From: Clostridia bacterium
Lineage (GTDB): Bacteria > Bacillota > Clostridia > RGIG7378
Direction of reading: 5' to 3'
Length of the DNA stretch: 41,567 nt
NCBI GenBank assembly: GCA_017559445.1
Contig: JAFYSJ010000013.1
Location: forward strand, 1-41,567
Shown: positions 1 to 41,567 of the stretch, piece after piece
Layout of the letters: every line of letters begins with the position of its first letter
Numbering within the stretch: position 1 is the stretch's first letter
The notes under the pieces: generated by a model
The model's input: only the letters and a program-made list of their open reading frames with translations
Database searches by the model: none
What the model was told of the DNA's origin: nothing
Translations under genes and position numbers: made by a program

Positions 1-99
1 GTGCAGGAATATATAGACTACTATAATAACGAGCGAATTCAAGCTAAAACAAAATGGATGCCTCCTGTTAAATTCAGGGAAACATCCATTTGTGCATAA
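1..99 (+). CDS. IS3-family transposase OrfB, C-terminal fragment
   Basis: Only the last 32 codons are in the window. They encode a YIDYYNNERIQ segment followed by PPVKFRE, the typical C-terminal tail of IS3-family DDE transposases (rve integrase core). The catalytic D and D residues lie upstream, outside the window; the final catalytic E would also be before this tail. The frame is open to the first base, so the gene is cut by the window edge rather than visibly broken. Whether the full element is intact cannot be judged. It is on the opposite strand to the neighbouring CPBP gene. Confidence 0.75.
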   Translation: MQEYIDYYNNERIQAKTKWMPPVKFRETSICA

Positions 100-139
100 A
101 TTCAATTTTCAATGTGTCCAGGATTCTGGGTACATATCA
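1..139 (+). mobile_element. Right end of an IS3-family insertion sequence (partial)
   Basis: The window opens inside a transposase reading frame that stops at 97-99. About 40 bp further on, the sequence TGGGTACATATCA resembles the outer end of IS3-family terminal inverted repeats, which read TGATATGTACCC from the outside in. I place the element boundary at about 139. The left end and any target-site duplication lie outside the window, so the boundary is inferred. Confidence 0.6.
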
Positions 140-165
140 AAGGTCGAACAACTCTAAAACTTTTA

Positions 166-948
166 CTAAATAAACAAAATCCAAATAAGCTTGGACACCA
201 CATGGCATCCTCCATGAGCAATCATAGCATAGCGCAAACCGTATTTTCTATAGAGCCAACCAAAAAGAAGTCCAATGCCGCCATTTAACAAGAAACATCT
301 AGCAATAACAATGGGAGATGTGCCGATCATAAGAACTGTTGCAGGCAAGTGACCTACTGCAAAGAGCATCGCTGTTACAACGTTGGCAATAACAAACATT
401 TTGTTAGAAGGCTGCTCTTCCTTTCGCTCAAACAACTTAAACAGCACAAATGATACCAAGGACATAGCAAAGAGCCTCATCATCACTTCCTCGATAACGG
501 CGCCGTATGTAACGCTTGCCAGCATAAACACAACAGATGGCTTTGTTAAATAGGAGTCTGCAATTGCCTGGGAGTAATTTGCGAAGTAGAAAATGTCCAA
601 TAGGATCATGGCCAAGCCTCCCACAATAGCTACACCAACAGATGCTAATAATGGTTTTGGGGTAATGTTTCGCTCACCCTTCCAAAGGCCAACCTTTTTA
701 GCTAGGAAAATTCCAATAGCACCAAGGACTAAACCGTATCCAGCAGACTGAACTGCAGTTATTACTGCTATTACAATATCTACAGGGAAGTCTCCCAAGC
801 CTGATGCTGCCAATTCATCCACAAGCTGTTGTTGAAGTTCTGATGGATATCCCTCCAAAGCATACAGCCCAGCAAAAAAGCCGCCTACTATTCCTACAAC
901 TGCAAAGAAAACAAGGGTTTTCCAATATAATTTAATGAAATTCTTCAT
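166..948 (-). CDS. CPBP family intramembrane metalloprotease
   Basis: 260-residue polytopic membrane protein of the CPBP (CAAX protease and bacteriocin-processing, Abi) family. Motif 1 is visible as EEVMMR (EExxxR), motif 2 as FAVGH (FxxxH), and a third His-containing segment AHGGCH follows near the C-terminus. Together these supply the metal-binding residues of the intramembrane active site. Six or more hydrophobic segments are spread over the length. Start chosen at the internal ATG at 948 because a GGAGG lies six bases upstream; the longer frame from 960 would place that site inside the gene. Bacterial CPBP proteins process prenylated or secreted peptides or support bacteriocin self-immunity, but no bacteriocin gene is next to this one, so the substrate is unknown. 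Confidence 0.85.
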   Translation of the reverse strand: MKNFIKLYWKTLVFFAVVGIVGGFFAGLYALEGYPSELQQQLVDELAASGLGDFPVDIVIAVITAVQSAGYGLVLGAIGIFLAKKVGLWKGERNITPKPLLASVGVAIVGGLAMILLDIFYFANYSQAIADSYLTKPSVVFMLASVTYGAVIEEVMMRLFAMSLVSFVLFKLFERKEEQPSNKMFVIANVVTAMLFAVGHLPATVLMIGTSPIVIARCFLLNGGIGLLFGWLYRKYGLRYAMIAHGGCHVVSKLIWILFI

Positions 949-1028
949 ATATGCCTCCATGTTTTGCTATTGCAAGTATGCAACATTATTGGCATAAACA
1001 ACACGCACCGCTGGTTGAGTTAGATTCA

Positions 1029-1655
1029 TTAGAACAATCCTACAACTTTATCAACTGCCTCGTCTACACTAAAAGCGTGAGTATGTGTATCTACTGGTCC
1101 TTCCACTTCTATAACAAACATGCCATCATCAATATACGCTAAAACATTCTGTCCGTATTTGTTTTTGCCCACCATAACAGGGCAATCCACGGTCCAGCGA
1201 TCATCTAAGGACTTTGAATTTGTCATAACCAAGACATAGTCGTCTTTTAGTCGATCATAAAGTTCTAAAAGGTCTTCGTTTGTCATATACATAGCTTTCA
1301 TTTTTTCAGTAGGCACTACTGTCCAACCAAACTGATCCTTAAAATCTTCAAAACATTGCTTGCAAATCCAGTGATAGTAATCCTGTGTGCAATAAAACTC
1401 AGCGTCAATTTCTGTCGTAGCCTTCTCCCAGCAAAAATCGCAATGCTCGTGCCATAGCATCTGGATTTTATCACCCTCCAGATACATCTCTTTTTCTGGG
1501 AGTCCATCTACTTGACTCTTTGCTCTTATCAAAACCTTTTGGTAAAAGTCATTTTTCTCACTATATGACTCACGCCAATATTCTGGCAATTTGATCTTAT
1601 AAAGAAACGCACCTTTTAGATATTTTTCCTGACCACACAATCTCCAATCTTCCAT
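1029..1655 (-). CDS. Hypothetical protein with a CxxC...CxxC motif
   Basis: 208 residues, soluble, no signal peptide. I do not recognise the family. A CDFC pair near residue 73 and a CKQC pair about 25 residues later look like a small zinc knuckle. Acidic and aromatic residues are abundant. The C-terminal third contains GKNKYGQNVLAYIDDGMF, which looks like a small beta-sheet domain. The start ATG has AGGTGAGGG upstream, overlapping the stop of the preceding small membrane protein, so the two genes are probably co-transcribed. Function unknown. Confidence 0.65.
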   Translation of the reverse strand: MEDWRLCGQEKYLKGAFLYKIKLPEYWRESYSEKNDFYQKVLIRAKSQVDGLPEKEMYLEGDKIQMLWHEHCDFCWEKATTEIDAEFYCTQDYYHWICKQCFEDFKDQFGWTVVPTEKMKAMYMTNEDLLELYDRLKDDYVLVMTNSKSLDDRWTVDCPVMVGKNKYGQNVLAYIDDGMFVIEVEGPVDTHTHAFSVDEAVDKVVGLF

Positions 1656-1669
1656 GGCAAACCCTCACC

Positions 1670-2035
1670 TCAAATAAAAAGAAATGGCAACATATCACAA
1701 ACCCCAAGTACTGCGAGCAATATGGCAATGATCAACGTATGGAAAATCATACAAATAATAGAGAGCACTTTTACCTTGCGTTTACGTGCGAAATACAAGC
1801 AAAGTGTGGATGCAAAAAAGCCAAAGACGGAATTAAAGAATTCAAATTTCGCAAGAAATACTGAAAGTCCTAAAGATATTGTAAAGGAAACTAAAGCTCC
1901 TGCAATACCTCCTCCATTAGTGCCAAGATTCAAACTGTTCATTATAACAACATATGCCACAACTAAAAGCACAGTAATTGCGACAGAAAATGCCATTAAA
2001 AACTGAAATAGCTTTGCACTTTTTACTCTTTCCAT
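1670..2035 (-). CDS. Small four-helix membrane protein, unknown function
   Basis: 121 residues with about four hydrophobic segments and a short KRKVK loop before the last helix. A good AAGGAGGT ribosome-binding site precedes the ATG. It lies 17 bp after the SDR gene's stop side and 14 bp before the 1029-1655 gene, consistent with one minus-strand operon. The last helix (IICMIFHTLIIAILL) resembles the last helix of the 3347-3703 protein, which has the same length and layout, so the two are probably distant paralogues. No known family recognised. Confidence 0.65.
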   Translation of the reverse strand: MERVKSAKLFQFLMAFSVAITVLLVVAYVVIMNSLNLGTNGGGIAGALVSFTISLGLSVFLAKFEFFNSVFGFFASTLCLYFARKRKVKVLSIICMIFHTLIIAILLAVLGVCDMLPFLFI

Positions 2036-2052
2036 AAGGCACCTCCTTGTAC

Positions 2053-2865
2053 CTACAGAGCGTGTCCTCCTGACACCTTAATCACCTGACCCGTAAGCAT
2101 TCGTGCCTGCTCACTTGCCAAGAACAAAATAGTTTCCGCTATATCCTCTGGCTGAATCAGCTGTCCCATTGGAATAATGGGAAGCACTGCAGCCTCCAAA
2201 TCTCCATCTATCCAGCCAGTCTGAGTTGGTCCAGGTGCCACGCAGTTTACAGTGATTCCGTACTTTGCCACTTCCAAGGCCACGCTGCGAGTGAGGGCTT
2301 CCATTGTTGCCTTACTAGCTCCATAAGTTATCTGCCCTGCAAAAATCTGGGCTGCATCTGTGGAAATGTTGATGATTCTGCCAAAATCCTTGTGGTGGTT
2401 AACCATTTCCCTTGTCATCAGGAGGCTACCTCGCACATTCACTGCAAAAGTATCATCTATGACGCTCTGTGTGATTTGCTCAATTGTATCGAAACCGTTT
2501 TCGTCATCCACTGCAGCGTTGTTTACCAAAACATTTACTGGACCATACTTTTCCATGACCTTAGAATAGATGTCTTTTACTGCTTCCTCATCAGAAATAT
2601 CGCTTTCCAAAACCATGTAGTCGGCGTTCATTTTCCTGAGTTTGCGCTCAACCTCTACGGTATCTCCTGCATTAGCTGCGTAATATCTATCCACGCCATT
2701 TGTGTCGGTTTTGCTCTCGTCAAAGGGTCTAAAAACCTTCTTGTACACCAAAACAACCTTTGCTCCCTCGCGTGCAAAAGCCAATGCTGTGGTGGCACCG
2801 ATTCCCTGAGGATTGTTTGCGCCAGTAATCAATACAACTTTATCTTTTAATCCGTAGTTAATCAT
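2053..2865 (-). CDS. SDR family NAD(P)-dependent oxidoreductase
   Basis: 270-residue classical short-chain dehydrogenase/reductase, expected to be cytosolic and to reduce a carbonyl or oxidise an alcohol with NAD(P). Visible motifs are the N-terminal cofactor loop TGANNPQGIG, the NNAA stabilising motif, a catalytic Ser in the INIST region, the YGASK (YxxxK) catalytic pair, and a PGPTQTG segment after it. The cofactor loop is longer than the usual TGxxxGIG because of an inserted NPQ, as in some enoyl-reductase-like SDRs. It resembles 3-oxoacyl-ACP reductase FabG, but no fatty-acid genes are nearby, so the substrate is unassigned. Its ATG overlaps the stop of the preceding small membrane protein. 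Confidence 0.88.
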   Translation of the reverse strand: MINYGLKDKVVLITGANNPQGIGATTALAFAREGAKVVLVYKKVFRPFDESKTDTNGVDRYYAANAGDTVEVERKLRKMNADYMVLESDISDEEAVKDIYSKVMEKYGPVNVLVNNAAVDDENGFDTIEQITQSVIDDTFAVNVRGSLLMTREMVNHHKDFGRIINISTDAAQIFAGQITYGASKATMEALTRSVALEVAKYGITVNCVAPGPTQTGWIDGDLEAAVLPIIPMGQLIQPEDIAETILFLASEQARMLTGQVIKVSGGHAL

Positions 2866-3193
2866 TTGCTTTCCTTTTTACTAAAGCCACAACCGCTCCT
2901 ACTAACATCATCATAGTACCGAAAACGCCCAATCTAAATGGGAAAGTCTTGCTGATTTCTGGAAACAAATGTTTTAACACCAGCTTAAGCGTTGGGCCAT
3001 CTGCCCCGCCGATAATACCAATGTTGCCGCTAGGTCTATAGTTTGAAAATGCAGCTGCAAGCCATGCGATAGAAACAACTACAAGCAACAATCCTACTAC
3101 TAATACAACAAAAGCAGCCTTTTTCACTATCTGTTTTTGCCTTGCCAACACGGAATGCTCCGCTTCTTTTGTTTTAACTGTCTTCTGCTCCAT
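2858..3193 (-). CDS. Small membrane protein with GIIGGADGPT motif
   Basis: 111 residues, with one hydrophobic segment after a charged N-terminus, then the motif GIIGGADGPT, then a second hydrophobic helix at the C-terminus. The GGADGPT motif is a hallmark of the beta subunit of sodium-translocating decarboxylases (OadB/GcdB), where it belongs to the Na+-pathway core. That subunit is several times longer, and no other decarboxylase gene is here. The start is placed at the ATG at 3193, six bases after AGGGAG; the longer frame would bury this site. Its stop overlaps the SDR start by eight bases, implying translational coupling. Function unknown. Confidence 0.7.
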   Translation of the reverse strand: MEQKTVKTKEAEHSVLARQKQIVKKAAFVVLVVGLLLVVVSIAWLAAAFSNYRPSGNIGIIGGADGPTLKLVLKHLFPEISKTFPFRLGVFGTMMMLVGAVVALVKRKAND

Positions 3194-3346
3194 TTCATTC
3201 TCCCTAGTATTCATTTAATTCATGTTCAATAACAGATTCAAAGAACCCTCTACTATCGACCGAATTTAGCCTGCTTTCCAATAATTGTCACCACCATTTC
3301 CCTTAAGACGTTCATCATCCATGGCGAAACCTTACAACCAATTCTC

Positions 3347-3703
3347 CTACGCAATTCTGCATAGTGATACGAAAATCAATCCTACTATTAAAGCAGCTAT
3401 CACCGAATGGATACACAAACATACCGTTGCAATTCGTTTTTGAACTTTATTTTCTGCCTTTTTTCTACATTTATATGAGACAATAAATCCTACGTATGAA
3501 CTTGTGCCACCCACCATCATGAATAATCCGCTGGCAATTAACACTACGAACACATAAACAACGCCTCCTAATACAGACTCTGGAGTAGAAGCTGTATGAT
3601 AAGATTTTGCTGCACATATTGCCCAAATAAACACAACAACAGAAATGACAGCTGTGACAACCATTAATCCAAATAGAATCTTAAACTTCTTGTCACCTTT
3701 CAT
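3347..3703 (-). CDS. Small four-helix membrane protein, unknown function
   Basis: 118 residues with about four hydrophobic helices and a basic KCRKKAENKVQKR loop before the last one. The start at 3703 is supported by AGGGAGGAG immediately upstream; a longer frame exists but lacks such a site. The final helix contains CLCIHSVIAALIV, similar in position and sequence to CMIFHTLIIAILL of the 1670-2035 protein. The 153-bp gap after it (3194-3346) contains no further gene that I can support. Confidence 0.6.
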   Translation of the reverse strand: MKGDKKFKILFGLMVVTAVISVVVFIWAICAAKSYHTASTPESVLGGVVYVFVVLIASGLFMMVGGTSSYVGFIVSYKCRKKAENKVQKRIATVCLCIHSVIAALIVGLIFVSLCRIA

Positions 3704-3828
3704 AGCTTTCTCCTCCCTAACTAACATCAAAATTCTGCGACATTAAATGGCTTCGCCGTGATATGTCCTGTAGGCGTAAAATATTCGCTGAGCTTACGTG
3801 AAATGATCTCTGGAACACAGGGACATTC

Positions 3829-3848
3829 ACTAAACACCAAACACTAGA
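3829..3848 (-). repeat. 20-bp outlying copy of the 10.2-kb repeat motif
   Basis: The bases at 3829-3848 are the exact reverse complement of CTAGTGTTTGGTGTTTAGTG at 10223-10242. The copy forms the last codons and the end of the 3830-5848 coding region, so the C-terminal residues LVFGV derive from repeat sequence. The next plus-strand bases, ACTAGCAAC, also match the start of units in the hairpin array. I infer a repeat insertion or recombination event at the gene's 3' end. Confidence 0.6.
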
Positions 3849-5848
3849 CTAGCAACAGTCTCGTCTGTAATTCGTTTAGGCGGGAAAACGATACCGTCTG
3901 CCTCACAGCGAAGTCGGTAGAATTGCTTCACCCATTCGGGCAGCTTTTCCACTTCGTCCTTGATTTTAACAAGCGTTCTCTTTCCCACGCGTCTGTCCAT
4001 ATAAGCAAAGACACGAAGCAGATAATTCTCAGAATGAAGTGCAGTCGCTATATCAGTTTTAAGATAAATGGTTAAAGAGTTAATAAAGTCTGCATCACAC
4101 AATTTACACTCAGGCATCCATTTCTTCATTTCCATTTCGCCATAGGAAACTTTCTTGCCTTCGCTGTAAAGTTGGGAAACTTCTTGTTCCTGCTTGTACA
4201 TCTCAACCCAAGAAAACGCCACCATTTCCTTTTTGCAGTAGTTAATGGTTGCTCTGCCGTAGGCATTGTGAACTTCGTGATAGTTGGTGTAAAAATAGGA
4301 AATTTTATCCTTAAGAGAATCACAAAGCAAATCATTCATCTGCTTTTTCAGATTGCTCCAAGACTTATATTTGCTTCTTTCTTCGGAAATCATTTTTGGT
4401 TTCTCTGCACAATCGTCAGCCTTTTCCCTACTCAAACTAGCAACCGTTTCCACGTGTCCTGTCCTTGGGAACATATCCACCACGGAGTACTTATCCATCT
4501 TATATCCAATTGTCTCCAGCAACTGAATATCTCTAGCCAGTGTCTCAGGCTTGCAGGATACGTACACGATTCTATCTGGAGCAAGCTTTGCCATGGCCTC
4601 CACAATCTCTGGCCCACATCCATGTCTTGGTGGGTCAATGATGCATGTGTGTGCTCTCATTCCCTGGTTTGCCAGATCAAGGGCGGCAGCCTCTGCTGTA
4701 CCACAAATGTATCTGCAATTTGTCATGTTATTGAGCTTTGCATTGTGCTCTGCATCCTGAATGGCCTGCTTAACTGTGTCCACACCGATTATCTGTACAC
4801 CCTTGTCACCTAACTGAGATGCAAGGCAAAGCCCAATGGTACCTGTGCCACAATAAAGGTCCAAAATATTGGAACCCACATCGCCACCATCCATTGCGTA
4901 CTCACACGCAATGCCATAAAGCTTTTCTGTCTGAACTGGATTAATCTGCAAAAATGCCAAGGGAGAAATGTCAAAATCCACACCCATAATCTTTTCGCGG
5001 ATGGTTGCCTGTCCCCAAAGCAATGTAACAGAAGTACCCATCATAACGTTGTCTCTCTTGGTGTGCCAGTTGGCGTATACAGAAACGATCTCTGGCATCT
5101 GAGCTGTCATGTAGCCCACCATACCCTGGAGCCAATTTTGTGCGCCACGGATTTTGCCTAGAGCCTCGGGGCTTGTTGTATTGAGAATAACTGTCAGCAT
5201 AACCTGTCCAGTTGTGGAAGTTCTAATGTAAATACCTCTAAGCAAACCCTTGCCTGTGTTTTCGTCATAAACGGAAACATCCCACATGCTGGCATATGCC
5301 TTAAAAGTTCTCATGCACTGGTTAATCAAAGGATTCTGAATTCCACAGCTATCTGCATCTACCACGTTGTGGCTACCTGTGGAGTAAAATCCCATTTTAA
5401 TCTGGCCATTTTTGTCCTTTGTCACAGGGTAAATAGCCTTATTTCTGTAATCCACCATGGCAGAAACACCATCTGGTCCGTATGCTGGACAAACCTTATG
5501 TGCCTCGATATTGCTATCTTGCTTGCCGATTCTGACCAAAGCATCCTTAACTCTCTGGACCTTGGCGCGAACCTCTGCCTCGTATGTAATATGTCTAAAT
5601 GTGCATCCGCCACATCTACCTGCAACGGCGCAACCCAAATCCTCTGATCTATCTGGAGATGGCACCAAAATCTTAGAAATTTTAGCCCAAGCATATGTCT
5701 TGTTAACCTTGAGAATCAAAGCCTCAACCTTGTCTCCAACTGCTGCGGAGCGCACAAAAACTACCATGTCGTCGCATCTGCCAACGCCGAATCCCTCCTG
5801 GGTCATACCTGTTATGTCCAATGTAATAATGGCGTTCTTTTGTAGCAT
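3830..5848 (-). CDS. rlmD: RlmD-type 23S rRNA (uracil-5)-methyltransferase fused to an SF0329-like domain
   Basis: 672 residues. Residues 1 to about 474 form a complete TrmA/RlmD-family enzyme that methylates C5 of uridine in rRNA using SAM. It has an N-terminal TRAM-like domain, an iron-sulfur cysteine cluster (CAVAGRCGGC), the SAM loop DLYCGTGTIG, the DPPRHGC segment, the catalytic-cysteine motif YVSCKPETLARD, and the usual end MFPRTGHVETV. Standard family members are about 450 residues and stop there. Here a charged linker leads into residues 493-660, whose YKSWSNLKKQMNDLLCD start and FYTNYHEVHNAYGRA segment match what I recall of SF0329-family proteins of Bacillota, which have no known function. 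Start chosen at 5848 because GGGAGG lies upstream. It is transcribed away from the MarR operon. Confidence 0.88.
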   Translation of the reverse strand: MLQKNAIITLDITGMTQEGFGVGRCDDMVVFVRSAAVGDKVEALILKVNKTYAWAKISKILVPSPDRSEDLGCAVAGRCGGCTFRHITYEAEVRAKVQRVKDALVRIGKQDSNIEAHKVCPAYGPDGVSAMVDYRNKAIYPVTKDKNGQIKMGFYSTGSHNVVDADSCGIQNPLINQCMRTFKAYASMWDVSVYDENTGKGLLRGIYIRTSTTGQVMLTVILNTTSPEALGKIRGAQNWLQGMVGYMTAQMPEIVSVYANWHTKRDNVMMGTSVTLLWGQATIREKIMGVDFDISPLAFLQINPVQTEKLYGIACEYAMDGGDVGSNILDLYCGTGTIGLCLASQLGDKGVQIIGVDTVKQAIQDAEHNAKLNNMTNCRYICGTAEAAALDLANQGMRAHTCIIDPPRHGCGPEIVEAMAKLAPDRIVYVSCKPETLARDIQLLETIGYKMDKYSVVDMFPRTGHVETVASLSREKADDCAEKPKMISEERSKYKSWSNLKKQMNDLLCDSLKDKISYFYTNYHEVHNAYGRATINYCKKEMVAFSWVEMYKQEQEVSQLYSEGKKVSYGEMEMKKWMPECKLCDADFINSLTIYLKTDIATALHSENYLLRVFAYMDRRVGKRTLVKIKDEVEKLPEWVKQFYRLRCEADGIVFPPKRITDETVASLVFGV

Positions 5849-5923
5849 AAGTGCCTCCCTGTGAATATCTATGTACATTATACCTTTATTAAGTAATGAC
5901 CTCAACAAAAAGACATTTTTGCC

Positions 5924-5995
5924 TTGACTCAAAAATATAAAGGACTATAATGTTTGGAGGCAAACTGTTTGGTATCGAACTGTTTGTTAACAAAC
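5924..5995 (+). promoter_or_regulatory. MarR-operon promoter with palindromic operators
   Basis: A -35 TTGACT (5924-5929) and a perfect -10 TATAAT (5946-5951) are separated by 16 bp. Immediately downstream are CAAACTGTTTG (5961-5971), CGAACTGTTTG (5976-5986) and the perfect 14-bp palindrome GTTTGTTAACAAAC (5982-5995). These overlap the transcription start and leader. MarR proteins normally bind such sites and repress their own operon, so autoregulation is the likely role. Confidence 0.75.
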
Positions 5996-6011
5996 TATTA
6001 CAGGAGGACAT

Positions 6012-6449
6012 ATGACCACCAAGCAAATCGGTCCTAGCATTAGGCAGTTATCTAACGCTATTACCAGACATGTTGACTCATACAAAACTTTGGGCATTTC
6101 ACGTACCCAGGGTCGAATTTTGGGACTCCTTTCTCGCAACAGTGACACCCACGTTTTCCAAAAGGACATCGAGGCCTCTTTGCACATTTCCAAGGGCACT
6201 GCTTCCCAGCTCATTACTTCTCTTGAAGAAAAGGGCTTAGTCACTAGAACCCAAATGGAATCAGACGCTAGATTGCGTGCCATCACATTGACACCGTACG
6301 CCGTGGCCCACATTCAGGAATTTGTGGCTGGCATTCAGGATTTGGAAGAGCTTTTGCGCACCGGAATTTCTGAAGAGGAGATTGATGCCTTTGTGGCAAC
6401 AGCCCAGAAAATGATCAACAACCTTAAACAGGATCAAGATACAGATTAG
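6012..6449 (+). CDS. MarR family transcriptional regulator
   Basis: 145-residue winged-helix dimer-forming regulator. The recognition helix region reads ISKGTASQLITSLEEKGLV, followed by a wing with the D-x-R pattern (MESDARLRAITLT) typical of MarR. An AGGAGG site lies seven bases before the ATG. It is the first gene of an operon with two ABC exporter half-transporters starting 12 bp downstream. In this arrangement, common in Bacillota, the regulator senses a toxic or amphipathic compound and derepresses the exporter. The ligand cannot be deduced. Confidence 0.92.
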   Translation: MTTKQIGPSIRQLSNAITRHVDSYKTLGISRTQGRILGLLSRNSDTHVFQKDIEASLHISKGTASQLITSLEEKGLVTRTQMESDARLRAITLTPYAVAHIQEFVAGIQDLEELLRTGISEEEIDAFVATAQKMINNLKQDQDTD

Positions 6450-6461
6450 AAAGGATTTAAC

Positions 6462-8204
6462 ATGTTTAGAAAGTTAGCAAAAAGTGTTAAGGGTTACTGG
6501 AAAGAAACTCTCCTGGCCCCTACCACAGTTGCCATCGAGGTAGTAATGGAGGTACTTATCCCCTACCTTATGGCCACCCTTATCGACAAGGGTATTGAAG
6601 TCGGCAACATGAACGTTATCGTTCGCATGGGACTTATCATGCTCCTGTGTTGCGCCATCTCCATGGCAGGAGGTGCTTTTGCAGGTATTTTTGCCGCTAA
6701 GGCATCTGCAGGTTTCGCTAAAAATATGCGCCGCAGATTGTTCCACGCTGTGCAGGGATTCTCCTTTACAAACATCGATAAGTTCTCCACATCCAGTTTG
6801 GTAACTAGACTTACCACTGACGTTTCCTTTGTGCAGAACTCATTCCAGATGCTTATTCGTATTGCGGTTCGTTCTCCCCTTATGATGATTTTCTCACTGA
6901 TTATGGCATCTAGAGTTAGCCCCAAGCTCTCTCTCATTTTCCTTTCAGTAGTTCCAGTCCTTGGACTTGGCTTGTTCATCATCGCAAAGAATGCCATGCC
7001 CACATTCTCTAAGGTATTTAAGACATACGACGAAATGAACAATGTTGTAGACGAGAACCTTTCTGGTATCCGCGTTGTTAAGGCATTTGTTCGTGGTGAC
7101 CATGAGAACCACAAGTTCCGCTCCGTTTCCGAAAAGCTCTATAATCTTTACGTAAAAGCTGAGCACATTTTGGCTTTCAACTCACCACTTATGTCCCTTT
7201 GCATGTATACATGTACATTGCTTGTTTCCTGGTTTGGTGCAAGGCTTATCGTAATGAGTGGCGGTACAACACTTAGCACAGGTGGTTTGACCAGTCTTTT
7301 CTCCTACACAAGCCAGATGCTCATGTCCCTTATGAGCCTTTCCATGATTTTCGTTATGCTGACTATCTCTAAGACATCTGCACAGAGAATCGTTGAGGTT
7401 TTGGATGAGACTTCCGACATCGTTAGTCCAAAAAATGCAGTAACTGAGGTTAAGGATGGTTCCATCCAGTTCAAGAATGTTAACTTCAGCTACTCTGGTT
7501 CCACAAATCTCTTGCATCTTAAGGGCGTTGACTTGGATATTAAGTCCGGCGAAACAATTGGTATCATCGGAAGTACTGGTTCCGGTAAGTCCACATTGGT
7601 ACAGATAATTCCAAGACTTTATGACGCAACAGAAGGTCAGGTTTTGGTAGGCGGTGTAGATGTTAAGGAGTACGACCTTGATACTCTCCGCAACCAGGTT
7701 GCTATGGTTTTGCAGAAGAACACACTTTTCTCCGGAACTATTAAGGATAACCTTAGATGGGGCGACCCAAATGCCACAGATGAGGAAATCGAAGAGGCTT
7801 GCAGATTGGCAAATGCACACGAGTTCGTTTGCGCAAGACCAGAGGGATATGACACATACATCGAGCAGGGCGGTACAAACGTTTCCGGTGGACAGAAACA
7901 GAGACTTTGTATTGCAAGAGCATTGCTCAAGCGTCCTAAGATCCTCATTTTGGACGACTCCACCAGCGCTGTTGACACTGCTACAGATGCTAAGATTAGA
8001 CAGTCCTTTAGAGACTACATACCAGATACAACTAAGCTGATCATCGCACAGAGAATTTCCTCCGTGCAGGATGCAGACAGAATTATCGTACTGGATGGTG
8101 GCGCTATCGTTGACATTGGCACTCATCAGGAGCTTTTGGACAGATGCCATATTTACCAAGAGGTATATTATTCTCAGTTAAAGGGAGGTGCCGACAATGA
8201 GTAG
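6462..8204 (+). CDS. ABC exporter half-transporter with degenerate ATPase site
   Basis: 580 residues with an N-terminal six-helix type IV exporter membrane domain (about residues 1-310) and a C-terminal nucleotide-binding domain. Walker A is GSTGSGKST, the signature is VSGGQKQR, and Walker B ends LILDDSTS. The catalytic Glu after Walker B is Asp, and the H-loop His is Gln (IIAQRISS). Both changes mark the degenerate half of heterodimeric exporters such as TM287/288, LmrCD and BmrCD. Its partner is the next gene, which overlaps it by eight bases. Expected role is drug or peptide/lipid export from the cytoplasmic membrane, under control of the upstream MarR protein. Confidence 0.93.
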   Translation: MFRKLAKSVKGYWKETLLAPTTVAIEVVMEVLIPYLMATLIDKGIEVGNMNVIVRMGLIMLLCCAISMAGGAFAGIFAAKASAGFAKNMRRRLFHAVQGFSFTNIDKFSTSSLVTRLTTDVSFVQNSFQMLIRIAVRSPLMMIFSLIMASRVSPKLSLIFLSVVPVLGLGLFIIAKNAMPTFSKVFKTYDEMNNVVDENLSGIRVVKAFVRGDHENHKFRSVSEKLYNLYVKAEHILAFNSPLMSLCMYTCTLLVSWFGARLIVMSGGTTLSTGGLTSLFSYTSQMLMSLMSLSMIFVMLTISKTSAQRIVEVLDETSDIVSPKNAVTEVKDGSIQFKNVNFSYSGSTNLLHLKGVDLDIKSGETIGIIGSTGSGKSTLVQIIPRLYDATEGQVLVGGVDVKEYDLDTLRNQVAMVLQKNTLFSGTIKDNLRWGDPNATDEEIEEACRLANAHEFVCARPEGYDTYIEQGGTNVSGGQKQRLCIARALLKRPKILILDDSTSAVDTATDAKIRQSFRDYIPDTTKLIIAQRISSVQDADRIIVLDGGAIVDIGTHQELLDRCHIYQEVYYSQLKGGADNE

Positions 8205-10149
8205 AATGAGACCCGGCCCAGGTGGCCCTGGAGGCGGACCTGGTAGAAGAGGACCTGGCGTTATTCCTCCTGGAACTAAGATTGATGGCAAGACAGTTAA
8301 GAGATTGTTGGCCTACGTTGGCCGCAACAAGGTACTGTTGGCTATTGTAGTTATTTGTATCATCCTTAGCTCTGCAGCATCTGTTGCAGGCGGCTTGTTT
8401 ACACAGGTTTTGGTAGATGACTACATCTCCCCCATGTTACTCACATATGTACCTGGAGCAGAGGCAGCTGGATTCTTTAACGGCTTACTCAAGGCTATTT
8501 TGTTCATGGCCATGATCTACGCAGTTACTGTTTCCATGACATTCACATACAACTGGCTCATGGTTAGAGTTGCTCACAACACTTTGAGGCAGATTCGTAA
8601 TGACATGTTCGAAAAGATGCAGACTTTGCCCGTTCGTTACTTCGATGCCAACCCACGTGGTGACATTATGAGCCGTTTCACCAACGACGCTGACACATTG
8701 AGACAGATGATCACACAGAGTTTGCCCTCTGCAGTATCCTCTATCATCACCGTTGTGGCTGTGTTCTTTGGAATGTTGAGCATTAATATTCCTTTGACTG
8801 CTTTCGTTCTGTTGTTCGTTCTTGCTACAACAACTTTGACAAAGCCAATTGCCAAGAACAGTGCAAAATACTTTGTTAAGCATCAGGGAGCACTTGGTGC
8901 AGTTAACGGAAACATTGAAGAAATCATCAACGGACAGAAGGTTGTTAAGGTTTTCTGTCACGAGGATGCTGCTAAGGAAGAGTTCGACAAGTTAAACGAC
9001 GAATTGGAGCACAACGCATATAGTGCAAATAAGTTTGCAAACATTTTCTTCCCCATCATGGGTAACTTCGGCAACGTTTTGTACGTAATGGTTGCTTTCT
9101 TGGGTGGATTCATGGCTATTAAGTGGAACGCTGTTTCCTTGGGTGCTGTAGTATCCTTCTTGGGACTTTCTAGAAGCTTCGCAATGCCTATTAACCACTT
9201 GTCCCAGCAGATTAGCTCCGTTGTTATGGCTTTGGCTGGTGCATCTCGTATCTTTGAGCTCATGGATCAGGAGCCTGAGTCAGACGAGGGTTACGTTACT
9301 TTGGTTAATGTGACTTACGACGAGGATGGAAACATTCATGAGACTGATACAAAGACTGGTCACTGGGCATGGAGACATCCTCACCAGTCCACAGGCGAAG
9401 TTACTTACACACCATTGGCTGGTGACATCCGCATGCACGAAGTAGACTTTGGCTATGTGCCAGAAAAGCAGGTTCTCTACGATATTTCCTTGTATGCTGA
9501 GCCTGGCCAGAAGGTTGCTTTCGTAGGTGCTACAGGTGCTGGTAAGACAACAATCACAAACTTGCTCAACCGCTTCTACGATATCGCAGACGGCAAGGTA
9601 AGGTACGATGGCATTAACATCAACAAAATTAAAAAGGACGACCTCAGAAAGTCCTTAGGTATGGTTTTACAGGATGTTAACTTGTTCACAGGTACTGTAA
9701 TGGACAACATTCGTTACGGTAGATTGGATGCAACAGATGAGGAGTGTATTGAAGCCGCAAAGCTTGCACACGCACATGACTTTATCGAATTGTTGCCCGA
9801 GGGTTACAACACCATGCTCACCAGCAACGGTAACAACTTGTCCCAGGGTCAGAGACAGCTCCTGTCCATTGCTAGAGTTGCTGTAGCAGATCCACCAGTT
9901 ATGATTTTGGACGAGGCTACTTCCTCCATCGACACACGTACTGAGGCAATTGTACAGCGTGGTATGGATAACTTGATGAAGGGACGTACAGTATTTGTAA
10001 TTGCACACCGCCTGTCCACAGTACAGAACTCCGATGTAATTATGGTATTGGATCAGGGTCACATCATCGAGCGTGGTTCCCACGATAGCTTGATTGCCGA
10101 AAAGGGTAACTACTATAAGTTGTATACTGGAGCATTTGAATTAGAGTAA
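8197..10149 (+). CDS. ABC exporter half-transporter, catalytic partner
   Basis: 650 residues. A Gly/Pro/Arg-rich cytosolic N-terminus (RPGPGGPGGGPGRRGPG) precedes the six-helix exporter domain and a nucleotide-binding domain. Walker A is GATGAGKTT, Walker B is MILDEATS with the catalytic Glu, and the H-loop is IAHRLST, so this subunit carries the hydrolytic residues. Its signature is LSQGQ rather than LSGGQ, which fits pairing with the degenerate site of the first subunit. The ATG at 8197 is chosen because GGGAGG lies eight bases upstream; the in-frame GTG at 8188 overlaps that site. A strong terminator follows. Confidence 0.93.
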   Translation: MSRMRPGPGGPGGGPGRRGPGVIPPGTKIDGKTVKRLLAYVGRNKVLLAIVVICIILSSAASVAGGLFTQVLVDDYISPMLLTYVPGAEAAGFFNGLLKAILFMAMIYAVTVSMTFTYNWLMVRVAHNTLRQIRNDMFEKMQTLPVRYFDANPRGDIMSRFTNDADTLRQMITQSLPSAVSSIITVVAVFFGMLSINIPLTAFVLLFVLATTTLTKPIAKNSAKYFVKHQGALGAVNGNIEEIINGQKVVKVFCHEDAAKEEFDKLNDELEHNAYSANKFANIFFPIMGNFGNVLYVMVAFLGGFMAIKWNAVSLGAVVSFLGLSRSFAMPINHLSQQISSVVMALAGASRIFELMDQEPESDEGYVTLVNVTYDEDGNIHETDTKTGHWAWRHPHQSTGEVTYTPLAGDIRMHEVDFGYVPEKQVLYDISLYAEPGQKVAFVGATGAGKTTITNLLNRFYDIADGKVRYDGININKIKKDDLRKSLGMVLQDVNLFTGTVMDNIRYGRLDATDEECIEAAKLAHAHDFIELLPEGYNTMLTSNGNNLSQGQRQLLSIARVAVADPPVMILDEATSSIDTRTEAIVQRGMDNLMKGRTVFVIAHRLSTVQNSDVIMVLDQGHIIERGSHDSLIAEKGNYYKLYTGAFELE

Positions 10150-10150
10150 G

Positions 10151-10178
10151 AAAAAGGTCGCGGAAGCGGCCTTTTTTT
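10151..10178 (+). terminator. Intrinsic terminator of the ABC exporter operon
   Basis: Stem AAAGGTCGC / GCGGCCTTT with a GGAA loop (one G-T pair), followed by a run of seven T, beginning two bases after the stop codon. The end of the T-run merges into the first copy of the 36-bp repeat. Confidence 0.88.
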
Positions 10179-10289
10179 AGTGTTTATTCATTACTTTTGA
10201 ACGACTAAAAGATGCTGCGCATCTAGTGTTTGGTGTTTAGTGTTGAGTGTTTAGTGTTGATTCATTACTTTTGAACGACCAAAAGTAAT
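10176..10289. repeat. Paired 36-bp direct repeat and long perfect stem-loop
   Basis: Bases 10176-10211 and 10250-10285 are direct repeats with two mismatches; both contain ATTCATTACTTTTGAACGA. The second copy continues into a perfect 10-bp inverted repeat, ATTACTTTTG (10264-10273) and CAAAAGTAAT (10280-10289), with loop AACGAC. Between the copies lie GATGC-TGC-GCATC (10211-10223) and the phrase CTAGTGTTTGGTGTTTAGTG, which has an exact inverted copy at 3829-3848. This block seems to be the left part of the hairpin-array element. No gene is seen. Confidence 0.75.
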
Positions 10290-10325
10290 CAAAAGTCGCC
10301 CGCTACTTCCGAAGCGCGGGAGGCA

Positions 10326-10690
10326 CGGTTCACTAGCAACGCAGTTGCGGCCTACTAACGAGCTTTGCTCGTGGCTCACTAGGACCGAAGGTCCGGTTCA
10401 CTAGCACCTGCGGTGCGGTTACTAGCAAGCTCTGCTTGCGGCTCACTAGCCGAAGGCGGCCTACTAACGAGCTCTGCTCGTGGCCTACTAGCCAAAGGCG
10501 GCTCACTAGCAACGCAGTTGCGATCACTAGCAAGCTTTGCTTGCGCAGCGGTTCACTAGCAACGCAGTTGCGGCCTACTAACGAGCTTTGCTCGTGGCTC
10601 ACTAGGACCGAAGGTCCGGTTCACTAGCACCTGCGGTGCGGTTACTAGCAAGCTTTGCTTGCGCAGCGGTTCACTAACGAGCTCTATAAT
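10326..10690. repeat. Array of about 15 distinct mini-hairpins with a conserved CACTA/TACTA spacer
   Basis: Every 20-24 bp there is a perfect inverted repeat with a three-base loop, preceded by CACTA or TACTA and usually followed by GG plus Y. Stems include GCAAC/GTTGC, ACGAGC/GCTCGT, GGACC/GGTCC, GCACC/GGTGC, GCAAGC/GCTTGC and GCC/GGC. Loops are GCA, TTT, TCT, GAA, TGC or AAA. The start coordinates of the 15 palindromes are 10336, 10358, 10382, 10404, 10425, 10449, 10467, 10491, 10509, 10530, 10559, 10581, 10605, 10627 and 10648. A sixteenth unit at 10677 is cut after its left arm. The stem sequence varies but complementarity is kept, so the structure is what is conserved. It is not a CRISPR array: there are no constant long repeats with unique spacers. 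Confidence 0.85.
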
Positions 10691-10781
10691 GCGAACTGCA
10701 TATTTTCTAATTTTATGCTATAATTCGACTATATCATTGGATGTCGGTCCATTTTTATCACAAACATTAAGAAAGGAACAA

Positions 10782-12440
10782 ATGAAGATCACCGACACAT
10801 CTTTATTAATTACTTTTATGATCTGTTCTAATTGCGGAAACAATTATTCCGAAGAAACAAATTCTTGCCCACAGTGTGGAACAGCAGTAGCAGTTGAGGA
10901 GACATCTGCTCCAGTTAACGAAGCAGCTCCTGATAAGAAGTCCAAGAAGCTTGTTTTCATCATTGCAGCTGTTGTTTTTGCCCTTATTCTTGGCATTATC
11001 GTTACAGTATGCGTTGCTGCATCTTCTGACAAGGGCTTTATCCTTTACACAACAGAGGATGAACTCTTTATTGCACACGGCAAGAGCTATAAGCCAGTTC
11101 TCGCTTTCGATGATAAGTACGAGTTGACAAACCTCTATGGTATTAATAGCGATGGTTCTAAGTTCTTGGTTGAGGACGAGGATGGCGCACTCTACTTCTT
11201 GGATACAAATAGCAAGAAGGCTCCAGTTAAGCTTTCCAGTGACTACTCCATGGCAATTCCCAGCGAGGACTTCAAGGTTATTACATACGTAAAGGACAAC
11301 GCTCTTTACCAGTGTAATGCTAAGGGTAACCCAGTTAAGGGCGAGAAGAAGATTCAGAGCAAGGTTAAGGAAATCAAGGTTATTTCCAGAGACAGCAACA
11401 TTATTTACTACTCCAACATGGACGGTGACCTTTACGTTAAAGTTGGCCGCAAGGACGCTCAGCTCGTTTGCCTCGTAGATGACTACAAGACAATCTACGG
11501 CACAACAGATGACTTTAAGACTATTTACTACGTAACAGACGATGGCGAGCTTTATGCTAAGACTATCGGCAAGGACGCTGTTAAGATCACAGAGGATGTA
11601 GTTTCTAAGTACGGTTTCAGCTCCCCTGATTCCTACTATACATCTGTTACAGATGGTACTTTCTACGTTATTACATGTGAAGCAGTTTCTTGCGATGAAA
11701 CAATTGGCGACTATCCACCAGTAAAGTCCTCTCTTTGCTACATTAACGGTACTAAGTGCACAGTAGTTTCTGAGGATCTTGCAATTGGAAACTCTTCCAG
11801 CTTCTACCTTTCTGAGGATGGTGATTCTGGCGTATTGGCATTCACAAGCTTCGATTCCGAAGAGTACGAAGTTTACATGGTAGTTGGCAACAAGTGTACA
11901 CTTTGGGACGAGGATATCACATCCATTTACGATGTATCTGACGATGGTAAGTATGTTTACTACACAGACCACATTGACGAGAACAACGTTGGTGATTTGT
12001 ACCGTGCTAAGATTTCTGCTAAGCCTGCAAAGGGCAACTTGGTAGATGAAGATGTTCGCAACGTAAGAATTTTGGCAAACGGCAAGGCTCTCTACTTCAA
12101 GGACGTTGACGATGATAACCACGGCGACCTTTACTTGGATGGCAAGTTCATTGCAGAGAACGTATACACAAGCAAGGTTACATACCACAAAGATTCTGAG
12201 AAGTTTGTTTTCTTCACAGATTACAACACTGAGAAGACACGCGGAACTCTCTGCCAGTACTCCGGCAAGGTTAAGACAATTGCTGAGGATGTATACACAG
12301 CATCTTATACAACAGATGGTCTTGTTTGCTACATGACAGATTATAAGGACGGCGAGGGCACTCTCCATGTTTCCAACAAGAAGAAGGCAATTGCTGAAGA
12401 AGTTACATATTTCTTGACTTCTTTGTCCTTGGAGCGCTAA
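10782..12440 (+). CDS. Zinc-ribbon membrane protein with propeller-like repeats
   Basis: 552 residues. A cytosolic N-terminal zinc ribbon (CSNCG...CPQCG) and an acidic linker lead to one transmembrane helix (VFIIAAVVFALILGIIVTV). A long outside region follows, rich in Asp, Tyr and Lys, with repeated strands of the form DGxLYxK/xIxYYxxDG. That pattern resembles DUF5050 or six- to eight-bladed beta-propeller repeats. I chose the ATG at 10782, which has AAGGAAC upstream; initiation at 10818, directly before the zinc ribbon, is possible. Codon use is strongly biased (GTT, AAG, ACA), suggesting high expression. Function unknown; ligand sensing or wall binding would be guesses. It is monocistronic, with a terminator after it and the hairpin array before it. 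Confidence 0.75.
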   Translation: MKITDTSLLITFMICSNCGNNYSEETNSCPQCGTAVAVEETSAPVNEAAPDKKSKKLVFIIAAVVFALILGIIVTVCVAASSDKGFILYTTEDELFIAHGKSYKPVLAFDDKYELTNLYGINSDGSKFLVEDEDGALYFLDTNSKKAPVKLSSDYSMAIPSEDFKVITYVKDNALYQCNAKGNPVKGEKKIQSKVKEIKVISRDSNIIYYSNMDGDLYVKVGRKDAQLVCLVDDYKTIYGTTDDFKTIYYVTDDGELYAKTIGKDAVKITEDVVSKYGFSSPDSYYTSVTDGTFYVITCEAVSCDETIGDYPPVKSSLCYINGTKCTVVSEDLAIGNSSSFYLSEDGDSGVLAFTSFDSEEYEVYMVVGNKCTLWDEDITSIYDVSDDGKYVYYTDHIDENNVGDLYRAKISAKPAKGNLVDEDVRNVRILANGKALYFKDVDDDNHGDLYLDGKFIAENVYTSKVTYHKDSEKFVFFTDYNTEKTRGTLCQYSGKVKTIAEDVYTASYTTDGLVCYMTDYKDGEGTLHVSNKKKAIAEEVTYFLTSLSLER

Positions 12441-12467
12441 TTTAGGAAAAATAGTATAAAATAAAGT

Positions 12468-12498
12468 GAAAATGCGTCGGATTTCCGGCGCATTTTTG
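12468..12498 (+). terminator. Intrinsic terminator after the zinc-ribbon gene
   Basis: Stem AAAATGCGTCGG / CCGGCGCATTTT with an ATTT loop and one mismatched or wobble position, followed by T residues. It lies about 30 bp after the stop codon. Confidence 0.85.
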
Positions 12499-12500
12499 TC

Positions 12501-12529
12501 TTGTAATATCTTTCAACCTTTGGTATAAT
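12501..12529 (+). promoter_or_regulatory. Promoter of the tRNA-Pro gene
   Basis: TTGTAA (12501-12506) and TATAAT (12524-12529) are separated by exactly 17 bp. The -10 element lies 13 bp before the mature tRNA 5' end. Confidence 0.65.
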
Positions 12530-12542
12530 CCCATAGTGCCGT

Positions 12543-12618
12543 CGGGGTGTGGCTCAGTTGGTAGAGCGCTTGGTTTGGGACCAAGATGCCGCAGGTTCGA
12601 ATCCTGTCACTCCGACCA
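12543..12618 (+). tRNA. tRNA-Pro (anticodon TGG)
   Basis: 76 nt with an encoded CCA. The acceptor stem CGGGGTG pairs with CACTCCG (one G-T pair), the discriminator is A, and the TpsiC arm is GCAGG-TTCGAAT-CCTGT. The anticodon stem CTTGG/CCAAG encloses the loop TTTGGGA, giving anticodon TGG. The D arm contains GGCTCAGTTGGTAGAGC. Proline decoding follows directly from the anticodon. Confidence 0.96.
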
Positions 12619-12620
12619 TA

Positions 12621-12657
12621 TAAATCACCTGTGTCAAATGACACGGGTGATTTTTTT
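12621..12657 (+). terminator. Intrinsic terminator after tRNA-Pro
   Basis: Stem AAATCACCTGTGTC / GACACGGGTGATTT with loop AAAT and one T-G pair, followed by seven T. It begins three bases after the tRNA CCA end. The following stretch to 12878 (about 220 bp) contains a possible promoter (TTAAAC at 12664, TATAAT at 12687, 17-bp spacing) but no gene that I can support. Confidence 0.9.
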
Positions 12658-12878
12658 ATTTTCTTAAACATAATACCTTTTACTGATATAATGTCTTTAA
12701 TCACTCAAAAAACTATTAGGATTGCTCGGTGAAACGTATGATTCCAGGAATTGCAGAAAACATCTACAAAAGATGCTCGAAATTTCTATAATTCATATAC
12801 AAATCCAAACTAGTCTTGGAATAACTCCACACATTTCTGCATAAACTCTTAAGACTGACATCTAAGAGAGGTATGCGC

Positions 12879-13403
12879 ATGAAACTAAACATCTCCCTGT
12901 GGCAGATAGTTGGCTTTACAATAACCTTATTTGCCGGAACTCTGTTGCACTTTGTTTATGAATGGTCCAAGGACAACATTTTAGTTGCCCCGTTCTCTGC
13001 CGTGAATGAATCCACTTGGGAACACATGAAGCTTCTTTTTGTGCCGCTTTTTGTCTTCGCCATAATTCAAAGCAGATACTTTGTTGAATATAATAACTTT
13101 TAGTGCATAAAACTTGTTGGCATATTAGTTGGCATCACCCTTATCCCTGTGCTCTTTTACACATATAGCGGCATACTTGGCAAAACATACGACTGGGTTA
13201 ATATCACCTTGTTTGTTGTTGCTGCAGCTGCTTCTTTTTATACAGAATTTCGCCTATTTAGAAGCCAGAGCCTTACATGTCAGCATCCTTGGATCGCATT
13301 TGCTACCCTTTGCATCATAGGAATTGTCTTTATCGTACTAACTTTTGTTCCACCACATATTCCTTTATTCCAAGATCCTGTTAAGGGAGGATATGGAGCA
13401 TAA
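12879..13403 (+). pseudogene. DUF6512-like membrane protein gene with an internal stop
   Basis: One continuous reading frame of 174 codons is interrupted only by TAG at 13101-13103 (codon 75). The N-terminal half has a helix and the segment NESTWEHMKLLF, which I recall from DUF6512 membrane proteins. The second half is in the same frame and carries three more hydrophobic helices. Around the stop the reading is NNF-stop-CIKLVGILVG. A one-base change from TGG (Trp), which fits the hydrophobic context, would restore it. No frameshift or deletion is seen, so it is a very recent nonsense mutation, a sequencing error or, less likely, readthrough. The start at 12879 is supported by GAGAGG seven bases upstream. 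Confidence 0.75.
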
Positions 13404-13405
13404 AT

Positions 13406-13433
13406 AAAGTCCTAGCCACTCGACTAGGACTTT
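13406..13433. terminator. Bidirectional terminator between convergent genes
   Basis: Perfect stem AAAGTCCTAG / CTAGGACTTT with loop CCACTCGA. It lies between the DUF6512-like gene (plus) and the flavin reductase-like gene (minus) and has A residues on one side and T residues on the other, so it can serve both. Confidence 0.85.
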
Positions 13434-13437
13434 CGTC

Positions 13438-14361
13438 TTACTTATTCTTTTCTTTAGCACGCTTGTCGTTGATGATCTGCATGTGCTCTGGTGTGATTAA
13501 ATCCACATTATTTTCCTTTGCCCACGCAACGCAACCCTTGAGAACAACTGGAAGGAACACTCTTGGAACTCCCAAAATTGTCTGGAGTGCCTCGTCTGTG
13601 AACTTTACCTTATCGTCTACTCTATCTGCTGCGTATCTAACGGACTCCAAAGATGCCTGTCTAACCTGCAGAAGCTCTGCACGCATCTTGGTCTTACGAT
13701 GGAACCAGAAGTTTTTGCTATCTCTATAGCCGTAATCAACTGGCAATGGTGGGAAATCCTTGGCCTTTACTCCGTTGATAATTGCGTTTCTATACTTTTC
13801 CTTCATGAGGATTTTGTCCACCTTGAGGATGAAATGAGCGCCAAACTTAGATGTGATACCATTAAAATCATGGTAAGGTCCCTCATAACCATTGAGCTCA
13901 CCGGGCAAATCCTTATCTGCTCCGTCCAATTCACGCACCCATGTACACTCGATGGCCTGGATGGCATCTGTGAGAACCATGGGTCTAGCCTCACCTGTCT
14001 CCTCCTCAAGCAAACTCTTTTCTAACTTAAAGTTGCACTTGGGCATCTTCTCAGAAGGCTTATCTCCTGGCCAAGAAAGCTTAACTGCCTCCTTGAATGA
14101 ACTTGGTTTGTCGTCGATAAAATTAAGTGTGCACTTGCCGTTGCGCAAAATATTCTGAGCTGTGTTAGATGAATTTCTGCAACAAAGAAGCATTGCATAA
14201 TATTCCTTGCCTGCAACATAGTAAGGTTGAACCAAGGAATAAGGACCTAAGTTCGTTGAACCATCCTCGCACAGTGTGCTAATGATAACTGTGGGCATGG
14301 GGAAATACAAAGATGTCTGATAGAAATTATCTACGATTCTGAGATTCTGAAAACTGCTCAT
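13438..14361 (-). CDS. Flavin reductase-like flavoprotein with a C-terminal helical domain
   Basis: 307 residues. The N-terminal half is a flavin reductase-like split-barrel domain: a FPMPTVIISTLCEDGSTNLGPYS start, then CCRNSSNTAQNILRNGKCTLNF, the usual position of FMN-contacting residues. A C-terminal segment (TDEALQTILGVPRVFLPVVL...AKENNVDLITPEHM) resembles the PCP_red (PF08369) helical domain found at the end of diverse redox proteins; this is a recollection of pattern and needs a profile search. Likely a cytosolic FMN-binding oxidoreductase with unknown substrate. It ends at a bidirectional terminator. Confidence 0.75.
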   Translation of the reverse strand: MSSFQNLRIVDNFYQTSLYFPMPTVIISTLCEDGSTNLGPYSLVQPYYVAGKEYYAMLLCCRNSSNTAQNILRNGKCTLNFIDDKPSSFKEAVKLSWPGDKPSEKMPKCNFKLEKSLLEEETGEARPMVLTDAIQAIECTWVRELDGADKDLPGELNGYEGPYHDFNGITSKFGAHFILKVDKILMKEKYRNAIINGVKAKDFPPLPVDYGYRDSKNFWFHRKTKMRAELLQVRQASLESVRYAADRVDDKVKFTDEALQTILGVPRVFLPVVLKGCVAWAKENNVDLITPEHMQIINDKRAKEKNK

Positions 14362-14408
14362 ATTTCGCTCCTCTAATGTTTGTTATTACACTGAGATTAT
14401 AAGCCTTT

Positions 14409-15080
14409 CTATAACAAAAGGCCAATAAAATACAAAACCAAAAGATGCACTGGATAAAACAAATAGAATGCCCATTGTGCTGCCTTGCTGGAAGTAACCT
14501 TTTTGCCAGAATACAATGCAATGGGAATTATGGAAAACACGGCGTATGATGCAATACCGCCTTTGTACAACACAAACAGCAACAATAAACATGCCAATTG
14601 AATTAGGTTCCTAAACGGAAGTCGACGTGTTAAGCCAAACATTAGAATAACTATCACGCCAAACCATCCATAGTCTCCGCCTAAAAATCTTGCCGCTATG
14701 AGAACTCCACCGACAAGCAAAATTTTAAGCAAGATGCTATTTTTGTTTTTAATAACACTTAAAGCAACAAATCCCAAAAACAAGGTAATCATGACACTAT
14801 TCTTTTGCCAATTCCATTGACCAAATCTCGCCAGATCGTAGGCCAACTCAGAAAGGAAAACACTTATTAGTAATCGCGTTCCGTATTTGCGAGGATTGGA
14901 TGTGTGATAGACCCCCTCTACCAAAAGAAAACAAAATATGGGGAAAGATATGCGACCCACTATCCTAAGGCCTGTGGACTGAATCAATATCACTCCTATG
15001 TGGTCTAAGAGCATAGTTAAACATGCGATTAATTTAAGCGCCTCTTGGGATAGGCCAAACCTTTGTTTCAGTTCGTTCAT
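14409..15080 (-). CDS. TraX family protein
   Basis: 223-residue membrane protein. The opening LSQEALKLIACLTMLLDHIGVIL, with the DHIG motif, and the GRISFPIFCFLLVEG segment are typical of the TraX family. The founding member acetylates the N-terminus of F-pilin, but the many chromosomal homologues in Bacillota have no proven substrate. Eight or nine hydrophobic helices are visible. I chose the ATG at 15080, about ten bases after GAGAGG; an upstream ATG at 15104 is possible. The roughly 140-bp gap to the next gene has one small ACTCG/CGAGT hairpin but no gene. No link with the pilus operon 12 kb away is evident. Confidence 0.8.
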   Translation of the reverse strand: MNELKQRFGLSQEALKLIACLTMLLDHIGVILIQSTGLRIVGRISFPIFCFLLVEGVYHTSNPRKYGTRLLISVFLSELAYDLARFGQWNWQKNSVMITLFLGFVALSVIKNKNSILLKILLVGGVLIAARFLGGDYGWFGVIVILMFGLTRRLPFRNLIQLACLLLLFVLYKGGIASYAVFSIIPIALYSGKKVTSSKAAQWAFYLFYPVHLLVLYFIGLLL

Positions 15081-15222
15081 TAGGGAAATACCTCTCATGA
15101 CCATTAGTGTAAGGGCAAAATTTGCTTTTTAGGGCTGTTTTGTTGTGTTCTCGCACTCGTTGTCGAGTTTAGTCGGTAACGCTTCCTGAGTTGAGTAACG
15201 AGTTGTAGTGCTGTGTGCACCA

Positions 15223-15945
15223 TTACCCTCTCTTCTTACCTTCCACATATGTAGCTTCGCCAGTTTCTATGCAATATGCTGCAAGATTTCCTCCAAATAC
15301 ACATCCGCAGTCAATGGCAATGTGACCGTTTTCCTGGAACACAAAAGGTTTGTGGTCGTAACGAATATACGCTGTTGGCGTATGACCTGTAACTAAGAAA
15401 ACTCGTCCTCCTGGGAAATATTCCATGTCATAATCCGGTCTCTCCCAAAGCAAGTCCACTGGCTCGTACTCGTCCAATTCCTTAGAAACATCAAATCCTG
15501 CAAGTCCACCATGCACAAGAACGTACAACTTGTCGTCGTGCTCTATGGTTTCGTAATATGATGCATCTTCCAAAAAGCTTAGAACATCTGCTCTTTGACC
15601 ATGGCTTAATTTCTGGAACTTTTCCATGGTGACCTCACCGCCATTTCTAAGCCAAAGGTTCAAATCGGCCATAATATCCTGAGACAAATTTTCAATATTT
15701 TCATCGGAAACTTCCTTAACCAGCTCGCCAAGCACTGCTATGGCCATTGCTTCGTGATTTCCCAAGATCATGGTAACATTGTCGCGCTCCATAAGATCAA
15801 GGAGTACCTTAATAGGCTCAGGTCCGCGATCTACAACATCGCCAAGAACATACAGTTCATCCTCGGGACCAAAGTTAATCTTGCTAAGCAACTCCCTATA
15901 TTGATCATAGCAACCGTGAATATCTGAAATGATATATGTTGACAT
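15223..15945 (-). CDS. Metallophosphoesterase (serine/threonine phosphatase / Ap4A hydrolase-like)
   Basis: 240-residue calcineurin-like phosphoesterase with all the dinuclear metal-site motifs in order: SDIHGC (DxH), GDVVDRG (GDxxDRG), LGNHE (GNHE), VHGG and a late GHTPT. This set is shared by bacteriophage lambda-type protein phosphatases and symmetrical Ap4A hydrolases; the sequence alone does not separate them. Start set at 15945, directly behind GGAGGGG; the longer frame from 16005 overlaps the GNAT gene and is unlikely. It is the third gene of a tight LMW phosphatase/GNAT/phosphatase cluster. Confidence 0.88.
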   Translation of the reverse strand: MSTYIISDIHGCYDQYRELLSKINFGPEDELYVLGDVVDRGPEPIKVLLDLMERDNVTMILGNHEAMAIAVLGELVKEVSDENIENLSQDIMADLNLWLRNGGEVTMEKFQKLSHGQRADVLSFLEDASYYETIEHDDKLYVLVHGGLAGFDVSKELDEYEPVDLLWERPDYDMEYFPGGRVFLVTGHTPTAYIRYDHKPFVFQENGHIAIDCGCVFGGNLAAYCIETGEATYVEGKKRG

Positions 15946-15967
15946 GGTCCCCTCCTTATTTTGAAAT

Positions 15968-16453
15968 CTAAATGTTCTTCCCGTAATAGAGCACTGTTTC
16001 CCCATCCTCGAACTCAGTGAGAACTAATTCTGTATATCCCCAGTGCTCGTAAACGGCGCGGTTTCGGAGTTCGCACTGCTCTACGCCAATAGTAAGTTGA
16101 TTATATCCACGCTGTCTTGCCCTTTGTTCCATCAGTTTGCAAAGTTTTGACACATGGCCTTGGCCTTCGTATTCCTTGATAATCCTGAGAGCGTTCACAT
16201 TTGCTATCCTTTGACCATCTGCCAAAACAGTTCTTCCCCTAATAGCACTACATTTGGAAGAATAAAGCAATGTTCCCTCGCCAACTGGTCGTCCGTCTAT
16301 TACAACCACAAAGGTTTCTGCTTTACCTTCTCTGTTATATCCAATATATTGGTCGCGCCACTTAATCCAGCGGACATCGCCAGGGTTATCTGCTATGTTC
16401 ATGGCCCAGATTTGCTCTAAGTCCTGAATTGTTGCCAGCCTGTACTCTACCAT
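15968..16453 (-). CDS. GNAT family N-acetyltransferase
   Basis: 161 residues. The central strand-helix unit IANVNALRIIKEYEGQGHVSKLCKLMEQRARQRG contains the acetyl-CoA pyrophosphate loop, with EGQGHVSKL in place of the usual RGxGxGxxL. The C-terminal LRNRAVYEHWGYTEL matches the conserved late GNAT motif. Substrate unknown. Its ATG lies two bases after the stop of the upstream phosphatase gene, so the two are almost certainly in one operon. Confidence 0.88.
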   Translation of the reverse strand: MVEYRLATIQDLEQIWAMNIADNPGDVRWIKWRDQYIGYNREGKAETFVVVIDGRPVGEGTLLYSSKCSAIRGRTVLADGQRIANVNALRIIKEYEGQGHVSKLCKLMEQRARQRGYNQLTIGVEQCELRNRAVYEHWGYTELVLTEFEDGETVLYYGKNI

Positions 16454-16455
16454 GT

Positions 16456-16920
16456 CTACCTCTGGAGGTGCTCCAATAAGCCCACGCAGCCATCGTAAAT
16501 ATCCTGATATGCAATATCGAATCTATCTGTGTACCATGGATCTGCCACATCACCACCGCGTTCTGTGTACTCCATAAGTTTATGTAGCTTGTTGTCCGAA
16601 TCGGAGCCGAAAAGTCTCAGCATGTTGCGCATGTTGTTGCTGTCCATGCACACCAAAAGGTCGTATTTGTCGTAGTCGGCCCTTGTGAGCTGAACTGCAC
16701 GCTTGCCCTCAGCGGAAATACCGTGTCTAGCAAGCTCTGCCTTAGCTGGAGGATATACGGGATTACCCACGCCGCCCCAAATTTCTTCGCTGCTAGTAGC
16801 ACAAGATGCAATGTAGAACTTATCAGAAAGTCCTGCCTCCTGAACCATGCGTTTAAAAATGAATTCCGCCATAGGGCTTCTGCAAATGTTGCCGTGGCAA
16901 ACGAATAAAACCTTGGTCAT
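16456..16920 (-). CDS. Low molecular weight protein-tyrosine phosphatase
   Basis: 154 residues with the family P-loop VCHGNICRSPMAE at the N-terminus (CX5R: Cys8, Arg14) and the general-acid loop VADPWYTDRF near residue 128. These two motifs and the length are fully typical. The enzyme removes phosphate from tyrosine or arginine residues in the cytosol. It has an AGGAGG-type site before the ATG and is first in the cluster with the GNAT and metallophosphatase genes. Confidence 0.95.
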   Translation of the reverse strand: MTKVLFVCHGNICRSPMAEFIFKRMVQEAGLSDKFYIASCATSSEEIWGGVGNPVYPPAKAELARHGISAEGKRAVQLTRADYDKYDLLVCMDSNNMRNMLRLFGSDSDNKLHKLMEYTERGGDVADPWYTDRFDIAYQDIYDGCVGLLEHLQR

Positions 16921-16940
16921 ATTTCCTCCTTGTGTGAATG

Positions 16941-17030
16941 TTAGGACAATTCAATTATGTGTTCTACCATGAACTCCAAATCCTTTCGAATTTTTTGAAC
17001 ATAGTAATCATCTGATTTTTCGTTATCCAT
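16941..17030 (-). pseudogene. HepT-like (HEPN) toxin gene stub
   Basis: A 29-codon frame starts at an ATG that overlaps the last eight bases of the MNT gene (ATGGATAA) and reads DDYYVQKIRKDLEFMVEHIIELS before a TAA. The DxYYxxKIxxDxEFxxEH pattern matches the first helix of HepT/DUF86 HEPN proteins. These are normally about 110-140 residues long and carry the RX4-6H RNase motif far downstream, which is absent. Its position directly after the MNT gene is that of the toxin in MntA-HepT pairs. The rest of the gene is missing before the LMW phosphatase gene. It is short, so the assignment rests on pattern plus context. Confidence 0.6.
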
Positions 17031-17496
17031 ATATTTTTATTCCATCCTTAAATATTTCCTCAGTTAACTCAAGATTATCCTTTAACTGACCCATATCTAA
17101 GACGTCTACCCTCTTGCAAAGAGCGGTCCTTATTTCTTCCACTAAGCCATAAAACTTTAATCCCTTTACGGCAGTAGAAAGCAAAAGGTCCACATCACTC
17201 GTGGGCGATGCTTTACCTTTTGCATAAGATCCAAAAAGATAGCAAAACCTTACTTCATATCTATCAAAAACCTTTGAACACTTTCTTGCTATATCCTCTA
17301 TCTCCAAAAGTCCAGTTTCTTCGTCGATGTAGTTTATCTTAGATAACCGTTCAACAATATAGTTATACTTGATTGTGTTTTGTTTTGAAGTGTCATTCTC
17401 ATATGACTTATATGAGCGCAACGAAATGCCAACAAAATCTGCGACTGCTTGTTGTGTCATTTTCTTTTCATATCTTAATTCTTTTAAGCTAATCAT
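17023..17496 (-). CDS. XRE-type HTH fused to an MNT nucleotidyltransferase (antitoxin-like)
   Basis: 157 residues. Residues 1-60 form a helix-turn-helix (KKMTQQAVADFVGISLRSYKSYEND). The C-terminal domain has the minimal nucleotidyltransferase motif LFGSYAKGKASPTSDVDLLL (GSxxxGx8DxD). MNT proteins such as MntA neutralise the adjacent HEPN toxin HepT by AMPylating a tyrosine. Here the toxin gene is reduced to a 29-codon stub, so the antitoxin appears orphaned. The start at 17496 is chosen for the GGAGG before it; the longer frame would cover that site. The N-terminal HTH and the palindrome in the promoter suggest that it represses itself. Confidence 0.85.
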   Translation of the reverse strand: MISLKELRYEKKMTQQAVADFVGISLRSYKSYENDTSKQNTIKYNYIVERLSKINYIDEETGLLEIEDIARKCSKVFDRYEVRFCYLFGSYAKGKASPTSDVDLLLSTAVKGLKFYGLVEEIRTALCKRVDVLDMGQLKDNLELTEEIFKDGIKIYG

Positions 17497-17497
17497 A

Positions 17498-17544
17498 TTT
17501 GCACCTCCAGTCATATATTAGTGCAATATTTGCACCAAAGTCAA
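17498..17544 (-). promoter_or_regulatory. Promoter and operator of the HTH-MNT gene
   Basis: On the minus strand, TTGACT (17539-17544) and TAATAT (17515-17520) are 18 bp apart. The perfect inverted repeat GTGCAA-ATA-TTGCAC (17521-17535) fills the space between them. A further half-site GGTGCAAA (17498-17505) overlaps the leader and ribosome-binding region. A repressor bound here would block RNA polymerase, as in many XRE-type autorepressors. Confidence 0.72.
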
Positions 17545-17641
17545 TGCAGCAGGCAAATATTACCTCTAAAACTGAGCAAACATCAAAACACCTTCCACCT
17601 CCCGATTCTGCCACTCTCACTATACTCGTTCGACAAACAAA

Positions 17642-17671
17642 AAAACAACACCTATTTCTAGATGTTGTTTT
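17642..17671. terminator. Hairpin terminator upstream of the HTH-MNT unit
   Basis: Perfect stem AAAACAACA / TGTTGTTTT with a 12-base loop, flanked by A on one side and T on the other. It lies between the MazG gene (which ends at 17732, minus) and the HTH-MNT promoter and probably ends the DUF2075-mazG transcript. Confidence 0.65.
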
Positions 17672-17731
17672 GAAACTCAAATCAATTAATTTTGACTCTG
17701 GATCATAGCGGCTATCCCAAACACTAAAATT

Positions 17732-18070
17732 CTATCCCTTAAGCTCCGTATATTTATCCTTGTTGCCGTAAGCCTTGTCCACAGGATACTTTTTGCAATT
17801 GCGTTCCACCTTTTGCTGGATTATTTCATCCAAATCCAGGCCGCAAGCATCTGCCATAAGAATAGAGTAGCATAAAACATCTGCAAGCTCCTCGCGAATC
17901 TTATCCATTTTATCCTGACACACCACATCCTGAGCACTCCACTGAAAAACTTCAAGAAGTTCTGCAGCCTCCAAGCTAATGGAAATAGCTAAATCCTTGG
18001 GATTATGGAACTGTTTCCAGTTTCTATCGTCTCTGAACTGAAGCACTTTATCTATGGTTTGCTGTGTCAT
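17732..18070 (-). CDS. MazG-like nucleotide pyrophosphohydrolase
   Basis: 112 residues, the single-domain RS21-C6/dCTPase-type MazG fold. Metal-binding acidic motifs are visible as EAAELLEVFQW (EExxE-like) and EELADVLCYSILMAD (ExxD). Family members hydrolyse non-canonical or deoxy nucleoside triphosphates to monophosphates, or lower the nucleotide pool under stress. It overlaps the 3' end of the DUF2075 gene by 23 bases, with AGGAGGTG before its ATG, so the pair is translationally coupled. The pairing suggests a shared role in nucleic-acid or nucleotide surveillance, which is an inference. Confidence 0.88.
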   Translation of the reverse strand: MTQQTIDKVLQFRDDRNWKQFHNPKDLAISISLEAAELLEVFQWSAQDVVCQDKMDKIREELADVLCYSILMADACGLDLDEIIQQKVERNCKKYPVDKAYGNKDKYTELKG

Positions 18071-19946
18071 GGGGCACCTCCTGTTGTTTTCTCGTAACCT
18101 GTTCTAATCGAAGTCTTAAGTAGTCTCTCAACTTTGCATCTTCACAGTATATATAGCAACCCTTTTGTCCTCGTGAAAGAAGTGTCTTATATGTATTCCT
18201 AATAATCCTATCTGCCAGCTTCCTATCCTCATCTGTCTTTACATTCTGGATAGTCTTATCTCTCTTAAGATATCTTTGATTATAGTCTGTAATAACCTTT
18301 CCATCCTCATAACGCATATCTTTTCCAATTATGATTCCTACATAATCAAATTCTAAGCCCTGCGTAGAATGAATACACCCAACCTGCTCGAAGGAGTTTT
18401 CGTGTGTTGCAAACTCGTTAGTATTAAAATTCCACTGTGCCTCAAACCCGTCTGGCAATTTTATATCTATTAAACTCTTATCGTTATCGCTAACCCAAGG
18501 ATAGCAGTAACCCGCAATCATTCTAGCCTTGTTTCTAGTGTTTTTTAGTCGAAGAGCCTCTCTCATTTCACATGGATTATCAAATATCTGAATATCATAT
18601 TCCCCATCAAAATAACGAGCATTTGCTGTGGATCTAATCTGCAGTGCATCATCCAAAAACGCAATGTATCCGTCTGAGCCATTGCATCTAAACTGAGATG
18701 TTAGCTTTAGGCTCTGTCCGTAATGGACCACGGACCCTAATGCTTCTGCTTGAGTCTTTATTTCCTCAACAGTACCAATATCCTTCATGGTAACAATCTG
18801 ATCCTCATCCACAAAGAAAACACTTATCTTAGCTGCGTTGATAATTTCTTTTACCTGATTTTCTCCCTGATTTCCATAAAGTCCTGACTTCAAGTTCAAT
18901 CTGTGGGCTTCATCTACCAAAATACAATCATATATATCTTGGGGCGCCTCATAAAATCCTCCTGAGGATTTAAACAATCCTTTCAAGTACGATAACTTAT
19001 ATCTTCCCTTAATTAAGCTCTGAGAAAATGTAAATCTAGGCGCACCATTTTTTGTAACATATATGGCCGAATAAGCATTATTGATAATCTTTGCAAGCAA
19101 ATTAATGGCAATAACAGATTTTCCTGTGCCTGGTCCACCTTGAACAATGATGGTATGCTTTTTGTTATCCTTAATCGTATTTTGAACAAGCTTCAGCACA
19201 GTAGCATATGCCACCTGCTGCTCATCAATCATTTCGAACTCTTCGTTTCCGTTAAGAACACTTCCAACTGTTTCCTGTAAAGACTTAGAAGGCTTAAGTT
19301 TTCCGTGTTCAATAATTTCAAAAAGCTTCTTGTCTGATGGTTTACTTGCATGTTTTACAATAAATTCTGCCAATTCCATTCCATCTTGCTCAAGGAACGC
19401 TGGAGCATCTTTTATTGCTTCACTATATTTTTCATGACAAATTTGATCTCTATATGCCTCTTGGTAATTATGCAAGTAAGCACAAGGCACCAAGCCTATA
19501 TTATTTTCCCTAACAGACTCATTAAAATGTTCGATTAATTTCGCATATGAATACGCCTGCTGTGAAGGATGAGCTACTTCTCGGTTCGCCCCACCGGTAA
19601 AGGCAATAACTACATTTTCTCTACTTGTTGCTTGGCACTTTTCCCACTGTTTGAGTTCTACTATAACTACGTTATCCTTTGAACCATCAGAACCACCAAC
19701 CATAAAATCTACGCGCTTTGATGTCAGCGGTATTTGATACTCCAAGGCTACCTGTACGTCGTTATGAATTCTACTATCTGCCATAATTAGAGCCATTCTT
19801 TGTAGCGACGCTTTCCACGAATTAAACTCTGCAAGGCTCTCTCGTCTAATGCCCATCTCTACAAACAAATCGTCGAGACGACGAGCTACGTTGCCATTTA
19901 TAACATCACGCTGAAATGAATATTTATTTCCAGAATATACGATCAT
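18048..19946 (-). CDS. DUF2075 (schlafen-like) helicase with an N-terminal nuclease-like domain
   Basis: 632 residues. A P-loop NTPase of the DUF2075/COG3410 type occupies the C-terminal two thirds: Walker A GGPGTGKS at residues 270-277, Walker B ILVDEAH, a DEDQ motif, an FRCNGSDGYIAFLD segment and the late helicase motif STQGLEFDYVGIIIG. The N-terminal 200 residues contain RVDFMVG followed by VVIVELKQW. The D80...E97-x-K99 arrangement is the pattern of PD-(D/E)xK nucleases, with E69 as a possible extra ligand. The start at 19946 has AGAGGTAG upstream. It is coupled to the MazG gene. A defence or nucleic-acid-processing role is plausible but unproven. Confidence 0.85.
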   Translation of the reverse strand: MIVYSGNKYSFQRDVINGNVARRLDDLFVEMGIRRESLAEFNSWKASLQRMALIMADSRIHNDVQVALEYQIPLTSKRVDFMVGGSDGSKDNVVIVELKQWEKCQATSRENVVIAFTGGANREVAHPSQQAYSYAKLIEHFNESVRENNIGLVPCAYLHNYQEAYRDQICHEKYSEAIKDAPAFLEQDGMELAEFIVKHASKPSDKKLFEIIEHGKLKPSKSLQETVGSVLNGNEEFEMIDEQQVAYATVLKLVQNTIKDNKKHTIIVQGGPGTGKSVIAINLLAKIINNAYSAIYVTKNGAPRFTFSQSLIKGRYKLSYLKGLFKSSGGFYEAPQDIYDCILVDEAHRLNLKSGLYGNQGENQVKEIINAAKISVFFVDEDQIVTMKDIGTVEEIKTQAEALGSVVHYGQSLKLTSQFRCNGSDGYIAFLDDALQIRSTANARYFDGEYDIQIFDNPCEMREALRLKNTRNKARMIAGYCYPWVSDNDKSLIDIKLPDGFEAQWNFNTNEFATHENSFEQVGCIHSTQGLEFDYVGIIIGKDMRYEDGKVITDYNQRYLKRDKTIQNVKTDEDRKLADRIIRNTYKTLLSRGQKGCYIYCEDAKLRDYLRLRLEQVTRKQQEVPHDTANHR

Positions 19947-20024
19947 AGCTCTACCTCTGCTCTTTTCGACAAAAAACGACAATTTATAAAGTTATTATAT
20001 CCCTTTTCCTTATGTATGTCTCCA

Positions 20025-20060
20025 CAAAAATCACCCTCCCATAACAACGAGAAGGTGATG
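20025..20060 (-). terminator. Terminator after the Fic remnant
   Basis: On the minus strand ATCACCTTCTC can pair with GGGAGGGTGAT across a short loop (GTTGTTAT) with one mismatch, followed by TTTTTG. It sits directly downstream of the Fic fragment and upstream of the DUF2075 gene. Confidence 0.65.
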
Positions 20061-20067
20061 TCTAATG

Positions 20068-20364
20068 CTAATATTCACTTCTAAAATAATCTAAATACGC
20101 TTTGTATTTATCTTGAGCTGTTAAGCAGGTGTCTCGTAAAAATCCTCTTTCAATATGCCACTGCTTTAGTCCCTGATAATAGTATATCTTGAGCGTATCC
20201 TCAATTATAAACGGCACAATATTATTCTTCAGGCACTCTTTGAACATAATCAATCTGCCAATACGACCATTTCCATCTTGAATCGGGTGAATTTTCTCAA
20301 ACTTAACATGGAAATCCAAAATATCATCAAAATTCTTTTCTTTTCTATCGGCAAAATTTTTCCT
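20068..20364 (-). pseudogene. Fic family protein, N-terminally truncated remnant
   Basis: The open frame begins after an in-frame TAA (20365-20367) and has no convincing start codon. It encodes about 98 residues, including the Fic motif HPIQDGNGRIGR (HPFx[D/E]GNGRxxR with Phe replaced by Ile), and then the usual family end (DTCLTAQDKYKAYLDYF). Intact Fic proteins of this group are several hundred residues long, so the N-terminal part, including any inhibitory helix and DNA-binding domain, is gone. A TTG at 20319 could start an 83-residue product that would still hold the motif, but the frame upstream is homologous-looking Fic sequence, which favours truncation. Fic enzymes AMPylate protein targets. 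Confidence 0.75.
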
Positions 20365-20395
20365 TTAACCGCTTATATATCTTGCCGATACAATG

Positions 20396-20425
20396 CAAAA
20401 AGCCCTCCCACTACGGGAGAGCCCT
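20396..20425 (-). terminator. Terminator of the giant surface-protein gene
   Basis: Minus-strand stem GCTCTCCC / GGGAGGGC with loop GTAGT and one T-G pair, followed by TTTTT. It lies about 30 bp after the stop of the 1,932-residue gene. Confidence 0.82.
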
Positions 20426-20454
20426 TTGCTGCCTTTTGCGTATTACACACACAT

Positions 20455-23400
20455 CTATCTTAAGAATGATCTGCGATTTTTAGAACCAAGTATACAAATG
20501 CTTACGCCGCTGGCCAACATAGCCATCATCCATATCCACATTCCATTACCTGTTCCTGTCTGTTCGGGTGTTACCTCTGGAAGTTCGGGAACTTCAGGTT
20601 CCTCAGGAGCCTCATAGTAATTAATAAATATTACTGCATCAGCCTCGTTTTCACCCTCACTGTAAATATACTCCATTGAGAGCGTTCCGTCTAGCATATC
20701 TACAACATTTACTACAACTTTAAACTCTCTTTCATCATACTTTACAGTTTCATCGTTTCCTGCAACTTCCACTACCTTATAGGTATAAACGCCTTCCTCA
20801 GATACTGCAATAGAATCGAAAGGTACTACACCGTCTGCCAAGTTTGTAGATGTTGCAATCAGGTTTCCTTCACTGTCATAAAGGTTAAATGTGAACTCTC
20901 CCTCTACTAAATCTCGTCCTACCAATTCCTTAATGGCAGAAATCTCAATTTCTGTAGCCTCAACCTTATATGTATTTGTGAACTTAATCTGGCCTCCTTC
21001 TGTTACATCCACATACTGCACAACTTCTGTCAAAAGGCCATCCACCATTTCCTTTGAAAGTGTTTCCTTAACAAGCTTAGTGCTTTGAACCTTAAGCTCA
21101 CCGTCTGTTGCCATTACAACCTCAACTCTCAAGTGGTATGCTGCCATATCGTAAGTGATGCACTTTTCATTTCCAACAATTTCCGTTGCCTTGAAGTGAT
21201 ATACTCCTTCTTCTGGAAGCAAAATCTTATCAAAGGAAACGACACCATTTTCGTCGTTTGCAACTACACTGCCAACCTGCTGACCTGTTACCACATTAAG
21301 GAGCTTGAACTGGAATTCTCCCTTGACCAAAGGTCTACCCACAAGTTCCTTAAGCACATCGAATTCTGTGGAAACATCGTAAGTAATCGCTGTTGGAACA
21401 AAGCCATTCTTAAACACAATGCCACTAGCTACCATGTCGTTCTTAACATATGTAACCTTGGCGCTAAGCTTACCCTGGGAGTCATCTGTTACTGTAACAG
21501 TTACAATGTACTCTGCCTTATCATAGTCATATCTAGCATCTGTTCCTGCCAGCTCAACAATTCTATACACATAAGTACCAGGACGGTCATAGGTGGTGCT
21601 GCCAAAGAGGATCAGTCCCTTAGCGTCGTTTGTCACAACTGCATTTTCGGGCATTGGAGCACCACTTGTAACCGCGGAAATCTGGAACTGGAACTCTCCG
21701 TCCTGCATTTCCTTACCTGTCAAAATTTTGTTTCCCTCTAACGTTACAGTTACATCTGTTGGATCATAAACGTTATGGAAAACAATATCTTCTACAACAC
21801 TTGCGCCATTGGTAATCGCTACCTTTGCTGTAACTGTTTCGCCATTATCTGTAACGATAACTGTCACCTGGTACACTGTTGTGTCGTATGTAAATCCACC
21901 AATCTTGTTGTCCTGGGACTCTGTTACAAGATAAACATATGTGTTTCCTTTGTGCTGGTCACCAAACTCAATTGGAGCAAAGGCGAAATTGCCTTCTGCA
22001 TCGTTTGTTGCAACTGTACCTACTGGCATTGGAGCGCCCTCTGTTACAGCAGTCAAAACAAACTGGAACTCATTTGCATTAAGAACTCTATTATTTGTAA
22101 TTGTCTTTTCGCCAGAGATCACAACATAGTCAGACTCAGATGGTACGTACTGGTTAACAAATACTGGATTTGTTGCACCTTGTGGCAAGCCAGAGATTGT
22201 CATGTCTGCACTGATTGTGCCATCTCCATTGTCCTTTACAACTACATCCACTCTGTATACCTGTTGAGAGTACAGAATGTTATTAATCTTCTGTCCTGCA
22301 TTAATCTCAGCCAGGTAGTATGTGTAAGTTGTTCCAGCCATTGTAGCTCTATCTGCTGCATATGTAAGGGAAATAGTTGTCTTACCCTGAGCGTTTGTAA
22401 GACCAGAACGTACAATCTCAACCTCTTCTGAGCTATTAAGTGGATCTTGATCATACAAAGCGAACTGGTATCCGTTAAGACTATGGCCACCATTTATTTG
22501 CTTGTCGATATTAATTACTACTGTAGCCTGTCCCTCTGGAGCATAACCATTGGTGAAAGTAGCTTCTACCTGCCATTGGCCAGTAACAGTTGTATTAATC
22601 TCGTTTCTCACTGACAGGATCTCTAAATCGCCATCCATGTCAGCATCGGCAACTACCACGACAAATCTACGCTCAGCCAAGTCGTATGTAACGCCACCCT
22701 GATTACCTACCTGCTCTGTTACTCTATAGTAATATGTGCCTGCCTCGACAAATATTTCATTTGCCAATGTGAACAAAGCTGTCTTAACAGTGTCTGTGTC
22801 GGAAATTGTCTTTGTAGCAACAACAGTACCTACTGCACCCTGATTTGCTCCTGCCAATCTCTCTAAAACAAAGGTGTACTGCTCTCCTGGCACCCACTCT
22901 GTGCGGTTACCTGTGATTTCCTTAGAAACCAGCACCTTCATATCTGTTCCTGAAACAGCAACTGGGCTGTACTTATTAACCACAACAGCTCTATGACCCA
23001 TATCTACATCCACAATACCTGTCATGCTGCTGTCTTCTTCCACAAACTCAAAACCTGCTGGTACATTTGTCTCAACCACAGTGAATTGTGTCTTTTCAGG
23101 AATACCGCGAACAACTACAGAGTGTCCCGCTGACAAAGCTACTGTAAACTTTCCATCCTGACCAACCTGAATTTCTCCAAGAGAAGACTGGAATGTGCCA
23201 CTGACTGCCTTGCCCTTGCTATCCTTAAGGGTAATTTCCATTGTGAACTTAACAGATTCAGCCACGTTCACCACGTTGCCCTGGTTATCCACAACCTGCT
23301 TTGTAATAACCAAGTCGCCTTCACCCAATGCTGTATTAACAAACTCCACGTCGTCGATAAGGAACTGAGCCACTGTGCCAGTTGCCACATTACCTGTGTA

Positions 23401-26253
23401 CTGCCCATTTACATGAACGGACTTAACCTTGTAGTCTCCATTGTCAGAAATTTCTTCCACCACGTACTCTGTGCCTGCAGGAACGCCTGTGATCCACAAT
23501 GTCTGGTCCTTCTTAAGTTCTACTTCTGCATATCCATTGGCAAATACCAAGCTACTTGGCTGTCCTGATGGAGTTTTTCCAAGGTCAGTAATCCAAGCTT
23601 CATATGCGCCGGAAAGATTTGCCTCGATTGCGAACTTAAATGTATCTGCTGTTCCCTCTTCGTAAACGTCAACTGTCTTGCTGATTTTGATACCTGTCTC
23701 AGGGATTACGGACAACTTACCGTTGTTGCCAAGGTTCATTCTCACGTAAACCATGTTATTGCTCTCTGTAATGTATGGGTGGAAAACCATGCGAGCAGAA
23801 TCTGATGTATTAACAGCCTTTTGCTCATCGTACATCTGAAGTTCGCGAGCTGGTGTGCCTGCTGGAACAACCCATGCGCCAGTTACCATATTGTCTAATG
23901 TTACAAAATCTGCCTGCCAGCCATTTTGCTTTGCAACCTCAATGGACTTTGGAGACATCTTCTCGTAGAAAAACTGAGGTATAGTCTTGTCCTGCTGGAA
24001 AACATATCTACGGTGATAGTACTCACCATTTACGTCCAAAGACTCATTCTCGCCTACCAAAACATACTGGTTATCTACCTTTTTGAACACGGCAGAATCA
24101 AATGTGAAATAGAATCTCTCATTCTCTATATTAGGAGTGAATTCTGCTGTGGCTGTAATGTGCTGATCGTGACTTGCGGCAGAAATATCGTAGAAGTTGT
24201 TCCAGAACTCTCTTGTATGACCATCTGCTGCCACGTTCTCTTGGTCTGTTATATCTACAATATTAAACTCATTAAGATCAGCTCTAAGGCCTGTCTCATA
24301 TACTAGGCGAATTGGAGAAATATTGTCTGCATCCTCTACTGTCAACTTTACATTAGTTGCTGTATCTACGTTATTGCCATCCAATGCCACTTTGTATGTG
24401 ATCATTGGAACAAGAGCTGCTGGAAGCTTCCATGAAACAGTCTGCATTCCTGTGGCCAAATCTGTGTAAACCTCAATAGACATGTACATCATGTCACTGT
24501 TTTTGATGCTGCCAGATGTTTCGCCCAAAAGGCCATAGGACTTCACCTGATATGCTGCGCCATTTGGAGCGGGATCATTGGAGTTTTCGTCCCAAAAGCC
24601 CAAGAATGTACCATCGGCCTTAGCATACCAGCCAATATAGTTGGACCACTCTGTCCTAGATGTATAACTAAGCTGACCTGCATTAACTGCCTTTGCAACA
24701 AGGGCCTGAGCCTCTGCTGTATTGGTAATTCCAAGTCTTTCTTTAACGGATCTAATAAATTCATTACCCAATACTGTGGGATTATTAATTGTTCCAAGAC
24801 CTTCCTCTGTTGTGTCATACAACTTAGATGCCATCATGTGACCATCAAACAAGGTATTGCCAAGCAAAACTCCATTGATCTGCTTAACTTCCATGTATGC
24901 ACCAAGAGTATCTGTAAACTCTACGTATCCTGCAAAGTCTGGATTTCCACCCTCAAGGTGAGTTGGGTAGTAGCGAGACTGAAGAATAATCTCCTCTACG
25001 ATATCGTCGAATGCGGTTGTAAGTCCATCATCGGTTGCGGAAAAATACTCGTCAACATAAGACTTATTTGTTACGTAGGAACTCTTAGAAATAGAAACTT
25101 CTGTTGTAGATCCTCTAGAATTTATAACAGAAACCATCATCTTACCTGTAGTAAGCTGAGAATATGTTGCCCACAAACTATCTGTAAGTGTGGAACCATC
25201 TGGGTTGAGAACACTTCTTGCAATTTGATTAGCTGTAGATGTGCCAGAAACATTAAATCCAAGTGTGTAGAACAAGGACTTAGCCTGTCCTCCCTCAGCA
25301 TAGTGGTTCTGGATTCTATTAATAACATAGGATGCTGTAAGCTGAACCAAAAAGCCCTGGCCTGTTGTCATATTTCTGTCGATACCATTACCAACATTTG
25401 CTGCGCCTACGTTGTCATAGTTGCTAGTACCAATTGTAGGTGCACCATCTGACATGAGGACCAAAATAGGCATACGTGCCTCGTCCTTCTGCCAGTTGTC
25501 GCCAGTAACTACTGTATCCATCTCAAGGAACATTTCCATGGCTTCCCAAAGTCCTGCTTGAATATATGTGCAGTTGTCCACCTTCATGGAGTTATCCAAC
25601 CTAGGATCTGCACTCTGGCCCTCAATACGCACAGAATCCTTAACTGCAATTGTAGAGCTACTTCCAGACTTCTTAATAACCAAGAACTCGCCATTTGCCT
25701 CTGTGTATCTACCAATTGGCAAAACTCTAACTACACTGGAATCATATGCAGATGTGCCAGAAAGTTGCTGAGAAGAATAAAAAACAACGCCAACTCTGTT
25801 ATTGTTATTAATCTGCTGAAGCTTCTTAATAGCAGCGTTTGCCGCCTTAACAAGCTGGTCCTCCTCACCCTGCATGGAATTAGAAAGGTCTAAAACCAAA
25901 ACTGTGTCTGTAGGCAATGTGGAATATCCTACGATTTCCTTTGTTGCAGCCAATGCAGACAAAACTGTCAAAAAGTTCTTAGAATCGTCCAGCATCGTAA
26001 TGCCTGTGCCTGCAAAAGCATCTTCATTAGAAAATACAGACTTGTCAGTCCAGACGCCTCCTACATTTGCTGTTATCAAATTGTTCAAATCAAAATACTT
26101 AGTCCAACCATTCATTGTGTTGGCATCCACAACCTTGCTGTAATTAGAAGCGCTGGCTCCATAAGCAGTTGCAGAAAAAATAGGGATGCTAGTTAGCACC
26201 ATGGCCATAGCCAAAAGCATGCTTAATGCCTTGTGTGTAATAGTCTTTCTCAT
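20455..26253 (-). CDS. Giant vWA and Spy0128/FctA-repeat surface protein
   Basis: 1,932 residues. A signal peptide (KALSMLLAMAMVLTSIPIFSATAYGA) is followed by a von Willebrand A domain with MIDAS motif DLSNS near residue 122 and a later LMSDGAP, suited to metal-dependent ligand binding. After a linker come two DUF7601/CnaB-like domains and about six Spy0128/FctA-type modules. These show a Lys on the first strand, a Glu in the middle (TESQ, VELAG, TEIVG, VEVAG) and Asn on the last strand (FHNVY, FKNGF, FTNTY, FINYY), the Lys-Asn isopeptide pattern. The tail has a Pro/Glu spacer, PEQTG, a hydrophobic helix and KNRR. The start at 26253 follows GGAGG. It has its own promoter and terminator and probably acts as a cell-wall adhesin. 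Confidence 0.9.
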   Translation of the reverse strand: MRKTITHKALSMLLAMAMVLTSIPIFSATAYGASASNYSKVVDANTMNGWTKYFDLNNLITANVGGVWTDKSVFSNEDAFAGTGITMLDDSKNFLTVLSALAATKEIVGYSTLPTDTVLVLDLSNSMQGEEDQLVKAANAAIKKLQQINNNNRVGVVFYSSQQLSGTSAYDSSVVRVLPIGRYTEANGEFLVIKKSGSSSTIAVKDSVRIEGQSADPRLDNSMKVDNCTYIQAGLWEAMEMFLEMDTVVTGDNWQKDEARMPILVLMSDGAPTIGTSNYDNVGAANVGNGIDRNMTTGQGFLVQLTASYVINRIQNHYAEGGQAKSLFYTLGFNVSGTSTANQIARSVLNPDGSTLTDSLWATYSQLTTGKMMVSVINSRGSTTEVSISKSSYVTNKSYVDEYFSATDDGLTTAFDDIVEEIILQSRYYPTHLEGGNPDFAGYVEFTDTLGAYMEVKQINGVLLGNTLFDGHMMASKLYDTTEEGLGTINNPTVLGNEFIRSVKERLGITNTAEAQALVAKAVNAGQLSYTSRTEWSNYIGWYAKADGTFLGFWDENSNDPAPNGAAYQVKSYGLLGETSGSIKNSDMMYMSIEVYTDLATGMQTVSWKLPAALVPMITYKVALDGNNVDTATNVKLTVEDADNISPIRLVYETGLRADLNEFNIVDITDQENVAADGHTREFWNNFYDISAASHDQHITATAEFTPNIENERFYFTFDSAVFKKVDNQYVLVGENESLDVNGEYYHRRYVFQQDKTIPQFFYEKMSPKSIEVAKQNGWQADFVTLDNMVTGAWVVPAGTPARELQMYDEQKAVNTSDSARMVFHPYITESNNMVYVRMNLGNNGKLSVIPETGIKISKTVDVYEEGTADTFKFAIEANLSGAYEAWITDLGKTPSGQPSSLVFANGYAEVELKKDQTLWITGVPAGTEYVVEEISDNGDYKVKSVHVNGQYTGNVATGTVAQFLIDDVEFVNTALGEGDLVITKQVVDNQGNVVNVAESVKFTMEITLKDSKGKAVSGTFQSSLGEIQVGQDGKFTVALSAGHSVVVRGIPEKTQFTVVETNVPAGFEFVEEDSSMTGIVDVDMGHRAVVVNKYSPVAVSGTDMKVLVSKEITGNRTEWVPGEQYTFVLERLAGANQGAVGTVVATKTISDTDTVKTALFTLANEIFVEAGTYYYRVTEQVGNQGGVTYDLAERRFVVVVADADMDGDLEILSVRNEINTTVTGQWQVEATFTNGYAPEGQATVVINIDKQINGGHSLNGYQFALYDQDPLNSSEEVEIVRSGLTNAQGKTTISLTYAADRATMAGTTYTYYLAEINAGQKINNILYSQQVYRVDVVVKDNGDGTISADMTISGLPQGATNPVFVNQYVPSESDYVVISGEKTITNNRVLNANEFQFVLTAVTEGAPMPVGTVATNDAEGNFAFAPIEFGDQHKGNTYVYLVTESQDNKIGGFTYDTTVYQVTVIVTDNGETVTAKVAITNGASVVEDIVFHNVYDPTDVTVTLEGNKILTGKEMQDGEFQFQISAVTSGAPMPENAVVTNDAKGLILFGSTTYDRPGTYVYRIVELAGTDARYDYDKAEYIVTVTVTDDSQGKLSAKVTYVKNDMVASGIVFKNGFVPTAITYDVSTEFDVLKELVGRPLVKGEFQFKLLNVVTGQQVGSVVANDENGVVSFDKILLPEEGVYHFKATEIVGNEKCITYDMAAYHLRVEVVMATDGELKVQSTKLVKETLSKEMVDGLLTEVVQYVDVTEGGQIKFTNTYKVEATEIEISAIKELVGRDLVEGEFTFNLYDSEGNLIATSTNLADGVVPFDSIAVSEEGVYTYKVVEVAGNDETVKYDEREFKVVVNVVDMLDGTLSMEYIYSEGENEADAVIFINYYEAPEEPEVPELPEVTPEQTGTGNGMWIWMMAMLASGVSICILGSKNRRSFLR

Positions 26254-26333
26254 CTGATCCTCCATAGATGCGATAGATTTTTGTGTTTATTTGTCTTAAA
26301 GAGTACTTTTTTGGTCTTATTTCCTCCAAGCAC

Positions 26334-26362
26334 ATAATACAGCACCATTTTGGTATTGTAAA
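26334..26362 (-). promoter_or_regulatory. Promoter of the giant surface-protein gene
   Basis: Minus-strand TTTACA (26357-26362) and TATTAT (26334-26339) are exactly 17 bp apart, about 80 bp before the start codon. This separates the gene transcriptionally from the pilus operon, which ends at the terminator at 26412-26440. Confidence 0.72.
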
Positions 26363-26411
26363 TAGAAACATTACCGATTTGGTTGTGTTTTAGAAAAATA
26401 TTTTTGCAATC

Positions 26412-26440
26412 AAAAATGGCCCCTAATTGAGGCCATTTCT
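26412..26440 (-). terminator. Terminator at the end of the pilus/flavin-reductase operon
   Basis: Perfect stem AAATGGCC / GGCCATTT with a nine-base loop, followed by TTTTTG on the minus strand, about 20 bp after the flavin reductase stop. Confidence 0.85.
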
Positions 26441-26460
26441 AAAATCATATTGCGTTATTT

Positions 26461-27018
26461 TTACATGAGCTTTTTGCCATCTGCAAAGGCATTACCCACC
26501 TTTTCACCCATGGTCACATAGCTACTACCCGATGCATCGAAGCAAATAGGATTTACCTTAGATCTATCGATGTTACCATCTGCATCTAGCACGGACTCAT
26601 CTGCACTAATGTTTACGATATCTCCAACGCAAATGCCATCCTCGTTAAATTTAACCAGTTTGCACTCTACTGTTACTGGAAGCTCATCAATAATTGGGGC
26701 GTCTACGTGCTGACTCTTGGTTGCGTGGAAACCTGCCTTGGCGAACTTGTCAGGCTCCTTATTGCCAGAAACCATGCCCACATAATCACACGCAACAACA
26801 GTGTCCTTTGTACCAAAGCTTACTGTGAAGTAGCCGCTCCTCTTAATATTCTTAGTTGTCTTGTGGCCATGAGACAAGCAAATCATAACCTGATTTGTGT
26901 CATAGATGCCACCCCAAGCTGCATTCATGGCATTAGGTGTGCCGTCCTCGTTATATGTGCCAACAATAAGAACTGGCATTGGGTACAACCAGTTTTTAAC
27001 TCCAAAATCTTTACGCAT
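26461..27018 (-). CDS. Flavin reductase family protein
   Basis: 185 residues with the FMN-binding split-barrel fold. The N-terminus reads KNWLYPMPVLIVGTYNEDGTPNAMNAAWGG, followed by ICLSHGHKTTKNIKRSGYFTVSF and a CDYVGMVSG loop; all are typical of this family. The start is placed at 27018, after AGGGAC; the GTG at 27030 would cover that site. It follows the sortase-like gene by about 20 bp and is the last gene before the terminator, so it is probably read through from the pilus operon. No functional connection with pili is known. It is unlike the 307-residue flavoprotein at 13438-14361. Confidence 0.88.
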   Translation of the reverse strand: MRKDFGVKNWLYPMPVLIVGTYNEDGTPNAMNAAWGGIYDTNQVMICLSHGHKTTKNIKRSGYFTVSFGTKDTVVACDYVGMVSGNKEPDKFAKAGFHATKSQHVDAPIIDELPVTVECKLVKFNEDGICVGDIVNISADESVLDADGNIDRSKVNPICFDASGSSYVTMGEKVGNAFADGKKLM

Positions 27019-27038
27019 TTCGTCCCTCACTAATTAAT

Positions 27039-27626
27039 TTATTTCGCCACGTCACATGTGATGATTACATATTCAAATGCATATATATTTTTAATAAACA
27101 AAGTCAATGCACCATCTACTCTCTGTAATGCTTCCTGATCTGCGTGCTTTGAATAACGAATATCCTTTACCTCAAGTCCAAAGCGATTTCCTTCCATATC
27201 TGTAAAGTAAACCATGTCTTCCACAGATATATTGCGATAAAAATCGTACTGCCCTTTTTGATTTGTTACACCAATTTGCAATGTGCCATCATAAATGCTA
27301 CCACTGAAACAACTTGGGAATCTAGATATATTGCCGTACTCTGCACCAACTGGCAATGCCGACTGAAACTTAGGCATCTCCAATATACCTATAAAATCTC
27401 TACCGTCTATGGACAGAATAGACATAGCATTGTCTCTTCGCTCCTCAGGAACTGCATTTTGAATCTCTGGCAACAAAGTCTTTATGTTATCCACGTAAGA
27501 AACCGACTGTTTCTCCCATATCCTAAGACATCCTTGCCATATCGCCATTGCAACTCCTGCAATTGCCAACAATATGATTCCAGTTACAATACATATCTTC
27601 CATATGTTTTTTCTTTGCTTGCTCAT
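27039..27626 (-). CDS. Sortase-like protein lacking catalytic His and Arg
   Basis: 195 residues. An N-terminal membrane anchor (ICIVTGIILLAIAGVAMAIW) is followed by a sortase-like barrel with IGILEMPKFQSALPV, then MVYFTDMEGNRFGLEVKDI and the end YVIITCDVAK. The ITC matches the TLxTC catalytic-Cys motif. Where active sortases have the catalytic His (AxHN or AHR), this protein has IGVTNQKG. It also ends four residues after the Cys, so the catalytic Arg, about eight residues later in the neighbouring class C enzyme, is missing. No frameshift that restores it is visible. The start at 27626 overlaps the stop of the minor pilin gene (ATGA). Likely a pilus-associated pseudoenzyme or an altered-mechanism sortase. 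Confidence 0.75.
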   Translation of the reverse strand: MSKQRKNIWKICIVTGIILLAIAGVAMAIWQGCLRIWEKQSVSYVDNIKTLLPEIQNAVPEERRDNAMSILSIDGRDFIGILEMPKFQSALPVGAEYGNISRFPSCFSGSIYDGTLQIGVTNQKGQYDFYRNISVEDMVYFTDMEGNRFGLEVKDIRYSKHADQEALQRVDGALTLFIKNIYAFEYVIITCDVAK

Positions 27627-28582
27627 GAGTTCTTTCTCTTTCTGCCCATAATACCCATGAGGACTAAAACTATTCCGGATACATAAAGCAGTATTATATA
27701 CAACCAAATGTTAGCTGTATCTCCTGTTTTAGGCGGTTCAACTGGTGGCTTATCTGCAACAAGAGTATTCGTAAGCACAAAGGATGTGCCTTTCTCCTCA
27801 ATTGTAGCTGTGTAACCTTCTGGAACATTTCGCTCTACCACAATCCATTTTGCACCGTCATCTGGGACTATCCAGCTATAGGACCAGTTCTTTTCTGCGG
27901 AAAGTGTGATCTTATCATAGCTTACACCGTCTCGAAAAACCTCAACCTCAACTGAATTAGGGCGCTTGCCCTGATCTGTTTCTCCCTTCCAAAGCTTAAT
28001 CACCTTAAGTTCTAGCTCTTCATCTGGGTCAACAGGTGGCAAAACCTCAGCCTTAGCTGTTACCTCAACTTCATAATGCCAATATCCTTCTTCATCAATG
28101 TCTGGCAATGCTACAAGGGCTGATGCAAACACGCAAGTCACATCCTCTTGGACAGCTTGGCCTGCAATTGCCAAATAAAGTCCTGGTTCCAAACCTTCAT
28201 ATGTAACCTGTCCCCTTTGGTTAGTGGCCATAACTGCTTCTGGCTCAATATTATTTGCAACAATATTAGCCTCCAACGTTGAGCGAATTACATTCCACTC
28301 ACCATTTGTCTGAACTCCATTCAGTACAAGGCCAGAGACTCTAAAATTCTCTGTAAGAGAATATTGGGCGTCCGATGACACAGTAGCAATCTTGTACAGT
28401 GCAACTGTCACATCCTCGAACGGAACACCATCATAACCATAGTTGATTGTAATGGTGCAAGTCCTATCTAGAGAAATTGGTCCCCTGGCATCGGCTGTAG
28501 ATGCTCCAAAGGCATGGCAAGGTCCAAAACACAGGCAAAGGCAGATCAAAAATGCAATTATACCCCATCTTCTTCTAGCCAT
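27623..28582 (-). CDS. Minor (basal or accessory) pilin with CnaB domain and PPKTG signal
   Basis: 319 residues. A signal peptide (WGIIAFLICLCLCFGPCHAFGA) is followed by a pilin-like domain and then a CnaB-type domain (LKVIKLWKGE...GYTATIEEKG...FVLTNTL), where a Lys-Asn isopeptide bond is expected. The C-terminus is a sorting signal: PPKTG in place of LPxTG, a hydrophobic helix and a positively charged end. It overlaps the class C sortase gene by 25 bases and the sortase-like gene by four, so all three are translationally coupled. Small size and late position fit a basal pilin that anchors the fibre, but this is inferred. Confidence 0.85.
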   Translation of the reverse strand: MARRRWGIIAFLICLCLCFGPCHAFGASTADARGPISLDRTCTITINYGYDGVPFEDVTVALYKIATVSSDAQYSLTENFRVSGLVLNGVQTNGEWNVIRSTLEANIVANNIEPEAVMATNQRGQVTYEGLEPGLYLAIAGQAVQEDVTCVFASALVALPDIDEEGYWHYEVEVTAKAEVLPPVDPDEELELKVIKLWKGETDQGKRPNSVEVEVFRDGVSYDKITLSAEKNWSYSWIVPDDGAKWIVVERNVPEGYTATIEEKGTSFVLTNTLVADKPPVEPPKTGDTANIWLYIILLYVSGIVLVLMGIMGRKRKNS

Positions 28583-29421
28583 TCTTCTTCCTCCTTTGAG
28601 ATTAAAGGCTTTGTTCCCTTATCTCTGTACTTCACCATCAAAACAATCAACAAACCTAATAAAATAGGAGCTGCAACAATTGGTGTTGCAACCAGTGAGT
28701 CAATCTTATAAGCATCAGATGTAACATACAAGGCAGGGGCTGCATTTTCTACGCGACTACCCCTTACCAACAATCTGTGGGAGTTAATTCCATAAGGTGT
28801 ACATGTTAACAATGTGCAGAAATCCTCGCCCTCAACAATACGAATATCACTACTATCTTCTGGTCTAACTACCTTGATCTGATCCACCTGATATGTGAAT
28901 GTGTGATTCAAAATAGTTATCTGGAAGGTGTCTCCCACCTCCAGCTTATCCAGCTCTGTAAAAAGCTTAGCATGTGGCAAACCTCTATGGGCAGAAAGCA
29001 CGCTATGAGTGCTTTCTCCACCTACAGGCAAGGAACTACCTTCTAAATGTCCGCATGCAATATTCAATACTTCTACGGAAACTCCATGGTACAAGGGAAT
29101 TTCAACTCCAAGCTTTGGGATGGAGATGTATCCCATGATGCCGTTTCCACTTATGTTAAGAATATCGTTATATCCCTTAACCTTTTCATAATCGTATAAG
29201 GGATTCGTTAGCTCAGCCAATGCCTGGTTATATGCCTCAGCTTCTTGAAAATACTCATCATAATCCTCAGGCTTTAGAGAATTAAGAATTTCCTGATAAT
29301 TTTCTACTGCATGAGTCTGAGTTTTGGTGTTCCAATACTGGCTCACCGATGGATAAAGCAGCCCACAGACGCCTATGAATAACATTAGAACCAAAATAAT
29401 TCCTATTTTGTCTTTTTTCAT
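28558..29421 (-). CDS. Class C sortase (pilin polymerase)
   Basis: 287 residues. An N-terminal membrane helix, a lid-like region (LTNPLYDYEKVKGYNDIL) and a sortase barrel are followed by a second C-terminal helix, the two-anchor layout of class C pilin sortases. The catalytic motifs are all present: LSAHRGL with His, LLTCTPYGINSHRLLVRG with Cys and Arg. In family members a DPF/W lid blocks the active site; here the corresponding loop is NPLY. The enzyme links LPxTG pilins to a pilin lysine outside the membrane. It lies between the major and minor pilin genes. Confidence 0.94.
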   Translation of the reverse strand: MKKDKIGIILVLMLFIGVCGLLYPSVSQYWNTKTQTHAVENYQEILNSLKPEDYDEYFQEAEAYNQALAELTNPLYDYEKVKGYNDILNISGNGIMGYISIPKLGVEIPLYHGVSVEVLNIACGHLEGSSLPVGGESTHSVLSAHRGLPHAKLFTELDKLEVGDTFQITILNHTFTYQVDQIKVVRPEDSSDIRIVEGEDFCTLLTCTPYGINSHRLLVRGSRVENAAPALYVTSDAYKIDSLVATPIVAAPILLGLLIVLMVKYRDKGTKPLISKEEEEWLEEDGV

Positions 29422-29454
29422 AACCGTCTCTCCACTGCTTGATCTTAAAATAGT

Positions 29455-29481
29455 GGCGGATGGCGAATATCACCATCCGCC
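29455..29481 (-). terminator. Hairpin between the major pilin and sortase genes
   Basis: Perfect nine-bp stem GGCGGATGG / CCATCCGCC with a nine-base loop, about 40 bp after the pilin stop. On the minus strand it is followed by ACTATTTTAAG, a weak T-tract. It may be a partial terminator or an RNA-stability hairpin that keeps pilin mRNA in excess of sortase mRNA. Confidence 0.65.
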
Positions 29482-29520
29482 GCCTCTTTCAAACTAATTT
29501 TTATTTACATTTATGGAAGA

Positions 29521-31320
29521 TTACATTTCGTAAATGGACATCTTCTTGCGTGTAATCAAGAATACTGCTGCTACAATAATAAGTGCTGCGCCACCACCGA
29601 TAAGCAATGCTGTACCTGTTGCACCTGTCTCAGGAAGAACTGTACCTGTACGGTTAATAATATCCTTTTCAATAATACCTGTATATTCACCAGTAATTTC
29701 ATCAGTTTGGCCCATACCCATAAGACCACCATCCAACAAAGTAATCTTATGTACCTTGTTTTCAGTTTCCGCATGCTCAGCGGAAATAGAGAAGTAAATA
29801 TCTGCCAACTGGCTATAACCCTGAGGCTTTACATCCTCAACCAACTTATAATCTCCATCATCAAGGCCCTTCCATACAAACTCTGTTATTGGGTTAATAT
29901 CTGTAGAAGCAATAGTTCCAAGTTTTACATAATCATAGCTACCGCCACCATTTCCATTTTGCACAAAAACCTTCTTCCAAAGTGTGAATGTTGCGCCTGC
30001 CAAAGGATGATTATGAGAATCAATTTTGTTAATGACTAACTCGTATGTATAAACTACAGCCATATCTGGAGCCAAAATTCCCTTGCTACATGTCGGTACA
30101 TCTGGATCTGATGTAACAAATGGATTAGCATCGTATGGATCATTAGAGTACTCAAGAGTTGCACTAACTATATTGCCTTCTGAGCCAATAGTTGCGCCGT
30201 CATATGCAGCTGTTTCAGGATTATCAGCATTTAATACTGCCTCAAAGTAAACAACAAAGGCTGTATCCTTAGTTACGCCTTCAATATCAAAAACGTTTTC
30301 ACAAGTTACTGTAAATTCACCAGTTGTATTAATTGTAAACTTAGTTATGTCTGCGTTTACGAAGTCGTTCATGTCTGTGTCTACATCTGCCTTATGCTTT
30401 GTCTCATACATGTAAACTACAACACTATCTGGGGCCAAAGTAAGACCTGGTGACAATTCAATATCAAACTTAATTCCATATGCATTTGGTTTGTAATACT
30501 CCAAATTGCTTGGAAGGGTTGCTGTTACCTTAAATGGAACTGTATCTTCTGCGTCATGGTCTGCAGTATCAAGCCAAGGCTTGTCAATAATTGTATTGCT
30601 TTCGCTATCCTCAATATCCTTTACCTTAACCTCAATTGTAGGAATGCTTGTCTTAACATTGATTGTAATGTCACCTTCTGCAACTGTATCTACCAATACG
30701 AGTGAGTTAACAGCGCCTTCTCCTCCATTATATGTAGTAACATCAACAATCATCCAATAACCAGGAACAACTGTAAAAACATTATCCTCACCAACATTCT
30801 CCTGTACTGGATTTATCTTCTTATCAGCAGCTGCTGTACTGTTATATTCCAAAATAGCACGATAAATACGATCTGCTACCTGACGCATTGTATTGTACTC
30901 ACCACCAACATCACCTGTCTGATATGCCAAATATGCAATAATCTGCTCGTCAGTAACTAACTCTGGATGGCCATCTGGCTTAGTTGTGTTTGGCCAAAGT
31001 TCGTTTCTTCCATTAGCAAGTGTCTCTACCTGCAAAATAGCCTTAATCTCATCATAATGCTCTAAATTAATAGTGTAATCGTAGTTATAGCAAGTATCCT
31101 TATGGTCCTCACCTTCATGATCTACGTGATGTGTACCTGTCTTTAAGGATACACTTACATCCAAAAGCTTATATGCTACATAAGTTCCACCTTCGCCACC
31201 TGTAATTGTAATATCATATGTCTCTGGTGTTGTTGCTCCCTGCTGATTTTCTGCAAATGCTACTGTTGCCATGGAAAAAACCATAGCCAAAACCAATAAA
31301 ATAGAAATTATCTTTTTCAT
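29521..31320 (-). CDS. Major (backbone) pilin, LPETG-anchored
   Basis: 599 residues with an N-terminal signal peptide (MKKIISILLVLAMVFSMATVAFA). Middle domains fit the fimbrial isopeptide-forming D2 type, and there is a C-terminal CnaB-type domain with the E-box-like YKLVEDVKPQGY. The sorting signal is LPETG, then a hydrophobic helix and RKK. The E-box Glu normally catalyses an internal Lys-Asn bond that stabilises the subunit. The pilin-motif Lys used for polymerisation cannot be fixed by eye; a candidate lies in the VKVKDIEDSESNTIIDKPW region. Polymerised by the class C sortase just downstream. Confidence 0.9.
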   Translation of the reverse strand: MKKIISILLVLAMVFSMATVAFAENQQGATTPETYDITITGGEGGTYVAYKLLDVSVSLKTGTHHVDHEGEDHKDTCYNYDYTINLEHYDEIKAILQVETLANGRNELWPNTTKPDGHPELVTDEQIIAYLAYQTGDVGGEYNTMRQVADRIYRAILEYNSTAAADKKINPVQENVGEDNVFTVVPGYWMIVDVTTYNGGEGAVNSLVLVDTVAEGDITINVKTSIPTIEVKVKDIEDSESNTIIDKPWLDTADHDAEDTVPFKVTATLPSNLEYYKPNAYGIKFDIELSPGLTLAPDSVVVYMYETKHKADVDTDMNDFVNADITKFTINTTGEFTVTCENVFDIEGVTKDTAFVVYFEAVLNADNPETAAYDGATIGSEGNIVSATLEYSNDPYDANPFVTSDPDVPTCSKGILAPDMAVVYTYELVINKIDSHNHPLAGATFTLWKKVFVQNGNGGGSYDYVKLGTIASTDINPITEFVWKGLDDGDYKLVEDVKPQGYSQLADIYFSISAEHAETENKVHKITLLDGGLMGMGQTDEITGEYTGIIEKDIINRTGTVLPETGATGTALLIGGGAALIIVAAVFLITRKKMSIYEM

Positions 31321-31407
31321 ACTTTTTGTCCTTCCTGATTTTATATATTTCGTGAATTTATTATTTAATTAGATTCATCTCAGTGCGTCTCACTGATTAA
31401 GGGAAGT

Positions 31408-34400
31408 CTATCCACTCCTCCTTTCTCTCTTACGCCCTACAATGAATCTGTATATAAGTGGTGTGAGTATTAAAACTACACTACCTAGCACAATGGGGTA
31501 AATACCGGGACCGCCGGTAGCGGGCAGATCGTAACTTATTCGTGTATTTTTCACGTTAATCATTCCGGTCTGCTCAAAAGGTATTCGGAAAGCATTATCC
31601 TTTCCTTCTAATACCCTTTGACATTGTTCACATGAATCTTCTGATTGATCACAGAAACAGAACCAAAACTTAGTATCATCTAGCTGATATCCAAGTGGTG
31701 GATTAAGCTCCTGAATATAATAGAGAACATGCTCTTGGAGAATAATTCCTTCAACAAGACTTGTTTGGAAATACATTTTTCCATCTGCGTTTGTCACATC
31801 CGAATCAATTAGTCCACCTTGATCATTAAATATTCCAAACTTTGCGCCTCTCAACGGGTCTTGGTTTGGATTGTTTGCCGTTTTGATTATATCAACTCGG
31901 TAACTCTTTGAGGCAACATTGATGTCTGCAAAGTACTTATCCTCACTATCTTTAGAGACCTTTTGTCCCCAAAGAGTGATATTTGCCGAGTTGGTATATT
32001 TAATTGCATGAGTTGCATCATTTGAGATAATCAATGTGGTGTCGTAATCAATAATGTACGTAACTGGCTGCGGGTGTAAAAGGATTATTTCTAGCAAATG
32101 CACGGATGCACCATTGTCATCCACTGCACCTCCCGATCCATTATACGAAATCGTATAATCCACATCCTGTCGCAGGACCTCTTCCTTTCCAGTGCCATCT
32201 TGCGACTTAATAACTAAGGTTCCACTTATAAAAGACATGGTCGTCGACATCTCATCACGAATTATCAGTGGCGATCCATCGGTTAAAACCAATTTGCCTT
32301 CGTTAACTGTAATCCTATAGTGTGCTAAGTATCCATCAAAGTCTTTGGTGATTACCTTCTGGAACACATTAGGTATCTTTACTACAGAATCGCTGGCATC
32401 AGCTCGGATACCCCAAGCAGAACCACCATGTCGGTTATATAATTCAACCTTGTTCCTTAATAAGGCTCCCTGACTACCGTATTTTTCCACTACGGATATA
32501 TCTTTAGTCTCATAAACAAAGGTTAAGGTTATGTTTTCCGTTGTTGTCCAACAGTGGCAGAACTCCTTAAGCTGTCCTTGTCCGTAATCGTCATAGTACC
32601 AATACTTGGTCGTACAACCATACTCACCCCAGAATGCACATGTTTCCTCTGTACAATCACAGTGACACAAAAGTTCAAGCTGTACTGAAACGTTTTTGTC
32701 TCCCGACGTAGCGTTCCAGCCATTATGCCATGTGACCTTTGAATCATTTGTGACATCCTGTATTCGAGGCACATCCACTGTGATTCCATTATAGGTAGCT
32801 GTTACCTTGGATAGGTATAAATTGTTGTTGGTATATCCATAAACATCGCTGTAATTTCCGGGATTAACAATTGACATTTCATCCCAAATATACCAAGCAT
32901 ATTCTGCTCTTTCACCATCTTTTCTACCAGGAATGGTTGTTTGAATCTCCCAAAGGAAGAATCCACCATCCGCTTCACCTATAAAGGATCCCACCTTGTC
33001 AATGGTTGCGGCCACTTCACCGTGGGAAAATGAACCCCATCCATCTGCGCCTTGATTATCTACTTCAACATGGTTCTTGTAGCTTAAGGCTCCATTAAAG
33101 TTTTTAGAATTTGGTGTGGTGGTGTACTCAAAGGTGTATGTCCAACCTTCATTGCCCAGAAGAATCTCTCCACAGCCTTCGCATACTACTTTTTCTGGGA
33201 TTATATAGGACCATCCATTTTCATCCCAATATTCAAGGTCGTCTAGTGATATGTGCCATTTGTGCCATGCCACTTCTAATCCTGTAGCTAAATCTATTTC
33301 AGAAGCTCTAACTAAAATGCCTGCCGCAATATCGGATTCCGTATAGGAATGCTCATTAGAATACATTTCAAGCACTATTCTATCCGTCAATGTGCTACCA
33401 GGTATATTTGAATCCTTGTTGCCAATAACTTGGATTGTCCAATAAAGCTTATCCTTATTAGGTCTCTTCTCATCTTCCTCAGAACCTTGCGTTCCCCATT
33501 TGTTTATATGGGTAAGGTCTTTATCCTCTTCGGATGGCTTCTGTATAGTTACAGTAATATTTCCATCAAAATCAATGGGAGTATCACCTGGTGGGAACAT
33601 AATGCCTGCCGTAACACTAATAATAATATCAGAGCGACTGTCCATATGTTCGTTGAATGTGATGGTGATTAAGCCATCATCTGTCACTGACCAGTTGCCA
33701 ATTTCTGTGCCATCTTTCAGCTCAAACTTTCCAGTTCCTCCATCAACAAGTACCCCCTCAGGCAGCTGATGTTGATATGTCCCATGCGGGAAACCATCTT
33801 TTCGTGAGACACTTAATGTAAGCTTATATTTAACTCCCTCTTCTACAAGGAAGTTACCATTTGCATCCTTTGGCACTTCATGGTTATTTTTGTCCAACAG
33901 GGTGTAAAAATAACTTCCATTGTTGTTGTTTAAATATGTGAGTAGGTCAATTATTGTCCTTGTATTTCTAAGGGAATATGTGGTTTGTCTTAAATTCGTC
34001 TGGTTTTCCTCGCCACCTACCGAAATAAACACGGCAGGGCCATTAGAAATATCCAGCATTTCTTCCGTTAAAGTTATAAAGCTAGTTGAAGGCTTTTTGC
34101 CTGTGGAAATCTCTCCAGTTATTCCCCATCCAACAATGGTTTCATCCGCCATAGAAATGACAGCTCCCTTTACGGCATCTTCCACATCTCCGCGAATAAC
34201 ATATATGGTGGAGCTAAAGGCCTCCGCTACAATTCCTACCGTATTGTCTGCAAAGAATACTAGATCTCCTCTAACGGGAGTGTAATCACCAGCTACAGCG
34301 TATTTGCCTTGGCTATTCCAAAGCTGAGCCATTGTATTAGCTCCTGCATTTCCTGGATGTGTTTGTGAATCTGCTCCTGCATAGCTTAAACAGAAAGATA

Positions 34401-34881
34401 CAAACATTGCTGACCAGTCTCTGTACGGTGTTCCATACCAAGCACCATATCTGGTATATCCTCGACGGATGCCGTCATTGCCTACCTCAAAGTTTAGCTG
34501 ACTTTCAGCGTAACCCACTTGAGTTTTGGCTATGCCTACCAAGTCCTCTCTCAAATTGCCCGTATATGGATAATCAGCAAACATCTTTTGCCAATCTAAA
34601 AGAGATTCTTGGTCCTCTGTATGGTGGGAATAACATCCTACATTGTGAACATGCTCTTCGTACCCACATATGAGACCATCATCATAACAGTCTTCGTCAT
34701 GAATGTGCTCCACATATCCACAGTCAGCGTTGCCTGCCAAGGTTAAACCGGGTTGTCTTAGGAACCAGAACACATCCATAGATACTAATAAGGAGAGAAT
34801 TAGCAGTACAGAAAGTGCTCGTATTCTTCGTATTCTTTTTTTCTTAAGTCTTCTCAGGCTTTCACCTAAGATATCCTGCAC
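31408..34881 (-). CDS. Large LPATG-anchored tip protein/adhesin with inactive-looking amidase domain
   Basis: 1,157 residues. A basic N-terminus and signal-anchor helix are followed by two cysteine/histidine units (CGYVEHIHDEDCY, CGYEEHVHNVGCY), which look metal-binding. Then comes a CHAP/NlpC-like domain: GYTRYGAWYG, DWSAMFVSFCLSYAG, RGDLVFF. Relatives I recall read DWCAMFVSFC and HVGIV; here the Cys is Ser and the His position reads NTVGIV, so catalysis is unlikely. Long beta-rich adhesin-like domains follow, then a CnaB-type domain and LPATGG, a helix and RKRERR. A GTG start is used, seven bases after AAGGAGGG. Its place before the major pilin gene suits a tip adhesin. Confidence 0.87.
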   Translation of the reverse strand: MQDILGESLRRLKKKRIRRIRALSVLLILSLLVSMDVFWFLRQPGLTLAGNADCGYVEHIHDEDCYDDGLICGYEEHVHNVGCYSHHTEDQESLLDWQKMFADYPYTGNLREDLVGIAKTQVGYAESQLNFEVGNDGIRRGYTRYGAWYGTPYRDWSAMFVSFCLSYAGADSQTHPGNAGANTMAQLWNSQGKYAVAGDYTPVRGDLVFFADNTVGIVAEAFSSTIYVIRGDVEDAVKGAVISMADETIVGWGITGEISTGKKPSTSFITLTEEMLDISNGPAVFISVGGEENQTNLRQTTYSLRNTRTIIDLLTYLNNNNGSYFYTLLDKNNHEVPKDANGNFLVEEGVKYKLTLSVSRKDGFPHGTYQHQLPEGVLVDGGTGKFELKDGTEIGNWSVTDDGLITITFNEHMDSRSDIIISVTAGIMFPPGDTPIDFDGNITVTIQKPSEEDKDLTHINKWGTQGSEEDEKRPNKDKLYWTIQVIGNKDSNIPGSTLTDRIVLEMYSNEHSYTESDIAAGILVRASEIDLATGLEVAWHKWHISLDDLEYWDENGWSYIIPEKVVCEGCGEILLGNEGWTYTFEYTTTPNSKNFNGALSYKNHVEVDNQGADGWGSFSHGEVAATIDKVGSFIGEADGGFFLWEIQTTIPGRKDGERAEYAWYIWDEMSIVNPGNYSDVYGYTNNNLYLSKVTATYNGITVDVPRIQDVTNDSKVTWHNGWNATSGDKNVSVQLELLCHCDCTEETCAFWGEYGCTTKYWYYDDYGQGQLKEFCHCWTTTENITLTFVYETKDISVVEKYGSQGALLRNKVELYNRHGGSAWGIRADASDSVVKIPNVFQKVITKDFDGYLAHYRITVNEGKLVLTDGSPLIIRDEMSTTMSFISGTLVIKSQDGTGKEEVLRQDVDYTISYNGSGGAVDDNGASVHLLEIILLHPQPVTYIIDYDTTLIISNDATHAIKYTNSANITLWGQKVSKDSEDKYFADINVASKSYRVDIIKTANNPNQDPLRGAKFGIFNDQGGLIDSDVTNADGKMYFQTSLVEGIILQEHVLYYIQELNPPLGYQLDDTKFWFCFCDQSEDSCEQCQRVLEGKDNAFRIPFEQTGMINVKNTRISYDLPATGGPGIYPIVLGSVVLILTPLIYRFIVGRKRERRSG

Positions 34882-34921
34882 AGCTATCCCTCCTTTCCTT
34901 TAAATGTATTTATATATTTAC

Positions 34922-35512
34922 TTAGTAAACAAAACCTATTCTATTAAGAGGCCAAACGCGAATAAACACCTTTCCAATTATGTCCTCATTAGAAACTGCT
35001 CCAATATTTGAGTTACGGCTATCTACTGAATTGATTCGCTGATCTCCCAGTACAAAGTAGCTTGTCTCTGGCACTGTATATGGGAATTCTATATCGCAAT
35101 CTCCCAGAGATTTTTCTGAAATATATGGCTCCTCTAAGATTTCTCCGTTGACATACACATTTCCCTCAGCGTCTATGGCTACCTCATCTCCTGGCAGTGC
35201 AATAACTCGTTTAAGCAAAATTTTTCCCTGAAAATAAAAACCGACTATGTCTCCTTTATCAAAATTCTTAGACTTCAAAAGAACCACTATTTCGTCATGT
35301 TCTAATGAAGGTGACATACTGTCTCCAGAAATCTGCAAAATGGGCAAGAACAAGGTTGCAACCAATACTGCCACGGCAGCAACAACTACCAACACCGAAA
35401 TTGTGCTGCGTAGTGATTGTCTGTAGTATGCCTCTCTCCTAATTCGCTTGCGTTCCTGCTGAATCTGTTCCATGGATGGAACTTCTATTCTCTTTTCAGC
35501 CTTCTTTGCCAT
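34922..35512 (-). CDS. lepB: Signal peptidase I
   Basis: 196 residues. One N-terminal transmembrane helix (ISVLVVVAAVAVLVATLFL) is followed by the catalytic Ser motif SGDSMSPSL and the Lys motif LLKRVIALPGD, then VLGDQRINSVDSRNSN (the GDNxxxSxDSR box). These are the complete S26 signal peptidase I motifs. Its location at the head of a pilus operon fits the dedicated signal peptidases described for Gram-positive pilus islands, which process or help assemble pilins. A general housekeeping role cannot be excluded. It lies about 23 bp after the coiled-coil gene. Confidence 0.93.
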   Translation of the reverse strand: MAKKAEKRIEVPSMEQIQQERKRIRREAYYRQSLRSTISVLVVVAAVAVLVATLFLPILQISGDSMSPSLEHDEIVVLLKSKNFDKGDIVGFYFQGKILLKRVIALPGDEVAIDAEGNVYVNGEILEEPYISEKSLGDCDIEFPYTVPETSYFVLGDQRINSVDSRNSNIGAVSNEDIIGKVFIRVWPLNRIGFVY

Positions 35513-35535
35513 GTGATAAATCCTTTATTGTTCAA

Positions 35536-35892
35536 TTAGTCTTCAAAAACCATGGGGGTAAATCGAGGCTTATTGGGGTCGGGCTCCATTGTCTGGGCCT
35601 TGGTGCTAGCCTCCTCGATAATTCGCTTACACTCCTCCTCAGTCGTTGCCTTCATGGAAGCAATCTCCTGCAAGTACATGTCTGCCGCCTTCTGTGCTTC
35701 GTTATATACATTAGTAATAGACACTGCTGCCTCTGCTATGGAGCCAGCCTCAGAAATTCGAACTCTCTTGTCCTCAAGCTCAGCCTGTAACGCAGCTATC
35801 TGATCCAAAAGTTTTTGCTCATCCTTTTTCATCTGATAAATAATATCTACCAAATCTCGTCTGCTTAGCCTCTTTAAATCCTTACTAACCAT
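35536..35892 (-). CDS. Small coiled-coil protein at the head of the pilus operon
   Basis: 118 residues, soluble. An LKRLSRRDLVDIIYQMKKDEQKLLDQI start leads into a long heptad-like helix (LQAELEDKRVRISEAGSIAEAAVSI) and a second helical segment, then a Pro-rich end. I have seen similar short coiled-coil proteins near pilus operons of Lachnospiraceae, but know no function. The start at 35892 is the first ATG after the promoter; the spacing to GGGAG is long (about 12), so initiation is not certain. It may be a scaffold or regulator of pilus assembly, which is a guess. Confidence 0.65.
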   Translation of the reverse strand: MVSKDLKRLSRRDLVDIIYQMKKDEQKLLDQIAALQAELEDKRVRISEAGSIAEAAVSITNVYNEAQKAADMYLQEIASMKATTEEECKRIIEEASTKAQTMEPDPNKPRFTPMVFED

Positions 35893-35940
35893 GTTGGGAA
35901 ACTTCTCCCTTCTAAAAAAGTGTAAACTTACCCAAAATAA

Positions 35941-35968
35941 ATTGTACCACTTTCGCAATTTTAATCAA
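35941..35968 (-). promoter_or_regulatory. Pilus operon promoter
   Basis: Minus-strand TTGATT (35963-35968) and TACAAT (35941-35946) with a 16-bp spacer lie about 50 bp before the first gene. The next 140 bp up to the divergent gene at 36106 hold no supported gene. Confidence 0.6.
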
Positions 35969-36105
35969 CCAAACAGCTTTTTTGTATCATTTTTAATTGC
36001 TATTCGACAGTTATCATTAAACAATCTTCCCTAATTAAGGGCCATTTATTGGACTCCTTCCTCTATAAAATCAATATGTACTAAGAACTACTTTAGGAGG
36101 ACCAC

Positions 36106-36888
36106 ATGGCTACACTTATGGATATATATAATTTTGCAGATAAATACTTGTCCCTCTTTACTTCCACCTCAACCAAGGATCGCGATTTGGAACAGGCTCT
36201 TATGCACGACTGCCAGGAACTGGACTTTAACATGTCCCAAGGCCACGACTTGGCCCAAAGCTATCCTGAAATATACACAACTCCCCGTGCGCTAGAGCAA
36301 GTTGTTCACAAAATCGACGACCCCATGATTTTGGGTGCCGCCATATATTGCCAGTGGAGATTTGTAACTCATTGGGCCGAATGTTCTCTCCTGCATCCTC
36401 GATACCGCTCCTGGTTTACAATTGCATTTAGAAGATTGTTGGCCATTTCCGACACCAACAAGGATCAAAACAACAACTTTGCAGGTCACGCCACCAAAAT
36501 CCAGCTTGTTTCATACTCTAACTCATCTTCTCAGCAAGAGACAGAACAGCATCTGACTGTTTCGGATAATGGCAAGGTTTGGCTCTCCGGTTATCGTCGC
36601 TCTCCTGTGGATAACGCTCCCATGTTGCTCAGGACGACCTCCTTTTCCATTTCTCCAAAAGATGCTCGCACTTTGCTAAATCTTGTCGGTGGTTTCTTTG
36701 GGTCCAATACCCTTATTGGCGAATCCCAAGACAAGGGCAAGTGGGCCTTGGCCATTACAAACCACCAGGGTATCACCTATTTTTATGGTGGTGGATTCAC
36801 ATCTAATATCACATACCAGAACATGGATATCTCTCAATTTATGCGACAGCACCTGAGGGTTCAAGGTCTTTTATGTTTTGGCGCATAG
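36106..36888 (+). CDS. Hypothetical protein, unknown family
   Basis: 260 residues, soluble, no signal peptide. A strong AGGAGG precedes the ATG. The N-terminal half is helical and rich in acidic residues. The middle has IYCQWRFVTHWAECSLLHPRYRSWFTIAFRRLL, resembling a packed helical domain. The C-terminal half alternates hydrophobic and polar residues (VWLSGYRRSPVDNAPMLLRTTSF, ITNHQGITYFYGGGF), suggesting a beta domain. I do not recognise it. It is divergent from the pilus operon and 90 bp before the preQ1/queT unit, which has its own promoter. Confidence 0.7.
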   Translation: MATLMDIYNFADKYLSLFTSTSTKDRDLEQALMHDCQELDFNMSQGHDLAQSYPEIYTTPRALEQVVHKIDDPMILGAAIYCQWRFVTHWAECSLLHPRYRSWFTIAFRRLLAISDTNKDQNNNFAGHATKIQLVSYSNSSSQQETEQHLTVSDNGKVWLSGYRRSPVDNAPMLLRTTSFSISPKDARTLLNLVGGFFGSNTLIGESQDKGKWALAITNHQGITYFYGGGFTSNITYQNMDISQFMRQHLRVQGLLCFGA

Positions 36889-36915
36889 GGGGTACACAAA
36901 AAGACTTTTTTATAC

Positions 36916-36970
36916 TATAATCTCATCTCGTGAGTTCGAAACCATCCTCACGTAAAACAAAACTAGGAGA
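36916..36970 (+). promoter_or_regulatory. preQ1-I-type riboswitch with promoter upstream of queT
   Basis: A TATAAT (36916-36921) is followed by stem CGTGAG (36929-36934) and CTCACG (36947-36952). The loop GTTCGAAACCATC has the GUUC...CC features of class I type 1 preQ1 aptamers, and the A-rich tail TAAAACAAAACTAGGAG overlaps the ribosome-binding site. The pairing and tail match the known pseudoknot, in which bound preQ1 sequesters the ribosome-binding site. Gene context (a queuosine-precursor transporter) agrees. Confidence 0.85.
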
Positions 36971-36978
36971 TTTTCTTT

Positions 36979-37461
36979 ATGCGCAAACATTCCCAGAGAA
37001 CAAGATATATTTGCCACGCTGCCTTAATTGCAGCACTTTATGTGGTACTTACCTACGTTGCCAAGGCTTTTAGCTTAGACAGCGGAGTTATACAGGTGCG
37101 TCTTTCTGAGATGCTTTGTCTGTTGCCTATTTTCACTCCTGCAGCCATCCCCGGCGTAACCATTGGATGTCTATTGGCCAACGTTATGACTGGTGCAGTT
37201 GCTTTGGACATTATAGCAGGCCCCATTGCTACTTTACTTGGTGCTCTTGGTACATACTACTTCCGCAAAAACAAGTGGTTGGCCGCATTTCCACCAGTGC
37301 TTTCCAATGCTTTAATCGTGCCCTTTATCCTGTCATATGGTTACGGCGTGCCAGATGCAATCCCCTTTATGATGCTCACCGTTGGTATTGGAGAAATCAT
37401 ATCAATCTATGTTTTAGGTATGCTCCTTATAAATACTAAAATAATTAAGTCATTAAAATAA
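36979..37461 (+). CDS. queT: QueT family queuosine-precursor transporter
   Basis: 160 residues with about six hydrophobic helices. The segments IQVRLSEMLCLLPIFTPAAIPGVTIGCLLAN and GPIATLLGALGTYYF are diagnostic of QueT (DUF988), the substrate-binding S component of an ECF transporter for preQ1/preQ0 or queuine. No energising components are adjacent; the shared ECF module is presumably elsewhere. Translation is probably repressed by preQ1 through the riboswitch that covers its ribosome-binding site, giving feedback control of import. Confidence 0.93.
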   Translation: MRKHSQRTRYICHAALIAALYVVLTYVAKAFSLDSGVIQVRLSEMLCLLPIFTPAAIPGVTIGCLLANVMTGAVALDIIAGPIATLLGALGTYYFRKNKWLAAFPPVLSNALIVPFILSYGYGVPDAIPFMMLTVGIGEIISIYVLGMLLINTKIIKSLK

Positions 37462-37489
37462 CGTATTTTGTTTATTTACAGAACCGTCG

Positions 37490-37518
37490 TTGACAACCAC
37501 ATAGGCCAATAGTAAAAT
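37490..37518 (+). promoter_or_regulatory. Promoter of the DAHP synthase gene
   Basis: TTGACA (37490-37495) and TAAAAT (37513-37518) with a 17-bp spacer. The start codon lies about 85 bp further on, leaving room for the leader hairpin at 37543-37577. Confidence 0.75.
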
Positions 37519-37542
37519 CTTGACCATTAAACTACTAATTTC

Positions 37543-37577
37543 TCCGCATTCTTGCAAAACGTAGGGTGCGGATTTTT
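37543..37577 (+). promoter_or_regulatory. Leader terminator/attenuator of the DAHP synthase gene
   Basis: TCCGCA (37543-37548) pairs with TGCGGA (37567-37572), with TTTTT immediately after, about 25 bp before the start codon. A terminator-like hairpin inside a 5' leader suggests attenuation. I see no leader peptide with repeated aromatic codons and no T-box sequence, so the controlling signal is unknown. Confidence 0.55.
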
Positions 37578-37601
37578 GTTATAGAAAGTTGAGGTATTCC
37601 C

Positions 37602-38630
37602 ATGAGAATGGATTTCCAGAGAAAACTCCCTATCCCACAGGAGGTTAAGCAAGAGTTTCCACTGACAGAAAAGATGTCCCAGGTTAAGGCTGATTTGGAC
37701 AAGCAGATTCAGGATGTTTTTGAAGGCAAATCTGACAAGTTCATTTTGATTATCGGCCCATGTTCTGCAGATCACCGCGAGCCTGTTTTGGAGTACATCT
37801 CCCGTCTTCGCAGAATCCAGGAGCAGGTTTCCGACAAGATTATCATCATCCCTCGTATTTACACTAACAAGCCTAGAACTACAGGCCAGGGATACAAGGG
37901 CATGTTGCACCAGCCTGACCCAGAGGCAAAGCCTGACATGTACAAGGGTATCGTTGCTATTAGAGATTTGCACATTGCAGCTCTTAGAGATTACGATTTC
38001 TCATGCGCTGACGAAATGCTCTATCCTGAGAACTACCGTTATCTCTCTGACCTTCTTTCTTACGTTGCTGTAGGTGCTCGTTCTGTAGAAAACCAGCAGC
38101 ACAGATTGACTGCCAGCGGAATTGAAGTTCCAGTAGGTATGAAAAATCCAACTGGTGGCGACCTTAGCGTTATGATGAACGCAATTACAGCTGCACAGTC
38201 CAGCCATACATTCATTTACCGTGGTTGGGAGGTAACTTCCGAGGGTAACCCATATGCTCACTCCATCCTTCGCGGCTACTTGGACTACTCTGGTCACAGC
38301 GTTTCCAACTACCACTACGAGGACTTGCTTAGAGTTAACGAGCTTTATGCTAAGACAAACCTGGTTAACCCATCTGTAATCGTTGACACTAACCACAACA
38401 ACTCCGGCAAGAAGTACTTAGAGCAGATCCGTATTGCTAAGGATATCGTACACAGCCGTAGTTGCAACGACGACGTTAAGCGCTTGGTTAAGGGTCTCAT
38501 GATCGAGAGCTACCTTGAAGATGGCGCACAGAGCGCTGGCGAGCACGTATTTGGCAAATCCATTACCGACCCATGTCTCGGTTGGGATAAGACACAGCAG
38601 CTTATCTTGGATATTGCAGAAAAAGTTTAA
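37602..38630 (+). CDS. aroF: 3-deoxy-7-phosphoheptulonate (DAHP) synthase, type I
   Basis: 342 residues. The signatures IIGPCSADHREPV, KPRTTGQGYKGML and GARSVENQQHR, together with a C-terminal metal-binding region DTNHNNSGKKYLEQIR, match the type I-alpha (AroFGH) DAHP synthase family. This is the first step of aromatic amino-acid biosynthesis, condensing PEP with erythrose 4-phosphate. Length agrees with the E. coli enzymes (about 350). The leader contains a candidate attenuator. It is monocistronic, ending in a bidirectional terminator shared with a convergent gene. The gene letter (F, G or H) and the feedback amino acid cannot be decided. Confidence 0.93.
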   Translation: MRMDFQRKLPIPQEVKQEFPLTEKMSQVKADLDKQIQDVFEGKSDKFILIIGPCSADHREPVLEYISRLRRIQEQVSDKIIIIPRIYTNKPRTTGQGYKGMLHQPDPEAKPDMYKGIVAIRDLHIAALRDYDFSCADEMLYPENYRYLSDLLSYVAVGARSVENQQHRLTASGIEVPVGMKNPTGGDLSVMMNAITAAQSSHTFIYRGWEVTSEGNPYAHSILRGYLDYSGHSVSNYHYEDLLRVNELYAKTNLVNPSVIVDTNHNNSGKKYLEQIRIAKDIVHSRSCNDDVKRLVKGLMIESYLEDGAQSAGEHVFGKSITDPCLGWDKTQQLILDIAEKV

Positions 38631-38638
38631 TACAAAGC

Positions 38639-38670
38639 AAAACTCTCTACCTCTTGGCAGAGAGTTTTTT
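38639..38670. terminator. Bidirectional terminator between aroF and the DUF6273 gene
   Basis: Stem ACTCTCT (38642-38648) and AGAGAGT (38659-38665) followed by TTTTTT on plus; AAAA on the other side serves the convergent gene. Its left arm belongs to a 25-bp sequence repeated exactly at 41528-41552. Confidence 0.85.
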
Positions 38671-38692
38671 GATGCCTATTATATCTTTATAT

Positions 38693-39775
38693 TTACTTAT
38701 CTATGGAAACATCAATCCACATTGCAGGACGAACACCATATGTTGCCCAATCAACGGGCATTCCAGCAGAATTCCAAGAACTGGTAACATATACTGCATT
38801 ACTGTTTTTATATCCAGGCGTTCTTGTCCACCATTCAATATATTGACTTTGTGTTAAGCCCAGCTTATTGCTCAGGTATTTTGTACCATACATCCTACCT
38901 GATTTATTTTCAAAATACTTTTCTACTTCTTTTACACTCAGAAGAAAAACCTTATCCAACGTATTTGCACCAGGATCAACATCCGTATTATTGGGGTTTA
39001 TATCTGCTATAACATTAGTAGTAAGAATCAATTCACTTTCCCAATCATTAAAGGCAGTACTATAAAACTCATTATTTAACCATGCTCGTAATGTACAAGT
39101 TTCCCACGTGCAGCTATCACCGCTCTCGTTATATGGCTTAATCTCTAAACCGTACTTACTAAGCAAGAACACTTTATCTTCATCCTTGTCCATAACATAC
39201 CACTGAATCTGCTCTCCCTCATAACTTCCGAGAGAAACAACAGCCCCTATATCTGTTCTTGACACAAGTTGCTTAAAAGCAGTTACATAAATTGCATCGG
39301 CCTGTGCCTTGCTATCCTTAAAATCCTTGAGGTTTACAAGAATTTCATATGCTTCTACATATTCTCCTTGAGAAATAAGGGTCATAGCATTTTCATACTT
39401 ATTTGTTGGTATTGTTACTGTGAACAATTTAACTAAAGAAGAAATGCCCCATACGATTCCAGCAATAACAATGGCCGCAACAACAAGGACTATTATCATT
39501 CCCTGCTTGGCATCCTTTTCCTTTTTTACCTTCAGGTTTTCTTGATGAGCTTCTTGTACCTTATCTTCCTCGGCCTTAACTTCTTGATTTCTGTCCTTGA
39601 TATCGCGAATCTTGGCATAGCACTCTTCTATCTTCTCCTCAGAATCCTTCCAGTCGCGAATAGTTTTAAGACGCATAATCGCATACTCATATGGTTCGAC
39701 AGCCTCACCATACATCATACTTATGGCATCTTCGTATATTTCGTCTTTTTTTACATTGTCCAGAATGTCTGACAT
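38693..39775 (-). CDS. DUF6273 domain membrane protein
   Basis: 360 residues. A charged helical N-terminus (about residues 1-90, with coiled-coil-like Lys/Glu repeats and TPR-like MRLKTIRDWKDSEEKIEECYA) precedes a transmembrane helix (GMIIVLVVAAIVIAGIVWGI). After a second TPR-like stretch (YENAMTLISQGEYVEAYEILVNLKDFKDS) comes the DUF6273 domain: WYVMDKDEDKVFLLSKYGLEIKPYN, TWETCTLRAWLNNEFYSTAF and a final WWTRTPG...YGVRPAMWID. This end resembles a C-type-lectin-like fold seen in surface proteins. Function unknown; found widely in Lachnospiraceae. A single gene with a terminator. Confidence 0.8.
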   Translation of the reverse strand: MSDILDNVKKDEIYEDAISMMYGEAVEPYEYAIMRLKTIRDWKDSEEKIEECYAKIRDIKDRNQEVKAEEDKVQEAHQENLKVKKEKDAKQGMIIVLVVAAIVIAGIVWGISSLVKLFTVTIPTNKYENAMTLISQGEYVEAYEILVNLKDFKDSKAQADAIYVTAFKQLVSRTDIGAVVSLGSYEGEQIQWYVMDKDEDKVFLLSKYGLEIKPYNESGDSCTWETCTLRAWLNNEFYSTAFNDWESELILTTNVIADINPNNTDVDPGANTLDKVFLLSVKEVEKYFENKSGRMYGTKYLSNKLGLTQSQYIEWWTRTPGYKNSNAVYVTSSWNSAGMPVDWATYGVRPAMWIDVSIDK

Positions 39776-39908
39776 ATTGTTCCTCTTTTCGCCTTTTTTC
39801 TCATTATATCAATCAAAAGTATTTGGGAACAACCTTTTTGAACTTTTATAGTTACCAATTTAGGCTTTAGTTGTATAATCAAAATATACACAAAATGGAG
39901 GTACAAAT

Positions 39909-41534
39909 ATGGCTATTATCTGCGACCTTTGCGGAGGCACTATCGAAATGAGAGCTGGAGGCAATGCTGTTTGCGTTTCCTGTGGTATGACATATTCTAT
40001 GGAATCCTTACGAGAGAAACTCAAAGCTGGTCAGGGGGCTGATTCTATGACTACACCTGAAGCTACACCTGTTACCTCAACACCTACTACTATCCCATCT
40101 TGGATCCCTAGCACTATAAAGATGGCCCAGATGAACCTAAACAACAATGACAATCATAAAGCTATTGAGGCTTGTGACAAAGTACTGTCTGCAGATTTTT
40201 CTAACAGTGAAGCATGGGAAATAAAGATCAAAGCTTCATCTATGCCAAATGCTGCAGATTTCTTCTGCGAATATTATGGCACCGCCACAACAGAGGATGC
40301 TCGCAAAAAAATCGTTGACTTTGCTAAAAAGCATTTTGCTTCTATCAAGACTGTATATGGAGCAAAAACAATATTAAACATCTGCCCTGACGTGGCCATA
40401 GCTATGGTTCGTGGCGCAATTACAGAAAAAACAGAAAATCAGAGGAAATACAACGCCGAGTTCAATACAGCATGCAACAAGGAACAGAGCAATCGCCCCT
40501 CAAAAGACGATAGATTCAATATGGATTTTGATCGAACCCTCGATTCTGTGAGATATGTTCTAAGAAATTCCTCTTACACATTTAATTTCTTTGAGGAATG
40601 CACATCATTTAATGACTGTAAAGGTGTAGATATTAGTAACATTCTTCTTACTTGCTTATCAGCATACAAAGATTATTTAAACGCAGTCAAAAAAGCTAAG
40701 CGCTGGACCGATAGTTCAAGCAGTTCCAACAGAACATATCTTTCAGGACAATACTATATAGATAGCTACACATATTCCCACAGCTTAACTTCGGCTTTTA
40801 GCTCTACAAGCTGGGAAGCAGGTGAGATTCAAAGACAGATGGAGAAAATTGCCTCTTTGGAGAGAAAAGCTAACGGAAAATTGCGTGCCATTATGGCTCA
40901 GGCTGAGGCAGATAAGCAGGCACGCATTAAGGCATACTGGGATAACAACAAAGAACGCAAAGAAGAATTGGAACTTCAGAAAATGAAGCTCAGCGCAAAT
41001 ATCAAAAGAGAAAAGGCAGAACTGGAAACTTCCCCTGAAGCACAGGCTCTTAAGGAGGCAAAAAACAAGGTTGTTGTTGCTAAAGACAAGCTAGGTTCTC
41101 TTGGCATTTTTGCATTTAAAGAAAAGAAATTATTAGAAGCAGAAATTTTGCAGCTCGAATCTCAAGTTTCTTCTGCTATGTCAGCTTATAATAGCAAAGA
41201 GAATTCTATCAATCGCAAGATAACCAAGTTTAATGACGAGATAGATAAAATTAACAAAGAACTCAAAATGGATCGAAAGGTTGACCTACCTGCTCCCGTC
41301 GCAGAAGTCGAGGATGAAGATGAGTACATAACACAAATCGTTCTCTTCGGACCTGGAAAAAACAAATTGGAAATTATCAAAATGCTTAATAACCTATGTG
41401 GATTATCCTATAATGCAGCAAAAGAAATTGCTGAAACACCAAACTCCATTTTTGTTGTACCAGATGACAGCGACATCTTTGAGAAAGTAATAGATATTCT
41501 TATTGAAAATGAAGCAGATTACGAATTAGTTTAA
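39909..41534 (+). CDS. Zinc-ribbon/coiled-coil protein with an L7/L12-like C-terminus
   Basis: 541 residues, no membrane segment. An N-terminal zinc ribbon (CDLCGG...CVSCGM) is followed by a Pro/Thr-rich linker, a TPR-like helix region and a long coiled coil (about residues 310-460, Lys/Glu/Ala-rich). The last 67 residues (IVLFGPGKNKLEIIKMLNNL...LSYNAAKEIAE...EADYELV) follow the pattern of the ribosomal protein L7/L12 C-terminal domain: a VVLxxxGxxKIxVIKxVRxxTGLGLKEAKxLVE pattern and a late helix. In ribosomes this domain recruits translational GTPases. AATGGAGG lies before the ATG. I infer a cytosolic protein that may contact a GTPase or another partner; function unknown. Confidence 0.72.
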   Translation: MAIICDLCGGTIEMRAGGNAVCVSCGMTYSMESLREKLKAGQGADSMTTPEATPVTSTPTTIPSWIPSTIKMAQMNLNNNDNHKAIEACDKVLSADFSNSEAWEIKIKASSMPNAADFFCEYYGTATTEDARKKIVDFAKKHFASIKTVYGAKTILNICPDVAIAMVRGAITEKTENQRKYNAEFNTACNKEQSNRPSKDDRFNMDFDRTLDSVRYVLRNSSYTFNFFEECTSFNDCKGVDISNILLTCLSAYKDYLNAVKKAKRWTDSSSSSNRTYLSGQYYIDSYTYSHSLTSAFSSTSWEAGEIQRQMEKIASLERKANGKLRAIMAQAEADKQARIKAYWDNNKERKEELELQKMKLSANIKREKAELETSPEAQALKEAKNKVVVAKDKLGSLGIFAFKEKKLLEAEILQLESQVSSAMSAYNSKENSINRKITKFNDEIDKINKELKMDRKVDLPAPVAEVEDEDEYITQIVLFGPGKNKLEIIKMLNNLCGLSYNAAKEIAETPNSIFVVPDDSDIFEKVIDILIENEADYELV

Positions 41535-41567
41535 TACAAAGCAAAACTCTCTGCCAATTGGCAGAGA
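41528..41567 (+). repeat. Second copy of a 25-bp stop-codon/terminator repeat
   Basis: Bases 41528-41552 are identical to 38624-38648, covering the last codon and stop (GTT-TAA) and the terminator's left arm. Here the hairpin is the perfect 20-bp palindrome TCTCTGCCAATTGGCAGAGA (41548-41567), cut by the window end, and presumably terminates this gene. Confidence 0.8.

Follow-up and report, generated by a model that had tools for sequence, protein, structure and literature searches.

The DNA analysed here, a 41,567-nt stretch referred to as the window, belongs to an uncultured gut bacterium, a Clostridia MAG (G000) of 1.68 Mb in 40 contigs, which is 96% complete. An intrinsic-terminator-like hairpin with a T run (10155-10180, plus strand) lies 3' of an ABC transporter gene (8188-10149). 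Downstream of this hairpin, between the ABC transporter gene and the gene of a zinc-ribbon protein, an array of mini-hairpins was found (10332-10676, plus strand). It comprises exactly 15 perfect triloop hairpins with six stem sequences, followed by a truncated 16th hairpin at 10678, which agrees with a sequence-only reading that had counted about 15 perfect three-base-loop palindromes and six or more stems. On the plus strand, the hairpins are of class A (GCAAC-GCA-GTTGC at 10336-10348, 10509-10521 and 10559-10571), class D (ACGAGC-TTT-GCTCGT at 10358-10372 and 10581-10595, and with the loop TCT at 10467-10481), class F (GGACC-GAA-GGTCC at 10382-10394 and 10605-10617), class B (GCACC-TGC-GGTGC at 10404-10416 and 10627-10639), class E (GCAAGC-TCT-GCTTGC at 10425-10439 and 10530-10544, and with the loop TTT at 10648-10662) and class C (GCC-GAA-GGC at 10449-10457 and its variant GCC-AAA-GGC at 10491-10499). 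The stems GCAAC, ACGAGC and GCAAGC are each present three times, and GGACC, GCACC and GCC twice. The five-unit block A-D-F-B-E (10336-10439, plus strand) returns at 10559-10662, which makes this portion a segmental duplication.

The pentamer CACTA or TACTA (YACTA) stands directly 5' of all 15 hairpins, as had been proposed for the spacer; the linker as a whole reads G(G/A)Y(Y)ACTA rather than starting with GG throughout. Successive hairpin starts are separated by 18-29 bp, a wider range than the 20-24 bp initially given. With a stem of at least 5 bp and a 3-nt loop, 13 non-overlapping hairpins are found in the array, compared with a mean of 0.56 and a maximum of 5 in 2000 dinucleotide shuffles of the array stretch, and 54 hairpins of this type are found across the remaining 41.2 kb of the window. 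The folding of the whole 365-nt stretch is only modestly more stable than that of shuffles (z of -2.4 and -2.8 for the two strands as DNA, -2.0 for the plus strand as RNA), because the signal resides in local hairpins and not in one large fold. A large cooperative fold was rejected on the basis of these modest values on both strands.

Several other repeats are present beside the array. A solitary mini-hairpin (CACTA plus GATGC-GCA-GCATC; 10210-10224, minus strand) adjoins a heptamer repeat, CACTAAA/CACCAAA, with the same CACTA core as the array (10224-10258, minus strand; period 7 in TRF), and CACTAAA heptamers also occur at L034 (3215-3323) and L044. Another dispersed repeat family, ATTACTTTTGAACGACCAAAAGTAATCAAAAG, forms an inverted repeat with extensions to about 150 bp and accompanies several arrays (window 10176-10211 and 10250-10300; L013, L015, L024, L031, L039, L040, L043 and L044). 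In 257 kb of the source genome, the sequence CACTAAACACTA was counted 11 times, whereas 212 kb of the genome of its sister species (G001, a sheep-colon MAG; locus L057) contained no copy. Antisense to the zinc-ribbon protein gene, a 520-aa open frame (10806-12368, minus strand) is probably a shadow ORF. Further away, pilus-like surface protein genes (20455-31320) encode a protein of 1936 aa that has six FctA isopeptide domains and a SpaA/Gram-positive pilin protein of 599 aa with an LPXTG anchor.

The array belongs to a genome-wide family and is not a fixed single-copy locus, a point on which the sequence-only reading is supported. Within its own genome, it gives 66 BLAST matches, and the stretches around these matches were read as chains of ACTA-separated units, which yields about 45 merged arrays with about 500 units in arrays and 10.4 kb in total. 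Each unit consists of YACTA, a mini-hairpin and G(R)Y(Y), and a typical array has n+1 YACTA tags around its n hairpins. The arrays measure 66-434 bp and comprise up to 21 units. The hairpin vocabulary amounts to about 12 types across the arrays, including GC-GNA-GC, GCC-GAA-GGC, GGC-GNA-GCC, GCAAC-GNA-GTTGC, GCACC-AAC-GGTGC, GGACC-GAA-GGTCC, ACGAGC-TTT-GCTCGT, GCAAGC-YYY-GCTTGC, GCGC-GNNA-GCGC, GCGAGT-GAA-ACGAGC, GCGAAT-GCA-ATGAGC and rarer ones.

Nearly all of the arrays lie wholly between predicted ORFs, with few overlaps that involve short or doubtful ORFs. They are irregularly spaced along the chromosome, have no common partner gene and are often found 3' of terminators or stop codons; at L018 and L016, read directly from the sequence, the array end abuts the gene and provides its stop codon. 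Two arrays are located at contig ends (C9 and C39), where repeats are expected to break the assembly. Relative to the local gene majority, the orientation is opposite in a ratio of 30:15 (P = 0.036). Several arrays stand behind a terminator, and for one of these terminators a third copy has no array. Near-identical terminator hairpins were also seen at different loci (three places in L029; L010/L023; L014/L043/L044), with an array behind them or not, and these may represent a dispersed terminator-like repeat.

Perfect stems are present in 436 of the 498 parsed units, a count that overstates independent events because the units descend from few ancestors; several of the non-perfect ones are parser failures or truncated units. 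Of the pair cells, 95-100% are paired, with changes on both sides, which bears out the idea that structure and not sequence is preserved. For the 5-bp and 6-bp classes, the number of paired cells, the number of double-changed cells and the covariation score all exceed those of 500/500 shuffles and of every slid control. This covariation supports pairing and is not a count of events, the alignment rows being few and related.

The loops follow rules that differ between the strands. Triloops read on the YACTA strand are GNA in 295/454 cases and TNC, which is GNA when the opposite strand is read, in 16/454. The tetraloops are GNNA in 21 of 38 cases, with GNRA only once. Double mismatches recur only as tandem G·A: the 29 units with exactly two mismatches reduce in essence to two sequences, each of which has G·A next to A·G within a YGAR context, an arrangement that forms sheared tandem G·A pairs. 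Sheared G·A pairs and triloops are made by RNA too. We infer that the folding molecule is DNA rather than RNA since GNA triloops dominate, GNRA loops are nearly absent and the arrays have no fixed gene partner. The loop and mismatch preferences of the YACTA strand are the rules of single-stranded DNA mini-hairpins and apply to one strand only. Single-stranded DNA, which had been put forward as the arena of the process, is the likely one. GNA loops are described as extraordinarily stable in DNA in a statement of PMC6479982 that cites Yoshizawa 1997, and the same is reported for the DNA mini-hairpin d(GCGAAGC), which has a GNA loop (PMC6582339).

A known RNA was rejected, as the window array gives no Rfam match. 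The plan of the arrays is nevertheless close to that of Gut-1 (RF01706), which Weinberg et al. described in 2010 as probably a noncoding RNA (PMC2864571) and whose Rfam consensus has three mini-hairpins with a GUGAAAU spacer (ATTTCAC on the other strand). Both comprise at least three different mini-hairpins with a constant spacer, occur in gut bacteria in many copies per genome and have GNA/GNNA loops and tandem G·A on one strand only. They differ in the spacer (ATTTCAC versus YACTA), and the YACTA arrays extend further (up to 21 units) and draw on a vocabulary common to about 45 arrays. The Gut-1 covariance model gave no match at E <= 1 in window 10130-10800 (gathering score 50 bits), so the array resembles Gut-1 and is not a member by model. 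Elsewhere in the source genome, a Gut-1-like array at one locus (C40:36623-36693; L178, L219), with an ATTTCA spacer and CACTAA repeats beside it, reaches 42.5 bits, below the gathering score.

Strong matches to RF01706 were obtained in two other genomes, 36 in G391 (to which L107 belongs) and 13 in G073. On the ATTTCA strand of these arrays, GNA accounts for 14 of 25 triloops and TNC for 0, the tetraloops are GNNA, and tandem G·A is found in 8 of 37 distinct units, compared with 0 on the opposite strand. The catalogue entry for Gut-1 describes an RNA read from the other strand, not from the one with this grammar of loops and G·A pairs. In G391 and G073 (L180-L217), the arrays often come two per locus on opposite strands (e.g., L182, L183, L184, L186, L188 and L200).

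A third set of arrays, with the spacer TATATCATC and the loops GCA, GTA, GAA and GTCA, is present in G001, which has no YACTA arrays, and also occurs in other Clostridia (L107 and L150). These arrays (L174, L175, L107, L150) share with the YACTA arrays a constant spacer with diverse mini-hairpins, and several of them are likewise directly 3' of a terminator. They differ by their spacer, by having 3-4 units each and by their few copies (two pattern matches in G001). The two G001 arrays match the Gut-1 model weakly (24-28 bits).

The arrays might be regarded as functional RNA, transcribed and structured as was read for Gut-1, acting as stabilisers in 3' UTRs or acting as terminators. The publication of Gut-1, which has the same plan, as a likely noncoding RNA (PMC2864571), the frequent location behind terminators or stop codons and the covariation of the stems speak for such a role. 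It is, however, unlikely for a family that is lineage-specific, of high copy number, without a fixed gene partner or orientation and of variable array length (66 to 434 bp). If the arrays have any preferred orientation, it is against that of most nearby genes (30:15, P = 0.036), several arrays lie beyond a terminator and hence outside the expected transcript, the loops are GNA and not GNRA, and in Gut-1 itself the grammar is found on the complement of the modelled strand.

The order of the units is not random. Identical stems stand side by side only 9 times, 3 of them being parser artefacts, where 57.9 are expected (minimum 42 in 1000 within-array shuffles). Identical stems are enriched at lag 4 (65 versus 37 expected) and neutral at lags 2 and 3, and higher-order repeats of hairpin classes such as MDGAMDGA and MBMBMB occur. 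The simplest account of the avoidance of identical neighbours is that slippage rapidly deletes one member of any adjacent identical pair; alternatively, the hairpins may be selected to fold independently. Different arrays have vocabulary in common more than order. Hairpin-class blocks of at least four are common to different arrays in 34 cases, versus 9.0 in shuffles, and since this excess is only moderate, movement of single units and of blocks is not separable. Exact blocks of at least three units are common to two arrays in only two cases, and block copying from array to array was rejected as the main route for this reason.

Simple slippage of single units was rejected because of the avoidance of identical neighbours. 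Slipped-strand copying, one of the two routes suggested by the sequence-only reading, is for the same reason insufficient if acting alone, the arrays being moreover dispersed. An ordinary minisatellite, that is, tandem repeats expanded by slippage from chance palindromes without any folding constraint, would explain the tandem layout, the higher-order repeats MDGAMDGA and MBMBMB and the enrichment at lag 4. Identical neighbours are, however, avoided and not favoured, the arrays are dispersed to about 45 unlinked loci, and perfect stems, compensatory changes and loop rules on one strand set them apart. This reading, already disfavoured, is very improbable.

The family is restricted to the lineage of the source genome. 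An exact-pattern search for the single unit matches 160 times in this genome and not once in the 390 other Clostridia genomes, the sister species G001 included. At four loci with conserved flanking genes (the window locus, L016, L018 and L040), the array is absent in G001: L016 measures 446 bp in the source genome versus 183 bp in G001, and L018 314 bp versus 35 bp. The array is thus not fixed, single-copy and unstructured in relatives, the outcome that the sequence-only reading had named as a refutation. In this comparison, which covers one MAG per species, the four orthologous sites differ by the whole array, and no insertion of a single unit is seen there. An origin from a plasmid or phage was rejected: PLSDB and INPHARED gave no match, a second viral pattern has no matches, and the two matches in IMG/VR (L138 and L139) are of a single unit, are not accompanied by further hairpins with YACTA and are ascribed to chance.

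This distribution also bears on whether the arrays are DNA elements selected by the host, for example, sites for nucleoid or single-strand-binding proteins, or replication or repair signals of the chromosome. A high copy number, intergenic sites and a structural constraint would fit such a function, and the avoidance of identical neighbours would keep each hairpin folding on its own. The absence from the sister species, the irregular spacing and the lack of a common partner gene make it improbable.

Spread by an HUH Y1 transposase was considered as well. Such an enzyme would read the tag and hairpin on single-stranded DNA and insert units 3' of YACTA, as in REP/RAYT systems and comparable with the tetranucleotide of IS200/IS605. 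The fixed tag 5' of every hairpin, the n hairpins with n+1 YACTA tags in typical arrays, the strand-specific hairpin rules and the dispersed, intergenic location would be expected of it. However, PF01797 (Y1, TnpA/RAYT) is absent from the four array-bearing genomes searched (G000, which is 96% complete, G001, G073 and G391), while the same search matches in 5 of 14 control genomes, which leaves the REP/RAYT reading, and the TnpA/RAYT transposase suggested beforehand, unsupported. Random insertion would further predict about 58 identical neighbours instead of 9, and the YACTA tag differs from the GTAG or CGTC carried by REP palindromes (PMC3733652). We consider this mechanism decidedly unlikely. 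No mobilising enzyme and no excision product were found for the YACTA arrays.

Comparison with known repeats indicates both shared and distinct features. Like REP, REPIN and BIME elements, the YACTA arrays consist of palindromes that lie between genes, bear an unpaired tag and a short loop, change their stems with complementarity retained and are present in high copy number (PMC3733652), and so fit the description of REPs with regard to copy number, extragenic location and complementary stem changes. REP, REPIN and BIME elements are, however, usually inverted dimers of one family, whereas the YACTA arrays are in direct orientation and mix about 12 hairpins. The ends of IS200/IS605 elements resemble YACTA units by a fixed tetranucleotide beside a single-strand hairpin, but the YACTA units have no distinct left and right ends and the transposase of that family is absent from the genome. 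The layout is the inverse of that of CRISPR, in which identical repeats alternate with unique spacers: here, the 5-nt linker is constant and the hairpins recur. The repeats SDR4, SDR5 and SDR6 of Nostoc, associated with Elhai et al. 2008, a study cited in PMC2884548, are reportedly units of 21-27 nt with a secondary structure maintained by compensatory change, often within heptamer repeats and mostly as solitary insertions. The window array has in common with them a secondary structure with compensatory change and the heptamer context, as CACTAAA heptamers lie next to it, but these cyanobacterial repeats are mostly solitary and the YACTA arrays are long and head-to-tail. We know of no GNA or tandem G·A rule in the Nostoc repeats.

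The YACTA arrays are dispersed in a lineage-specific manner, constrained in structure, strand-specific in their rules and avoid identical neighbours. We favour, with a probability of roughly 0.55, the interpretation that the window array belongs to a lineage-specific, intergenic and probably selfish repeat with about 45 copies, which is copied or corrected as a folded single strand. The operative form would be the folded YACTA strand, exposed as single-stranded DNA during replication or repair and then recognised or copied. When the template is switched between the arms, one arm could be rewritten to match the other, resulting in different but perfect stems. That template switching can make and repair perfect hairpin stems has been argued for RNA hairpins (PMC8794818). 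Slippage and recombination at the constant spacer would duplicate blocks of units, with identical neighbours being quickly lost. Spread to new sites would require a trans-acting activity or template switching at the fork, other than a Y1/RAYT transposase, and the arrays would settle directly after stop codons and terminators, where they might do little harm.

More tentatively, the Gut-1, TATATCATC and YACTA arrays may form one class of single-stranded DNA mini-hairpin repeats in Clostridia, with lineage-own spacers and a non-HUH mode of spread. In that case, which we regard as possible rather than probable, the RF01706 entry would describe, as an RNA and on the wrong strand, what is a DNA element. 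Gut-1, unexplained since 2010, thereby gains another candidate identity.

With about 500 units in a single genome, the YACTA arrays represent chromosomal repeats that retain stable single-strand folding while their stems are freely swapped. Both the strand-specific grammar of GNA loops and tandem G·A and the rule of no two identical neighbours are directly testable. The family points to a way in which very small elements may spread without a known transposase.
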